Assembly (NCBI GenBank): GCA_016874555.1
Contig: VGTW01000005.1
Location: forward strand, 1 to 52,913
Origin: Gammaproteobacteria bacterium
Lineage (GTDB): Bacteria > Pseudomonadota > Gammaproteobacteria > Steroidobacterales > Steroidobacteraceae
Direction of reading: 5' to 3'
DNA length: 52,913 nt
Under the pieces are notes generated by a model, which made no database searches, was not told the DNA's origin, and worked only from the letters and a program-made list of their open reading frames with translations. Made by a program: the position numbers and the translations under genes. This document shows, piece by piece, positions 1 to 52,913 of the stretch. Each line of letters opens with the position of its first letter. Within the stretch, counting starts at the first letter, position 1.

Positions 1-212
1 CACTCCGACCGGTACACTCGCCGGCACAGCGAGCCCCCACAAACAATTTCGTATCCAACGACGTCGACGACCTTCGCCCTCGAGTCGAATGGCATCGGCT
101 AATACGAGTAACAGCAACGATGCTGGCACCGCTGCAATCGTGAACACGACGACGCCGAGCGCGAGATCGCTCAAACGACTTTACTCAACGGAAGCGTCTC
201 GGAGAAATGGTC

Positions 213-1556
213 TTACAGAATAAAGCGACTTAAATCTTCGTCTTGCGAAAGCTTGCCCAGGCTTTCGTTGACATAGGCGACGTCGATGGCAAGGGTGATC
301 CCGGAGCGTTCGCTGGCCTCGTAGGAAAGATTTTCCAGCAGTCGCTCCATTACCGTGTGCAGTCTGCGCGCGCCGATGTTCTCGGTGCGTTCGTTAACGT
401 GAAAGGCGATTTCTGCGAGGCGACGTACGCCCTCGGCGGTGAACTCAACCTCGACGCCTTCGGTGCGTAACAAGGCTGCGTACTGCGTGGTTAGCGACGC
501 ATCAGGTTCGGTGAGGATACGCACGAAGTCTTCGACCTTCAGCGGCTCGAGTTCGACGCGAATCGGAAACCGGCCCTGTAATTCGGGGATGAGATCGGAG
601 GGCTTGGACACATGGAAGGCCCCCGAGGCGATGAACAGTACATGATCGGTCTTGATTGGACCGTATTTGGTGTTGACGGTGCAGCCCTCGACGAGGGGCA
701 GCAGATCGCGCTGCACGCCCTCGCGCGATACATCGGCACCATAGGTATCTTGTCGCCGACAGATCTTGTCGACTTCATCCAAGAAAACGATGCCGTTTTG
801 CTCGGCGTTGCGGACTGCGCTGGCGCGTAACTCCTCTTCATTGAGCATCTTCGCCGCTTCTTCGTCGATGAGCAGACGCGCCGCATCACGAACTTTCATT
901 TTTTTCGTACGGGTTTTTCCGGCACCCAAATTTTGGAACATGGTCTGCAACTGCTGTTGCATCTCTTCCATGCCAGGCGGCGCCATGATTTCGACCCCGC
1001 TGCCCATCGTACGCAGTTCGATTTCGATCTCGCGATCATCGAGCGAACCCTCGCGCAGCATCTTACGAAACTTCTGCCGGGTGTCAGCGTCGCGAGGTTG
1101 TACGGGCCCGTCGGTGGAGAATCCCATCAGCTTCGGCTTCGGCAGCAGCGCCTCAAGGATGCGCTCCTCGGCAGCATCGACGGCGCGATCGCGCACACGC
1201 GCCATTTCCGTCTCACGCGTGATCTTCACAGAAACATCGACTAATTCTTTGACGATAGAGTCGACATCACGTCCTACGTAACCCACCTCAGTAAACTTAG
1301 TGGCTTCAACCTTGACGAAGGGCGCGTTAGCAAGTCGCGCGAGCCGTCGGGCAATTTCTGTTTTTCCGCAGCCGGTCGGGCCGATCATTAGAATATTTTT
1401 TGGCGTGATTTCTGGGCGTAGTCGTTCTTCGACCTGCATACGTCGCCAACGGTTACGCAGGGCAATGGCCACGGCGCGCTTAGCGGCTACCTGACCGACG
1501 ATGTGTTTGTCGAGCTCGCCGACGATTTGTCGCGGCTTCAGTGCGCCGTCACTCAC
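213..1556 (-). CDS. hslU: ATP-dependent protease ATPase subunit HslU
   Basis: 447 aa AAA+ protein; Walker [29 protein letters not shown]-terminal LSRFIL; 4-nt overlap with hslV. Confidence 0.97.
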
Positions 1557-2098
1557 GTATGCAGCTCCTCGATGACCAGGCTTCGATTGGTATAGATACA
1601 GATATCCGCTGCGATATTAAGCGAACTCTCGACGATCTCGCGTGCGCTCAGATCGGTATTCGCGAGGAGCGCACGCGCCGCGGCTTGCGCATAGGCGCCG
1701 CCCGAGCCGATAGCCACCAGATCATGTTCCGGTTCAATTACGTCGCCATTCCCTGAAATCACGAACAGCTTGTGTGGATCGCCGACGAGTAGTAAGGCCT
1801 CGAGCCGACGCAGATAGCGATCAGAGCGCCAATCTTTAGCGAGCTCGATTGCAGCGCGTGTGAGATTACCGAACTTATCGAGTTTTCCTTCGAAGCGCTC
1901 AAATAAAGTAAAAGCATCGGCAGTACCGCCAGCGAAACCGCCGAGTACTTTCCCTTGACCGAGCGACCGTACTTTGCGCGCATTGCCTTTCATTACGATC
2001 GTGCCGAGGGTGACTTGACCATCACCGCCGATGGCAACGACGCCCTCGCGTCGCACCCCGAGAATCGTGGTGCCGTGTGGATTGAAAATTTCACTCAT
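1553..2098 (-). CDS. hslV: ATP-dependent protease proteolytic subunit HslV
   Basis: [10 protein letters not shown]...[25 protein letters not shown]; adjacent to hslU. Confidence 0.97.
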
Positions 2099-2997
2099 AT
2101 TTTCTTCCTTGCCCGCGGATGCGCTCGGTCGTAGATGCGGGCTAAGTGTTGGAAATCAAGGTGGGTGTACACCTGAGTGGTGGCGATGTCTGCATGCCCG
2201 AGCAGTTCCTGCACACCGCGTAAGTCCTGACTGGACTCGAGCAAGTGTGAGGCAAACGAGTGACGAAAGAGGTGAGGGTACACGCGGACGGGCAAACCTT
2301 GAAGGCGCGCCCAGCGCGCGACGCGATTCTGTATGGTGCGCTGGCCTACACGCCGCCCATAGCGACCGATGAAGAGCGCAGTTTCACCGACGGCAGCAGA
2401 GTATTTTCTTGCGGCAAGCCAGGCCTCTAGGGCTTCGATGGCCTTGCGACCGACCGGCAAGATCCGAGTTTTATTGCCTTTTCCGGTTACCCTGACGGTG
2501 CGGTCGGCGAGATCGAGTGCGCCGAGATCAAGACCGATGAGTTCGGATAGTCTGAGCCCCGAGGAATAAAATAACTCCATGATGGCCCGGTCGCGAATGG
2601 CCAGTGTGTCAGTGCCAGGAATATTGAGGAGCCGCGTCATTTGATCGACATCGAGCGTGTCCGGCAGACCGCGCCGCGTTTTAGGCGCGCGTACTTCGGC
2701 AGCCGGATTGTGTTTGAGCACTCGCTCGCGTTGCAGGTAGCGCAGAAAGGCACGCACTGCCGAAAGGCGCCGTTGCACGCTGCGCGGTGAGAGTCCGGCG
2801 GCATGCGAGCGGGCTGCAAAAAGACGCAGATGCTGCGTATCGAGGCCTTCCCAGTGCTCGATACCGTTCGCGTCGCACCATGCGATGAGGGCATCGACCT
2901 CGCGTAAATAATTGCTACCAGTGTGGGCGGAAAGCCGACGTTCGGTACCGAGATGGGTACCGAAGCGATCACGCCACCCTTGCGCCTTCGGCGTCAC
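2095..2997 (-). CDS. xerC: Tyrosine recombinase XerC
   Basis: Tyrosine recombinase motifs [40 protein letters not shown]; conserved dapF-DUF484-xerC-hslVU context. Confidence 0.95.
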
Positions 2998-3617
2998 ACC
3001 CGCGGCTCGACGCCGTGGCGCGCCAGTGCTGCGCTGATCATCTCGCCGATGCGGGCCAGGAAGTCGGTATTGACGCCGGGATTGAAACGATTCGGATCAG
3101 CACTGCCAAGTAGTAGTGCACCGCGCGATGCACCAGCGCCGATCGGTACCAATGCCATGGAAGCTACATGCGAGCCTGCATCGCCGAATAGCGCCGTACG
3201 CTGCGCCTCAGGGAAATGGCCGCAAAGTGGCCGGCCTGCAGACAGCAAAGATTCGACCACGCCCAGTGCCGATCCGGACAGTAGAATCTTGCAGGGCTTA
3301 ACCTCGAAGTCTTCGCGCATTGAAACGTCGACCTGCGCATAGATTTCTTCGATCGAGCGGGTATGCAGTAGACGTAGAGTGAGCTTATGCACTCGCTCTG
3401 CGATCAGATCGTTACTACGCGCTACACGGACGAGTTCAGCAAGACGCTCGCGGCTCACAGCTTGTCGCTCGCGCAGCGCTTTTACCTGTCGCTCGACTAA
3501 CGATATCGTACCGTTGCTACCGTGTGGTACACGAAGTTGCTCGAGCAGTTGCGGATATCGATCAAAAAAATCTGGATGTTCCGCCAAAAATCGTGCGACG
3601 TCATCACCGCTGACCAT
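2994..3617 (-). CDS. DUF484 family protein
   Basis: DVARFLAEHPDFFDRYPQLLEQLRVPH N-terminus typical of DUF484; located between dapF and xerC. Confidence 0.88.
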   Translation of the reverse strand: MVSGDDVARFLAEHPDFFDRYPQLLEQLRVPHGSNGTISLVERQVKALRERQAVSRERLAELVRVARSNDLIAERVHKLTLRLLHTRSIEEIYAQVDVSMREDFEVKPCKILLSGSALGVVESLLSAGRPLCGHFPEAQRTALFGDAGSHVASMALVPIGAGASRGALLLGSADPNRFNPGVNTDFLARIGEMISAALARHGVEPRV

Positions 3618-3641
3618 TGGCCGTTGCTCCCAATTCTCGAC

Positions 3642-4460
3642 TTAGGCGAGTTGCGACAGATCAACCTCGCCGCTGAATACGACGGCTGCTGGGCCTGTCA
3701 TCCAAACGTTGCTGCCTTCACCCTGCCAACGCAGTTGCAGCGCGCCTCCCGGCAGCGCGATCTCGGCCTCTGCCTCCAGCAGCCCCTGCCGTCGCGCACT
3801 GGCCATGGCAGCACAGGCTCCGGTGCCGCAGGCTCTGGTTTCGCCGCCGACACCACGCTCAAAGACGCGCAAGCGTGCGTGGGCTCGATCGATCACTTCA
3901 AGAAAGCCCACATTGGTCCGCTGAGGGAATCTCTGGTGAGATTCGAGTCGCGCGCCGAGTGTGCTGACCGGTGCCTCATCGACCGACGATACCTGTAACA
4001 CGATATGCGGTACACCTATCGAAATCTCAGTGAACAGAATTTCTTTCTCATCGACCTGTAGCGTCGATTCGCCGGGACTCGTGAAACGCGGTACACCCAT
4101 ATTTACGGCGACCACACCCGATTTGACGAATTTAGCTTCCACGCGTCCGCCAAGACTGTCGAGTTTGAGTGCGGACGCGTTTGTGCGCCCCTGTAGACGC
4201 AACCATTCGGCGACACACCGTACGCCGTTACCACATTGTTCGCTCTCGCTACCGTCGGCATTGAAAATACGGTAGTAGGCCGTTGCATCGGTTTGACGGG
4301 GTGGCAGGATAACAAGCGCCTGATCGAAGCCGATGCCGGTATGACGATCAGCAAGGGCTCGCCAGAGTGTTGCTGTTGGCAAGGCGTCGGTATCGTCTGT
4401 AGCAATGACTATGAAGTCATTACCCAAGCCGTGCATCTTAGTGAACTGCAAATTCGCCAT
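3642..4460 (-). CDS. dapF: Diaminopimelate epimerase
   Basis: FTKMHGLGNDF, ESEQCGNGVRC, ERGVGGETRACGTGACA. Confidence 0.97.
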   Translation of the reverse strand: MANLQFTKMHGLGNDFIVIATDDTDALPTATLWRALADRHTGIGFDQALVILPPRQTDATAYYRIFNADGSESEQCGNGVRCVAEWLRLQGRTNASALKLDSLGGRVEAKFVKSGVVAVNMGVPRFTSPGESTLQVDEKEILFTEISIGVPHIVLQVSSVDEAPVSTLGARLESHQRFPQRTNVGFLEVIDRAHARLRVFERGVGGETRACGTGACAAMASARRQGLLEAEAEIALPGGALQLRWQGEGSNVWMTGPAAVVFSGEVDLSQLA

Positions 4461-4462
4461 CG

Positions 4463-5758
4463 TCAGGACATAGCCGCGCGATCGCGGAACACACAGCGGT
4501 CCATCACGGTGAAAAGTCCGGCGTTACGAGCGCGCCGTACAGCTTGCCCATCGATTACGCCATCCTGCAACCACAGTGCCGGCATGCCGAGCCGAATGCA
4601 GTCTTCGACGATCTCCGCCACATACTGCGGACGCCGAAATACATTGACGAGATCGACGCTTTCACCAGGGTTTAATGCGTCGCTCAGTTGATCGAGCGAG
4701 GGTACGCAGCGTTCACCGAGAATTTCTTCTGCCGATGGCGTGACTGGAATCACCCGATAACCGAAACGCTGCAGAGAACGCGCAACGCTATTACTCGGCC
4801 GCGAGCGGTCGGCGCTCAATCCCACCATGGCGATGGTACGCACGCGTCGTAGTAGAGCAAAGATTTCGGGTAGGGACGGATTAGAAAGCGGTACGTTTTC
4901 AAACAATTCTTGTTTGAGACGAAATACCGCGGAGATATCCTCGTCGCCATATCCACGACGAATGAGTTCGGCATATTCGCGCAGCATGTCTTCGACGATC
5001 GGTAGTGACACGCCACTCGCAGCCGCCATGTCGCGGCAGATACGCAGGTCTTTCTCGTGCAAACGCACACGAAATCCCGCAGGAAAACTGCCGCGGATCA
5101 TGTTCGGTGCGCGATTGATGAAATACCACGAGCTGCCGGCGCCTTGACCGAGGGTTTCGACGACGCGTTCGAGAGGTAACTGCTGCGCGCGGGCAAAAGC
5201 CATGGCTTCGCCGACGGCACGGATGATGCCGGCACACATGATCTGATTGGTTGCTTTCGTTGCTTGGCCTGCACCGTGCGCGCCGAACAGTCGTACCGTC
5301 TTGCCGATAACTTCGAGCACTGGACGAGCGCGGTCGAAATCGCACTCGTTACCGCCGCACATGATTGCCAGCGTGCCTTTTTGTGCGCCCTCGACACCGC
5401 CACTCACCGGACAATCGAGAAAGGCCGCACCGCATGTCGCGAGCCGCGCTGCGGCGCTACGCGCGGTATCCGCGCTGACGGTCGAGCAGTCGATGACGAT
5501 CGTGCCCGGGCGTACGCCTGCGGCAAGGGCATTAACCACCTCGAGTACATCGGCATCGGCCGCGACGCAGAGTATGAGCACCTCGCAGTGCGTGGCGAGC
5601 GCGGCGGGATCGACCGCGGCCTGACAACCGAGTTCGGTTGCGAGCACGCTGGCCTTAACGGCGCTACGGTTCCACACCCCGGCCAGCAAGCCCGCCTTAT
5701 GAAGATTACGCACCATGGGAGTTCCCATTGCGCCGAGACCAAGAAAGCCTGTCCGCAT
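4463..5758 (-). CDS. Fusion of a 3-hydroxyisobutyrate-dehydrogenase-like NAD(P) oxidoreductase and a C-terminal CoA-binding (YccU-like) domain
   Basis: N-terminus GFLGLGAMGTPMVRNL and DCPVSGGVEGAQKGTL; C-terminus IAMVGLSADRSRPSNSVARSLQRFGYRVIPV and VVMDRC-like end; one uninterrupted 431 aa ORF. Confidence 0.85.
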   Translation of the reverse strand: MRTGFLGLGAMGTPMVRNLHKAGLLAGVWNRSAVKASVLATELGCQAAVDPAALATHCEVLILCVAADADVLEVVNALAAGVRPGTIVIDCSTVSADTARSAAARLATCGAAFLDCPVSGGVEGAQKGTLAIMCGGNECDFDRARPVLEVIGKTVRLFGAHGAGQATKATNQIMCAGIIRAVGEAMAFARAQQLPLERVVETLGQGAGSSWYFINRAPNMIRGSFPAGFRVRLHEKDLRICRDMAAASGVSLPIVEDMLREYAELIRRGYGDEDISAVFRLKQELFENVPLSNPSLPEIFALLRRVRTIAMVGLSADRSRPSNSVARSLQRFGYRVIPVTPSAEEILGERCVPSLDQLSDALNPGESVDLVNVFRRPQYVAEIVEDCIRLGMPALWLQDGVIDGQAVRRARNAGLFTVMDRCVFRDRAAMS

Positions 5759-5792
5759 GCGCGTATCTTATCAGGAGCAATCCACCCCAATG

Positions 5793-5823
5793 AAAAAGGG
5801 CGACCACCTTGCGATGGTCGCCC
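5793..5823 (-). terminator. Rho-independent terminator downstream of amtB
   Basis: Minus strand GGGCGACCATC-GCAA-GGTGGTCGCCC (11-bp stem, GNRA tetraloop) followed by TTTTT. Confidence 0.85.
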
Positions 5824-5865
5824 CGAAGATTTTACGGAACGGGGGGCGAATATGCGGTAAAAAAA

Positions 5866-7329
5866 TCAGTTGTAATAGGCCCGCTCGTTATGCTCGTTGG
5901 TATCGAGGCCTTCACGCTCATCCTCTTCGGCGACGCGCAGACCGACTAATAGATCGGCGATCTTGAAGGCGATAAAGGCAGTCACTGCCGACCAGACGAT
6001 CGTGACGCCGACCGCCTTGGCCTGAATGAGCACCTGCGTCGCGATCGGGTTCGTGCCGACTGAGACTGTGACCCAGTCAGTGACGAGGCCCGGACCACCG
6101 AGCGAGTGACTGTTGAATACGCCGGTGAGCAGAGCGCCGAGAATACCGCCGATACCATGCACGCCGAAAACGTCGAGTGAGTCATCCGCCTTGAGAAATT
6201 TTTTGAGACCGGTCACACCCCAGAGACAGACGAGACCGGCGACGAGACCAATAATCAGTGCGCCCATCATACCGATATTACCCGCTGCAGGCGTGATAGC
6301 GACTAGACCCGCGACGGCCCCTGAAGCGGCGCCGAGCATGGATGGGTGACCTTTAAGTGCCCACTCCGCGATCGACCAGGCGAGCACGGCGCCTGCTGTC
6401 GCGAGCAAAGTATTGAGGAATGCCAGTGCCGCGAGGTTGCCGGCTTCGAGAGCAGAGCCGGCATTGAAGCCGAACCAGCCGACCCATAGCAGCGAGGCGC
6501 CGACCATGGTGTGTACCAGGTTATGCGGCGGCATAGGCTCGCGACCGTAGCCCACGCGCTTGCCGATCATGTATGCGCCTACAAGGCCCGCGACACCTGC
6601 GTTGATGTGTACGACTGTACCGCCCGCAAAGTCGAGTGCACCCCACTGCCACAGCAGCCCCGCCTTCGCAGTCATCGCATCGGCGACTGAGGCATCGGTG
6701 TAGGCATCGGGCCCCATCCAGAACCAAACCATATGCGCGATCGGCAGATAGCAAATGGTGAACCAGATCACCATGAAGATTAGTACGGCCGAGAACTTAA
6801 TGCGCTCGGCGAAGGAGCCGACGATGAGTGCGCAAGTAATGCCGGCGAAAGTCGCTTGGAAAGCGACAAAAACGATCTCGGGAATGTACACGCCCTTGCT
6901 GAACGTGGCGGCGTAGGCAAAGGTGCCTGCTACCGGGTCCCATACGCCATCGAGGAAGAGTCGTGCCGTCCCGCCGAGGAAGGCACTGCCCTCGGTGAAG
7001 GCGAGCGAGTAACCGTAGATGCACCACAGCACGACAATCAAAGAGAAGCCAACCATCACCTGCATCAGTACCGACAGAATATTCTTTGAGCGGACGAGGC
7101 CACCATAGAAGAGCGCGAGTCCGGGGACGATCATCAACACCACGAGCAAGGTCGATACCAGCATCCACGCCGTGTCGCCCTTGTCGGGAACCGGCGCATC
7201 CTGCGCCAGGGCGAGCGCCGGTGCGAATGCCCCGACGATAACTGCCGCCGCGGTGGCAAGCCTGCGCCGTACACCCTGTACAGCCGCGAGGCTGTGTATG
7301 GCCTCGATGAACCTATTCAAAGTTTTCAT
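5866..7329 (-). CDS. amtB: Ammonium transporter AmtB
   Basis: Amt signatures ALFYGGLVRSKNILSVLMQ, DFAGGTVVHINAGVAGLVGA, FGVHGIGGILGALLTGVF; linked to a PII gene. Confidence 0.95.
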   Translation of the reverse strand: MKTLNRFIEAIHSLAAVQGVRRRLATAAAVIVGAFAPALALAQDAPVPDKGDTAWMLVSTLLVVLMIVPGLALFYGGLVRSKNILSVLMQVMVGFSLIVVLWCIYGYSLAFTEGSAFLGGTARLFLDGVWDPVAGTFAYAATFSKGVYIPEIVFVAFQATFAGITCALIVGSFAERIKFSAVLIFMVIWFTICYLPIAHMVWFWMGPDAYTDASVADAMTAKAGLLWQWGALDFAGGTVVHINAGVAGLVGAYMIGKRVGYGREPMPPHNLVHTMVGASLLWVGWFGFNAGSALEAGNLAALAFLNTLLATAGAVLAWSIAEWALKGHPSMLGAASGAVAGLVAITPAAGNIGMMGALIIGLVAGLVCLWGVTGLKKFLKADDSLDVFGVHGIGGILGALLTGVFNSHSLGGPGLVTDWVTVSVGTNPIATQVLIQAKAVGVTIVWSAVTAFIAFKIADLLVGLRVAEEDEREGLDTNEHNERAYYN

Positions 7330-7353
7330 TAGAGTCTCCCTGCTCGCCGATAT

Positions 7354-7698
7354 TTAAGTTGCCGCCACGCCTGTTTCGCCAGTACGAATGCGGATAACCT
7401 GTTCGATCTCCGCCACGAAAATCCTGCCGTCTCCCGCCTTGCCGGTCCGCGTGACGTTGGCGATCGCTTCGATCACCGGCTCGACAATGCCGTCCTCAAC
7501 CGCAATCTGTACCTGCACCCGCGGTACGAAGTCGATGCTGTATGCCGCACTGCGATAAACCTCGACAAGGCTATGCACGGCTCCGTATCCCTGGACCTCA
7601 CTGACAGTCATTCCCTGCACGCCAAGTTGGGCGACGGCCATCTCGAGGTCGTCCAGCTTGAAGGGCCGAATGATCGCGGTGACCAATTTCAAAGCCAC
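7354..7698 (-). CDS. glnK: Nitrogen regulatory protein P-II (GlnK/GlnB family)
   Basis: KLVTAIIRPFKLDDLEMAVAQLGVQGMTV..., Tyr in the T-loop, RTGKAGDGRIFV, VIRIRTGE; start probably TTG (7692) or GTG (7698). Confidence 0.88.
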   Translation of the reverse strand: MALKLVTAIIRPFKLDDLEMAVAQLGVQGMTVSEVQGYGAVHSLVEVYRSAAYSIDFVPRVQVQIAVEDGIVEPVIEAIANVTRTGKAGDGRIFVAEIEQVIRIRTGETGVAAT

Positions 7699-7807
7699 GT
7701 TTCGCCCTCTCAGCCGACTTATCCGGTCGATCCGGCGCTTAACGCCACTCGGCACCTCGCCAGCCGCCGCGGTATCCTATGCAACGTCCGGCTCGCGCCT
7801 TGGATTT

Positions 7808-7823
7808 TGCAGATTTCATGCCA
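7808..7823 (-). promoter_or_regulatory. Putative sigma54 promoter of glnK-amtB
   Basis: Minus strand TGGCATGAAATCTGCA: GG-N10-GC spacing of -24/-12 promoters, upstream of a nitrogen-regulation operon. Confidence 0.6.
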
Positions 7824-7960
7824 CCCTTGGTGCGTCCCAAACTGGGCAGTTAAGGCGGTTTTTCGCGGGTTTTTCACTGGCTGACGCACTATTTTGGCGC
7901 TTCCTACTCGATACCCTGCGTCAATAAAGGGCAAGGCCCGCGGACAACGGAGGTAACACC

Positions 7961-8227
7961 ATGGATTTTCGTGTTGACGAGCTCGCTCGCCGGTTATTCG
8001 AGAGCATGCCCCCCACGGTGCGCAACATGCGCCAGGATCTGGAGGCGAACTTCCGCGCCATTCTGCAGGCCAACCTCGCGCGTCTCGAGTTGCTCGCCCG
8101 CGACGAATTCACTGCGCAGACCAAAGTTCTCGAGCGTACCCGCGCGCGTCTGGAAGCCGTCGAGCGACATCTCGCCGAGCTCGAGGCTAAGCTCGAGGCG
8201 AAGGTCGACACCCCGCGCAGCAACTGA
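7961..8227 (+). CDS. ubiK: Ubiquinone biosynthesis accessory factor UbiK (BMFP/YqiC family)
   Basis: 88 aa; DELARRLFESMPPTVRNMRQDLEANFRAILQANLARLELLARDEF and C-terminal coiled coil; located between glnK/amtB and comM. Confidence 0.85.
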   Translation: MDFRVDELARRLFESMPPTVRNMRQDLEANFRAILQANLARLELLARDEFTAQTKVLERTRARLEAVERHLAELEAKLEAKVDTPRSN

Positions 8228-8239
8228 CGCGCCGCTGCC

Positions 8240-9558
8240 ATGTCGGTCGCACGTATTCTCATGTCGCGCTAAAGTCGGTCTCGTGGCTCCTCGGGTCGAT
8301 GTCGAAGTCCGCCTCGGCGCGGTTTTGTCCTGTTTCAATATCGTCGGCTTGCCTGCCACCGAGGTCAGAGAAAGTAAGGAGCGCGCACGCACTGCGTTGG
8401 TCAATTCAGGTTTCGATTTTCCCGGCGAGCGCATCACGGTCAACTTGGCACCCGCCGATCTCTCCAAAGATTACGGGCGATTTGATCTCGCGATCCCCGT
8501 TGGTATTTTAGTGGCAAGCAGACAGCTAGCTCCGCGCCACGATCTTCCGGTGCTCGAGTTGCTAGACGAACTCGGGCTCGCGGCAATCTGCGTTCGGTGC
8601 AGGGGGCCTTGCCCGCTGCCGGCGCGTAGGGAAATCGGCCCGTACTCCGGCGGTAAACCCGCCCAATCTGCGCTGATCTCCCGGCCTCGCCGCCGATTTG
8701 CTCGACGTCTGTGCTTGGCTAGAAGAGCGCGAGTCCGCGTCTGCCGACCACCACATCACACCTGAGATCACCACCAATCCGCACGTAAATAGGCTGCAGC
8801 AACTACGCCTCGGCGAATGCGATCATCGGTGGTGGCCCCAGTGCGGATCCAGGCGAAGTGACGCTCGCGCATCGCGACGTGCTTTTTCCCGATGAGCTGC
8901 CCGAGTTCGATCGGCGCGTACTCGAAGCCTTGCGTGAAACGCTCGAAACGGGCTGCGTCGCGGTCTCCCGAGTCGGTATGGACACCGAATATCCCGCAGG
9001 ATTTTAGTTGATCGTCGCAATGAATCCTGATCCTTAGGGCTATCTCAGGTTATGCGAACTCAGTTACCGCTGCGCGCGAGCGTTACCGCTCGCGACTGTC
9101 CGGATCTTTGCTCGATCGCATGGACTTGCGGGTCGAGCTCTATTTGGCGAGTAACGCCGATCTCGTAGAATATTAGCCGTGTGAAAAAATAGGGCCTGCA
9201 TGCCGGTGATGCACCTGCGCGTGACGCCGCTTAAGAGGCTGCCGCGCGCGCGGCCTCTCTCTTCACTGAACAAAGTTTGCGTCAGCGGATTGCGAGTGCG
9301 CGCCGACGGCAAATGCAACGAAAGGCTTGTCTCAACGCCGCGCTGTTGGGTCCGGCATTGGCAATCCACATACGACTGACGGCCGCCGCCAACGCAGCCT
9401 TGCTTACCGCCCGGAGTACGCAAGGCAAAAGCCTAAGTACGTAAGACCGGTTGATTCGGGTCGCGCAGACGAATGCGGACTAGCGTGCGTCAGCGAGTGC
9501 TGCGATCGACGAACCCGATGTGGTTGATGCCTCGGCGATGCTTCGGGCGCTAAGTTGA
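8240..9558 (+). pseudogene. comM: Degraded comM/yifB (Mg-chelatase-like AAA ATPase)
   Basis: ComM blocks in shifting frames: AKVGLVAPRVDVEVRL...[113 protein letters not shown] (expected MNPCPCGYL); RYRSRLSGSLLDRMDLRVEL; several stops and frameshifts. Confidence 0.88.
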
Positions 9559-9565
9559 CGCGGCC

Positions 9566-10078
9566 TTATTGAGCCTTGGTCACCATGTAATCGACGGCGG
9601 CCTTGACGAGGTCGTCCGAAAGGTCAGCCCGTCCGCCCTTTGCGGGCATCACGCCTTGCTTGCCACTGAAGCCCTCGATGGCGTGCTTGTAAAGCGTGTC
9701 TTTGCCTTGAGCGATCCGCGGGGCCCAAGCTGCGCGATCACGCGACTCGGGTGCGCCAGCAAGGCCATTGAGATGACAGGCGCCGCACACTTGTTCGTAC
9801 ACGCCGGGACCGTCGGTGGGAATAGCGAGTTCGGCTATGACGGCGCCCGCTGCGGGTACGATAGCGAGTGCCGAGTTGTCACGCCCGGCAACTGCAACAC
9901 GGCCGGTGGTCAGGTTACTTTCGACTTCGGCCAGGTACCGAGGGTCGGCAAGCACATGCGCCGCTTGGGTGTTCTTACCCACGCTCCGCGCCAAGGCGAA
10001 CAGCAGGATGGAGATGACGAGAAGGATGCCGAGCACGAGGCTGAAGGTATTGAAAAACTGGGAGTCCTGCTTTCTCAC
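9566..10078 (-). CDS. Cytochrome c5 family protein
   Basis: N-terminal membrane anchor and a single CGACH haem motif; GTG start at VRKQDSQFFNTFSLV more likely than the ORF-track start. Confidence 0.85.
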   Translation of the reverse strand: MRKQDSQFFNTFSLVLGILLVISILLFALARSVGKNTQAAHVLADPRYLAEVESNLTTGRVAVAGRDNSALAIVPAAGAVIAELAIPTDGPGVYEQVCGACHLNGLAGAPESRDRAAWAPRIAQGKDTLYKHAIEGFSGKQGVMPAKGGRADLSDDLVKAAVDYMVTKAQ

Positions 10079-10239
10079 GGCGATTTTCCGGGCGCGGTTA
10101 AAAAATGGCCGGGAAGTATATCCGCTACCGGGGGGTGACGCACCCGTCGAACGGCTCTCGAGGTGCAGCGTACTGTCTTTCGGATATACACCGCGGGCAC
10201 TAATCTTGCCGAAGTGGGTCCGGCTATCCATCAGCATGT

Positions 10240-11240
10240 CCTGTAGCCGTAAAAACCAATCACGAAGCCCTGCACGCGACCGCGCGAGGATTCGAGCGAT
10301 TGTGGGATGTCAAGCTCGTGTTCGAAGCCGACCAGATTTTGATAATCGTTGCACAAGCCGAGTCGGTACGTACCAGACCGATGGTTACCCGCATACGCCG
10401 GTTGCTCGAGAGGGAGATATCGTGGGAAACCGAATTGCACTTCAATAAATTCATCGACGGTCGAACTTTTCTGGGCGAAGGCCTCAACGATGTGGAGTTG
10501 CTGCTGGCTTTTTGCCGAAGAACGCTGTTGCCGAGGAGCTAACGTCGGTGGAGCTCTCGCGCAAGTTCGGTGACGAGATTTAGGTCATCGACATTACGGG
10601 ACTGCATGACCACCAGACGCGGGCCGTCAAATGGCGCGAGGTGGTAGCTACAGTTTTCCCACTCGATGAGTCCTCGCACAAAGGCTTAGGCGACGACACC
10701 GACACTAGCCGCCCCACCGCGCGCATCACCTATCACTCAAAGAAACGCGCCGAATGCAGGCTGGCGAGCGGTATGATGGTGCACAGCACCACCTTGCCGT
10801 AACGCGGGATGTCACCCGCGACCAGGCCATATTCGAGCGCGAACCATGCATTGCCGTGGCGCCGCCAAGTTAGCCACTGCTCAACCGCTTTGCTGTCGTC
10901 GATTCCCACTTTGTCGACCAGCAAACGGACCAAATCGACGACGGTGGTGATAAGCGTGTACCCCTCGAAGCGCAGTTCTTTAATCAGTCGCTCCTAGATA
11001 GAGAGTCGTTGCGAGCCGCAGAAAGTCATATCTCTCATCGAGCATCTCAAATGATTCTGTTTGCGTAACCCTTGACCGCGTAACTGATACAGCCCATCAG
11101 CATTCAATTCGCCGCAGACCAACATGGCGAATCTCTTATTATGCTCGAGTAGCATTGCGCGACCGAGGCTGAGGGTCGAATAGAGCAGCTCGTGAACCAT
11201 CAGCACCCGCGGCCCGAACTTGCGGGGACAGCACACGAGC
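10240..11240 (-). pseudogene. Unidentified degenerate gene remnants
   Basis: Protein-like minus-strand fragments in different frames separated by stops: VLMVHELLYSTLSLGRAMLLEHNKRFAMLVCGELNADGLYQL; ERLIKELRFEGYTLITTVVDLVRLLVDKVGIDD; RGLIEWENCSYHLAPFDGPRLVVMQSRNVDDLNLVTELARELH. Confidence 0.45.
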
Positions 11241-11476
11241 CGGTGGCTCAGGCGTCAGCCGCGGGTTCTGCGCTCGAGATTACGCCGCAGGCCGCGCGCA
11301 TGCCGGTCACTACTGGCGAGATCAGGCAGTTCGAGCACGTCCGTCTCCGTGGTGCGGAGATTGCGAGTAGGGTGTGGGCAGACCTACCGAGCCTCGTTAA
11401 TCGGTCACCCGCTCGAAAGTGTTATCGAATTCACCCTGATAAAATGGGGGGATGTTTCACTTTTTACCGGCCAGCG

Positions 11477-11998
11477 TTAGCGTTTCTGCAGCGCGGCGAG
11501 CTCAGCCAGCACCATTTTGGAGTGTCCGTTCGGGTTGACGTTGTCGAATCGTTTCGCGACCCGACCTTCGGGATTGATGATGAAGGTGTCGCGGCGCGCG
11601 ATACTGAACATCTTGAACTGCGGGTAGCTGGTCAGCGACCCATAGGCCTTGGTGGTCTCTGTGCTCGCATCCGAAAGCACCGGGAAGGGTAGGCTGTGCT
11701 CTTTGGCGAAAGCCTCTTTCGAGTCGACGTTGTCGACGCTGATCCCGAGGATCACCGCGTTGGCACGACGAAAAGCGAAGATCTCGTCGCGGAATTCGCA
11801 GGCCTGCGTGGTGCAGCCCGGGGTGTTATCCTTAGGATAGAAGTACAGCACGACCCACTTGCCGCGGTAGTCGGCGAGCGATCGCCAGGCGCCGGTTTGA
11901 TCCTGTAGGCGGAATTCGGGGGCAGCCTTGCCCACCTCAACGTTGGCTAGAGAAAAGGGGGCGACGAGCGCCAGCAGCAATGCAAACCATTTTTTCAT
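11477..11998 (-). CDS. Peroxiredoxin (AhpC/TSA, Bcp-like) with signal peptide
   Basis: MKKWFALLLALVAPFSLA signal; FYPKDNTPGCTTQACEFRD. Confidence 0.92.
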   Translation of the reverse strand: MKKWFALLLALVAPFSLANVEVGKAAPEFRLQDQTGAWRSLADYRGKWVVLYFYPKDNTPGCTTQACEFRDEIFAFRRANAVILGISVDNVDSKEAFAKEHSLPFPVLSDASTETTKAYGSLTSYPQFKMFSIARRDTFIINPEGRVAKRFDNVNPNGHSKMVLAELAALQKR

Positions 11999-12248
11999 GA
12001 CGGGTCCTCCGACGAGCACCTATCATGAACGCTTGATCACGCGGGGTCAAAGCGCTTCGGTGAACTCGGCGCCGCACTCTTTTCAGGTGTCTCGGTCGTC
12101 GTGGGTAATGGCCTTGGGGATTGTCGGCGAGCGGTGCTGGGGCTTGCCGATAGCGAAATTCCGAAAGTCACCCGCTTATAACGACAGGACCAGTAATTGA
12201 GCAGTTGCGATGCGTTCACCGTACAGCGGTCCCCGCAGTCGTCCGCTT

Positions 12249-13643
12249 TCAAACCATGAAAATATTGGGCGGCACATCGTGAATGGGTACCGCGCCATCC
12301 TCGCCGATCAGCATCAGATCTTCGAGATGACAAGTGCCGCCCATACCGGTGTCGAGAATCGGGCAATCGACACTCAGTACCATGTTCTTCTCAAGCATCA
12401 AGCCCTCGACCGTGCGCCCCTCGGCGACACTCGGCTGCGGATGATCGGAATGAAACAGTCCCACGCTATGCGGTGTGAAGTTGACAGTGAAGTCCGCGCC
12501 CTGCTTTTTCATTGATTCGCGACCGATACGCTGCACATCAACGAAACGCATGCCGGCGCGCAGCTGGCTGCGAATCTCCTGCCACGCATTGAAAATAGCC
12601 GTGGTCCCGCGTCGCATCCGCGGATGCGGCTCACCAACAAAGATTGTGCGCGCAAAATCGCTGTGGTACTGCATGAAGGTACTGACGCAGTCGATGCTGA
12701 AGGCCATGCCGTCGCGCAGCGGTACATCGGCGATCTCGGATGACGAGCCGTCGATGACGATGAACACCGGACGATTGCCGCGCATCGCCGCCTCGCCGAA
12801 AAAACGATTACGCAACACCCCGGTCGAGCCGGCCGAACGCACCGACTGAGCGGTAGCTACTGCCGCGTCAACGTTATTTTGAGCGGCGATACGCATCAAT
12901 CGAATTTCCGGCGGTGTCTTGGCAAGACGAAGCCGGCGCAAGTGGTCCTCTGCGGTGAAGAATGATCCCGCGAAGCCGCGTTGCTGCAGCAGCCGCTCAA
13001 TCACTGGATCGTCGATCGCGATGCGACCGCGCTCGAGTCCGAGATGCCGCAGGGCCCTGGTGAGCGCGCGATCCGCCGTTGCCGAGGGCGGTTCGGCTGC
13101 GGCAGATACGGCGCGCCGTCGCTTCTCGCGCTCGGTGATAAGGCGCTCATCGAGCACGCGGTGCAGCTGCGTCGCTGCGGCGGCGGGCTCGGCGATGGAC
13201 GCATCCACCGGCGCGGTATACGGAAACACCACGCGATTTGGTAGATCGACATCATCGGCGTAGCGGTAGTAATGCAGGAATCCGGACATCACCAGCGACA
13301 CCGGTCGCTTCGGATCACGCGGATAGATCGCGAACACCGAATGCCGAAACCCCATGCGATCGAGATTTGGCCAATGATTACTGAGGTAGAAAACGTTGGC
13401 GGGTTGTGTGACCACGAAGGCATCGATCTTTTCCTGCGTCATCACCGCGAACGCCCGCTCCGCATGAACCAGCGGCTCGATACGCAGGAAGCCAAGATCG
13501 GGAGGTGACGGCGGATTGGTGAGGGTTGCCGAGGTCACGGTCGTGGCCGTAGTCGCGGCCGCGGACGCGGGCTCGAGTTCGCCGGTCATCACTGCGGTGG
13601 CGCTGCCGCCGACCGCTGCCAACAACGCCCTGCGATCGATCAT
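12249..13643 (-). CDS. M24 family metallopeptidase (creatinase/Xaa-Pro peptidase-like), possibly exported
   Basis: MIDRRALLAAVGGSATAVM leader; M24 metal-site regions DGMAFSIDCVSTFMQYHSDFARTIFVGEPH, HSVGLFHSDHPQP, HLEDLMLIGEDG. Confidence 0.8.
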   Translation of the reverse strand: MIDRRALLAAVGGSATAVMTGELEPASAAATTATTVTSATLTNPPSPPDLGFLRIEPLVHAERAFAVMTQEKIDAFVVTQPANVFYLSNHWPNLDRMGFRHSVFAIYPRDPKRPVSLVMSGFLHYYRYADDVDLPNRVVFPYTAPVDASIAEPAAAATQLHRVLDERLITEREKRRRAVSAAAEPPSATADRALTRALRHLGLERGRIAIDDPVIERLLQQRGFAGSFFTAEDHLRRLRLAKTPPEIRLMRIAAQNNVDAAVATAQSVRSAGSTGVLRNRFFGEAAMRGNRPVFIVIDGSSSEIADVPLRDGMAFSIDCVSTFMQYHSDFARTIFVGEPHPRMRRGTTAIFNAWQEIRSQLRAGMRFVDVQRIGRESMKKQGADFTVNFTPHSVGLFHSDHPQPSVAEGRTVEGLMLEKNMVLSVDCPILDTGMGGTCHLEDLMLIGEDGAVPIHDVPPNIFMV

Positions 13644-13728
13644 CGAAACTCTCCCTGGGAAGTAATCCAATCTTGCGCCGCAACCCCGAGTACCTCAAGA
13701 CATCCGCTGCAGTCACAAACAAGAAATC

Positions 13729-14436
13729 GTGGCAAGCTCGGCATCCATGCGGCAACCACCGTCCGCAAAACATTACTCCGGAACCATCCAGTACCGCGGA
13801 CCGGACGGCGAGACTGGCCGGGAGTGGTTTCAGATGATTGGTCATGGCGATGGCGGGCGCACGCTGCGCGCGCTCTGCCGTATGGGTGACATCGATCTCT
13901 GGCGTGATGTGTCGATGTCGCTCGATGCCGCGTCGCGACCGCGGGATGCCTTCGTGCGGGTCACGCAAGCGGGGATCGTGCGGGGCAGCATGCTCTACAC
14001 GATCCAGAGCGATGCACTCGTGCTCGATGGCGTGACCGCCGAGCATGGTCGCGTGTCACGACGCATTGCACTGACCGAGCCCTTGTCCTACCTCGGACTG
14101 CATCCTCTTGTTGTTGACGCACTAGTTGCGCTTTGCCGAGGTACCTATGCCCCCGGCGAGTTCTGCACGGTGCACGGCTATACCAACTCCTCTTCGCCGA
14201 ACGGCGAAACCGGACTCTTGGCCGTGCCCACCGCTATCGCTGCTGCCTATTTCGGCACAGAGCAGGTGACGACGCCTGCCGGAGTCTTTGTCGGTCGTCA
14301 CTACCAACTGCGCTGGCAACCGCAGTGGCCAGCCGCGCATCTTTGGGTGAGCGGCGAGGAGGCGCTATTTTTGCGCCTAACCTGGGCGCTCAATCGATCC
14401 TGCTACGAGCTCGTGGAGTTGCACGCGCTCGGCTAA
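13729..14436 (+). CDS. Hypothetical protein (235 aa)
   Basis: Long ORF without a better alternative frame; no family recognised. Confidence 0.6.
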   Translation: MASSASMRQPPSAKHYSGTIQYRGPDGETGREWFQMIGHGDGGRTLRALCRMGDIDLWRDVSMSLDAASRPRDAFVRVTQAGIVRGSMLYTIQSDALVLDGVTAEHGRVSRRIALTEPLSYLGLHPLVVDALVALCRGTYAPGEFCTVHGYTNSSSPNGETGLLAVPTAIAAAYFGTEQVTTPAGVFVGRHYQLRWQPQWPAAHLWVSGEEALFLRLTWALNRSCYELVELHALG

Positions 14437-14576
14437 AAGCTGCGATTGGTTTCGATCAGCAGTTACATGCTGTCGATCGATTTTTCGGCGCCCACTGGAA
14501 AGGCAAAATCGATGTGGATGACATTGCAAAGGCGAGCGCGTTGCTGCCTATCGCCGGGGGGTGGGGTGAGAACGGG

Positions 14577-15002
14577 TCAGCCGCCGGCGTTCGTTCCGAT
14601 TTCCCAATTGTCTCGTTCTGTGAGCAGCACAGCCGTTAGTGGGTCTGCATCAAGTAGCTTGTTAATCCCTTTCTTGATTCGAACGTGTTCGGGCTTGTAT
14701 TGAGAGTGATCTGTGTACGCCAGTACGTCGTGAGCCTTCAGCCAGTCCCACGATTCTTTGGCATCGGTGTCCACCCTTAACGTAAAGTCAAATTCGTTAA
14801 CAGAATGCTCACGGCCGATGGCTCCTACGCGGTCCTCAGATACCGCCTTGCCTGTAACGACATCAGCAAACCGCGGTTTGTTGGTGATCAACGACTCTCG
14901 TGACCAGACACGATGAATATGAAGGTCAGTGACATTGAACCGAAAGGTTCGGATAGCGAAACCATACCCGCCAAAGGCGTCGTGTTTGGTCGCTTCATCC
15001 AT
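14577..15002 (-). CDS. Hypothetical protein (about 141 aa)
   Basis: Start at MDEATKH preceded by GGAGG 8 nt upstream; no family recognised. Confidence 0.55.
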   Translation of the reverse strand: MDEATKHDAFGGYGFAIRTFRFNVTDLHIHRVWSRESLITNKPRFADVVTGKAVSEDRVGAIGREHSVNEFDFTLRVDTDAKESWDWLKAHDVLAYTDHSQYKPEHVRIKKGINKLLDADPLTAVLLTERDNWEIGTNAGG

Positions 15003-15124
15003 AATCGCTGCCTCCACTCCCGCCGCGACTATAGCGCTGAAAAAAATTGGACTCATACAGATGCGGTATTCGCAGTCCGAAAACACTAACAAAGGCTTTC
15101 TCCAATCTCCAGATATCACCTTTG

Positions 15125-15634
15125 CTACCGGCTCTTAGCGATGGCTCGCTTAGTGCGCAACATCAACCAACAGCAGACAAGGCCCATTTCGATAAAGATC
15201 ACCAACCAAGAGTAGGCTGGTCGACCCCAGAACGATGTGTCGAGACTAAAGAAACCCCTCTCTGAGAACAGAAAATAGAACGATGCGAGCGTCGATGCGA
15301 GTGCGGCACAGCCGTAAATCAAGTACTGCCGAGGTCTTGGAGGGATCACGACTCTGTCGATGAGGACTTTAGCGACCCCGGTCAACGTGGCAGGCGCGGC
15401 GGCCAAGAGCATCACGTAGCCTACCGCAATCAGTGCTATCCCGGTCCAGATGTATAGCGTCTCAATCGCATGACTTACCCCGCCCGATGCGTGCTTAGGG
15501 TCGAAAAGTAAGTCGGTCATCATCGGGAAACCGAGAATCAAAAAGATGCTCATAGCGACACTGGCCGCATACAGCGGGCCGAGGAACATCCATCGACCGA
15601 GTTCGAGAAGCAAGACTTTGAGCTTTAGTGCCAC
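15125..15634 (-). CDS. Hypothetical membrane protein (about 4 TM helices)
   Basis: Hydrophobic segments over 169 aa; GTG start. Confidence 0.6.
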   Translation of the reverse strand: MALKLKVLLLELGRWMFLGPLYAASVAMSIFLILGFPMMTDLLFDPKHASGGVSHAIETLYIWTGIALIAVGYVMLLAAAPATLTGVAKVLIDRVVIPPRPRQYLIYGCAALASTLASFYFLFSERGFFSLDTSFWGRPAYSWLVIFIEMGLVCCWLMLRTKRAIAKSR

Positions 15635-15825
15635 TGAGCCGCCCTCTCAAGAAGATCACTCACGTAGTGAGAACTACCTACTCCTCGGAGACGTCATCTG
15701 TCCAGATCTTAGCTTGAGGCGCCGCCTGTCAACGTCGCGGCCTTTTGGAAAGTATTCCCGAAAGCTCGCCCTTCTCTAGCCGATGAGACGGTCCTCATAG
15801 GAAGTCGTCTTGACCTGTCAGCCAA

Positions 15826-16791
15826 TCATTCTCGCGAGAGCCTCTTGATCTCGGCCTCTAGAGCGGTGATTCGCTCGGAGAGTTCTTTTTGCTGAGTTGC
15901 AACTTGTTTACTCGTCTCGATCTTGCTCAGTGACTCTGGAAGCGAGGTTGGAGCAACCGTCAGGAAATATAGAAAAGCATTTACCTCGAGAAAGTGCCAA
16001 TTCATACGCGGGGCGTCGATGGAGTCAGATTGGCCGTTTCGAAATGAATAGAAATACCCACCGATATACAACACACATCCGTACGTCACACCGAGCAACC
16101 CAAAGGTGATGGCACCGGTATCAATTTCTCCCGATTGGTAGTTTGTTGTATTAAACCATTGCAGCACGCCGATACCGACACAGATGATTGAGGAGAAAAG
16201 GGCTGCTTCGGTCCATCGCTTGATCGGTGAGGTCTCGCGCCGGAAGGACATGAATGTCGCGATTGAGGCGAGAGTCACGAGCAGTACCGAAACGTCGAGA
16301 AAGACATCCAAGCGCCCGTCATATGAAGTCACCTCCCAAGCCATCAACAAAAACGCGATGACCGGTGGGGTGAGCCACCACAACGCAGATCCTCCTCGGC
16401 GCGGGGCGACTTCCTGTTTGTCTACGGCGGCAAAGCCGATAGCCGACACTAGACCACCGTACAACAACGCGGTAAGGGCCACGGCCATCGAAAGCCCAGT
16501 CAGGGTGATCTTATCGATAGCAGGGATATCATTTAGCATTCCAACCGCAACGATTTGTACCATCGAAGTTGACGTGCTGAGTAACCCAAGCGGTACACCG
16601 AGAACTAAAAAAGTTCTTGCCCAGTGTTGACCGGTGCCGAGCCGAAGGCAGACGGCCGCGACGATTGCGGGGACAAAGACGACGATTGCCGATGGCACAT
16701 TGAATAGCTGATCGCCGTACGTGATCGCGAGGCTTGCGGGGATGGCAATCCCAGCCAATATCTTCACTGCAATGGATACGTACCGTTTCAT
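15826..16791 (-). CDS. Polytopic membrane protein with C-terminal coiled coil; weak MotA/ExbB-like N-terminal half
   Basis: Multiple TM segments; GDQLFNVPSAIVVFVPAIVAAVCL and LSMAVALTALLYGGLVSAIGFA resemble MotA/TolQ/ExbB helices; C-terminus KIETSKQVATQQKELSERITALEAEIKRLSRE. Confidence 0.6.
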   Translation of the reverse strand: MKRYVSIAVKILAGIAIPASLAITYGDQLFNVPSAIVVFVPAIVAAVCLRLGTGQHWARTFLVLGVPLGLLSTSTSMVQIVAVGMLNDIPAIDKITLTGLSMAVALTALLYGGLVSAIGFAAVDKQEVAPRRGGSALWWLTPPVIAFLLMAWEVTSYDGRLDVFLDVSVLLVTLASIATFMSFRRETSPIKRWTEAALFSSIICVGIGVLQWFNTTNYQSGEIDTGAITFGLLGVTYGCVLYIGGYFYSFRNGQSDSIDAPRMNWHFLEVNAFLYFLTVAPTSLPESLSKIETSKQVATQQKELSERITALEAEIKRLSRE

Positions 16792-17040
16792 TGTCGACTC
16801 CCAGTGTGCTGCGGGCATCGACAGCGTAGAGCATCCTTGGTCGCTCTCCCTACTTCAAATAACAAGACGGACAATTTGCAACGATGCGGTATTTGATGCG
16901 CGAGCTAGCATCGCTCGTTTGTCCACATTCAGTTGTAAAGCCGTCTACGCGGGACTCCTAATTGCATTCGGGGGGGTGCCACCCGGGTGGGGTTAAGGGA
17001 GTCGGATTTTGGCCGTCTGCGACCGAAATACCGCAATCAC

Positions 17041-17240
17041 CTCTGGAGTTGGGACTTTGTGATGGCACGAACGGAGGATGGCCGGGCGATTACGATCCTC
17101 ACGCTGATCGATGAGTACACGCGGGAGTAACTGGCGATCTACGCCGCCCGACGGATCCGTGCACATGATGTGATCGAGTTGTTGGCGGATGTGATGACGG
17201 CGCGCGGCATCCCTGAGCCCCTGCGTCGGTTCATGGCGCG
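17041..17240 (+). pseudogene. IS3-family transposase OrfB (rve integrase core) fragment
   Basis: WSWDFVMARTEDGRAITILTLIDEYTRE*LAIYAARRIRAHDVIELLADVMTARGIPEPLR with in-frame stop. Confidence 0.85.
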
Positions 17241-17355
17241 GTACTACTCACGGAAATGGACTGCGATGCAAAAAAAACCGGCGGTAGGTTGGAGCCGTCT
17301 GGTAACTCTGCTCTGATCGGGGCCACTTAATCACACCTACGAGGCGGGACATCCA

Positions 17356-18396
17356 ATGATTCAACCATGGCGCGCCACCTGTATGCAGGTCTACTGTAAC
17401 CTCGTCAACTCGGCTCGAAATCGAGAGGAAGCTCTAACCATCATCAATCGATCGCTCGATCGTTGGTCGACCCTGATCAGGGGCACAGCACGTGACGGCG
17501 GACGACACCTACTGCTCTTTCCGGAGTTTTGCCTGACCGGCTTCCCGCTCAACGAATCTGCCAAGGAATGGATTGATAAGGCCTGCATTGAAATTCCGGG
17601 TCCGGTGACCGAGCGACTACAGCGCGAAGCGCAAGCCGCCAAAGTTTGGATCGGTGCCAATGCTTATGAGCGCGACCCGGAATGGCCAGGACGATACTTC
17701 AACACATCTTTTCTCATATCGCCGTCTGGCGATGTGGTCTTGAAGTATCGCCGCATCAACACCGTTCAGACTGGCTCTCCCCATGACTTCATGGATCGCT
17801 ATCTCGAGCGCTACGGTATCGAGGGCACCTTCCCCGTCGCCAAGACGGATTTGGGCAACATCGCTATGATGCCCTGCGGCGAAATCATGTACCCGGAAGC
17901 GGCGCGGATGTTCATGTTACGCGGCGCCGAAACGCTACTGCATCCAACATCCGACCATGGCGCCTCGGACATGTGGAGCTGGGAATCAGCCAAGAAGGTG
18001 CGCGCCTCCGAGAATATGCTATATCTTATTTCAGCGAATCAATGCGGACAAATTGGTGGCACCTTACCGACAGGGACGACGGCAGGTCACTCAAAGATCA
18101 TCGACTGGGACGGCAGAATTCTCGCCGACTCCGGCGGACCTGGCGAGTCGGCCGTCTGTTCAAGCTGGATCGACGTCGAGGCGCTACGACGTATACGCTC
18201 GATTCCGGGATCTGGTAATCGACTGCTACGACAAAGACTAGATATATATCGCCCGCTCTACAACGCGACGACTCTATATCCAGCGAATCGATTCGCCGAT
18301 GCGCCGATGGACTCGAAAGACCGGATTATAGAAGTACAGAACGAGGCTTATCGCAACCTCGTCAAGAGTGGCCTGATCCAAGCGCCGCAGAAATGA
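17356..18396 (+). CDS. Carbon-nitrogen hydrolase (nitrilase superfamily)
   Basis: Catalytic Glu in LLLFPEFCLTG, Lys in VVLKYRRIN, Cys in MMPCGEIMYPEAAR. Confidence 0.88.
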   Translation: MIQPWRATCMQVYCNLVNSARNREEALTIINRSLDRWSTLIRGTARDGGRHLLLFPEFCLTGFPLNESAKEWIDKACIEIPGPVTERLQREAQAAKVWIGANAYERDPEWPGRYFNTSFLISPSGDVVLKYRRINTVQTGSPHDFMDRYLERYGIEGTFPVAKTDLGNIAMMPCGEIMYPEAARMFMLRGAETLLHPTSDHGASDMWSWESAKKVRASENMLYLISANQCGQIGGTLPTGTTAGHSKIIDWDGRILADSGGPGESAVCSSWIDVEALRRIRSIPGSGNRLLRQRLDIYRPLYNATTLYPANRFADAPMDSKDRIIEVQNEAYRNLVKSGLIQAPQK

Positions 18397-19205
18397 GCGT
18401 AAGTCACTGTAGCCGGCGACAATTCGTCGGAACCGCGCTGACGACGAGTGTCATCACCATTGGCGGCCTCGTGACACCGGCGTTTGCCGCCGTCGAGTCA
18501 ATCTGTCGCTTTACGCTCGTACAATCGATAGCACTACCGATCGACTCGGCGCACATAAAAAACGACTTCGAAAGAAATCTTTCGCGGATCTTACAAATCA
18601 TAGAGAAACATGCGACACCTTACGATTGGCTCGCTTTCGACGATGCTCCATTGACAGGACATGCAGCGGGCTTACTGCCTGCGACAGATGTATCGCTCGG
18701 CGATGATGATCTTAAACGACTGACAAGCGCTGCGCTTCACCACCGCTGTTGGATCAGTCTCGGCGCAGTTCGACGATCATACGATTCAATTCTCGTGCTC
18801 TCGCCCCAAGGCCAGCTATTCGAATGGCCCATGCCGCCAAGGCATGCGCCACTGCCGTTGACAGGACGAGTACCCAAGAGAGATTTGACACTTCCCATCG
18901 TCGTGGTGGACGACCGTCGAATAGCCGTCACGCCAATGGATGTAACGGCTAAGTTCAGCGCCGAATGTATCGACCGTGGCGTCGACATCATGATCACGAT
19001 GAACTCAAGTTCGGGTTGTGTGACACCACCGACAACTCAGGCAGCGCCGTCGTTATCCATGAATGTGCATGCGGCAGCACCATGGCAGCCGCCAGGGTGC
19101 GACACCCGGGGACTAGGCAGATCTCGAGTGCTCAACGTACGGGGCGAGGTGATCGCCGAGTGCCCAACGGCAGATGAACACGTTCTCGTGCTAGCGGGCC
19201 TATGA
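18393..19205 (+). CDS. Tat-signal nitrilase-fold protein lacking the Glu-Lys-Cys triad (putative pseudoenzyme)
   Basis: SRRQFVG Tat motif plus hydrophobic region and AFA; collinear with the upstream nitrilase: DWLAFDDAPLTG, SILVLSPQGQLFEW, RRIAVTPMDVTAKFSAECIDRGVDIMI, GRSRVLNVRGEVIAE. Confidence 0.7.
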   Translation: MSVSHCSRRQFVGTALTTSVITIGGLVTPAFAAVESICRFTLVQSIALPIDSAHIKNDFERNLSRILQIIEKHATPYDWLAFDDAPLTGHAAGLLPATDVSLGDDDLKRLTSAALHHRCWISLGAVRRSYDSILVLSPQGQLFEWPMPPRHAPLPLTGRVPKRDLTLPIVVVDDRRIAVTPMDVTAKFSAECIDRGVDIMITMNSSSGCVTPPTTQAAPSLSMNVHAAAPWQPPGCDTRGLGRSRVLNVRGEVIAECPTADEHVLVLAGL

Positions 19206-19351
19206 CGCCCTCTGCCGAATCCACGAACAGGCTTGACCTGCCCTTCGAAAACTGGTTCAGGTTGTATGTTCCTACGATTGGAGCGAAGTGACCTGACCCG
19301 ATATTTTTGATCTACGTTTAATGTTCATAAAAGGGACAGGAGACGTGGACG

Positions 19352-19570
19352 ATGGGCAAGCAGAGATACACGAGCGAGGAGATCATACTTAAGCCTCGGG
19401 AGGTCGATGTGCTGATCGGTCAGGGACAGACGATCGCGCAGGTGACCAAGCAGATCGGGGTGACGGAGCAGACGTACTTTCGCTGGCGTAGGAGCCACGG
19501 AGGCTTGAGGATCGATTAGGCTAAGCGGATCCGGGAGCTCGAAGCGGAGAACAGTCGACTCAAGCGCGAA
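19352..19570 (+). pseudogene. IS3-family transposase OrfA fragment
   Basis: MGKQRYTSEEIILKPREVDVLIGQGQTIAQVTKQIGVTEQTYFRWRRSHGGLRID*AKRIRELEAENSRLKR; in-frame TAG. Confidence 0.88.
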
Positions 19571-20061
19571 GTGAGTACAGCACCGTTTAATGTCGTGGAT
19601 CTGTGTGCTGCCCCCGCCAATGAGCAGCAGATGTTCTGCAGCGAGGCTAAGAAGGCGGTGGGGTGGTAGCGGCTAGGGCAGCGAGGCGGTCGTAGAAACC
19701 GTCGGTTGAAACTCAAAAATCTCTAGCGGCCTTCCCGTAACCGTACCCCCGGGGGCGTCTGGCCCTGTGCCCCCTCCAAGGGAATAGCGCCGTGCTGGTG
19801 CGATTCGCTGAGCCACCGTTTGCTGTGAGGTCATGGAGTCGATGAGGCTACGTTGACCGGCGCCCCGTGGTGCCGCGGTTCGCCATCGCGTGGGGCACCC
19901 GCTCGACCCCGGACCCGCGTAACCCCCCCCGAGGCCAACACGGGAAGAACTGCGTCTGCGGCTTTGGTAAGGAGCGGATGCCCTACGCCCGCTAAGTGGT
20001 TGCTATGCGGTTGCTAGATATATTGGCAGTTCATCAATGACCGCGTAAGTCTTTAATTTCA

Positions 20062-20138
20062 TGGCGCGCCCGGCGAGATTCGAACTCACGACCCCTGCCT
20101 TCGGAGGGCAGTACTCTATCCAGCTGAGCTACGGGCGC
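20062..20138 (-). tRNA. tRNA-Arg (anticodon CCG), CCA encoded
   Basis: Minus strand GCGCCCG TAGCTCAGCTGGATAGAG TA CTGCC-CTCCGAA-GGCAG ... GAGTTCGAATCTC GC CGGGCGC G CCA; full cloverleaf. Confidence 0.95.
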
Positions 20139-20188
20139 ATTTCTCCCTCATTATATTCGGAGCGTTCCCGACGGGACAGTTTCGCAAG

Positions 20189-21136
20189 ATGCTGGCTATG
20201 ACGATTGGTTCGGTGAGTCTGCGGCAGGCCCCACTCGCGGTTTTGGCGATTTGTTGGCTGGTGATGGCACCGCTGCTGCAGGCTACCCCCGCTAGCGCGA
20301 ACGATCCGCTCGAGACGCGTCTGCGCAGAATGACGCGGGGTTTTCAGGGCACGGTCATGCTCCATGCCCGCAATCTCGATTCGGGTCGCGAAGTAAGCAT
20401 TGATGCCGACCGACCGGTTCGCACCGCAAGCACCATCAAACTGCCGATCGCCTGTGCTCTCGCTGCCGAGGTAGCAGCTGGTCGTGCGAGTTGGGATGAG
20501 CCGCTCGTCGTAGATCACACCGCGAAGGTTTCGGGCTCTGGTGTACTTGCGGAATATGCCGATGGCGAGGTGGTCAGTCTGCGCACCGCACGTAACCTCA
20601 TGATCGTGGTCAGTGACAACACCGCGACTAACTTGATCATTACTCGTATCCGCGCTGACACAGTTAATGAATTCATGGCCGAGCTAGGTTTTACGGCCAC
20701 TCGCTCGATGCGCAAGATTCGCGGCGATGGTGCGCGTCTCAAACCCGCTGAAGGCTGGAGTCGCGAAGGCGAAAAAGAAGAAAACAAACGCTTCGGAATC
20801 GGCCGCTCGACACCGCGCGAGATGACACGGCTGCTCGAGTTGCTCGAACAGGGCGAGATAGTCGATGCGGCAAGTTCAAAAGAATTGCTGGAAGTACTAG
20901 AGCGGCAGCAGTATAAGGATGGCATCGGTCGTAAGACTGGCGATCTGCGCGTAGCCAGTAAGTCCGGCAGCCTCGATGCCCTGCGCAGTGATGTTGGCAT
21001 AGTCCATACCAAGCACGGCCGTATCGCGATTGCCATCACGGTCGATGACATGCCGCAGATCGATTATTCGCCCGACAACGTCGGCAACAAGCTGATCGCC
21101 GATTTGTCGGCGGTCCTGGTCGAGGAGCTCAAATAG
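20189..21136 (+). CDS. Class A beta-lactamase-like serine hydrolase
   Basis: Signal-like N-terminus; S-x-x-K in [11 protein letters not shown] in [14 protein letters not shown] fits the ExxxN omega-loop spacing, KSG in ASKSGSLD. Confidence 0.85.
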
Positions 21137-21782
21137 AGCGAGTCGCGCGTTGCGATACGGCGATGCCCCACTGTCCAGCCCAGTAGAGCAGCATCAGCAA
21201 CAACTGGAACGCGGGCACCGGGGCAATGAAACGGTTATGGGCGACCAGCGTGTCGCTGAGACCGAAGCTGCTGGCCCCCAAAGCCGCCGACCAAGCGAGC
21301 GGACGTGCGACACTCTCGTCTGCCACCAGCGCCCATGCGCGCCACATCATCGCGCAAATTACCACCAGATAACCGAGCACCGGCAAAGTCATGGCGCCGA
21401 GATACGGCTGTAGCCAAAGAAAAGTACCGAAGCAAAAGCCGATCACTGGAATCGCCGCGATTATTGCCAGCCGACGCGAGTACCGCAGGAAGGCTGCGAG
21501 ATAGCCAAGATGTGCAGCGATAAAAGCGCTGAGCCCAGCGAGAAAAAACTCCGGCGAAGACTCTAGACAAATATCTCCGATCGCCGAGAGAGTTAACCCA
21601 AGCGCAACGAGGCGTGCTTCGCGCTCCCGCCAAGGCGCGAGCCAGAGCGCCATCAGCATGACGGGGATACCCTTGAGCGCCGAGCGTAGCACCGGCGCAT
21701 CTGCATCCGCTTGCAAGCAGAGCAGATACGCGATGGCGGTGACGATACCGCAGCACAACAGCAGTCGCGCGCGCAAACTCAA
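21129..21782 (-). CDS. Lysoplasmalogenase (YhhN/TMEM86 family)
   Basis: Polytopic; ALGLTLSAIGDICLE, FLAGLSAFIAAHLGYLAAF, SDTLVAHNRF; TTG start overlapping the S8 peptidase stop (TTGA). Confidence 0.8.
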   Translation of the reverse strand: MSLRARLLLCCGIVTAIAYLLCLQADADAPVLRSALKGIPVMLMALWLAPWREREARLVALGLTLSAIGDICLESSPEFFLAGLSAFIAAHLGYLAAFLRYSRRLAIIAAIPVIGFCFGTFLWLQPYLGAMTLPVLGYLVVICAMMWRAWALVADESVARPLAWSAALGASSFGLSDTLVAHNRFIAPVPAFQLLLMLLYWAGQWGIAVSQRATRSI

Positions 21783-23995
21783 GCCTCGGGTGCCTGCCGT
21801 CGAATCAGCGGTCTCTCTAGTATTTGTCTTTTTTTCCAGAGCGTAAGGCCGGCAAGCAGCAATAGCCACCAGAGGTCGATGCTGCCGCCGCCGCCGCTGC
21901 GGGGCGCATTGATGGTCAGGGTGAGGCTTTGCGGCGCGCTCGTGAATGTTCCATCGGTTGCGGTCACCGTGAGCGTGTAATTGCCGGCCACGGAGCTCTG
22001 CCATGAAAACTCGCCGGTGGTGGCGTTGAAAGTGGAATTGAGTGGCGCCCCGGTAAGTGCATAGGTCAGGGTGTCGCCGTCGGGATCAGTCGCCGACGAC
22101 TTGAAGCTAACAGCGCTGCCTGCCGTAGCCGTGATCGGTGTGAGCAACGCGAGCACAGGCGTACCGTTCGATCGCACGTCGACGGCGCTGCTGGTCGCTG
22201 CGATGCCATCGGCATCGGTCGCCGTAAAGCGAAAACTCATGCGTGCTCCATTCGGCGTCACAAACGTTGCTTGCGGTGTGCTGCCGTTCGTAAGTGCGAC
22301 AGCTGGTCCGCTTGCCTGCTGCCAGCGGTACGTCAGGTTGGTGTTACCTGCAGGTTTCGGTGTCGCCGTGCCACTCAGCGTCACGGTAGTGCCGTTCTCG
22401 ACGACCGCTGCATTCGCTTGTGCCGTGACGGTCGGGGTCAAACTTGCGAGTCGTTGCAGCGCACGAGTCGCATCGAGCATGCCCGCACCGCAGGGGTTGT
22501 CGGCTTTACCGACACAGAAAGTACTCGCTGGAAATTCACGGGCTGTAGTGGTCAACAAATTTTTGACGGTATCGACCAATAAAGAGGGCATAGCCGAAAT
22601 CAGCAATGCTGCAGCGCCTGCCACATGGGGAGCCGCCATACTGGTGCCGGTTTTGCCTGCATAGGTTTCACCGGCAGGAGTTGTGGTGCCAGTGTTCGTC
22701 GTGGAAGCGACAAATCGCCATACCGTTCCTGCTGCACCCGTGCTGCCCTGCGGCAGGCAGTTAAGCGCGCTCGTCGCACATGATCCACCGCCCGGCGCGC
22801 TCAAAGTCGTACCTGATCCATAGCTCGCATAGTTGGCTTTGTCACCCTCCAGCGTGTGCGCTGTCACTGCGATGACGCCCGAACAGTTTGCGGGTGAGCT
22901 GATGACCGAACGGCTCTCGTTACCTGCTGCGGCCACCACCACCGCACCTGCGGTGCGTGCGGCGTTGATGGCGTTTTGTCTGCTCGCTGGGCAACTTGCG
23001 CTCGTGGCTCCGAGACTGAGGTTTATCACTCGAGCTGGATTGGAGTTATTTGGTATACCGAGATCGGGCCAGCTACCGCTGGCGGGTTGTGCTCCGGCTG
23101 CCCAGCGAATTGCATCCGTGATGTCGGAGCTGTAACCGAAGCATTTGCCGAGCGCGCGGATGGCAAGCGCTTTGGCTTCGTAGGCAATGCCGGAAACTCC
23201 CGCGTTATTGTCAGTTACAGCCGCTACGGTCCCGGCAACGTGTGTGCCATGCCAAGAACTGTTCGTACGCCGACAGGCACTTACGCCGCTGCTGAAGAGC
23301 GCAAGTTTCAGATCTTCCTCATTTATCCAGTCACCGGGATCCGAAGGATCGGTGTCTCGTGCATCGCCGTCGTTAGCTACTAAAAATTTGCCGTCACTGT
23401 CGGCGGAAACGAAATCGTGTCCACGGATGATATTAGCATCAAGATCGGTGTGGGTTGTGATACCTGTGTCAATGACGGCAATGACTACGTCTTTACCGCG
23501 CGCGATATCCCAGGCTTCTGGTAGATTAGCGCCTCCTAAATTTCCAGGACCTGGTGTTTTGAGGTGCCAAAGAATATTTCGAGTATCAACGAACAACGGA
23601 TCGCTTGGAGCGAGCAGCGGGAACATATATTCGTCGATTTCGATACTGGCTACGGCCGGGTCGAGCCGCAATCTTTGAGCAACACGCTCGGCAGCGGTAC
23701 GCTCGAGTGGCTCTACCAACCTCAGAACATGCGAGAGGTCGGCGGTGGGTCGACGATATCCGACAGCCACGCCACCGCGGACGCTCAAAGTTTGGAGCCG
23801 TAATGTCGAGGGGCGATTCAGACGCCCCGCCGCGAGATCATCGCGAAAGCGGACGACGAGTTGCGTGATCGGTAGCTCCGGCGCACGTTGTGGTTCGGCG
23901 ACTTCGAGCAGAGTCGCTGCGTCGATTTTTACTGGCAAAGCCGCTAGTAGTCCTGCAACCAGCAAGATCCTCGGGAGCGCGCTGGCGATATGCAT
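21779..23995 (-). CDS. S8 (subtilisin) serine protease with Ig/cadherin-like repeats and C-terminal GlyGly-CTERM-type anchor
   Basis: Asp VIAVIDTGI, His HGTHVAGTVAA, Ser GTSMAAPHVAGAAALL; C-terminus SGGGGSIDLWWLLLLAGLTLWKKRQ. Confidence 0.93.
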   Translation of the reverse strand: MHIASALPRILLVAGLLAALPVKIDAATLLEVAEPQRAPELPITQLVVRFRDDLAAGRLNRPSTLRLQTLSVRGGVAVGYRRPTADLSHVLRLVEPLERTAAERVAQRLRLDPAVASIEIDEYMFPLLAPSDPLFVDTRNILWHLKTPGPGNLGGANLPEAWDIARGKDVVIAVIDTGITTHTDLDANIIRGHDFVSADSDGKFLVANDGDARDTDPSDPGDWINEEDLKLALFSSGVSACRRTNSSWHGTHVAGTVAAVTDNNAGVSGIAYEAKALAIRALGKCFGYSSDITDAIRWAAGAQPASGSWPDLGIPNNSNPARVINLSLGATSASCPASRQNAINAARTAGAVVVAAAGNESRSVISSPANCSGVIAVTAHTLEGDKANYASYGSGTTLSAPGGGSCATSALNCLPQGSTGAAGTVWRFVASTTNTGTTTPAGETYAGKTGTSMAAPHVAGAAALLISAMPSLLVDTVKNLLTTTAREFPASTFCVGKADNPCGAGMLDATRALQRLASLTPTVTAQANAAVVENGTTVTLSGTATPKPAGNTNLTYRWQQASGPAVALTNGSTPQATFVTPNGARMSFRFTATDADGIAATSSAVDVRSNGTPVLALLTPITATAGSAVSFKSSATDPDGDTLTYALTGAPLNSTFNATTGEFSWQSSVAGNYTLTVTATDGTFTSAPQSLTLTINAPRSGGGGSIDLWWLLLLAGLTLWKKRQILERPLIRRQAPEA

Positions 23996-23997
23996 GG

Positions 23998-25758
23998 TTA
24001 GAAGAGGCCCGGGATCTCGCGCTGCGCAGGCGTCGGTTGCTCGGGCAATGGCATGGGCTCGATGTCGAGCGTCACTTGATCACTGACCATGGTCGCTGGG
24101 CCGACTCCGGACGCTGTCGCTGCTTCAGCCGAGGTGACGGGAATGGCAGTGCAGGCTTTGCCCTGCAACCAATCGAGGGCCTGCCGCGTCGAGGCTTCGC
24201 TCGCGGTACCGAGCGGTCGCGTGAAGTCGTCATTAGCACGGCAGCTTGCCTTTACCGCTTCAGCGAGCCCGTTGAAATAGGCATCGGAGTTTGCCGAGTT
24301 ACGCGTGGTGAAAGCGACGACGCGCAGTCGATCGTCACAGGCTGCGTTGTCGCGGGCAATTTGACCCACCGGTTTGCCGAAGGTGTTACTGCCGATCAGT
24401 GCGAGCTTGTCATTGAAGAACGGAATGAAGCCATTGACTACGAGTTCGCTGGCCGAAGCCGAGGAACCTGTGGTGATAAAGGCAAGCTTGATGGGTGAAG
24501 CAGACTGAGTCTGTGGGGCAAAGCGCTTGATCGAGTCATTAGCCGATTTCGATGAACGGAACGTTAGCTGCGAGAAGACTTCGCTGGTTTGACGATTACC
24601 GCCGAGCAGATCGCCCATCAAATTACCGGTCGAGACCAACCCACCACCGTTGTAACGGAAGTCGATCATGATTTCTGTGATCCCCGCTTCACGAAACTTC
24701 TGGATTTCCTCGCGTAAGCGGTTATCAGCCGTACTGATGAACGTGCGCAGATTGATGTAACCGTAGCGTTTACCCGCATCTTCGATGATACGACCGCCAT
24801 AGCGACTCGATACTGGTTCAATTGAGTAGTCGGCCTTAGCGATCGTCACCTCGCGCGGGGTCGTTCCGCGAACGATCCTCAGCACACGAGTCGTGCCAAC
24901 GGTGCTAGGGCCTAGTGCATTCGAGATGCCCTGCGCACCCTCGGCGGCGAAGATATCGGATACCAGGCGCAGGTTCGTGCTCGAAGTACCGATGGCGGTC
25001 AACTCATCGCCACGATCGATGTTGGCTGTAAGCGCCGGTGCGCCCTCGAAGGCCTCGAGTATGAACACGCGCTGCGCTACCGAGTCATAGCCCAGACGAA
25101 TGCCAAACCCGGCCGTCGCGCCGGAATTGAAGAACGCATCTTCTTCGGACGCTGAGGTGATGTAGGTGAAGTTGCGGTCCTTGTTCTGCGCCCGTGCAGT
25201 CGCTGTCATAGCGCTAATTAGGGCATCGACCGAAGAATAGTTAGCGATGTTGATGTTAGTAGGTAGCGTTTCGGGGTAGAGATACCACTCGTTGAGCTGC
25301 GCCACAACAAAGTTTTGTCGGTCGGCGAGACTACAGGCTGCTACGGTGTTGTTAACTGGGGTGCCGGTGACAGTGTTGGATGCTGCACTGCTGCCGACAG
25401 AATTTCGCGCTGTGACTGCACAGGCGTAGCTTGTACCGTTGGCAAGGTTAGTCACGGTCAGCGGACTTGAGGAGCCGGTCGCTGTCCGCGTTACGCCGCC
25501 ACCGGTGCATGACACTGTGTAATCAATGATCGCCGAAGAACCGCTGTTACCCGGAGGCGTAAAGCTCACGGTCAACGTGCCGTTACCGCTGGCGACGGTG
25601 ATGCCCGTTGGCGAACCCGGAGCCGAGCTCCCGATACTTCCTCCCGCGCTGCCTCCGGTACCTCCTCCGTAGCCGCCACCGCCGCAGGCGGAAACCAGTA
25701 TCGACGCGATAAGTGCAAGCGCGAAACCGCATGAAATGCGCAATGTGGCGATCGGCAT
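23998..25758 (-). CDS. S41 family peptidase, lipoprotein, with fibronectin type III domain
   Basis: Lipobox ILVSACGGGG; FN3 SPTGITVASGNGTLTVSFTPP; S41 core MIDFRYNGGG and TTGSSASASELV. Confidence 0.88.
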   Translation of the reverse strand: MPIATLRISCGFALALIASILVSACGGGGYGGGTGGSAGGSIGSSAPGSPTGITVASGNGTLTVSFTPPGNSGSSAIIDYTVSCTGGGVTRTATGSSSPLTVTNLANGTSYACAVTARNSVGSSAASNTVTGTPVNNTVAACSLADRQNFVVAQLNEWYLYPETLPTNINIANYSSVDALISAMTATARAQNKDRNFTYITSASEEDAFFNSGATAGFGIRLGYDSVAQRVFILEAFEGAPALTANIDRGDELTAIGTSSTNLRLVSDIFAAEGAQGISNALGPSTVGTTRVLRIVRGTTPREVTIAKADYSIEPVSSRYGGRIIEDAGKRYGYINLRTFISTADNRLREEIQKFREAGITEIMIDFRYNGGGLVSTGNLMGDLLGGNRQTSEVFSQLTFRSSKSANDSIKRFAPQTQSASPIKLAFITTGSSASASELVVNGFIPFFNDKLALIGSNTFGKPVGQIARDNAACDDRLRVVAFTTRNSANSDAYFNGLAEAVKASCRANDDFTRPLGTASEASTRQALDWLQGKACTAIPVTSAEAATASGVGPATMVSDQVTLDIEPMPLPEQPTPAQREIPGLF

Positions 25759-25924
25759 GGGCTGGATATCCTTTTTTAGAGTGCGGGGTACGTGCCCGAA
25801 CTCGTTTGATTCTAGTGTATTTGGCGCAGCGGGTCAGAGCATTGCGAGCCGCATTGACTGCTCGTTGAGATAGCTTTTGGCACCCACAATCGCGGTCACC
25901 ATGAGGTGTCAACCCCTAAGCAGG

Positions 25925-26292
25925 ACAGCTCGCGGGATCTCGAGTCCCAAGGGGGCGTCCTCCGTCGAACGGATGGATGATGAGCGCTGAGAGACCGGCG
26001 CGCAGCGAGCCGTGCTCGATCTTACGGGCTTCTAGACGGGTAAAAGACATCGTCCTCCTGGTAAAAGTGATTCAATGCCTCGATCTCGCGCATCTCTTTG
26101 CGAGTTGGCCCATCGATGCTCAAACATTGTTCGATCCGCGACTCTTCGCCCCCAGTGGGTTCGAGCAGGTCGATTCAGAGTACGTCCGCGGGAACGGCAG
26201 TCGCGCCATTTACGGGTTCACCGTGCAAGCCGGCTGCGTCCGATCTGAAGTAGAGGGAATCACGCGCGCATGTCCGGAGTCGCGCGTAAGAG
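25925..26292 (-). pseudogene. Unidentified gene remnant downstream of dsbA
   Basis: RDSLYFRSDAAGLHGEPVNGATAVPADVL*IDLLEPTGG...REIEALNHFYQEDDVFYPSRSP with an internal stop. Confidence 0.3.
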
Positions 26293-26294
26293 GC

Positions 26295-26981
26295 TCAGCG
26301 AGTCTTCTCCGCCTTTGCCAAATCGTTGATCAGACCGAGCATTTGCGGAGCACCGCCCGCCATCCCGACGTCGGTTGAGAACTGGCCGTTCACTGCTATG
26401 AAGGGCGTACCCTCGGCGCGGTAGCGGCGCACGAGCTCATCCGCTTGTCGCAGCTTGGTGTTCACCCACATCGAGTTCCAGGCGTCGGTGAAGGCTTTTT
26501 CCTGAATACCTTGTTGCTTCGCCCACGCCACCATCAACGGCAGGGTCGACTCTTCGTCGCGCCCCAGCAAGCCATTACCACCACGGAAAATGGTGTCGAA
26601 TACTTTGGTGTGTAGGCGTTCGTCCTGCTTGAGTGCCTGCAGGGTATAGAAGAGACGCGCGTGCAACTTCGCGCCAGCGTTCCAGGTCACGGGAACGCGC
26701 ACGAACTCCACATTTGCCGGCTTGCTATTTTTCTTCCAGCTCTCGAGGAACGGGTCGAGCGAATAGCAAGCACCGCAGCCGTACCAGAAAATCTCTAGTA
26801 CCTCGATCTTCCCCGGAGCAACACCGGTAGGCAAAGAGGGACTGATACGGCGATAGTGACGGCCTTCTTGCCAACGAGCATCGGTGCCCGCAGCCTTTTG
26901 TGCATCCGCGGTCGGAACGATCACACCGACCAGCAGTGCTGCACTGAGGAGCGCGATGAAACTGCCTCGGACGAGATTCAT
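26295..26981 (-). CDS. dsbA: Thiol:disulfide interchange protein, DsbA family
   Basis: Signal peptide, IFWYGCGACYSLDPFLESW active site, EGTPFIAVNGQF. Confidence 0.92.
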   Translation of the reverse strand: MNLVRGSFIALLSAALLVGVIVPTADAQKAAGTDARWQEGRHYRRISPSLPTGVAPGKIEVLEIFWYGCGACYSLDPFLESWKKNSKPANVEFVRVPVTWNAGAKLHARLFYTLQALKQDERLHTKVFDTIFRGGNGLLGRDEESTLPLMVAWAKQQGIQEKAFTDAWNSMWVNTKLRQADELVRRYRAEGTPFIAVNGQFSTDVGMAGGAPQMLGLINDLAKAEKTR

Positions 26982-27631
26982 CAGCGCAGTCCTTGGATGT
27001 AGCTGGCAAGCGCTTTTTTATCGTCTTCCTTTAGACGCTTGGAGATCGACGCCATCATATGGCCATTTCGTGACTTGGTCGGCGTATTGGTTGCGATATC
27101 GATGTAACGCTGATCGGATGCGTACTCGATTAATTGCTTAACGGTGTAGGTCGAGTGCTGCGCACGCAGTGCAGGGTAGCCGGAGGCCGGATTACCAAGG
27201 CCAGCTGGACCGTGGCACGACGTACACGAGGGAATTCCGCGAGTGGGATCACCGCCGCGATAGAGTGCTTCGCCGGTCTTGTAGTTCGCCGCGTCAGCTT
27301 CGAGACCGCTTGGTGTCTGGGTAGAGAAATACGCCGCGAGATCGGCGATGTCCTCGTCCGTGAGCGCCATCGCGAGCGGGTACATCACCAAGTTGTTTCG
27401 GTGACCGGCTCGAAATAGCCGCAGCTGTTCTTCGGTGTAACGTGCGTTTTGTCCGGCGAGGTTTGGCCATTCGGGATTGACGCTGTTGCCGTTGATGCCG
27501 TGGCAGGCCGAGCAAACAGCCGCCTTGGTGGCACCCGCTTCGGCATTGCCCCTGGCTTGTGTGACGGGCATCAGCACGACGGCGAGAACAGTAGTGGCGA
27601 GGGCGGTGGCGAAGGTGTTAACGGTCAGCAT
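26981..27631 (-). CDS. Dihaem cytochrome c4
   Basis: Two haem motifs CSACHG and CTSCHG in duplicated domains; NPEWPNLAGQ. Confidence 0.93.
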   Translation of the reverse strand: MLTVNTFATALATTVLAVVLMPVTQARGNAEAGATKAAVCSACHGINGNSVNPEWPNLAGQNARYTEEQLRLFRAGHRNNLVMYPLAMALTDEDIADLAAYFSTQTPSGLEADAANYKTGEALYRGGDPTRGIPSCTSCHGPAGLGNPASGYPALRAQHSTYTVKQLIEYASDQRYIDIATNTPTKSRNGHMMASISKRLKEDDKKALASYIQGLR

Positions 27632-27713
27632 TTCTCAAGGTTCCGTACGTCTTTCACAGCTAGAAAGTTTACACTAGACACCCTTGGCCTTGGGGCCGCG
27701 GAGGCGTAACCGC

Positions 27714-28307
27714 GTGTCGCAATATCCGCGAGCAGCATTCCTTTTGAGTGTTGCCGCCCCGGTACAGTTCCCGGCCGACCTTGGCGCCGAGGTGGCCTTA
27801 GCCGGCCGTTCCAACGCCGGCAAGTCAAGCGCCATCAATGCCATCTCGGGGCGCAAGGCGCTTGCCCGTATCAGCAAGACCCCAGGGCAGACGCGGCTGC
27901 TCAATTACTTCGAACTCAAGCCCAACCATCGGATCGTCGATTTGCCGGGCTACGGCTATGCGGCTGTCGATCCCGAGGAACGCCGCAAGTGGGTACCCCT
28001 AATCGATGCGCTGCACTCGCGGACGAGCTTTCGCGGGGTGATGTTGGTGGTGGATATCCGTCGCGGGTTGCGGGATGAGGATCTGGCGCTCATCGACTGG
28101 GCCGAGCCGACGCATCGCGGCGTGCATGTGCTGCTCGCCAAGGCGGATAAGTTGAATCAGGCCAAGCGGGCGAAGGTCTTGCGGGAGGCGACGGCAACGC
28201 TGGGCGAGATCGCTACGGTGCAGCTATTTTCCGCCCACTCGGGGCTGGGAGTGGAGCCTGCTCGCGAGCGGCTGGCAGCGCTCTGGGCCACGGCACTTAA
28301 AGATTGA
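27714..28307 (+). CDS. engB: Ribosome biogenesis GTP-binding protein EngB/YsxC
   Basis: GRSNAGKSSAINAI, PGQTRLLNYF, DLPGYGYA; GTG start. Confidence 0.95.
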   Translation: MSQYPRAAFLLSVAAPVQFPADLGAEVALAGRSNAGKSSAINAISGRKALARISKTPGQTRLLNYFELKPNHRIVDLPGYGYAAVDPEERRKWVPLIDALHSRTSFRGVMLVVDIRRGLRDEDLALIDWAEPTHRGVHVLLAKADKLNQAKRAKVLREATATLGEIATVQLFSAHSGLGVEPARERLAALWATALKD

Positions 28308-28336
28308 CGCAAAAGCAACGCGCGGACGAACACCAT

Positions 28337-28370
28337 AAAAAACCCCCGGACACCTTGCGATGGCCGGGGG
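28337..28370 (-). terminator. Rho-independent terminator of the candidate sRNA
   Basis: CCCCCGGCCATCGCAAGGTGTCCGGGGGTTTTTT on the minus strand. Confidence 0.85.
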
Positions 28371-28447
28371 CAGACGAAGCCCGGCACAGGTCATGAGGCC
28401 GGGCGCCCGCTCAGGGAGGGAGGAGAAGCGGGGAACGCGCTGCGTTC
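28337..28447 (-). ncRNA. Candidate trans-acting sRNA at the Spot42/ErsA locus (polA-engB intergenic)
   Basis: Four consecutive hairpins: GAACGC-AGC-GCGTTC; CCCGCT-[TCTCCTCCCTCCCTG]-AGCGGG; GCCCGGC-N12-GCCGGGC; terminator CCCCCGGCCATC-GCAA-GGTGTCCGGGGG + T6; preceded by a sigmaE-like promoter. Confidence 0.7.
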
Positions 28448-28453
28448 GGAAAA

Positions 28454-28480
28454 TCAGACTCTCTAGCTCGGCAAAGGTTC
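28454..28480 (-). promoter_or_regulatory. Putative sigmaE (RpoE/AlgU)-type promoter of the candidate sRNA
   Basis: Minus strand GAACCT-N16-TCTGA, close to GAACTT-N16-TCTGA. Confidence 0.6.
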
Positions 28481-28545
28481 AGATTAAAATTCTATTCTAA
28501 TCAACGAGTTAGGACGCCGTATTTTACGCGTTAACAACATCCTCC

Positions 28546-31344
28546 TCAGTGCGCTTCGTCCCAATTTTTACCGGTACCAACATCGACCTTGAGCGGCACG
28601 TGTAGTGCCCCACGACCGGCATCGATCATGCACTGTCGGACAGCCTCGGTGACCCTAGCCACGGCCTCGGTGCGCACTTCGAGCACGAGCTCATCATGCA
28701 CCTGCATGATAAGTCGTGCATCGGCACCGCCGTCTCGGCTGCACCAGGCATCGACCGCGATCATCGCGAGCTTGATGAGATCTGCGGCGGTGCCCTGCAT
28801 CGGCGCGTTGATCGCACTGCGTTCGGCGTATTGTTGCAGCGCTCGATTGCGAGAGCGGATATCGGGCAGATAAAGCCGACGACCGAACACGGTTTCGACA
28901 TAGCCGGTGGCGCGCGCCTGCTCGCGCGTGCGGTCCATATATGCCTTCACGCTAGGATAACGCTCAAAGTAAAGATCGACATATCTTTGAGCAGCGCCAC
29001 GCTCGATACCGAGCTGTCGCGCCAGACCAAACGCCGACATGCCGTAGATTAGACCGAAGTTGATCGCCTTGGCTGAGCGGCGTTGCGCGGCGCTTACGGC
29101 GTCGAGCGGAACACCGAAGACCTCGGCGGCCGTCGCCTGGTGCACATCGCGGTTGGCCACAAAAGCCCCGCGCAGGCCGGTGTCATCGGAAAGGTGCGCC
29201 ATGATGCGCAGTTCGATCTGTGAGTAGTCCGCCGCGAGCAGCAACTGCCCAGCCGGGGCGATGAATGCCTGACGGATACGCCGGCCTTCGGGCGTGCGGA
29301 TCGGAATATTTTGAAGATTAGGATCGGTGGAAGACAGACGCCCTGTCTGCGCCACGGCTTGATGGTAGGACGTATGTACGCGCCCGGTGTCGGGGCTCAC
29401 CTGCAACGGCAGTTTTTCAGTGTATGTACTGCGCAGCTTGGCGATACTGCGGTAGTCGAGAATCAGACGCGGCAGCGCATACGAGTCAGCAAGCTCCTCG
29501 AGCACGTCTTCAGCAGTCGAGGGCTGCCCAGTGGGTGTTTTGCGCAGTACCGGGATCTGCATTTTCTCGAACAGAAGTTGCTGCAGCTGCTTGGGAGAAT
29601 CGAGATTGAAGTCGCTGCCGGCCTCGGTGTGCGCTGCAAGCTTCAATTCTGCGATACGGTGTGCGAGTTCGCTGCTTTGCACACTCAACATCTCGCGATC
29701 GATCAGCACCCCGCGATGCTCCATGCGTTGCAGCACCGCAACCAGTGGCTGCTCAAATTCTTCATACAGTTTTTTCAGCAGCGGTTCGCGCTCGATTGCC
29801 GGCCACAGCGCACGATGCAGACGCATGGTGACATCGGCATCTTCGGCGGCGTATTCGCCGGCCTGCTCGAGACTCACTTGGGCAAAAGGAATCTGTTTTG
29901 CACCCTTGCCGGCGACATCTTCGTAACTGATGGTGGTAATGCCGAGATAGCGGAGCGCTGCCGAATCCATATCGTGGCGCGTGGCGACGCTGTTCCACAC
30001 ATACGATTCGAGCATGCTGTCGTAGCGCATACCGCGCAGCGTGATGCCGTTGTTGGCAAGCACATGTGCGTCATATTTGAGGTGATGTCCGAGCTTCGCA
30101 TGCTGCTCGCTCTCGAGCAGCGGTCGTAGCTTGGCGAGCACAGTATCGCGATCGAGCTGCGGCGGAGCACCGGCGTAATCATGGGTGAGCGGCACGTAGG
30201 CAGCCTTGCCGGGCTCGATGCAGAACGACAAGCCGACAATGCGTGCCGCCATGTAATCGAGACTCGTGGTCTCGGTGTCAAAGGCAAAAAGCTCGGCGCG
30301 TTCAAGCGCGCTACACCAGCGTTCGAATGCATGCATATCGAGAATCGTTTCATAGTTGCGTGGCGCATCGGCGATTCCAGGGCGCAGTTCGAGGGCATCC
30401 GATGGCGATACCAACGCTCCCGATGCTCTCGACGATTCTGCCGGTGCCGATGACGCTGTCGACGCGCTGTCGATTTCGAGCGAGCCCCCGAGCCCGCGCA
30501 GCAAGGCTTGAAACCCCAGCCGCGTATACCAGCTGCGTAGCTGTTCATCGTGTTGCGGTTTACGCGTGAGATCTTGTGCGGTGTCTGGTAAGGCGACATC
30601 ACAGCGAATCGTTGCCAGACGACGCGAGAGTTCCAGTGTCTCAAGACTGGCACGCAGGTTTTCGCCTACTTTGCCGGACACCCCGGCGGCATGCGCGACC
30701 AGGTTATCGAGCGTTGAATATTGGCCCAGCCATTTTGCTGCGGTCTTCGGGCCGACTTTGTCGATGCCCGGGATGTTGTCTGAACTGTCGCCGACGAGCG
30801 CCAGGTAAGCGATCATTTGCTCGGGCCAGATGTCGAACTTTGCCTTGACGCCAGCGCGGTCGTAGATGCTGCCGCTCATGGTGTTGATGAGCGTGATCTG
30901 TGGCCCAACGAGTTGGCACATATCTTTGTCGCTGGTCGATATCACCACGGTACCCCCGGCATCGGCGGTGCGCTTAGCGAGTGTGCCGATGATATCGTCT
31001 GCCTCGACACCGCTGATGCGCAGCAGCGGCAGCCCTAGGGCTTGCACGATTTCGAGCAGGGGATTGACTTGCACGCGTAGGTCGTCAGGCATCGGCGGTC
31101 TATGCGATTTGTACTCCGCATAAAGCTCGTCACGAAAAGTTTTGCCGGGCGCATCGAACACCACGGCGATCTGCACCGGATTCGTTTCGCGCAAAAACTT
31201 GAGCAGCATGTTGACCACGCCGAGCACGGCACCGGTCGGCTCACCGCGTGCATTAGTAAGCGGCGGCAGGGCGTGAAAGGCGCGGTAGAGATACGACGAA
31301 CCATCGATCAGGACGAGATCGGGATTTTGTGGCAAGGCGGTCAT
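28546..31344 (-). CDS. polA: DNA polymerase I
   Basis: 932 aa; 5' nuclease (DGSSYLYRAFHALPPL), 3'-5' exonuclease (FAFDTETTSLDYM), polymerase (ADYSQIELRIMAHLS, RRSAKAINFGLIYGMSAFGL, QVHDELVLEV). Confidence 0.98.
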   Translation of the reverse strand: MTALPQNPDLVLIDGSSYLYRAFHALPPLTNARGEPTGAVLGVVNMLLKFLRETNPVQIAVVFDAPGKTFRDELYAEYKSHRPPMPDDLRVQVNPLLEIVQALGLPLLRISGVEADDIIGTLAKRTADAGGTVVISTSDKDMCQLVGPQITLINTMSGSIYDRAGVKAKFDIWPEQMIAYLALVGDSSDNIPGIDKVGPKTAAKWLGQYSTLDNLVAHAAGVSGKVGENLRASLETLELSRRLATIRCDVALPDTAQDLTRKPQHDEQLRSWYTRLGFQALLRGLGGSLEIDSASTASSAPAESSRASGALVSPSDALELRPGIADAPRNYETILDMHAFERWCSALERAELFAFDTETTSLDYMAARIVGLSFCIEPGKAAYVPLTHDYAGAPPQLDRDTVLAKLRPLLESEQHAKLGHHLKYDAHVLANNGITLRGMRYDSMLESYVWNSVATRHDMDSAALRYLGITTISYEDVAGKGAKQIPFAQVSLEQAGEYAAEDADVTMRLHRALWPAIEREPLLKKLYEEFEQPLVAVLQRMEHRGVLIDREMLSVQSSELAHRIAELKLAAHTEAGSDFNLDSPKQLQQLLFEKMQIPVLRKTPTGQPSTAEDVLEELADSYALPRLILDYRSIAKLRSTYTEKLPLQVSPDTGRVHTSYHQAVAQTGRLSSTDPNLQNIPIRTPEGRRIRQAFIAPAGQLLLAADYSQIELRIMAHLSDDTGLRGAFVANRDVHQATAAEVFGVPLDAVSAAQRRSAKAINFGLIYGMSAFGLARQLGIERGAAQRYVDLYFERYPSVKAYMDRTREQARATGYVETVFGRRLYLPDIRSRNRALQQYAERSAINAPMQGTAADLIKLAMIAVDAWCSRDGGADARLIMQVHDELVLEVRTEAVARVTEAVRQCMIDAGRGALHVPLKVDVGTGKNWDEAH

Positions 31345-31473
31345 GTGAACACAATGATGCCTGCAAAAAAAAAGAAAGAAACCGGACAGCGCGGCTTCAC
31401 GCCACGATGCCCGGAGCAGGAGAAAACGATCAGCGATGGTCAGCTTTGATCAGCGATGACCAGACGCTTTCGA

Positions 31474-31830
31474 TCAGGCTGTGCCTGGCGCCTTAATCCA
31501 AACTTTGCACCAGCCCGCGTTCTTAACCAGCTTACCTGGGAACAAATTGCATTTAGCGAGCGGAGCCTTGCGGTTTTTTTCTGCCCACTGCAAACAGTTA
31601 CCACAGTATTGCGTGGGCTTGTGGCTTGGATTGGCTTTTTGATTGACCGTCTTGGTGTCCTCGACGTAGCCCAGTGCTTTGGCAGCGGGCTCGGCGGGGC
31701 TCAACACAGGCAGTGCGCCCGCGGCTGGCTTAGCCTGTGCGAAGGCGGTTTCCACAACAACCGGAATGGCCGGCAGACCCAGTACGGAGGCGCCGAGCAC
31801 CTGACGGCGAGTGAGCTTGTCAGACTTCAT
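31474..31830 (-). CDS. High-potential iron-sulfur protein (HiPIP) with Tat signal
   Basis: TRRQVLGASVLGLPAI Tat leader; YCGNCLQW...CNLFPGKLVKNAGWCKVW cluster-binding Cys pattern. Confidence 0.92.
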   Translation of the reverse strand: MKSDKLTRRQVLGASVLGLPAIPVVVETAFAQAKPAAGALPVLSPAEPAAKALGYVEDTKTVNQKANPSHKPTQYCGNCLQWAEKNRKAPLAKCNLFPGKLVKNAGWCKVWIKAPGTA

Positions 31831-31943
31831 GAGAAAATCCTTTTAAAGGGTCAGTTCGATCGGAAAAGAAAGTATACGCTGCTTATCAACCGCGCCGTGG
31901 ATCCCACGATCGATTGGCGCGCTACCACTTAGGTGCAGTTCTC

Positions 31944-32141
31944 CTAGCCTTTCGGGGAAAGATTGGAGGGCGGCATAGCGGTACCAGCCTCTCGAATGAT
32001 GACCTTAGTGTTGTCTTCGGGTAGGTAGAGCGCCCCGGTTTGACCGCAGGCTGCGAGTAAGAGTGCGCTCGCGATGACGAGCAATGCTACTCGATAGCGA
32101 AACGCTGATATCAGGTGTAAAACAGCGTGGGACTGGATCAC
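31944..32141 (-). CDS. lptM: LptM/YifL-type small lipoprotein
   Basis: Lipobox LLLAACGQTGALYLPEDN; GTG start inferred. Confidence 0.75.
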   Translation of the reverse strand: MIQSHAVLHLISAFRYRVALLVIASALLLAACGQTGALYLPEDNTKVIIREAGTAMPPSNLSPKG

Positions 32142-32590
32142 GTTGGCAGTGTGCGCGCTTCGCGCAAGGCGAGCCAGCCGCGCAGCACCCGGTAGAGCAC
32201 CCAGATACCGACAAAAAACAGGCCGATGGCCGCGGTCGCGAAGCCGACCAGTACCAGCATCAGCGGTGCCGAAAATAACAGCACCAATACGCTGACGAAA
32301 AAGGCGATCCAGAAGGTGCGGATCTGCCATGAGAAGTGCGACTCGAGCCAGGTGTCGCGCGCTTCGCTGCGACGCGCATAGTTCATGACGACCGCGACGA
32401 TGGAGGGGACACCAAAGATGAAACTGCCCACGATCGTCGCGGCGCCGCTTACGCCGATTAGCACCGAGAGCGCATGTAGTGCGTAGATGACGTGAGTCCA
32501 TGTCACCGTCGAGGGATCAGGAGCGCGGTCAAAGTTGACTATGCCATCCTTTACACGCTGGAGCCGATTTTGTTCCGTAGCCCGCGACAT
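32138..32590 (-). CDS. DUF4870-like membrane protein
   Basis: VTWTHVIYALHALSVLIGVSGAATIVGSFIFGVPSIVAVVMNYARR..., SHFSWQIRTFW. Confidence 0.75.
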   Translation of the reverse strand: MSRATEQNRLQRVKDGIVNFDRAPDPSTVTWTHVIYALHALSVLIGVSGAATIVGSFIFGVPSIVAVVMNYARRSEARDTWLESHFSWQIRTFWIAFFVSVLVLLFSAPLMLVLVGFATAAIGLFFVGIWVLYRVLRGWLALREARTLPT

Positions 32591-32600
32591 ACTGACTGGA

Positions 32601-33038
32601 TTACCGCCGGTTGATGACGGCCATCGTGATGCGCGACACACAGACGAGTTGAGTGCGCGCGTTGTGAATCTCGATGGTCCACACCTGACTGCGGGCGCCG
32701 GCGTGCAGCAAGCAGGCAGTGCCTGTCACGGTTTCGCCTTCGAGTGCAGGTCGCAGGTGGTTAGCGTTGATTTCCTGGCCGACTGCGGTATGAGCTTCGT
32801 CGAGGCAGCAGTTGGCCGCGACGCTCGCGAGCGTCTCGGCCAGGGCCACCGAGGCGCCGCCGTGCAGCATTCGCATCGGCTGACAATTGCGTGCATCCAC
32901 CGGCATGGTACCGCGCAAAAAATCTGCGCCCTTTTCGGTGAACACGATACCGAGCGAGGCCATCATGGTCGCGTGCGAGCGCTCGTTCATCAGTTCAAGC
33001 GTGGCATCCTGACGCCACGGTATTCTTTGACCACTCAC
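32601..33038 (-). CDS. PaaI-like hotdog-fold thioesterase
   Basis: RMLHGGASVALAETLASVAAN, GQEINANHLRPA; GTG start overlapping the argH stop. Confidence 0.88.
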   Translation of the reverse strand: MSGQRIPWRQDATLELMNERSHATMMASLGIVFTEKGADFLRGTMPVDARNCQPMRMLHGGASVALAETLASVAANCCLDEAHTAVGQEINANHLRPALEGETVTGTACLLHAGARSQVWTIEIHNARTQLVCVSRITMAVINRR

Positions 33039-34258
33039 GATGGATCTCTCTCTGACCGATCTGTTTCGGCGCGGTCGGCTGCCAGTACCGCACCGATCCG
33101 CCGATAGGCTTCGCGAAAAGGAATACCCTCGCGGACGACCAGCTCATTCGCGCGCTCGGCGGCGTGGATGGCGGGATCGAGCTCGATGTGCTGCTCGCGA
33201 AACCCCATCGCGTCGATCGCCGGAACCAGAATACCGGTGCTCGCCAGCACGAGATCGATGCCACGAAAAAGCGGTTCCTTTAAAAGTTGCAGGTCGCGCT
33301 GATATCCCGACGGCAGCTTGGCAAAGATGCCGAGCGCTTCGATGAGGCAGCCATGTGCCGAGGCCGTACGACCGCGCAGCAGTTCGAAGACGTCAGGATT
33401 ACGTTTCTGCGGCATGATCGATGAGCCGGTGGTGAATTCGTTCGGCAATTCGAGAAAGGCGAATTCCTGCGTATAAAAAAGACAGACGTCGGCGGCGAAG
33501 CGGCCGAGGTCCTGCATCAGCAGAGCAATCTCGAACAAAAGTTGTGCTTCAGCTTTCCCGCGCGAGAGTTGCACGGCAGTGACGGGTTCGTGCACGACAT
33601 CGAAGTCGAGCGCCGCGCGCGTAGCTTCGCGATCGAGCGGTAAACCCGGCATGCCGTAGCCTGCAGCCGAGCCCAGCGGATTTTTGCCAAGGCGACGCTG
33701 CACGCTGCGCAGACCTGCAGCATCGTCACGCAATTCCGCGGCAAAGCCGCCTGCCCACAGCGCCACCGAACTCGGCATGGCTTGCTGCATATGCGTATAG
33801 CCGGGCAACTCAATTTCCCCCTGCCGTAGTGAGAGTCGATCGAGTGCGGCGGCGACGGTTTCTGCACCGACGGCGAGTTGCTCGGTTACATCGCGCAAAT
33901 AGAGTCGCAGTGCAGTCAGCACCTGATCGTTGCGCGAGCGACCTAGATGCACGCGACCGCCGGCTGCACCAATACTGGCGGTCAGCCGCTTTTCAAGCGC
34001 AGTCTGTCCGTCTTCATCGATAAGTTCGATATGCCACTCGCCTTGTGCGTGCGCGGCAGCGAGGGCCTCGAGCCCGCTCTCGATGGCCTCGCAGTCTGCA
34101 GCCGAGAGCAGACCCTGATCGTGCAGCATTTGCGCATGCGCGATCGATGCGCGAGCGTCGTAAGACACCAGACGTTCGTCAAGTGCGTGATCTTCGCCCG
34201 CTGTGTACGCGAGTACGCGCTCATCGAGCGGTGTGCCTTTATTCCAGAGCTGCGTCAT
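33035..34258 (-). CDS. argH: Argininosuccinate lyase
   Basis: GRVHLGRSRNDQVLTALRL, FTTGSSIMPQKRNPDVFELLRG. Confidence 0.97.
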   Translation of the reverse strand: MTQLWNKGTPLDERVLAYTAGEDHALDERLVSYDARASIAHAQMLHDQGLLSAADCEAIESGLEALAAAHAQGEWHIELIDEDGQTALEKRLTASIGAAGGRVHLGRSRNDQVLTALRLYLRDVTEQLAVGAETVAAALDRLSLRQGEIELPGYTHMQQAMPSSVALWAGGFAAELRDDAAGLRSVQRRLGKNPLGSAAGYGMPGLPLDREATRAALDFDVVHEPVTAVQLSRGKAEAQLLFEIALLMQDLGRFAADVCLFYTQEFAFLELPNEFTTGSSIMPQKRNPDVFELLRGRTASAHGCLIEALGIFAKLPSGYQRDLQLLKEPLFRGIDLVLASTGILVPAIDAMGFREQHIELDPAIHAAERANELVVREGIPFREAYRRIGAVLAADRAETDRSERDPS

Positions 34259-35202
34259 GAGTGTGCTGCGTCAGCCGCAGCGAGCTCCGCCGGCGCGAGC
34301 TTGCCGATATCGGCGACGACCAATGTGCCAGTGCCTTCGTTGGTGAACACCTCGGCGAGGATTGCATCGCTTGCTTTGTACGAGATCACGTGCACTCGTT
34401 TCACCCCGCGCTGAATGGCGCTCTCGATGGCTTTAGCCTTCGGCAGCATGCCATTGACGATGCGCTTTTCGTCGCGCAATCGCTTGAGCCCGGCGAGATC
34501 GGTGTGGGAGATCACCGAGGTCGGATCTTCCACCCGCTCGAGAATACCGGGCGCTCCCGTACAAAGAATCAACTTCTCAGCCCCGAGTGCAGCGCCGATA
34601 GCGGAAGCCACTGTGTCTGCATTGATATTGAGCAACGTGCCCGAGTTGTCACTCGACAGGGGGGAGATGACCGGCATCAGTCCATTGTCGAGCAATTTAT
34701 GGATGACGTCAGTGTCGATGTAATCGATGTCGCCGACAAAGCCGTAATCAATGGTTGCATCGCCGGTTTGTAATTTCACCGGCGCGCGCTTATGGGCTTG
34801 CACCAGCCCTGCATCGACCCCGCTCAGGCCGATCGCCTGGATGTCGAGTTCGCGACAGGTCGCAAGGATGCGCGTGTTGATGAGACCCGAGAGCACCATG
34901 GCCGTGGCATCGATCGAGCGCTCGTCGGTCACGCGCCGGCCTTCGACCATCTGCGTCGGCACGCCGAGTTTCTCGGTGACTTCAGTGAGCTGCGGACCGC
35001 CGCCGTGCACGAACACGACTCGAATACCCAGCGAGTGCAGCACGGCGATTTGTTCGATGAGCGCGCGTGTGGCCTTGGCATCGCCGAACACGCCACCACC
35101 TGCCTTTACCACGAAGGTCTTACCCTTGTAGAGCCGGATGTACGGTGCGGCACTGCGCAGCGCACGAATGACGACTGCAGGGTCGGCTCGGTGCATGATC
35201 AT
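34255..35202 (-). CDS. argB: N-acyl-glutamate kinase (ArgB-like)
   Basis: FVVKAGGGVFGDAK, VFVHGGGPQLTEVTEKLG, LSGVDAGLV, NINADTVASAIGAALGAEKLILCTGAPGIL; ATG at 35202 with GGAGG upstream. Confidence 0.92.
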   Translation of the reverse strand: MIMHRADPAVVIRALRSAAPYIRLYKGKTFVVKAGGGVFGDAKATRALIEQIAVLHSLGIRVVFVHGGGPQLTEVTEKLGVPTQMVEGRRVTDERSIDATAMVLSGLINTRILATCRELDIQAIGLSGVDAGLVQAHKRAPVKLQTGDATIDYGFVGDIDYIDTDVIHKLLDNGLMPVISPLSSDNSGTLLNINADTVASAIGAALGAEKLILCTGAPGILERVEDPTSVISHTDLAGLKRLRDEKRIVNGMLPKAKAIESAIQRGVKRVHVISYKASDAILAEVFTNEGTGTLVVADIGKLAPAELAAADAAHS

Positions 35203-36212
35203 CGTTCGGTTCCTCCATTCGACAGCAGGCGGTACAGGACCGCCATCTGCGCGGGTAGTCGGTTGTAGGCCTCGCGTTGCACGATGCTGCGCGGACCATC
35301 GAGTACTTCGTCGGCAACGGCGACATTGCGGCGTACCGGCAGACAGTGCATGAACTTGCAATCTTTGCTGGCCGAAGCAAACCAGTCTTCGCGCACGCAC
35401 CAATCGGCAAGACCTGCGCGCAGTGCCGCATCGCCAACACTGTCGCCATAGTGCGTGATCGAGCCCCATTCTTTGGCGTAGACGATCTGCGCGCCGGCGA
35501 GTGCCTCGGTACGGTCATTGGTCTCGCGCACGCTACCGCCTGAGGCCGCAGCCGCGACACGTGCCTTGTCCATGGTTTCTGGCGGCAGTGCATAACCCTC
35601 GGGTCGCAGAACCACTACATCCATACCGCGGTGTGCTGCCATGTGCACGGTCGCTGCAGGGACGGCCATTGGCGTGATGCGCGGATGATTTGTCCAGCTG
35701 AGTACGAACTTTGCGCGCTGCGGCACGGTGAGATCTTCAAGTGTCTTCCAATCGGCGAGCGCCTGACAGGGGTGATTGACTGCCGACTCGAGATTGATCA
35801 AAGGCTTGTCGACAACGGCCGACATTGCACGAAAATTAGTCTCGGCGAGATCGTATTTAAGGTCCTTACCTTCAGCGAACGCGCGTATGCCGAGCGCATC
35901 GGCATACGAAGCGAGTATTGGCAAGCCTTCGCGCACGTGCTCTGCCGCCGCGCCATTCATGGTCACGCCGATTCCGCTTTCGAGTTGCCAAGTACCATGT
36001 CCTGGCGTGATCACGAACGAACTGCCGCCGAGTCGCATCATGCCGACCTGGAAAGATGACAGTGTGCGCAGCGAGGGGTTGAACATCACAAGACCGAGGA
36101 TCTTGCCGGCGAGTACGCGCGGCTCCGGATGAGACTCGAGATGACAGGCGAGCGCGATGAGATCGAGGATCTCTTCGCGACTGAAATCGGCAAGGTCAAG
36201 GAAGCGTTTCAT
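35199..36212 (-). CDS. argF': N-acyl-ornithine carbamoyltransferase (AOTCase/SOTCase-like)
   Basis: FNPSLRTLSSFQVG, MNGAAAEHV, NHPCQALADW, FMHCLPVRRNVAVADEV; closer to the acetyl/succinyl-ornithine transcarbamylase type than to canonical ArgF. Confidence 0.88.
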   Translation of the reverse strand: MKRFLDLADFSREEILDLIALACHLESHPEPRVLAGKILGLVMFNPSLRTLSSFQVGMMRLGGSSFVITPGHGTWQLESGIGVTMNGAAAEHVREGLPILASYADALGIRAFAEGKDLKYDLAETNFRAMSAVVDKPLINLESAVNHPCQALADWKTLEDLTVPQRAKFVLSWTNHPRITPMAVPAATVHMAAHRGMDVVVLRPEGYALPPETMDKARVAAAASGGSVRETNDRTEALAGAQIVYAKEWGSITHYGDSVGDAALRAGLADWCVREDWFASASKDCKFMHCLPVRRNVAVADEVLDGPRSIVQREAYNRLPAQMAVLYRLLSNGGTER

Positions 36213-37345
36213 AGGTCGCACAAAGCCTTGCGAAGCAGATCGACATGAGTTTCTTTGAGTGTGTAGGGCGGAAGAAGCCGCAGTACATGCGGATCGGCGC
36301 TGGTGCCGGCGAGAATATTCCGCTCGAGTAGCATCTTTTGAATCTCTTTGGCGGGCTTGGCGGTGATCATGCCGTGCAGAAACCCGGCGCCCTGATGTCC
36401 GGTGACTGGGCCGACGGTGCAGGTATCGCGCAGGTACTTCGACACCCGACGTACGTTTTCGAGCAGGCCCTCGCTTTCGATGGCATCGATCACCGCCTCG
36501 ATGACGGCACAGGACATCGGTCCGCCACCGAACGTGGTACCTAGCCCCTCGAGCTTGATGGCAGCCGTCACGCGCGGCGTCATCAGCAGCGCACCGCAGG
36601 GAAAACCGTTACCGAGCGCTTTGGCGGTCGTGATCATGTCCGGAGTCAAGGCATAGAAATTGGCAGCGAATGGCTGGCCGCTGCGACCGATACCGATTTG
36701 CACTTCGTCGAAGATCAGCAGCGCTCCGACTTCATCGCAGCGCGCGCGTAATGCAGCCAAAAATTCGCGTCCCATGTCGAAGGCGCCACCCACGCCCTGC
36801 ACGGGCTCGACGATCACGGCTGCCGTATTAGTGTCGACCTGTACGGCGATCGCATTAACGTCACGTCGCGGTATCCAGCCGATGTCGAAGGGCGCACGCG
36901 GAAATTCGTACCACTTTTTGTCGGCACCCCAAGTGATAGCACCCGCGGCTGCGGTACGGCCGTGGAATGCACCTTCAACGGCCACGATTTTCGGGCGCTT
37001 GATCATCTTGAATGCCATACGCAGCGCGTTTTCATTAGCCTCGGCGCCGGAATTAACAAAGAACACGCTGTCGAAGGCACCGCCCGCGAAACGCGCAAGT
37101 CGCGTGGCTGCACGCACGCGGACATCCATGGGTACCGCATTGCTCTGAAAATTACAGGCCTCGGCTTGTTGTGCGAGGGCGCGGGTCCAGCCCGCGTGCC
37201 GATAGCCGAGCGCGGCGACCGCGTGGCCCCCGTAGAGATCGAGGATGCGGCGACCGTCGCGGGTATGCAGCCAGACACCTTCCGCATTGATGACCTCGAT
37301 AGGGTGTTGGGCGAACACGGGCGCAAGATGATCGACGGGGCTCAT
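36209..37345 (-). CDS. argD: N-acyl-ornithine aminotransferase
   Basis: Class III aminotransferase; GAFHGRTAAAGAIT, LLIFDEVQIGIGRSG, TTAKALGNGFPCGALL. Confidence 0.94.
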   Translation of the reverse strand: MSPVDHLAPVFAQHPIEVINAEGVWLHTRDGRRILDLYGGHAVAALGYRHAGWTRALAQQAEACNFQSNAVPMDVRVRAATRLARFAGGAFDSVFFVNSGAEANENALRMAFKMIKRPKIVAVEGAFHGRTAAAGAITWGADKKWYEFPRAPFDIGWIPRRDVNAIAVQVDTNTAAVIVEPVQGVGGAFDMGREFLAALRARCDEVGALLIFDEVQIGIGRSGQPFAANFYALTPDMITTAKALGNGFPCGALLMTPRVTAAIKLEGLGTTFGGGPMSCAVIEAVIDAIESEGLLENVRRVSKYLRDTCTVGPVTGHQGAGFLHGMITAKPAKEIQKMLLERNILAGTSADPHVLRLLPPYTLKETHVDLLRKALCDL

Positions 37346-37371
37346 TGATAGTTCTCGAGTGAAAAAGCTGT

Positions 37372-38439
37372 TTAGGTCCAACCGGCGGCCGGTGCAGTTA
37401 GTCCCAGGGTTTCCGGAAAGCCGAGCAGACGATTCATCCACTGCACGGCCCCACCGGCAGCACCCTTGTTGAGGTTATCCACCACGCACATCACTGCGAC
37501 GGTGCGGCCTGTGCTGGTCGCGTGCAGTTGGGCATAGTTACTGGCCACGATATCTTTGACACGCGGCGCACTGTCGATTACTCGTACGAATGGCGCTGCA
37601 GCATAGAACCCGCGCAGCTTTTCGAGCAGCGTTTCGCCGTCAAGGCCTGCATGTGCGGCGGCCAGTGTCGCTTGCGCCGTAACATGAATACCGCGTGCGA
37701 AGGGCCCCGAGTGTGGCACGAAAGCGAAGTCGGCTGTGATGCCGCTCGCCGCAGCGGCACAGGCCGTGATTTCGGGAATGTGCCGATGCACCAGAGCGTT
37801 GTAGGAGTAGAGATCGCTGTGGCGGGTCGGGTGGTGAGTACCATCAACGTGCTTTCGCCCGGAGCCCGTGCTGCCAGTGACACCGCTCACGAATAGCGTT
37901 GGCGTCACGAGACCAAGTGAAAGCAGCGGTACGCTCGCGAGCAGGATCGCGGTGGCGAAGCAACCGGGATGGGCCACATGCGGTGTCGGCGATGTGGCCA
38001 GATGTTCAGGCAGTGCACAGGTAAAATCTTTGAGCCGTCGCGGCGCACCATGCTCGTGCTTGTATACAGTAGCGTAGGCTTCGGCGCTGGAGTAACGATA
38101 ATCCGCGGAGATATCGACGACCCGCGGATGGGTGCCAGCCGACTCGGCGGCTTGCAATAAGCGATCGATCAGTGCGGCACTCACGCCGTGCGGTGCCGCC
38201 GAAAACAGCGCACTGATCGGCAGGCTGGCGATTAGCTTCGTCAGATCGCCCTCGGACAGGAAGCGCAAATCACCGAGTGCGAGCGCGAGGTGCGGAAAAG
38301 CCTTGGCGATCGACTCACCGGGCTGCGAGTCCGACATCACGCCTGCAATCTCGAGCTGCGGATGTGCCGCGACGAGCCGCAGTACTTCACCGGCCACATA
38401 GCCGGTACCGCCCAAGATCAGTGTCGGCACTCGATTCAC
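37372..38439 (-). CDS. argC: N-acyl-gamma-glutamyl-phosphate reductase
   Basis: LILGGTGYVAGEVLRL, HPGCFATAILLASVPL, VSGVTGSTGSGRK. Confidence 0.94.
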   Translation of the reverse strand: MNRVPTLILGGTGYVAGEVLRLVAAHPQLEIAGVMSDSQPGESIAKAFPHLALALGDLRFLSEGDLTKLIASLPISALFSAAPHGVSAALIDRLLQAAESAGTHPRVVDISADYRYSSAEAYATVYKHEHGAPRRLKDFTCALPEHLATSPTPHVAHPGCFATAILLASVPLLSLGLVTPTLFVSGVTGSTGSGRKHVDGTHHPTRHSDLYSYNALVHRHIPEITACAAAASGITADFAFVPHSGPFARGIHVTAQATLAAAHAGLDGETLLEKLRGFYAAAPFVRVIDSAPRVKDIVASNYAQLHATSTGRTVAVMCVVDNLNKGAAGGAVQWMNRLLGFPETLGLTAPAAGWT

Positions 38440-39515
38440 GAGGCAGGCACCACCGGGAAGCGGGTGCCGAGGCCGATCGCATCGATGACGCAGTCGCCGA
38501 GCGACGCCCCATCGGTCAGTGCGTTAAACGCAGGCACTTTCATCTGTTCGCGGATGATGTCGACACCGACGGCGTTGTCTGTAGCCGGACCCGTGACCGC
38601 GCAAGGCTCGACGCTGAAACGTTCGCGCAAAAGTTTGACGCCACCCCAAGCGGCGACCGGATCGTTCGCCGAGAGCACGACACCGGTGAGCGCTTGACGG
38701 ATGTCTGCGCACTCGAGAATTGAATCGACGCCATACGTACCGAGAATGCCATCGCCGAGTTCGAAGACGATGACGTCAGGTTTTTTATTCGCGATCTCGG
38801 TGATCATGGTGCGCGTCAGCGCTGGACCCACTCTACGCGTGGTGGCGATCACACCGAGGTCGGTGAAGATCATCGAATTTCGCGCGCCCGCATCTTCCAT
38901 GGCGAGGATGTCGCGTCGCAGCGAAACACCGGTGGCCTTAAAGCAGTCGACGACGAGACCGCGATGACGCATGCGGCTTACCATCGCGCAGGCGGCCGCG
39001 GTTTTACCGGCTTCCATACAGGTTCCGGCAAGCGCAACCACGGGTATGCCCTGTGAATCGAGAGTCGCACCGAAATCGAGCTTACGATAACCCGCGCGTG
39101 CCGGCACACCGATGCGTTCACCCAGATAAGGGAACGTGAGTACCACGCCGAGGACGCGACAATCGAAAGGTTTGCCCTTGTCAGGGTTCGCCGAGTCGCA
39201 GATCCCGAACACGCCGCCGATGTTGAGCATCTGGATCACATCGCCTGCAGCGAGTTTTTCCGGCACATACCCCGAGTAACCAAAGAGCGCTTTACGGTGG
39301 CCGAGCGCACCGACGACGATATCGCCTTTGTTGACCTTCGCCATTCGCCCACTGGTGAGCTCGAGCGTGTTATAGCCAGCTTTGTTGTTGAGAACCTCGA
39401 CCACGACCACCACGCCTTCCTCCGAGGGCAGGTTATCGGTAGCAATGCGTACTTCTTGACCAAGACCACAGGCTTGGGTGATAGACGCGATCTTGTCGAC
39501 GACGATGGTTCTCAT
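38436..39515 (-). CDS. P-loop (dethiobiotin-synthetase-like / possibly DUF1611-related) protein embedded in the arginine operon
   Basis: VVALAGTCMEAGKTAAACAMVSRM P-loop; ATGA overlaps with argG (stop 39512) and argC (start 38439). Confidence 0.75.
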   Translation of the reverse strand: MRTIVVDKIASITQACGLGQEVRIATDNLPSEEGVVVVVEVLNNKAGYNTLELTSGRMAKVNKGDIVVGALGHRKALFGYSGYVPEKLAAGDVIQMLNIGGVFGICDSANPDKGKPFDCRVLGVVLTFPYLGERIGVPARAGYRKLDFGATLDSQGIPVVALAGTCMEAGKTAAACAMVSRMRHRGLVVDCFKATGVSLRRDILAMEDAGARNSMIFTDLGVIATTRRVGPALTRTMITEIANKKPDVIVFELGDGILGTYGVDSILECADIRQALTGVVLSANDPVAAWGGVKLLRERFSVEPCAVTGPATDNAVGVDIIREQMKVPAFNALTDGASLGDCVIDAIGLGTRFPVVPAS

Positions 39516-40756
39516 TTCTTTCCAGTCCCCTGCGTCTCGTGGTGGCTTGATGCAGCCGCGCGCTCGCCGGCGCGGCGATGGAAAACGCCAGTAAGGCCGA
39601 CGATACGTGAAAATCCCAAAGCGTCGGCTGCGGTCCACTCGCCCGTGGCTTCGCCGTAGACGCCCTTCGATGCAGCCATGAGTGACCACGGCGAGTCGAT
39701 ACCCTCGATGAAGACTGAGCCCGGACGGAACAATACGTTAACCATGCCGGTCACCCGCTGCTGCGACTTCAGGAACAAGGCTTCGATATCGCGGCAGACC
39801 GGATCGAGCAGCTGTCCCTCGTGGACCCAGTCGCCATATGGACCCGCGAGCATTTCTTTGATTCGCTGCTGCCGTGCGGTGAGCACTAGTTTTTCGAGCT
39901 CGCGGTGGGCATTAAGCAGGACTTCGGCGGCAGGTGCTTCGAAGGCCACGCGACCCTTGGTGCCGATGATGGTATCGCCGAGATGGATGCCGCGGCCGAT
40001 ACCGAACGGTCCCGCCAGCGACTCCAGAGTCTCGATAACCTCGACCGGCGACATCGTCTGGCCGTTAAGACCGCAGGGCACACCCCGCTCGAAATGCAGC
40101 ATATGGCGCTCTGCAGGGCGCGGTTTGTTAAAAGCGTCTTTCGAGAGCACCCAGGCGTCGTCGGGAATACTGCCCTGCGAGGTCAGCGTTTCTTTACCGC
40201 CGATGCTCACGCCCCAAAGGCCCCGATTGATCGAGTAAGCGGCGCCGAAGGGCGGCACAGGCAGCTTTCGATTTTGCAAAAACTCGAGTTCTTCCTGGCG
40301 CTTGAAAAGCCGGTCGCGCACCGGTGCAATGACTTCGAGTTCGGGTGCCAGCGTGCGTAGCGCAACCTCGAAGCGCACCTGATCGTTGCCTGCCGCCGTA
40401 CAACCGTGAGCGATGCTACTGGTACCAAGCTCGCGGGCCATCAGCGCAATTTTTTGTGCCTGCATCACGCGCTCGGCACCGACACAGAGCGGATAGAGCT
40501 GGCCACGACGTACGTTGCCCATGATCAGAAAGCGTAGCACCTGTTCAAAGTAATCGGCACGTGCATCGATCCGGTGGTGGGCACTCGCGCCGAGCGCGAG
40601 CGCACGCTCTTCGAGCGTCTGCGCAGAGACGACATCGATACCACCTGTATCCACGGTGACCGTGATGATTGGACGCTGGTATTGCTCCCTCAGCCACGGC
40701 ACGAGAAACGAGGTATCTAAGCCGCCGGAATAGGCGAGAACGATGGGCTGCGACAT
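39512..40756 (-). CDS. argG: Argininosuccinate synthase
   Basis: VLAYSGGLDTSFLVPWL, HGCTAAGNDQVRFE. Confidence 0.95.
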   Translation of the reverse strand: MSQPIVLAYSGGLDTSFLVPWLREQYQRPIITVTVDTGGIDVVSAQTLEERALALGASAHHRIDARADYFEQVLRFLIMGNVRRGQLYPLCVGAERVMQAQKIALMARELGTSSIAHGCTAAGNDQVRFEVALRTLAPELEVIAPVRDRLFKRQEELEFLQNRKLPVPPFGAAYSINRGLWGVSIGGKETLTSQGSIPDDAWVLSKDAFNKPRPAERHMLHFERGVPCGLNGQTMSPVEVIETLESLAGPFGIGRGIHLGDTIIGTKGRVAFEAPAAEVLLNAHRELEKLVLTARQQRIKEMLAGPYGDWVHEGQLLDPVCRDIEALFLKSQQRVTGMVNVLFRPGSVFIEGIDSPWSLMAASKGVYGEATGEWTAADALGFSRIVGLTGVFHRRAGERAAASSHHETQGTGKK

Positions 40757-40780
40757 GGGCAATCCTTGACTGCGAATTCG

Positions 40781-41257
40781 TCAGACGCGGAAGAGTTCGC
40801 GCAGCCGTGCGACCACGATCGCCTGTGCCGTTGCGGTATCGGTGGCAATGAAAATGGTGTCGTCGCCCGAAATGGTGCCGACGATCTCTGGCCAGTCGGC
40901 CTTGTCGATGGCGATCGCCACGCTCTGTGCGGCACCCACCGTGGTGCGCAGTACCGTCAGCGAACTGCCTGCGGTGGCGACACCGCGAACGAACTGGCGC
41001 AGCGTGCCGAAATCATCGTGCGCCCGCTGGTTGGCATCGGGCGGCAGGTAGCGGCCGCCGGCCTTGAGCACCCCGAGATCGCGCAGATCGCGACTGACCG
41101 AGGACTGTGTGACCTCATAACCCTCGTGTTTCAAAAGATCGACGAGCTCGCCCTGACGGCGCACGTCAGCTCTGCGCAGCAGGCGCAGGATTGCGCTTCG
41201 ACGGCCGTTTTGATAGGGGTCGGTCTGCATAAAATTGCGTGTATTTTGCATATTCAT
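40781..41257 (-). CDS. argR: Arginine repressor ArgR (true start may be 41230)
   Basis: Winged helix ...EVTQSSVSRDLRDLGVLKAGGRYLP; C-terminal GDDTIFIATDTATAQAI. Confidence 0.92.
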   Translation of the reverse strand: MNMQNTRNFMQTDPYQNGRRSAILRLLRRADVRRQGELVDLLKHEGYEVTQSSVSRDLRDLGVLKAGGRYLPPDANQRAHDDFGTLRQFVRGVATAGSSLTVLRTTVGAAQSVAIAIDKADWPEIVGTISGDDTIFIATDTATAQAIVVARLRELFRV

Positions 41258-41259
41258 GC
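41227..41259 (-). promoter_or_regulatory. Putative tandem ARG boxes (ArgR operator) at argR
   Basis: GCATATTCATGC (41248-41259) and GCATAAAATTGC (41227-41238), imperfect palindromes with centres exactly 21 bp apart; a TTGACT element (41265-41270) lies upstream. Confidence 0.55.
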
Positions 41260-41329
41260 GTAATAGTCAACAGGCAAGCGCTCGCCGACCTGAGGCGCGC
41301 CGCGGGGGCGTACGTGGACGCGGGTGGGG

Positions 41330-42628
41330 TCAGCCAGCCTTGATGGCGGCGATGCGCTCGACCATCGGCGGATGCGAGTAGTTGAACGCCACGTAGAGGG
41401 GGTCGGGGGTCAGGGTCGAGGCGTTGTCTTCGGTCAGCTTGATGAGAGCACTGGCGAGTTCATCGCCATCGGCATGGGCTTTGGCATAGGCGTCGGCCTG
41501 GAATTCGTGGCGGCGCGAGGCGCGACTCGAAAGCGGCGCCAACATGAAACTGACGCAAGGCAACACCAGTGTGAAGAGCGCCAGTGCAAGCCCGTCATTG
41601 CCCGTGTTGGCGTTGGGCGGTACACCGAGCCCGAGATAGAACTCGGGTTGCTGCGCGAGGAAGCCGAGTGCGCCCAGACCGAGCAGACTCACGAGGAAGA
41701 TCTGCACAATCATCTTGATGGTGTGCTTATGGTGAAAATGACCGAGCTCGTGCGCCAATACGGCTTCGACCTCACCCGGCGAGAGTCGGGCGAGCAAGGT
41801 GTCATAGAACACCACGCGCTTCGAGCGCCCGATGCCCGTGAAGTAGGCGTTCGACTGTGCTGAGCGCTTGCTGCCATCCATCACGAATAGTCCCTTGGCC
41901 GAAAAACCACAACGATCCATAAGCAACTTGACACGCGCCACCAGTGCCTCATCAGCGAGTGGCTTGAATTCATTGAAGAGCGGTGCGATGAACAGTGGAT
42001 AGACGACCATCAACAGTAGATTGAGCGCCATCCAGAATCCCCAAGCCCAGAGCCACCACGCAGGGCCGGCCGTACCCATCAACAAAAGTATCACGGCAAT
42101 GAGCGGCGTACCGATCAAAAAACTGACGAGCAGATTTTTGAGCAAATCACCGAACCAAATGCGTTGCGTCATGCGATTGAAGCCGAAGCGGTCTTCGATG
42201 CGGAAGTGATAGTACCAGTCAAAGGGCAAATCAACCAGACCGCCGATCAGCCCGAAGGCGAGCAGCAGCGTGATTTGGTAAACGAGATCGTCTATTCCCG
42301 AGATATCAACACTAGTTGTGATACCCGTGCCAAAGAAATCAAGTAGAGTGTTGTTGAGTGCATCCAGCCCGCCGCCCAAAGTCCAGGCGAGCAGCATCAG
42401 TACCCCGAAGCCGAAATGCCAGAGGCCAAAGCGCTGCTTGGCGCAGGTGTAGTCCGCCGCTTTCGCGTGAGCCTCGGCGCTGATGGCGTTGCGGAAGGCG
42501 AGCGGTACCTCCGCGCGATACCGACGAACATGGGCGATTTGTCGCCGGGTCAGCCAAAGCTGCAGTGCTGCTTGAATGACCACGAGTACAATGAAAAGAA
42601 CTGTAACAGCGGCTGCGGTCACGATCAT
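41330..42628 (-). CDS. M48 family metallopeptidase (Ste24/CAAX protease-like)
   Basis: VLAHELGHFHHKH zinc motif; polytopic; EFQADAYA. Confidence 0.93.
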   Translation of the reverse strand: MIVTAAAVTVLFIVLVVIQAALQLWLTRRQIAHVRRYRAEVPLAFRNAISAEAHAKAADYTCAKQRFGLWHFGFGVLMLLAWTLGGGLDALNNTLLDFFGTGITTSVDISGIDDLVYQITLLLAFGLIGGLVDLPFDWYYHFRIEDRFGFNRMTQRIWFGDLLKNLLVSFLIGTPLIAVILLLMGTAGPAWWLWAWGFWMALNLLLMVVYPLFIAPLFNEFKPLADEALVARVKLLMDRCGFSAKGLFVMDGSKRSAQSNAYFTGIGRSKRVVFYDTLLARLSPGEVEAVLAHELGHFHHKHTIKMIVQIFLVSLLGLGALGFLAQQPEFYLGLGVPPNANTGNDGLALALFTLVLPCVSFMLAPLSSRASRRHEFQADAYAKAHADGDELASALIKLTEDNASTLTPDPLYVAFNYSHPPMVERIAAIKAG

Positions 42629-42756
42629 ACGAAGCGATAGCTACCGAAGTTAGTGCTCAGCGAGGGTGTTTCGCGCAACGCTGTACTGCACTCGCGAATC
42701 GTCTGCAGGAGGTGGAAGTTACCGGTTGCCGACTGCAGCGTCAACGTGACGCCGGC

Positions 42757-44073
42757 CTAGCCGCGACGACTGGCATCGACATCCGTGCGATGCGGATTGG
42801 CGGCGAGCAGCGTGCTTGCCATCTCGTCCGGCGATACGCGGGGTAGATCGCTTTCGTGGCCAGGAGGGGTCACCGAATGCGTTGTAAATTCCACTCCCAT
42901 TGCGGTTTTGTGGTCTTCGAGATTGTTTACCCACGCGTTATGGCTATCGCCTGCCAGCACTACGAGATTCACATTGGCGTTAGCGGTATCTTCGGGACAA
43001 CGGCGCCGTGCTACCCGAAAACCACCCCAACTGTCGAAGTTGGAGGGTAGGCTTGCGCGCCCAGCAGCGAGCGCGACCATCAATTTCCTCCGTGTGGTCT
43101 CTGTAGCATCGTCGCTGAGCCAATTCTTTCTTTGTTGCGGCACAATAATCTCGCCTATGACGACCCGCTGTGCGAGGACCTACCAGCGCATCTATGCGTT
43201 TGTCGAGCGTCGCAGTCCCGCACCCAGCCATTACTCCTGCTCTACTCCGAGCATCGTACCTGTTGCCACACCTGGTGGTCCATCGCGAAAATCGACCAAA
43301 GTTTGAGTCAAATTGTTGATGCCCTTCAGCGCGATATTCAGGTCGAGGAGTTCGCTGCGACCCGTGATCCGTATCTCCGCCTTGAACAGCGTGGCCAAGC
43401 TGCTGATCTGGTATTTGCGCCCGCGCTCGCCTGATACCGGCGTCCATTCATTGTACACGCGTTCGGCAACCGCCTTACGGGTCACCCAATCGCCCTCGAT
43501 CGCGCTCTTGTGATTTTCTGCACCGCCCGTACACGCGTCGTTGGCGAGCTCATAGTCGTCCTATCGCGCCATCATCGGATAGAACTGATGCAGCCGCTGT
43601 AGATCGGGATCGGGACTACAGCAGGCATGGCCCAGGCGGTAACCGGTCAGCGATAGAATTTTGTGTGATGGCTGAATGAGCCAGCTCGGCATTAATTATT
43701 TGAGAGTAGGATAGGTACTAATCGAGTATTCATAAAGATAATCACCGATACGCACGATGAGATCGGGATAAGCGCGTTCGCAGGCGTGGACATAGGCGGT
43801 GAACCAACCAAAGTCGATATTCGAGCACGAGAAGGGTCCCAGTACGAATCTTTGAACATCATTTTGCGGCAGTGTGCGAGAGCGCCTGGTCGTGCTCACC
43901 GAACCATCGAGTGCAATGAAGCGATAGAAGCACCGGCGTCTTGGCGCGGAACCTGCAATGATCGTATGAGCCGCGTGCCTGCTGTGCCTGTGCCACACCC
44001 GGCAAAGCGATCGCGCCGATTCCGCACGTCGCGGCGCGCGATTACTGACAACGATCGAGTCGAACGCTCATGC
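42757..44073 (-). pseudogene. Degraded PhoD-type alkaline phosphatase
   Basis: Fragments in several frames: DVQRFVLGPFSCSNIDFGWFTAYVHACERAYPDLIVRIGDYLYEYSISTYPTLK; AERVYNEWTP...YQISSLATLFKAEIRITGRSE; VVLAGDSHNAWVNNLEDHKTAMGVEFTTHSVTPPG; remnant leader RAATCGIGAIALPGVAQAQ. Confidence 0.88.
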
Positions 44074-44150
44074 CGGCTCCCCCTCGGGACGTGTTGTCCG
44101 GGATGTCAGAGGTCGAGGATACCGGAGACGTGCGATTAGAATATGGCGCA

Positions 44151-44468
44151 ATGATGAATAGCCCTGAACAATTTGTCTTGCTGGTCAACGCGGTAATCCT
44201 AGGTTTTGCCTACCTCGTCGTCTATCCGCGTTTTGCTGGCCGTGACCGAGCGCGTCTTGCCATCAACGACCTGATTGCCAACGGCTGTACGTTGTTGGTG
44301 GTGGGCGTTAGTTATACGGGCACCGGCCAGCAGTTCGATCTGCTTTTCGGCGAGTTCGGCTGGTTCGCCTTCACGCTCGTCACCTTTCTGCTGATGGAGA
44401 TCCCGCTCTTTCTCTGGTACGCACGTCGATACCGAATCTTCGATCGCGAAGAGGATGAGCAAGGTTAA
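44151..44468 (+). CDS. Small hypothetical membrane protein
   Basis: About 3 hydrophobic segments; ATG cluster at 44151; no competing frame. Confidence 0.6.
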   Translation: MMNSPEQFVLLVNAVILGFAYLVVYPRFAGRDRARLAINDLIANGCTLLVVGVSYTGTGQQFDLLFGEFGWFAFTLVTFLLMEIPLFLWYARRYRIFDREEDEQG

Positions 44469-44512
44469 TCGAAAGCAAGAAAATGCTGGCTACTGCACAT
44501 TCGTGCTACTGA

Positions 44513-45953
44513 TCAATCTGCAGTGTTCGTTCGCAGCGTATTGATCGGCAGGTCGAGTCGAGCGCGATCGATTTCGACGCCAGCTTTCCAGACCTGGGCT
44601 ACTTTGTGCACGTTGCGGATGTCCACGCTCGGATCGGCATCGAGCAGCACCATATTAGCGATTTTGCCAGTCTCGATCGAGCCGAGACCACGCTCGCGGC
44701 CGAGGAAAGTTGCACTATTCAGGGTGGCGATGCGCAGTACCGCAAGGGGCGGGATACCGCTTTCGACGACGAGTTCTAGTTCGCGCGACGCTGCGGGGGC
44801 GAGCGCACGATCGGTTGCGAGCACGAGTACGCCGCCGGCATCATGGATGCGCTTCACGTTGCGCAGTGCGTACGGGCATATCGCCGCGAACCAATACGGC
44901 CAGCCGAGCTTGAGATAGCGTTATCTCGCCTGATCGCGCACCGCGGGTTCGCGAGGATTAACCACCGCTTGATATTCGGGCGTGCGCAGAAAATCGACAC
45001 CGTCCTTGAGTGATCGAATTTCGTCGAACACGGTGAGCGAGGTCTGAGTCGGGATTTTTTTTCGTTGCGACGAGTTCGGCGAAGTCTTGGGTGATTACGC
45101 CGGTTGCTAGCGCATGAGCAAGGGTGTCGATGCCCGCTCCGATCGCATCGCGCGCCATACGTTTGTTCGAGACATGTGCCGTAGTACGTACCCCGAGTGC
45201 ATGTAGGTACTCGATCATCTACCGCATCAGTTCGCGCGGCAGTTGCTTCACCAGAGGATTGGGATCGACTCCCATCGCCTCATAGGTGATTTTTTGGATA
45301 TCGGGTTTGCGCGCGATTTGCAAGTCAAGGTCACCGATGGTGGCCGGCCAGTCGCGTACGCCGATGCCCGCATAGCCCACGCTCTAACTGCTAGGGTAAC
45401 TCAGCAACTGCCCCGTAGCAAAAATACGCGGCGAGATAATTTCGGTTCGTCGTTCGCGCTCGCGCAGCGAGAGAATGAACTCCGGGTTATTGCCGGCATC
45501 ATAAACGCTGGTGAAGTCGTAGTAGAGATAGCCTTGCAGCGTTCGCAGACCGGTGTCGGGGTCGACCGGTTTGTCGGACTGAGCGCTCGAGTCGCGCCGA
45601 GCGCCGCCGCCCAGCAGATGGATATGCATGTCCATCAGTCCGGGGACCAGGAACTTGCCGTGCGCATCAATGATTTTTGCGTCGGGCGGAGGGCGCAGTG
45701 TTCGCGCCGTCTCTCCCGCGGCAATGCGAACGAACACGCCGTTTACGACGATAATCGTCGCGTCGGCGGCAGGCGCGCTACCCGTGCCGTCGATCAGCGT
45801 TACATTCTTGATGACGACCGCCGACTGAGCATTCAGGTCTGTCGTGAGCAGCGCCACAGAAATAGCGCAAGTGATTCGCCAAAAAACATATATTTCTAGT
45901 CGACGAAAAACTGCTCTCGCTTCGATCGGTTTTTTGTCAGGTACTGACGGCAC
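44513..45953 (-). pseudogene. Degraded exported amidohydrolase
   Basis: AVVIKNVTLIDGTGSAPAADATIIVVNG, GKFLVPGLMDMHIHLLGGG, RNVKRIHDAGGVLVLATDRALAPAASRELELVVESGIPPLAVLRIATLNSATFLGRE in separated ORFs with stops. Confidence 0.88.
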
Positions 45954-46758
45954 GATGTACCGCTAAGGTGTCGGGCCGCAGACCTCGCCATAGCAGGAAC
46001 GACTCCGCAGCCTGCTCCACTAGCATGCCGATGCCTTGCGCCACCCGAGCGGCGCCGTGCTCGCTCGCCCAACGCGTGAACGGTGTGTCCGGTTTGCCGT
46101 AACCCAAGTCATAGGCAAAGGTCTGCAGTCCAATGATCTTGGTCGTGACGTCCGGCACCTTGCCCGCGAGCCCTAGCGAGGTCGTGTGAATCACGACGTC
46201 AAACGGCAAGTCTTTGTGCCCTGCGAGCGTTTCATAGGTGCAGCCAAAGTCTCCCGCGAGCTCACGGGCGCGCTCCGCCGTGCGATTGGCGACCATGAGC
46301 TCGGCCGGTTGTTGTTCGCGCAGCGGACTTAGGATGCCGCGCGCCGCTCCGCCCGCGCCCAGAATCAGCACCTGCTTGCCTGTGATCTCGCAGCCCAGTC
46401 GACGCAGATCCGCCATCAGACCCGCGCCGTCGGTGTTGTCACCCAAAATTCGTCCGTCGTCGAGTCGGGCCAGCGTATTGACTGCAGCAGCGAGCCGTGC
46501 CCGCGGCGTCAGTGTATCGGCGCATCGTGCAGCGATTTCTTTGTGCGGCAGGGTGACATTGAGGCCGCGTCCGCCCGCGGCAAAAAAAGCGCCGACCTCT
46601 CGTGCGAAGTCATCGGGTGCCACGTCATACCGGTCGTAGACCAACTTTTGGCCGGTGGCTGCCGCAAACATCGCATGGATCATCGGCGAACGACTATGCG
46701 CGACCGGGTGTCCGACCACGCCGTATCGATCGATGGATCGATCTACTGAGTGCTGCAT
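45937..46758 (-). CDS. aroE: Shikimate dehydrogenase
   Basis: YGVVGHPVAHSRSPMIHAMF, GLNVTLPHKE, DNTDGAGLM, LGAGGAARG. Confidence 0.96.
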   Translation of the reverse strand: MQHSVDRSIDRYGVVGHPVAHSRSPMIHAMFAAATGQKLVYDRYDVAPDDFAREVGAFFAAGGRGLNVTLPHKEIAARCADTLTPRARLAAAVNTLARLDDGRILGDNTDGAGLMADLRRLGCEITGKQVLILGAGGAARGILSPLREQQPAELMVANRTAERARELAGDFGCTYETLAGHKDLPFDVVIHTTSLGLAGKVPDVTTKIIGLQTFAYDLGYGKPDTPFTRWASEHGAARVAQGIGMLVEQAAESFLLWRGLRPDTLAVHRAVST

Positions 46759-46768
46759 GGTCTGGATG

Positions 46769-47668
46769 TTAGCGCAGCGCGCAGCCGCCGCTCGTGTGCT
46801 CATCGAGCAAAGCGTGCAGCGCGGGGAGCCAGTCTGCAGCCTGCTCGGCGAACTGGTAGGGGGGGTTGATTACCAGCATGCCGGAGCCATTGAGGCCGAC
46901 ACGGTTATCGAGCGGGTGTATCCAAAGCTCGAGCGTAGTGGTGGGGGTAGACGCGCCGCCCGCCTGCAGTGGCAAGCTCGCGATCAGTTTTTGTCGCCAG
47001 GCATCGGTATCTTTGTCTTGCTTGATGGGGTACCAAATCGCGATCACGGCGTTGGCGAGGCGACGCAGGCATTCTTTTGCCGCGCGTTCGACTTCCCGAA
47101 AATCGCCGGCGTTGTCCTCGTACGGAGGGTCGATCAACACCATTGCGCGCCGTTCGATGGGCGGAAGCCAGGCAGCGAGGCGCTCGAATCCATCCGCACA
47201 CTCGATTATCAGCATACTGACATTTTCGGCCGCGACGCTTTCAGCCTGGCGCGTCGCTTCACGCAGCGCCAGGTGTTCTTCGGGCTGTGCTTCGATCAGC
47301 ACCACGCGATCTTGCGCACGCAGCGCGCCGAGGGCCAGCACCGGTGAGCCGGGGTAGGTTTCGCGTGCATCGCGGCCGCGTTTTGCTTCGAGCAACTTTC
47401 GACTGGATCGCACGAGATTAAGATAATCGAGGATTGCCGCTGCGTTGATCACCTCATGCTTCGCGAGCAAGCGTTCGATGCCGCTCGCAGCCTCGCCCGC
47501 CTTGCGGGCCTCGAGACTGGCTAGGTCGTAAAGACCGCGTCCCGCGTGGGTGTCGAGCAGCAGCAGGCCTTTCTCCTTACGGGTCATCGAGCGCAGCAGC
47601 GCGAGCATCGTGACGTGCTTGTGCACGTCGGCAAAGTTTCCAGCGTGGAATGCGTGTCGGTATTTCAC
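46769..47668 (-). CDS. rlmJ: 23S rRNA (adenine2030-N6)-methyltransferase RlmJ
   Basis: MKYRHAFHAGNFADVHKHVTMLALL, DTHAGRGLYDL, VLIDPPYE. Confidence 0.95.
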   Translation of the reverse strand: MKYRHAFHAGNFADVHKHVTMLALLRSMTRKEKGLLLLDTHAGRGLYDLASLEARKAGEAASGIERLLAKHEVINAAAILDYLNLVRSSRKLLEAKRGRDARETYPGSPVLALGALRAQDRVVLIEAQPEEHLALREATRQAESVAAENVSMLIIECADGFERLAAWLPPIERRAMVLIDPPYEDNAGDFREVERAAKECLRRLANAVIAIWYPIKQDKDTDAWRQKLIASLPLQAGGASTPTTTLELWIHPLDNRVGLNGSGMLVINPPYQFAEQAADWLPALHALLDEHTSGGCALR

Positions 47669-47677
47669 CGTCCAGAA

Positions 47678-50233
47678 TCAGCCCTCGACCTTCTCCAATG
47701 ACGATTTCTTTCCTGATTTCTTTCGCGGTGCGGATTTTACTTTCACCGCCAATTTTTTAGCAGCAGTTTTTTTCTTTGGTATTGCTGCTGCGGTATCGCC
47801 AGCAGCTGATTCAGGCGTTTTACCTTTCGCTTTCTTACCTTTGGCTGCCGAGCCTTTCGCGGCGGAATCTTTGGCCTTGCCGAAACGTCTACGACCCGGA
47901 CGTTGCGGCGCGGCTTCGAGCAGCGCGCGGCATTCCTCCAGCGTTAGCGTCTTGGGGTCGCGCTCTTTGGGAATGCGAGCGTTACATTGCTTATCAGTGA
48001 TGTAGGGGCCGTATCGGCCGTTGAGCACTTGGATGTCATCGATGCCAAAATCCTGAATGATACGGTTAGCATCGGAGATTTTTTTGGCGACGACGACTTC
48101 GCAGGCGCGCTCGAACGTGATGGTGTACGGATCGTCCTCGGCCTTGAGCGAGGCGTACTTACTGCCGAATTTGATGTACGGGCCGAAGCGACCGATGTTC
48201 GCTTCGAGCGCCTCGCCATCGGCATTGGTGCCGAGCTTGCGCGGCAGCTGAAAGAGCTGCAGCGCCTCGGGAAGAGTGATGCGATCCATGCTCTGCCCGG
48301 GCCGCAGCCCGGCAAAACGCGGCTTTTCCTCATCGTCGCGGGTACCAATCTGCACGAACGGACCGAAGCGACCCATGCGCACGGAGATGGGTTTGCCGCT
48401 TTCGGGATCGGCGCCGAGCTCACGCACCTGTGCGGCTTCGTCGCGAGACACATTCTTTTCAATGTAATCCACACGATCGATGAATGGCTGCCAAAATTTT
48501 TGCAGGGGTTCGGTCCACGGCTCTTCGCCACGCGAGATGGCATCGAGCTCGTCTTCCATGGTCGCGGTGAAGCCGTAATCGACATACTCGCCGAAATTCG
48601 CGCTCAAGAAATTGTTGACGATCTTGCCGATATCGGTCGGGATGAACCGGCGACCATCCATATCGACGTATTCGCGATCTTTGAGCGTGGAGATTATCGA
48701 GGCGTAGGTCGAGGGCCGACCGATGCCGTGTTCTTCCAGCGCCTTGACGAGTGAAGCTTCCGAGTAGCGCGGCGGGGGCTCGGTGAAGTGCTGCGTGCCG
48801 CGCAGCGCGACCAGTTGCACTTCGTCGCCTTCGCTCATCGCCGGCAGAATGCGGTCGTCTTCGTCGTCGCTGCTATCATCCTGCCCTTCGATATAAACGG
48901 CAATGAAGCCGGGCTTGAGCAGCGTCGAACCGTTCGCGCGCAAGAGATGCCGCTGCGGACCGTCACGTCCGGCGAGCACGTCGATGGCGACGGTATCGAA
49001 GACCGCGTGCGTCATTTGGCAGGCGACGGCACGCTTCCAAATGAGTGAATAGAGCCGATGCAAATCGTTGTCGATCCGGCCCTCGAGTAAATGTGGCAGC
49101 ACTGCAGCGGAGGTGGGGCGGATCGCTTCGTGTGCTTCCTGCGCGTTACGCGATTTATTTTTATAGTAACGCGGTGACTCGGGCAGCGATTCGGCGCCGT
49201 AGACCCGGCCGATCACCTCGCGAATCTCGACCAGCGCCTCGTTGGCGAGAGTGACGGCGTCGGTACGCATGTAGGTGATGAGACCCACCGCGCCCTCGCC
49301 GTAATCCACACCTTCATAGAGTTGCTGCGCGAGTCGCATGGTGCGCTGCGCCGAGAAACCGAGCTTGCGCGCGGCCTCTTGCTGCAGGGTCGAGGTGGTG
49401 AACGGCGGTGCGGGGTTGCGATTACGTTGCTTGCGATCGACCGAGCGTACCAGCAATTTGCCGGCGGGAGCGAGTCCAGCAGCAGGATCTGTGGGAATTC
49501 CAGCACCGGTTGCGGCGCACAGCGCCTGCTCCACTTCTCTTGCCTGCGTGGCGTCGGTAAAGCTGAACTGCTCGACCTTGCGCCCGCCGAACTCGACCAG
49601 CTTCAACGGAAAAGTCTGCTCCTCGCGTTCGCCCTGCGCATCGAGGGTCCAGTATTCACGCGGCACGAAGGCCTGAATTTCCGCCTCGCGCTCGCAAATC
49701 ATGCGCAAAGCCGGGCTCTGCACGCGACCGGCAGAAAGCCCACGTCGCACTTTCTTCCACAGCAGCGGCGAGAGGTTGAAGCCGACCAGGTAGTCGAGTG
49801 CGCGCCGTGCCTGCTGCGCATTAACGAGATCGAGCGACAGGTCGCGCGGATTTTCGATCGCCTTGCGGACCGCATTGCGCGTAATTTCAAAGAATTCGAC
49901 GCGGTGCACATCTTTGCCGTCGAGATTGCCGCGATCACGCAACAGTTCGCGCAGATGCCAGGAGATCGCCTCGCCTTCACGGTCGGGGTCGGTCGCGAGG
50001 TAAAGTGCCTTGGCTTTACGTAGCGCACGCGAGATGGCGTCGACGTGACGCTCATTACGATCAATGATTTCGTATTTCATCGCGAAGCGCTTGGTCGGAT
50101 CGACCGCGCCTTCCTTGGGCACGAGATCTCGCACGTGACCATATGAAGCGAGTACCTCGAATTTATTGCCGAGATACTTCTTGATCGTTTTTGCTTTCGC
50201 CGGTGATTCGACGATGACCAGATTTTCAGCCAT
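47678..50233 (-). CDS. topA: DNA topoisomerase I
   Basis: LVIVESPAKAKTIKKYLG, TDPDREGEAISWHL, ITYMRTDAVTL; C-terminal GRFGPYI repeats and Lys/Ala-rich tail. Confidence 0.97.
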   Translation of the reverse strand: MAENLVIVESPAKAKTIKKYLGNKFEVLASYGHVRDLVPKEGAVDPTKRFAMKYEIIDRNERHVDAISRALRKAKALYLATDPDREGEAISWHLRELLRDRGNLDGKDVHRVEFFEITRNAVRKAIENPRDLSLDLVNAQQARRALDYLVGFNLSPLLWKKVRRGLSAGRVQSPALRMICEREAEIQAFVPREYWTLDAQGEREEQTFPLKLVEFGGRKVEQFSFTDATQAREVEQALCAATGAGIPTDPAAGLAPAGKLLVRSVDRKQRNRNPAPPFTTSTLQQEAARKLGFSAQRTMRLAQQLYEGVDYGEGAVGLITYMRTDAVTLANEALVEIREVIGRVYGAESLPESPRYYKNKSRNAQEAHEAIRPTSAAVLPHLLEGRIDNDLHRLYSLIWKRAVACQMTHAVFDTVAIDVLAGRDGPQRHLLRANGSTLLKPGFIAVYIEGQDDSSDDEDDRILPAMSEGDEVQLVALRGTQHFTEPPPRYSEASLVKALEEHGIGRPSTYASIISTLKDREYVDMDGRRFIPTDIGKIVNNFLSANFGEYVDYGFTATMEDELDAISRGEEPWTEPLQKFWQPFIDRVDYIEKNVSRDEAAQVRELGADPESGKPISVRMGRFGPFVQIGTRDDEEKPRFAGLRPGQSMDRITLPEALQLFQLPRKLGTNADGEALEANIGRFGPYIKFGSKYASLKAEDDPYTITFERACEVVVAKKISDANRIIQDFGIDDIQVLNGRYGPYITDKQCNARIPKERDPKTLTLEECRALLEAAPQRPGRRRFGKAKDSAAKGSAAKGKKAKGKTPESAAGDTAAAIPKKKTAAKKLAVKVKSAPRKKSGKKSSLEKVEG

Positions 50234-50257
50234 GAATGACGTCCCTGTCGCAAAGGC

Positions 50258-50749
50258 TCAATGCGGCCGCTCCGGCGGCAGGTCCAAAACGAGGTTCTCC
50301 ATGCGCGAGCAGGCGAGTTCTTCGCCAGGCTGGCTCGAGAGCACCATGAGGCACACCCACTTCAATTGGTCGACGTCAAGTTCGGTGGAGTCGAGGGCCA
50401 ACAGGCGCTCGATGACGATCTCGCGTTGCTGGGCCGAGAGGATGCCGATGTGTTCGAGCTCGAGCAGGTAACCCCGGCATTCGACGGGTACACAGGCGAG
50501 CTCGCCGTCGGTGAATACGCGCATCGCGCGGCCGCCGGGCTCGGTGAGTGAGGGTCGGTCGCGTTCGCCGGCAAGGTCGGCAAGCCAGTCGAGGGCGCGC
50601 TCGACGCTCTCGCTAGGGAAGCCGGCTTCGGTTAAATCAGACGCCAGTGCATCGCGCTCCGGGACGTCCGTGACGTCAGCCAGCATGTAGCGGTCGAAGA
50701 CATATATAAGGATGTCGAGGACGCTGCCGTTATCGGTCGTTTGGGTCAT
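50258..50749 (-). CDS. smg: Smg/DUF494 family protein
   Basis: VLDILIYVFDRYMLAD...LTEAGFPSESVERALDWLADL; located between topA and dprA. Confidence 0.9.
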   Translation of the reverse strand: MTQTTDNGSVLDILIYVFDRYMLADVTDVPERDALASDLTEAGFPSESVERALDWLADLAGERDRPSLTEPGGRAMRVFTDGELACVPVECRGYLLELEHIGILSAQQREIVIERLLALDSTELDVDQLKWVCLMVLSSQPGEELACSRMENLVLDLPPERPH

Positions 50750-51915
50750 TCGATCAGATTCGGGACTCGGTAATAGCGGCCGGCGGAGTTCGATGCAACG
50801 CGTCCGCCTTGTTCGAGGACGAGGAGCAGGGACGCTACAGATGTGCTGGAGAGGCCGGTGCTCGCGACGAGCGCGTCGAGGCTCGTGGACTCGAAGCCAG
50901 GCGCATATAACAGGATTTCGGCGGGGTTGTCCAACCGCCCACGCTCCTCGTCGGGGGGTTGAGGGACAATTGGACAACTCTTTTGACATTAAGAAGGATT
51001 TTTGTTTTCGCAGAGGACATCATCCGTATTTTTCACGAGAACGGCGCCTTGTCGTCGGAATTGGTGCCGCCACGCGACTGCGGGCTGTAGATAGATCCGG
51101 GCACGGCGAGTACCTCGCGACACTGCTCACCGGCGTGTCTGGCGGTGGTCAGGGAGCCGCTGCGAGCCGCCGCCTCGAACACCAAAACGCGTTGATTGAG
51201 AGGCCACTGATCAGTCGATTTCGTCGTATGAAATGCCGGGCGATCGGCGGGGTGCCTGGGGGGAACTCGCTGAGCAGAGCGCCGCGCGCATAGATGCGCT
51301 CGGTAGGGCCGGCGTGGGCCTCGGGGGTAGAGGGGCGGTCGAGCCCTGTCGCGCAGACGGCGATGGTGATCCCCTCTGCGGCGAGGGCGCCACCGTGGCT
51401 GGCTGCATCGATGCCGACGGTGAGGCCACTCATTATCGCGAGGCTGTGGCTGGTGAAATGAAACGCGAGATCTCGAGCGGTTCGGGCGCCGTTGGCGGTC
51501 GGATTGCGGCTGCCGACCATGGCCAGCTGCGGCTCATGCGGCGCGGTGCGGTTGCCAAGCAGAAAAAACCCGCGGGGGCCCCGGGGATTTGGCGCAGTTG
51601 TGGCGGGCAGTCGGCTTCGTCGGCGCCGATGATCGTGATCTGTTATCAATTCAAGATTTTGCGGCTGGCGTCGTGCAGCACCTGATCGAAGTTGCGTAGT
51701 GCCGTGTATGCGCGCAGTGGCAAGCTAAGCGCCTCGAGGGATGCAGCTGCGAACGGCATCGCGGCGCGTGCGAGGTCGGCCGGCGCATGCTTCGCAAAGC
51801 GGATAAGTTCGAGTGGTGAGCCGAGCTGCCGACCCACGCGGCGCAAGGTAACGGCGTCGATTTTCGGGATGCGTGCGAAAACGCCGTATGCGAGGCTCGC
51901 CCTGGGTGCGCAAGC
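50746..51915 (-). pseudogene. dprA: Degraded dprA (DNA-processing protein A)
   Basis: QLAMVGSRNPTANGARTARDLAFHF, SGLTVGIDAASHGGALAAEGITIAVCATGLD, GALLSEFPPGTPP, HFIRRNRLISGLS, then frameshift to SGSLTTARHAGEQCREVLAVPGSI; C-terminal winged helix in another frame (50746..50934). Confidence 0.9.
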
Positions 51916-52014
51916 CTAAGCCCGAGGCCGCGCGTAGCCACGCGGAGTAAGTCGCGGAACTCGGCTGATATACTACGAACGTACGAATTACCTTGCGCGC
52001 AAAGGAATCGCCCC

Positions 52015-52551
52015 ATGGCGTTGTTAGAGATTCTCGAGTTTCCCGACCCACGGTTGCGTACCCGCGCCGTGCCGGTCACCGAATACGATGACGCGCTGTC
52101 GTACCTCATCGATGACATGTTCGAGACCATGTATGCGGCACCCGGAATCGGGTTGGCCGCCTCGCAGGTCGATGTTCATCGCCAGCTCATCGTCATGGAC
52201 TGCAGCGCTGATCGCAGCGAGCCGCTGGTATTCATTAACCCGGAAATCCTCACCCGCGACGAAGTCGGTGTGATGGAGGAGGGCTGTCTGTCGGTGCCTG
52301 GAATCTTTGACGAGGTGGAGCGTGCGCAGCGGGTACGCGTCCGCGCCCGCGATCGCGAGGGCAAGGATTTCGAGTGCGAACTCGATGGTATTCGTGCGGT
52401 GTGTCTGCAGCATGAGATAGACCATCTCGATGGCAAGCTGTTCGTTGACTATCTGTCGACGCTGAGGCGCGATCGCATCCGCCGCAAGCTCGAGAAAGAT
52501 CGTCGCGAACGTGTCTCGAGGGTGCCCGCGGGCGCGGCAGCGAGCCCCTAA
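52015..52551 (+). CDS. def: Peptide deformylase
   Basis: [37 protein letters not shown]. Confidence 0.97.
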
Positions 52552-52554
52552 ACC

Positions 52555-52913
52555 GTGCGCATCGCTTTCGCCGGTACGCCGGAGTTCGCGGTGCCGCCGC
52601 TGGCTGCGCTCAGCTCATCACGGCACCGACTCGTCGGGGTACTCACCCAGCCCGATCGGCCAGCGGGTCGCGGTCGTAAGTTTGCGGCCAGCGCCGTCAA
52701 AGAATTTGCCATTGCGCAGGGTTTGACCGTGGCGCAACCGGCAACCTTGCGCACCGCAGAGGGTCGAGCAGCACTCGCCGCGTGGCAGCCCGACGTGCTG
52801 GTGGTGGTCGCCTATGGATTGATTTTGCCACCCGAGGCACTTGCCGTGCCGCGGCTGGGTTGCATCAACATTCACGCATCGCTGCTGCCGCGGTGGCGCG
52901 GTGCTGCACCGGT
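52555..52913 (+). CDS. fmt: Methionyl-tRNA formyltransferase (truncated by window end)
   Basis: GTG start; [51 protein letters not shown]. Confidence 0.95.

Follow-up and report, generated by a model that had tools for sequence, protein, structure and literature searches.

The arginine operon

The window, meaning the whole stretch of 52,913 nucleotides analysed here, is contig C5 of a 2.36 Mb genome (87% complete, 219 contigs), and the named genomes closest to it are metagenome-assembled ones, gammaproteobacterial and from Steroidobacteraceae. Nine genes lie in it in the predicted order argR-argG-X-argC-argD-argF'-argB-argH-thioesterase, all on the minus strand:

40781..41257, minus: argR, arginine repressor (158 aa); Pfam Arg_repressor and Arg_repressor_C above cut-off
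39512..40756, minus: argG, argininosuccinate synthase; TIGR00032, 279.5 bits (cut-off 268.2)
38436..39515, minus: gene X, P-loop protein (359 aa) with Walker A AGTCMEAGKT, candidate N-succinyl- (or N-acyl-) L-glutamate synthase
37372..38439, minus: argC, N-acyl-gamma-glutamyl-phosphate reductase; TIGR01850, 260 bits (cut-off 233.6)
36209..37345, minus: argD, N-acylornithine aminotransferase; Aminotran_3 above cut-off, best TIGR00707 match 299.6 bits, below its cut-off of 410
35199..36212, minus: argF', N-acylornithine carbamoyltransferase with succinyl-type specificity residues; NF003384, 331 bits (cut-off 288)
34255..35202, minus: argB, monofunctional N-acylglutamate kinase (~315 aa, no NAT domain); TIGR00761, 209 bits (cut-off 151)
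33035..34258, minus: argH, argininosuccinate lyase; TIGR00838, 288 bits (cut-off 279.5)
32601..33038, minus: hotdog-fold thioesterase, facultative operon member; TIGR00369, 111.7 bits (cut-off 36.6)

Most junctions had been described as 4-nt overlaps, and six such overlaps are read from the sequence: ATGA at argG/X, argD/argF', argF'/argB and argB/argH, and GTGA at X/argC and argH/thioesterase. Gaps of ~26 nt and ~20 nt separate argC from argD and argR from argG, respectively; argG starts with the ATG at 40756, a longer ORF running from a TTG at 40762. The operon contains no argA-type GNAT, argJ or argE, as was also claimed originally. Close behind the thioesterase and in the same orientation comes a small membrane-protein-like ORF (32138-32591, minus strand), which might share the transcript of the arg genes. 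AF2 modelling of ArgB with no alignment told nothing further (pLDDT 38).

The thioesterase had been assigned to the PaaI type, an assignment that does not hold, as the protein scores 48 bits against a PaaI/PaaD cut-off of 119 and is a generic TIGR00369 hotdog protein whose best NCBIfam matches are MenI/EntH-like, under their cut-offs. Roughly half of the X operons inspected gave no tblastn match to it; it is not a general feature of these operons and was rejected as an essential part of the pathway.

Gene X encodes a SIMIBI-class P-loop protein

The product of gene X matches no Pfam or NCBIfam family above cut-off and no sequence in the PDB. Its sole Pfam match is to DUF1611 (PF07755), at 15.6 bits against a gathering cut-off of 25 bits (E = 0.011) and over the P-loop only; distant homologues of X score up to 24.4 bits against the same model. 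With a profile of 22 sequences (X and 21 others, 58–80% identical to it) BioD alone was matched in the PDB, not significantly, and after widening of the profile with distant homologues the match to BioD (3fgn) was significant (E = 2e-4) over the P-loop and the following lysine. All PDB matches to X and its profiles were members of the P-loop superfamily.

An AF2 model of X built from 52 sequences (mean pLDDT 80.6) is mostly of high confidence in the C-terminal P-loop domain and weaker in the N-terminal region. Its best fold match by Foldseek is BioD (3of5, E = 6.7e-7), with HypB and SRP GTPases also retrieved, and the DUF1611 structure 2obn_B aligns over 238 columns (E = 5.3e-5, TM 0.40), so that a fold shared with DUF1611 is possible, the N-terminal part of the model being less confident. 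Because the Walker A GKT, K193, D202, D219 and E252 are invariant across 17 diverse family members, X appears to be an active enzyme that binds NTP or CoA. On the strength of the profile, the matches of the predicted fold and these invariant residues, X can be placed among the SIMIBI-class P-loop proteins, as a relative of BioD and DUF1611. The original prediction of a BioD/DUF1611-like P-loop is thus sustained at the level of the superfamily, by profile and Foldseek, but not as formal membership of DUF1611, for which X falls below the Pfam cut-off.

The resemblance to BioD does not extend to function or context. BioD, of ~220 aa, serves biotin synthesis as an ATP-dependent carboxylase, whereas X has an additional N-terminal beta-rich region, no BioD family match in Pfam or NCBIfam and no biotin-operon context. 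The same genome has a separate biotin locus with its own BioD, and its only DUF1611 match is BioD. A BioD paralogue serving biotin synthesis was rejected, since neither the context nor the family models fit. X likewise has neither domain of a classical ArgA (TIGR01890; amino-acid kinase plus GNAT), and a scan of viral_contigs retrieved no relative of X.

X keeps company with argC and argB

Across related X loci the order argR-argG-X-argC-argD-argF'-argB-argH hardly varies, and because argR-argG-X-argC-argD recurs in nearly all of them the arrangement is not due to chance. In rearranged operons X keeps its place beside argC and argB: in one split operon (L132) X-argC-argB form one unit opposite argR-argG-argF'-argH, and a genome from another class of the phylum (G580) has a minimal argR-X-argC-argB cluster (L193:6089-9739; 55–69% identity to the window), probably acquired by horizontal transfer. 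The gene thus moves together with those for steps 2 and 3.

X and the Xanthomonas-type NAGS/kinase exclude each other

The distribution of X was surveyed in 60 related genomes and in 296 genomes of the order, mainly metagenome-assembled genomes, several of the X genomes being listed as 100% complete (e.g. G006, G025, G036, G052 and G059). Orthologues of X (at least 59% identity) are present in 47 of the 60 relatives, and an acyl-ornithine carbamoyltransferase scores over cut-off in 56. These 56 divide into 47 with X and nine with a Xanthomonas-type NAGS/kinase (NAGS/K), detected by the PF04768 NAT domain on ArgB; none has both and none has neither. The co-occurrence of X with argF', singled out for survey in the original prediction, is thus complete among the 60 (47/47). 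Across the 296 genomes, X was found in ~238 (251 matches minus 13 weak ones, read by eye) and the NAT domain of NAGS/K in 22, with an overlap of zero, for which the hypergeometric chance would be 6e-18 if the genomes were independent, which they are not. Family f7 holds both solutions, with NAGS/K operons in two genera (L150, L151) of what is otherwise a family with X. Neither an X orthologue nor NAGS/K is present in some 36 genomes of the order, several of them from genus g63 of family f7; these are either arginine auxotrophs, incomplete genomes or carriers of yet another synthase.

The Xanthomonas-type acetylated pathway resembles the X operon in carbamoylating N-acyl-ornithine and in occurring in the same order, but differs in that its ArgB carries a fused NAT domain, its operon includes argE', its ArgF' has E/N/K residues and its genes follow another order. 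The exclusion therefore holds between two whole operons, which differ throughout, and since X-linked and NAGS/K-linked ArgF' also form two deep clades, the switches between the two systems are operon replacements, few in number.

The search for other step-1 synthases covered ArgJ, TIGR01890 and PF04768. The genome search for argA and argJ suggested earlier retrieved neither over cut-off among the 60 relatives: ArgJ was absent from all 60, on which ground an ArgJ cycle was rejected, and no ArgA-type NAGS scored over the TIGR01890 cut-off. In the window's genome PF04768 has no match and ArgB is kinase-only, so the genome lacks a Xanthomonas-type NAGS/K as defined here. Sub-cut-off matches to TIGR01890 were ArgB kinase domains and weak GNATs. 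The main rival to a catalytic X is accordingly an unlinked GNAT, similar to ArgA2, S-NAGS or C-NAGS, that performs step 1 while X acts, for example, as a regulatory NTPase or a metabolite-channelling partner. GNATs are numerous, the search for GNAT-type synthases was through the TIGR01890 model, and the Bacteroidetes do pair the GNAT ArgA2 with SOTCase (PMC9026213). However, just 7 of the 47 X genomes have a weak GNAT match to the NAGS model, and the strict tie of X to this operon type and to argC-argB would be left unexplained, so that we consider such a division of labour unlikely.

The carbamoyltransferase points to succinylated intermediates

Acetyl- and succinyl-ornithine carbamoyltransferases (AOTCase and SOTCase) are distinguished by Glu92/Asn185/Lys302 versus A/S/P/V/Q, P and V/I/E, and an Ala at position 92 reportedly confers a preference for succinyl (PMC4581275); GapMind uses the first of the three residues, position 92, on Bacteroidetes genomes. 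Alignment to AOTCase 3kzc places A/P/A at the corresponding X. campestris positions of the window's ArgF', which passes the AOTCase model NF003384 despite these succinyl-type residues. Among 83 X-linked ArgF' sequences, some of them overlapping fetches of the same genome, 74 have A/P/A and nine A/P/V, and among 15 linked to NAGS/K, 14 have E/N/K and one E/N/Q. Positions 92 and 185 are thus of the SOTCase type in every X-linked sequence, while position 302 is V in nine and A, a residue outside the V/I/E rule, in 74, and never the Lys of AOTCase. On the simplest view of these residues, the intermediates of X operons are succinylated, as in the Bacteroidetes, and since X-linked ArgF' carry a SOTCase-type signature, X would best be read as an N-succinyl-L-glutamate synthase.

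The choice between acetyl and succinyl left by the original prediction is narrowed to succinyl by these residues. That X is instead an N-acetylglutamate synthase similar to DgcN, with a misleading ArgF' signature, would agree with the score of ArgF' over the AOTCase model and with DgcN, the nearest functional analogue, being an acetyltransferase (PMC11747546). Glu92, Asn185 and Lys302 are however absent from all 83 X-linked ArgF', the Ala found in place of Glu92 is the residue reported as succinyl-preferring, and no argE' orthologue accompanies X; the acetyl reading is accordingly improbable, and the succinyl reading is favoured over it.

The deacylase and the wider X family

A gene argE' is present in nearly all NAGS/K operons and has no orthologue in X genomes, where its best matches are mostly ~27–35% identical. 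X operons being without argE', the deacylase is also missing from them, which could suggest that X acts late, either as this deacylase or by transferring the acyl group. Such a role is very improbable, as X remains with the early-step genes argC-argB in rearranged operons and we know of no P-loop SIMIBI fold acting as a hydrolase of N-acyl amino acids. M20 hydrolases, a family of enzymes removing N-acyl groups, were listed in full for three X genomes besides that of the window (G013, G016 and G041); the ArgE/DapE-type protein common to the three is a true DapE, and G041 has a second, unassigned one. DapE may serve as desuccinylase for N-succinyl-diaminopimelate and N-succinyl-citrulline alike.

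M20 hydrolases also occur beside more distant relatives of X. A paralogue of X (~30% identity), an M20 hydrolase and a flavin-reductase-like protein form a conserved trio in at least six genomes (L143:6194-9035, L144:5824-8661, L145:751-3571, L146:7399-10246, L149:5242-8106 and L194:6133-8967), which appears to be an uncharacterised cluster of acylation/deacylation type. A distant homologue lies in a phosphonate-type cluster on the Priestia megaterium KF18 plasmid NZ_CP085446.1 (L185:1700-10388), together with an ornithine carbamoyltransferase, a PEP mutase family protein, a TPP enzyme pair, two ATP-grasp proteins, an M20 hydrolase and an LLM oxidoreductase. An N-acylation role for the X family fits with these M20 neighbours, and with DgcN. 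On Sulfitobacter and Paracoccus plasmids (L184:4839-7609, L186:4848-7486), a DUF1611-annotated relative of X is directly followed by an ABC transporter ATP-binding protein.

A proposed succinylated arginine pathway

In the proposed pathway, X would acylate the alpha-amino group of L-glutamate, most likely with succinyl from succinyl-CoA, and would do so with a P-loop fold of the BioD/DUF1611 type in place of that of a GNAT or ArgJ. ArgB, ArgC and ArgD would then take N-succinyl-glutamate to N-succinyl-ornithine, from which the SOTCase-type ArgF' would make N-succinyl-citrulline, and a deacylase encoded outside the operon, with DapE as candidate, would release citrulline for ArgG and ArgH. We infer the reaction of X, the acyl group, its donor and the deacylase; gene content, synteny, exclusion, residue signature and fold class were computed. 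The original proposal that X is the missing N-acyl-glutamate synthase gains considerable support, though only as a prediction from genomes, in that X excludes NAGS/K without exception, stays by argC-argB and occurs where no ArgJ or ArgA-type synthase was found over cut-off. We give the whole reading, X as step 1 of a succinylated pathway, a probability of roughly 0.6, and that X catalyses step 1 at all, by succinylation or acetylation, is likelier still. Alternatively, X might be a SIMIBI/BioD-class ATP-dependent amide ligase joining L-glutamate to free succinate (or to some other acid) with no need of CoA, with DapE serving both lysine and arginine synthesis; this is a speculative possibility, which we hold to be rather unlikely, and if true, the chemistry of protecting the amino group would be new to the arginine pathway.

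The succinylated pathway proposed here shares with that of the Bacteroidetes the SOTCase-type residues, a monofunctional ArgB and the need for two further enzymes, one to succinylate glutamate and one to desuccinylate N-succinylcitrulline. According to a 2015 review, no enzyme that succinylates glutamate was then known (PMC4490483), and step 1 in the Bacteroidetes has been assigned to the GNAT protein ArgA2/BT3761 (PMC9026213), whereas in these Pseudomonadota a P-loop protein is the one candidate that emerged. DgcN, a D-glutamate N-acetyltransferase (EC 2.3.1.312; PMC11747546), resembles the proposed X in N-acylating glutamate, but functions in D-glutamate catabolism with a racemase partner, while X lies in arginine operons and below the DUF1611 cut-off. 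By sequence, as compared through DUF1611, X is far from DgcN. Like X, DgcN belongs to the BioD/DUF1611 P-loop superfamily.

If the assignment is true, step 1 of arginine synthesis would be filled for an order-level group of Pseudomonadota, whose X genomes would otherwise score as missing it, and an unannotated P-loop family would gain a function. X would then stand outside the described glutamate N-acylating classes found (ArgA, ArgJ, S-NAGS, C-NAGS, ArgO, NAGS/K, ArgA2, ArgA3 and LysW/ArgX), and succinylated arginine synthesis would reach beyond the Bacteroidetes.
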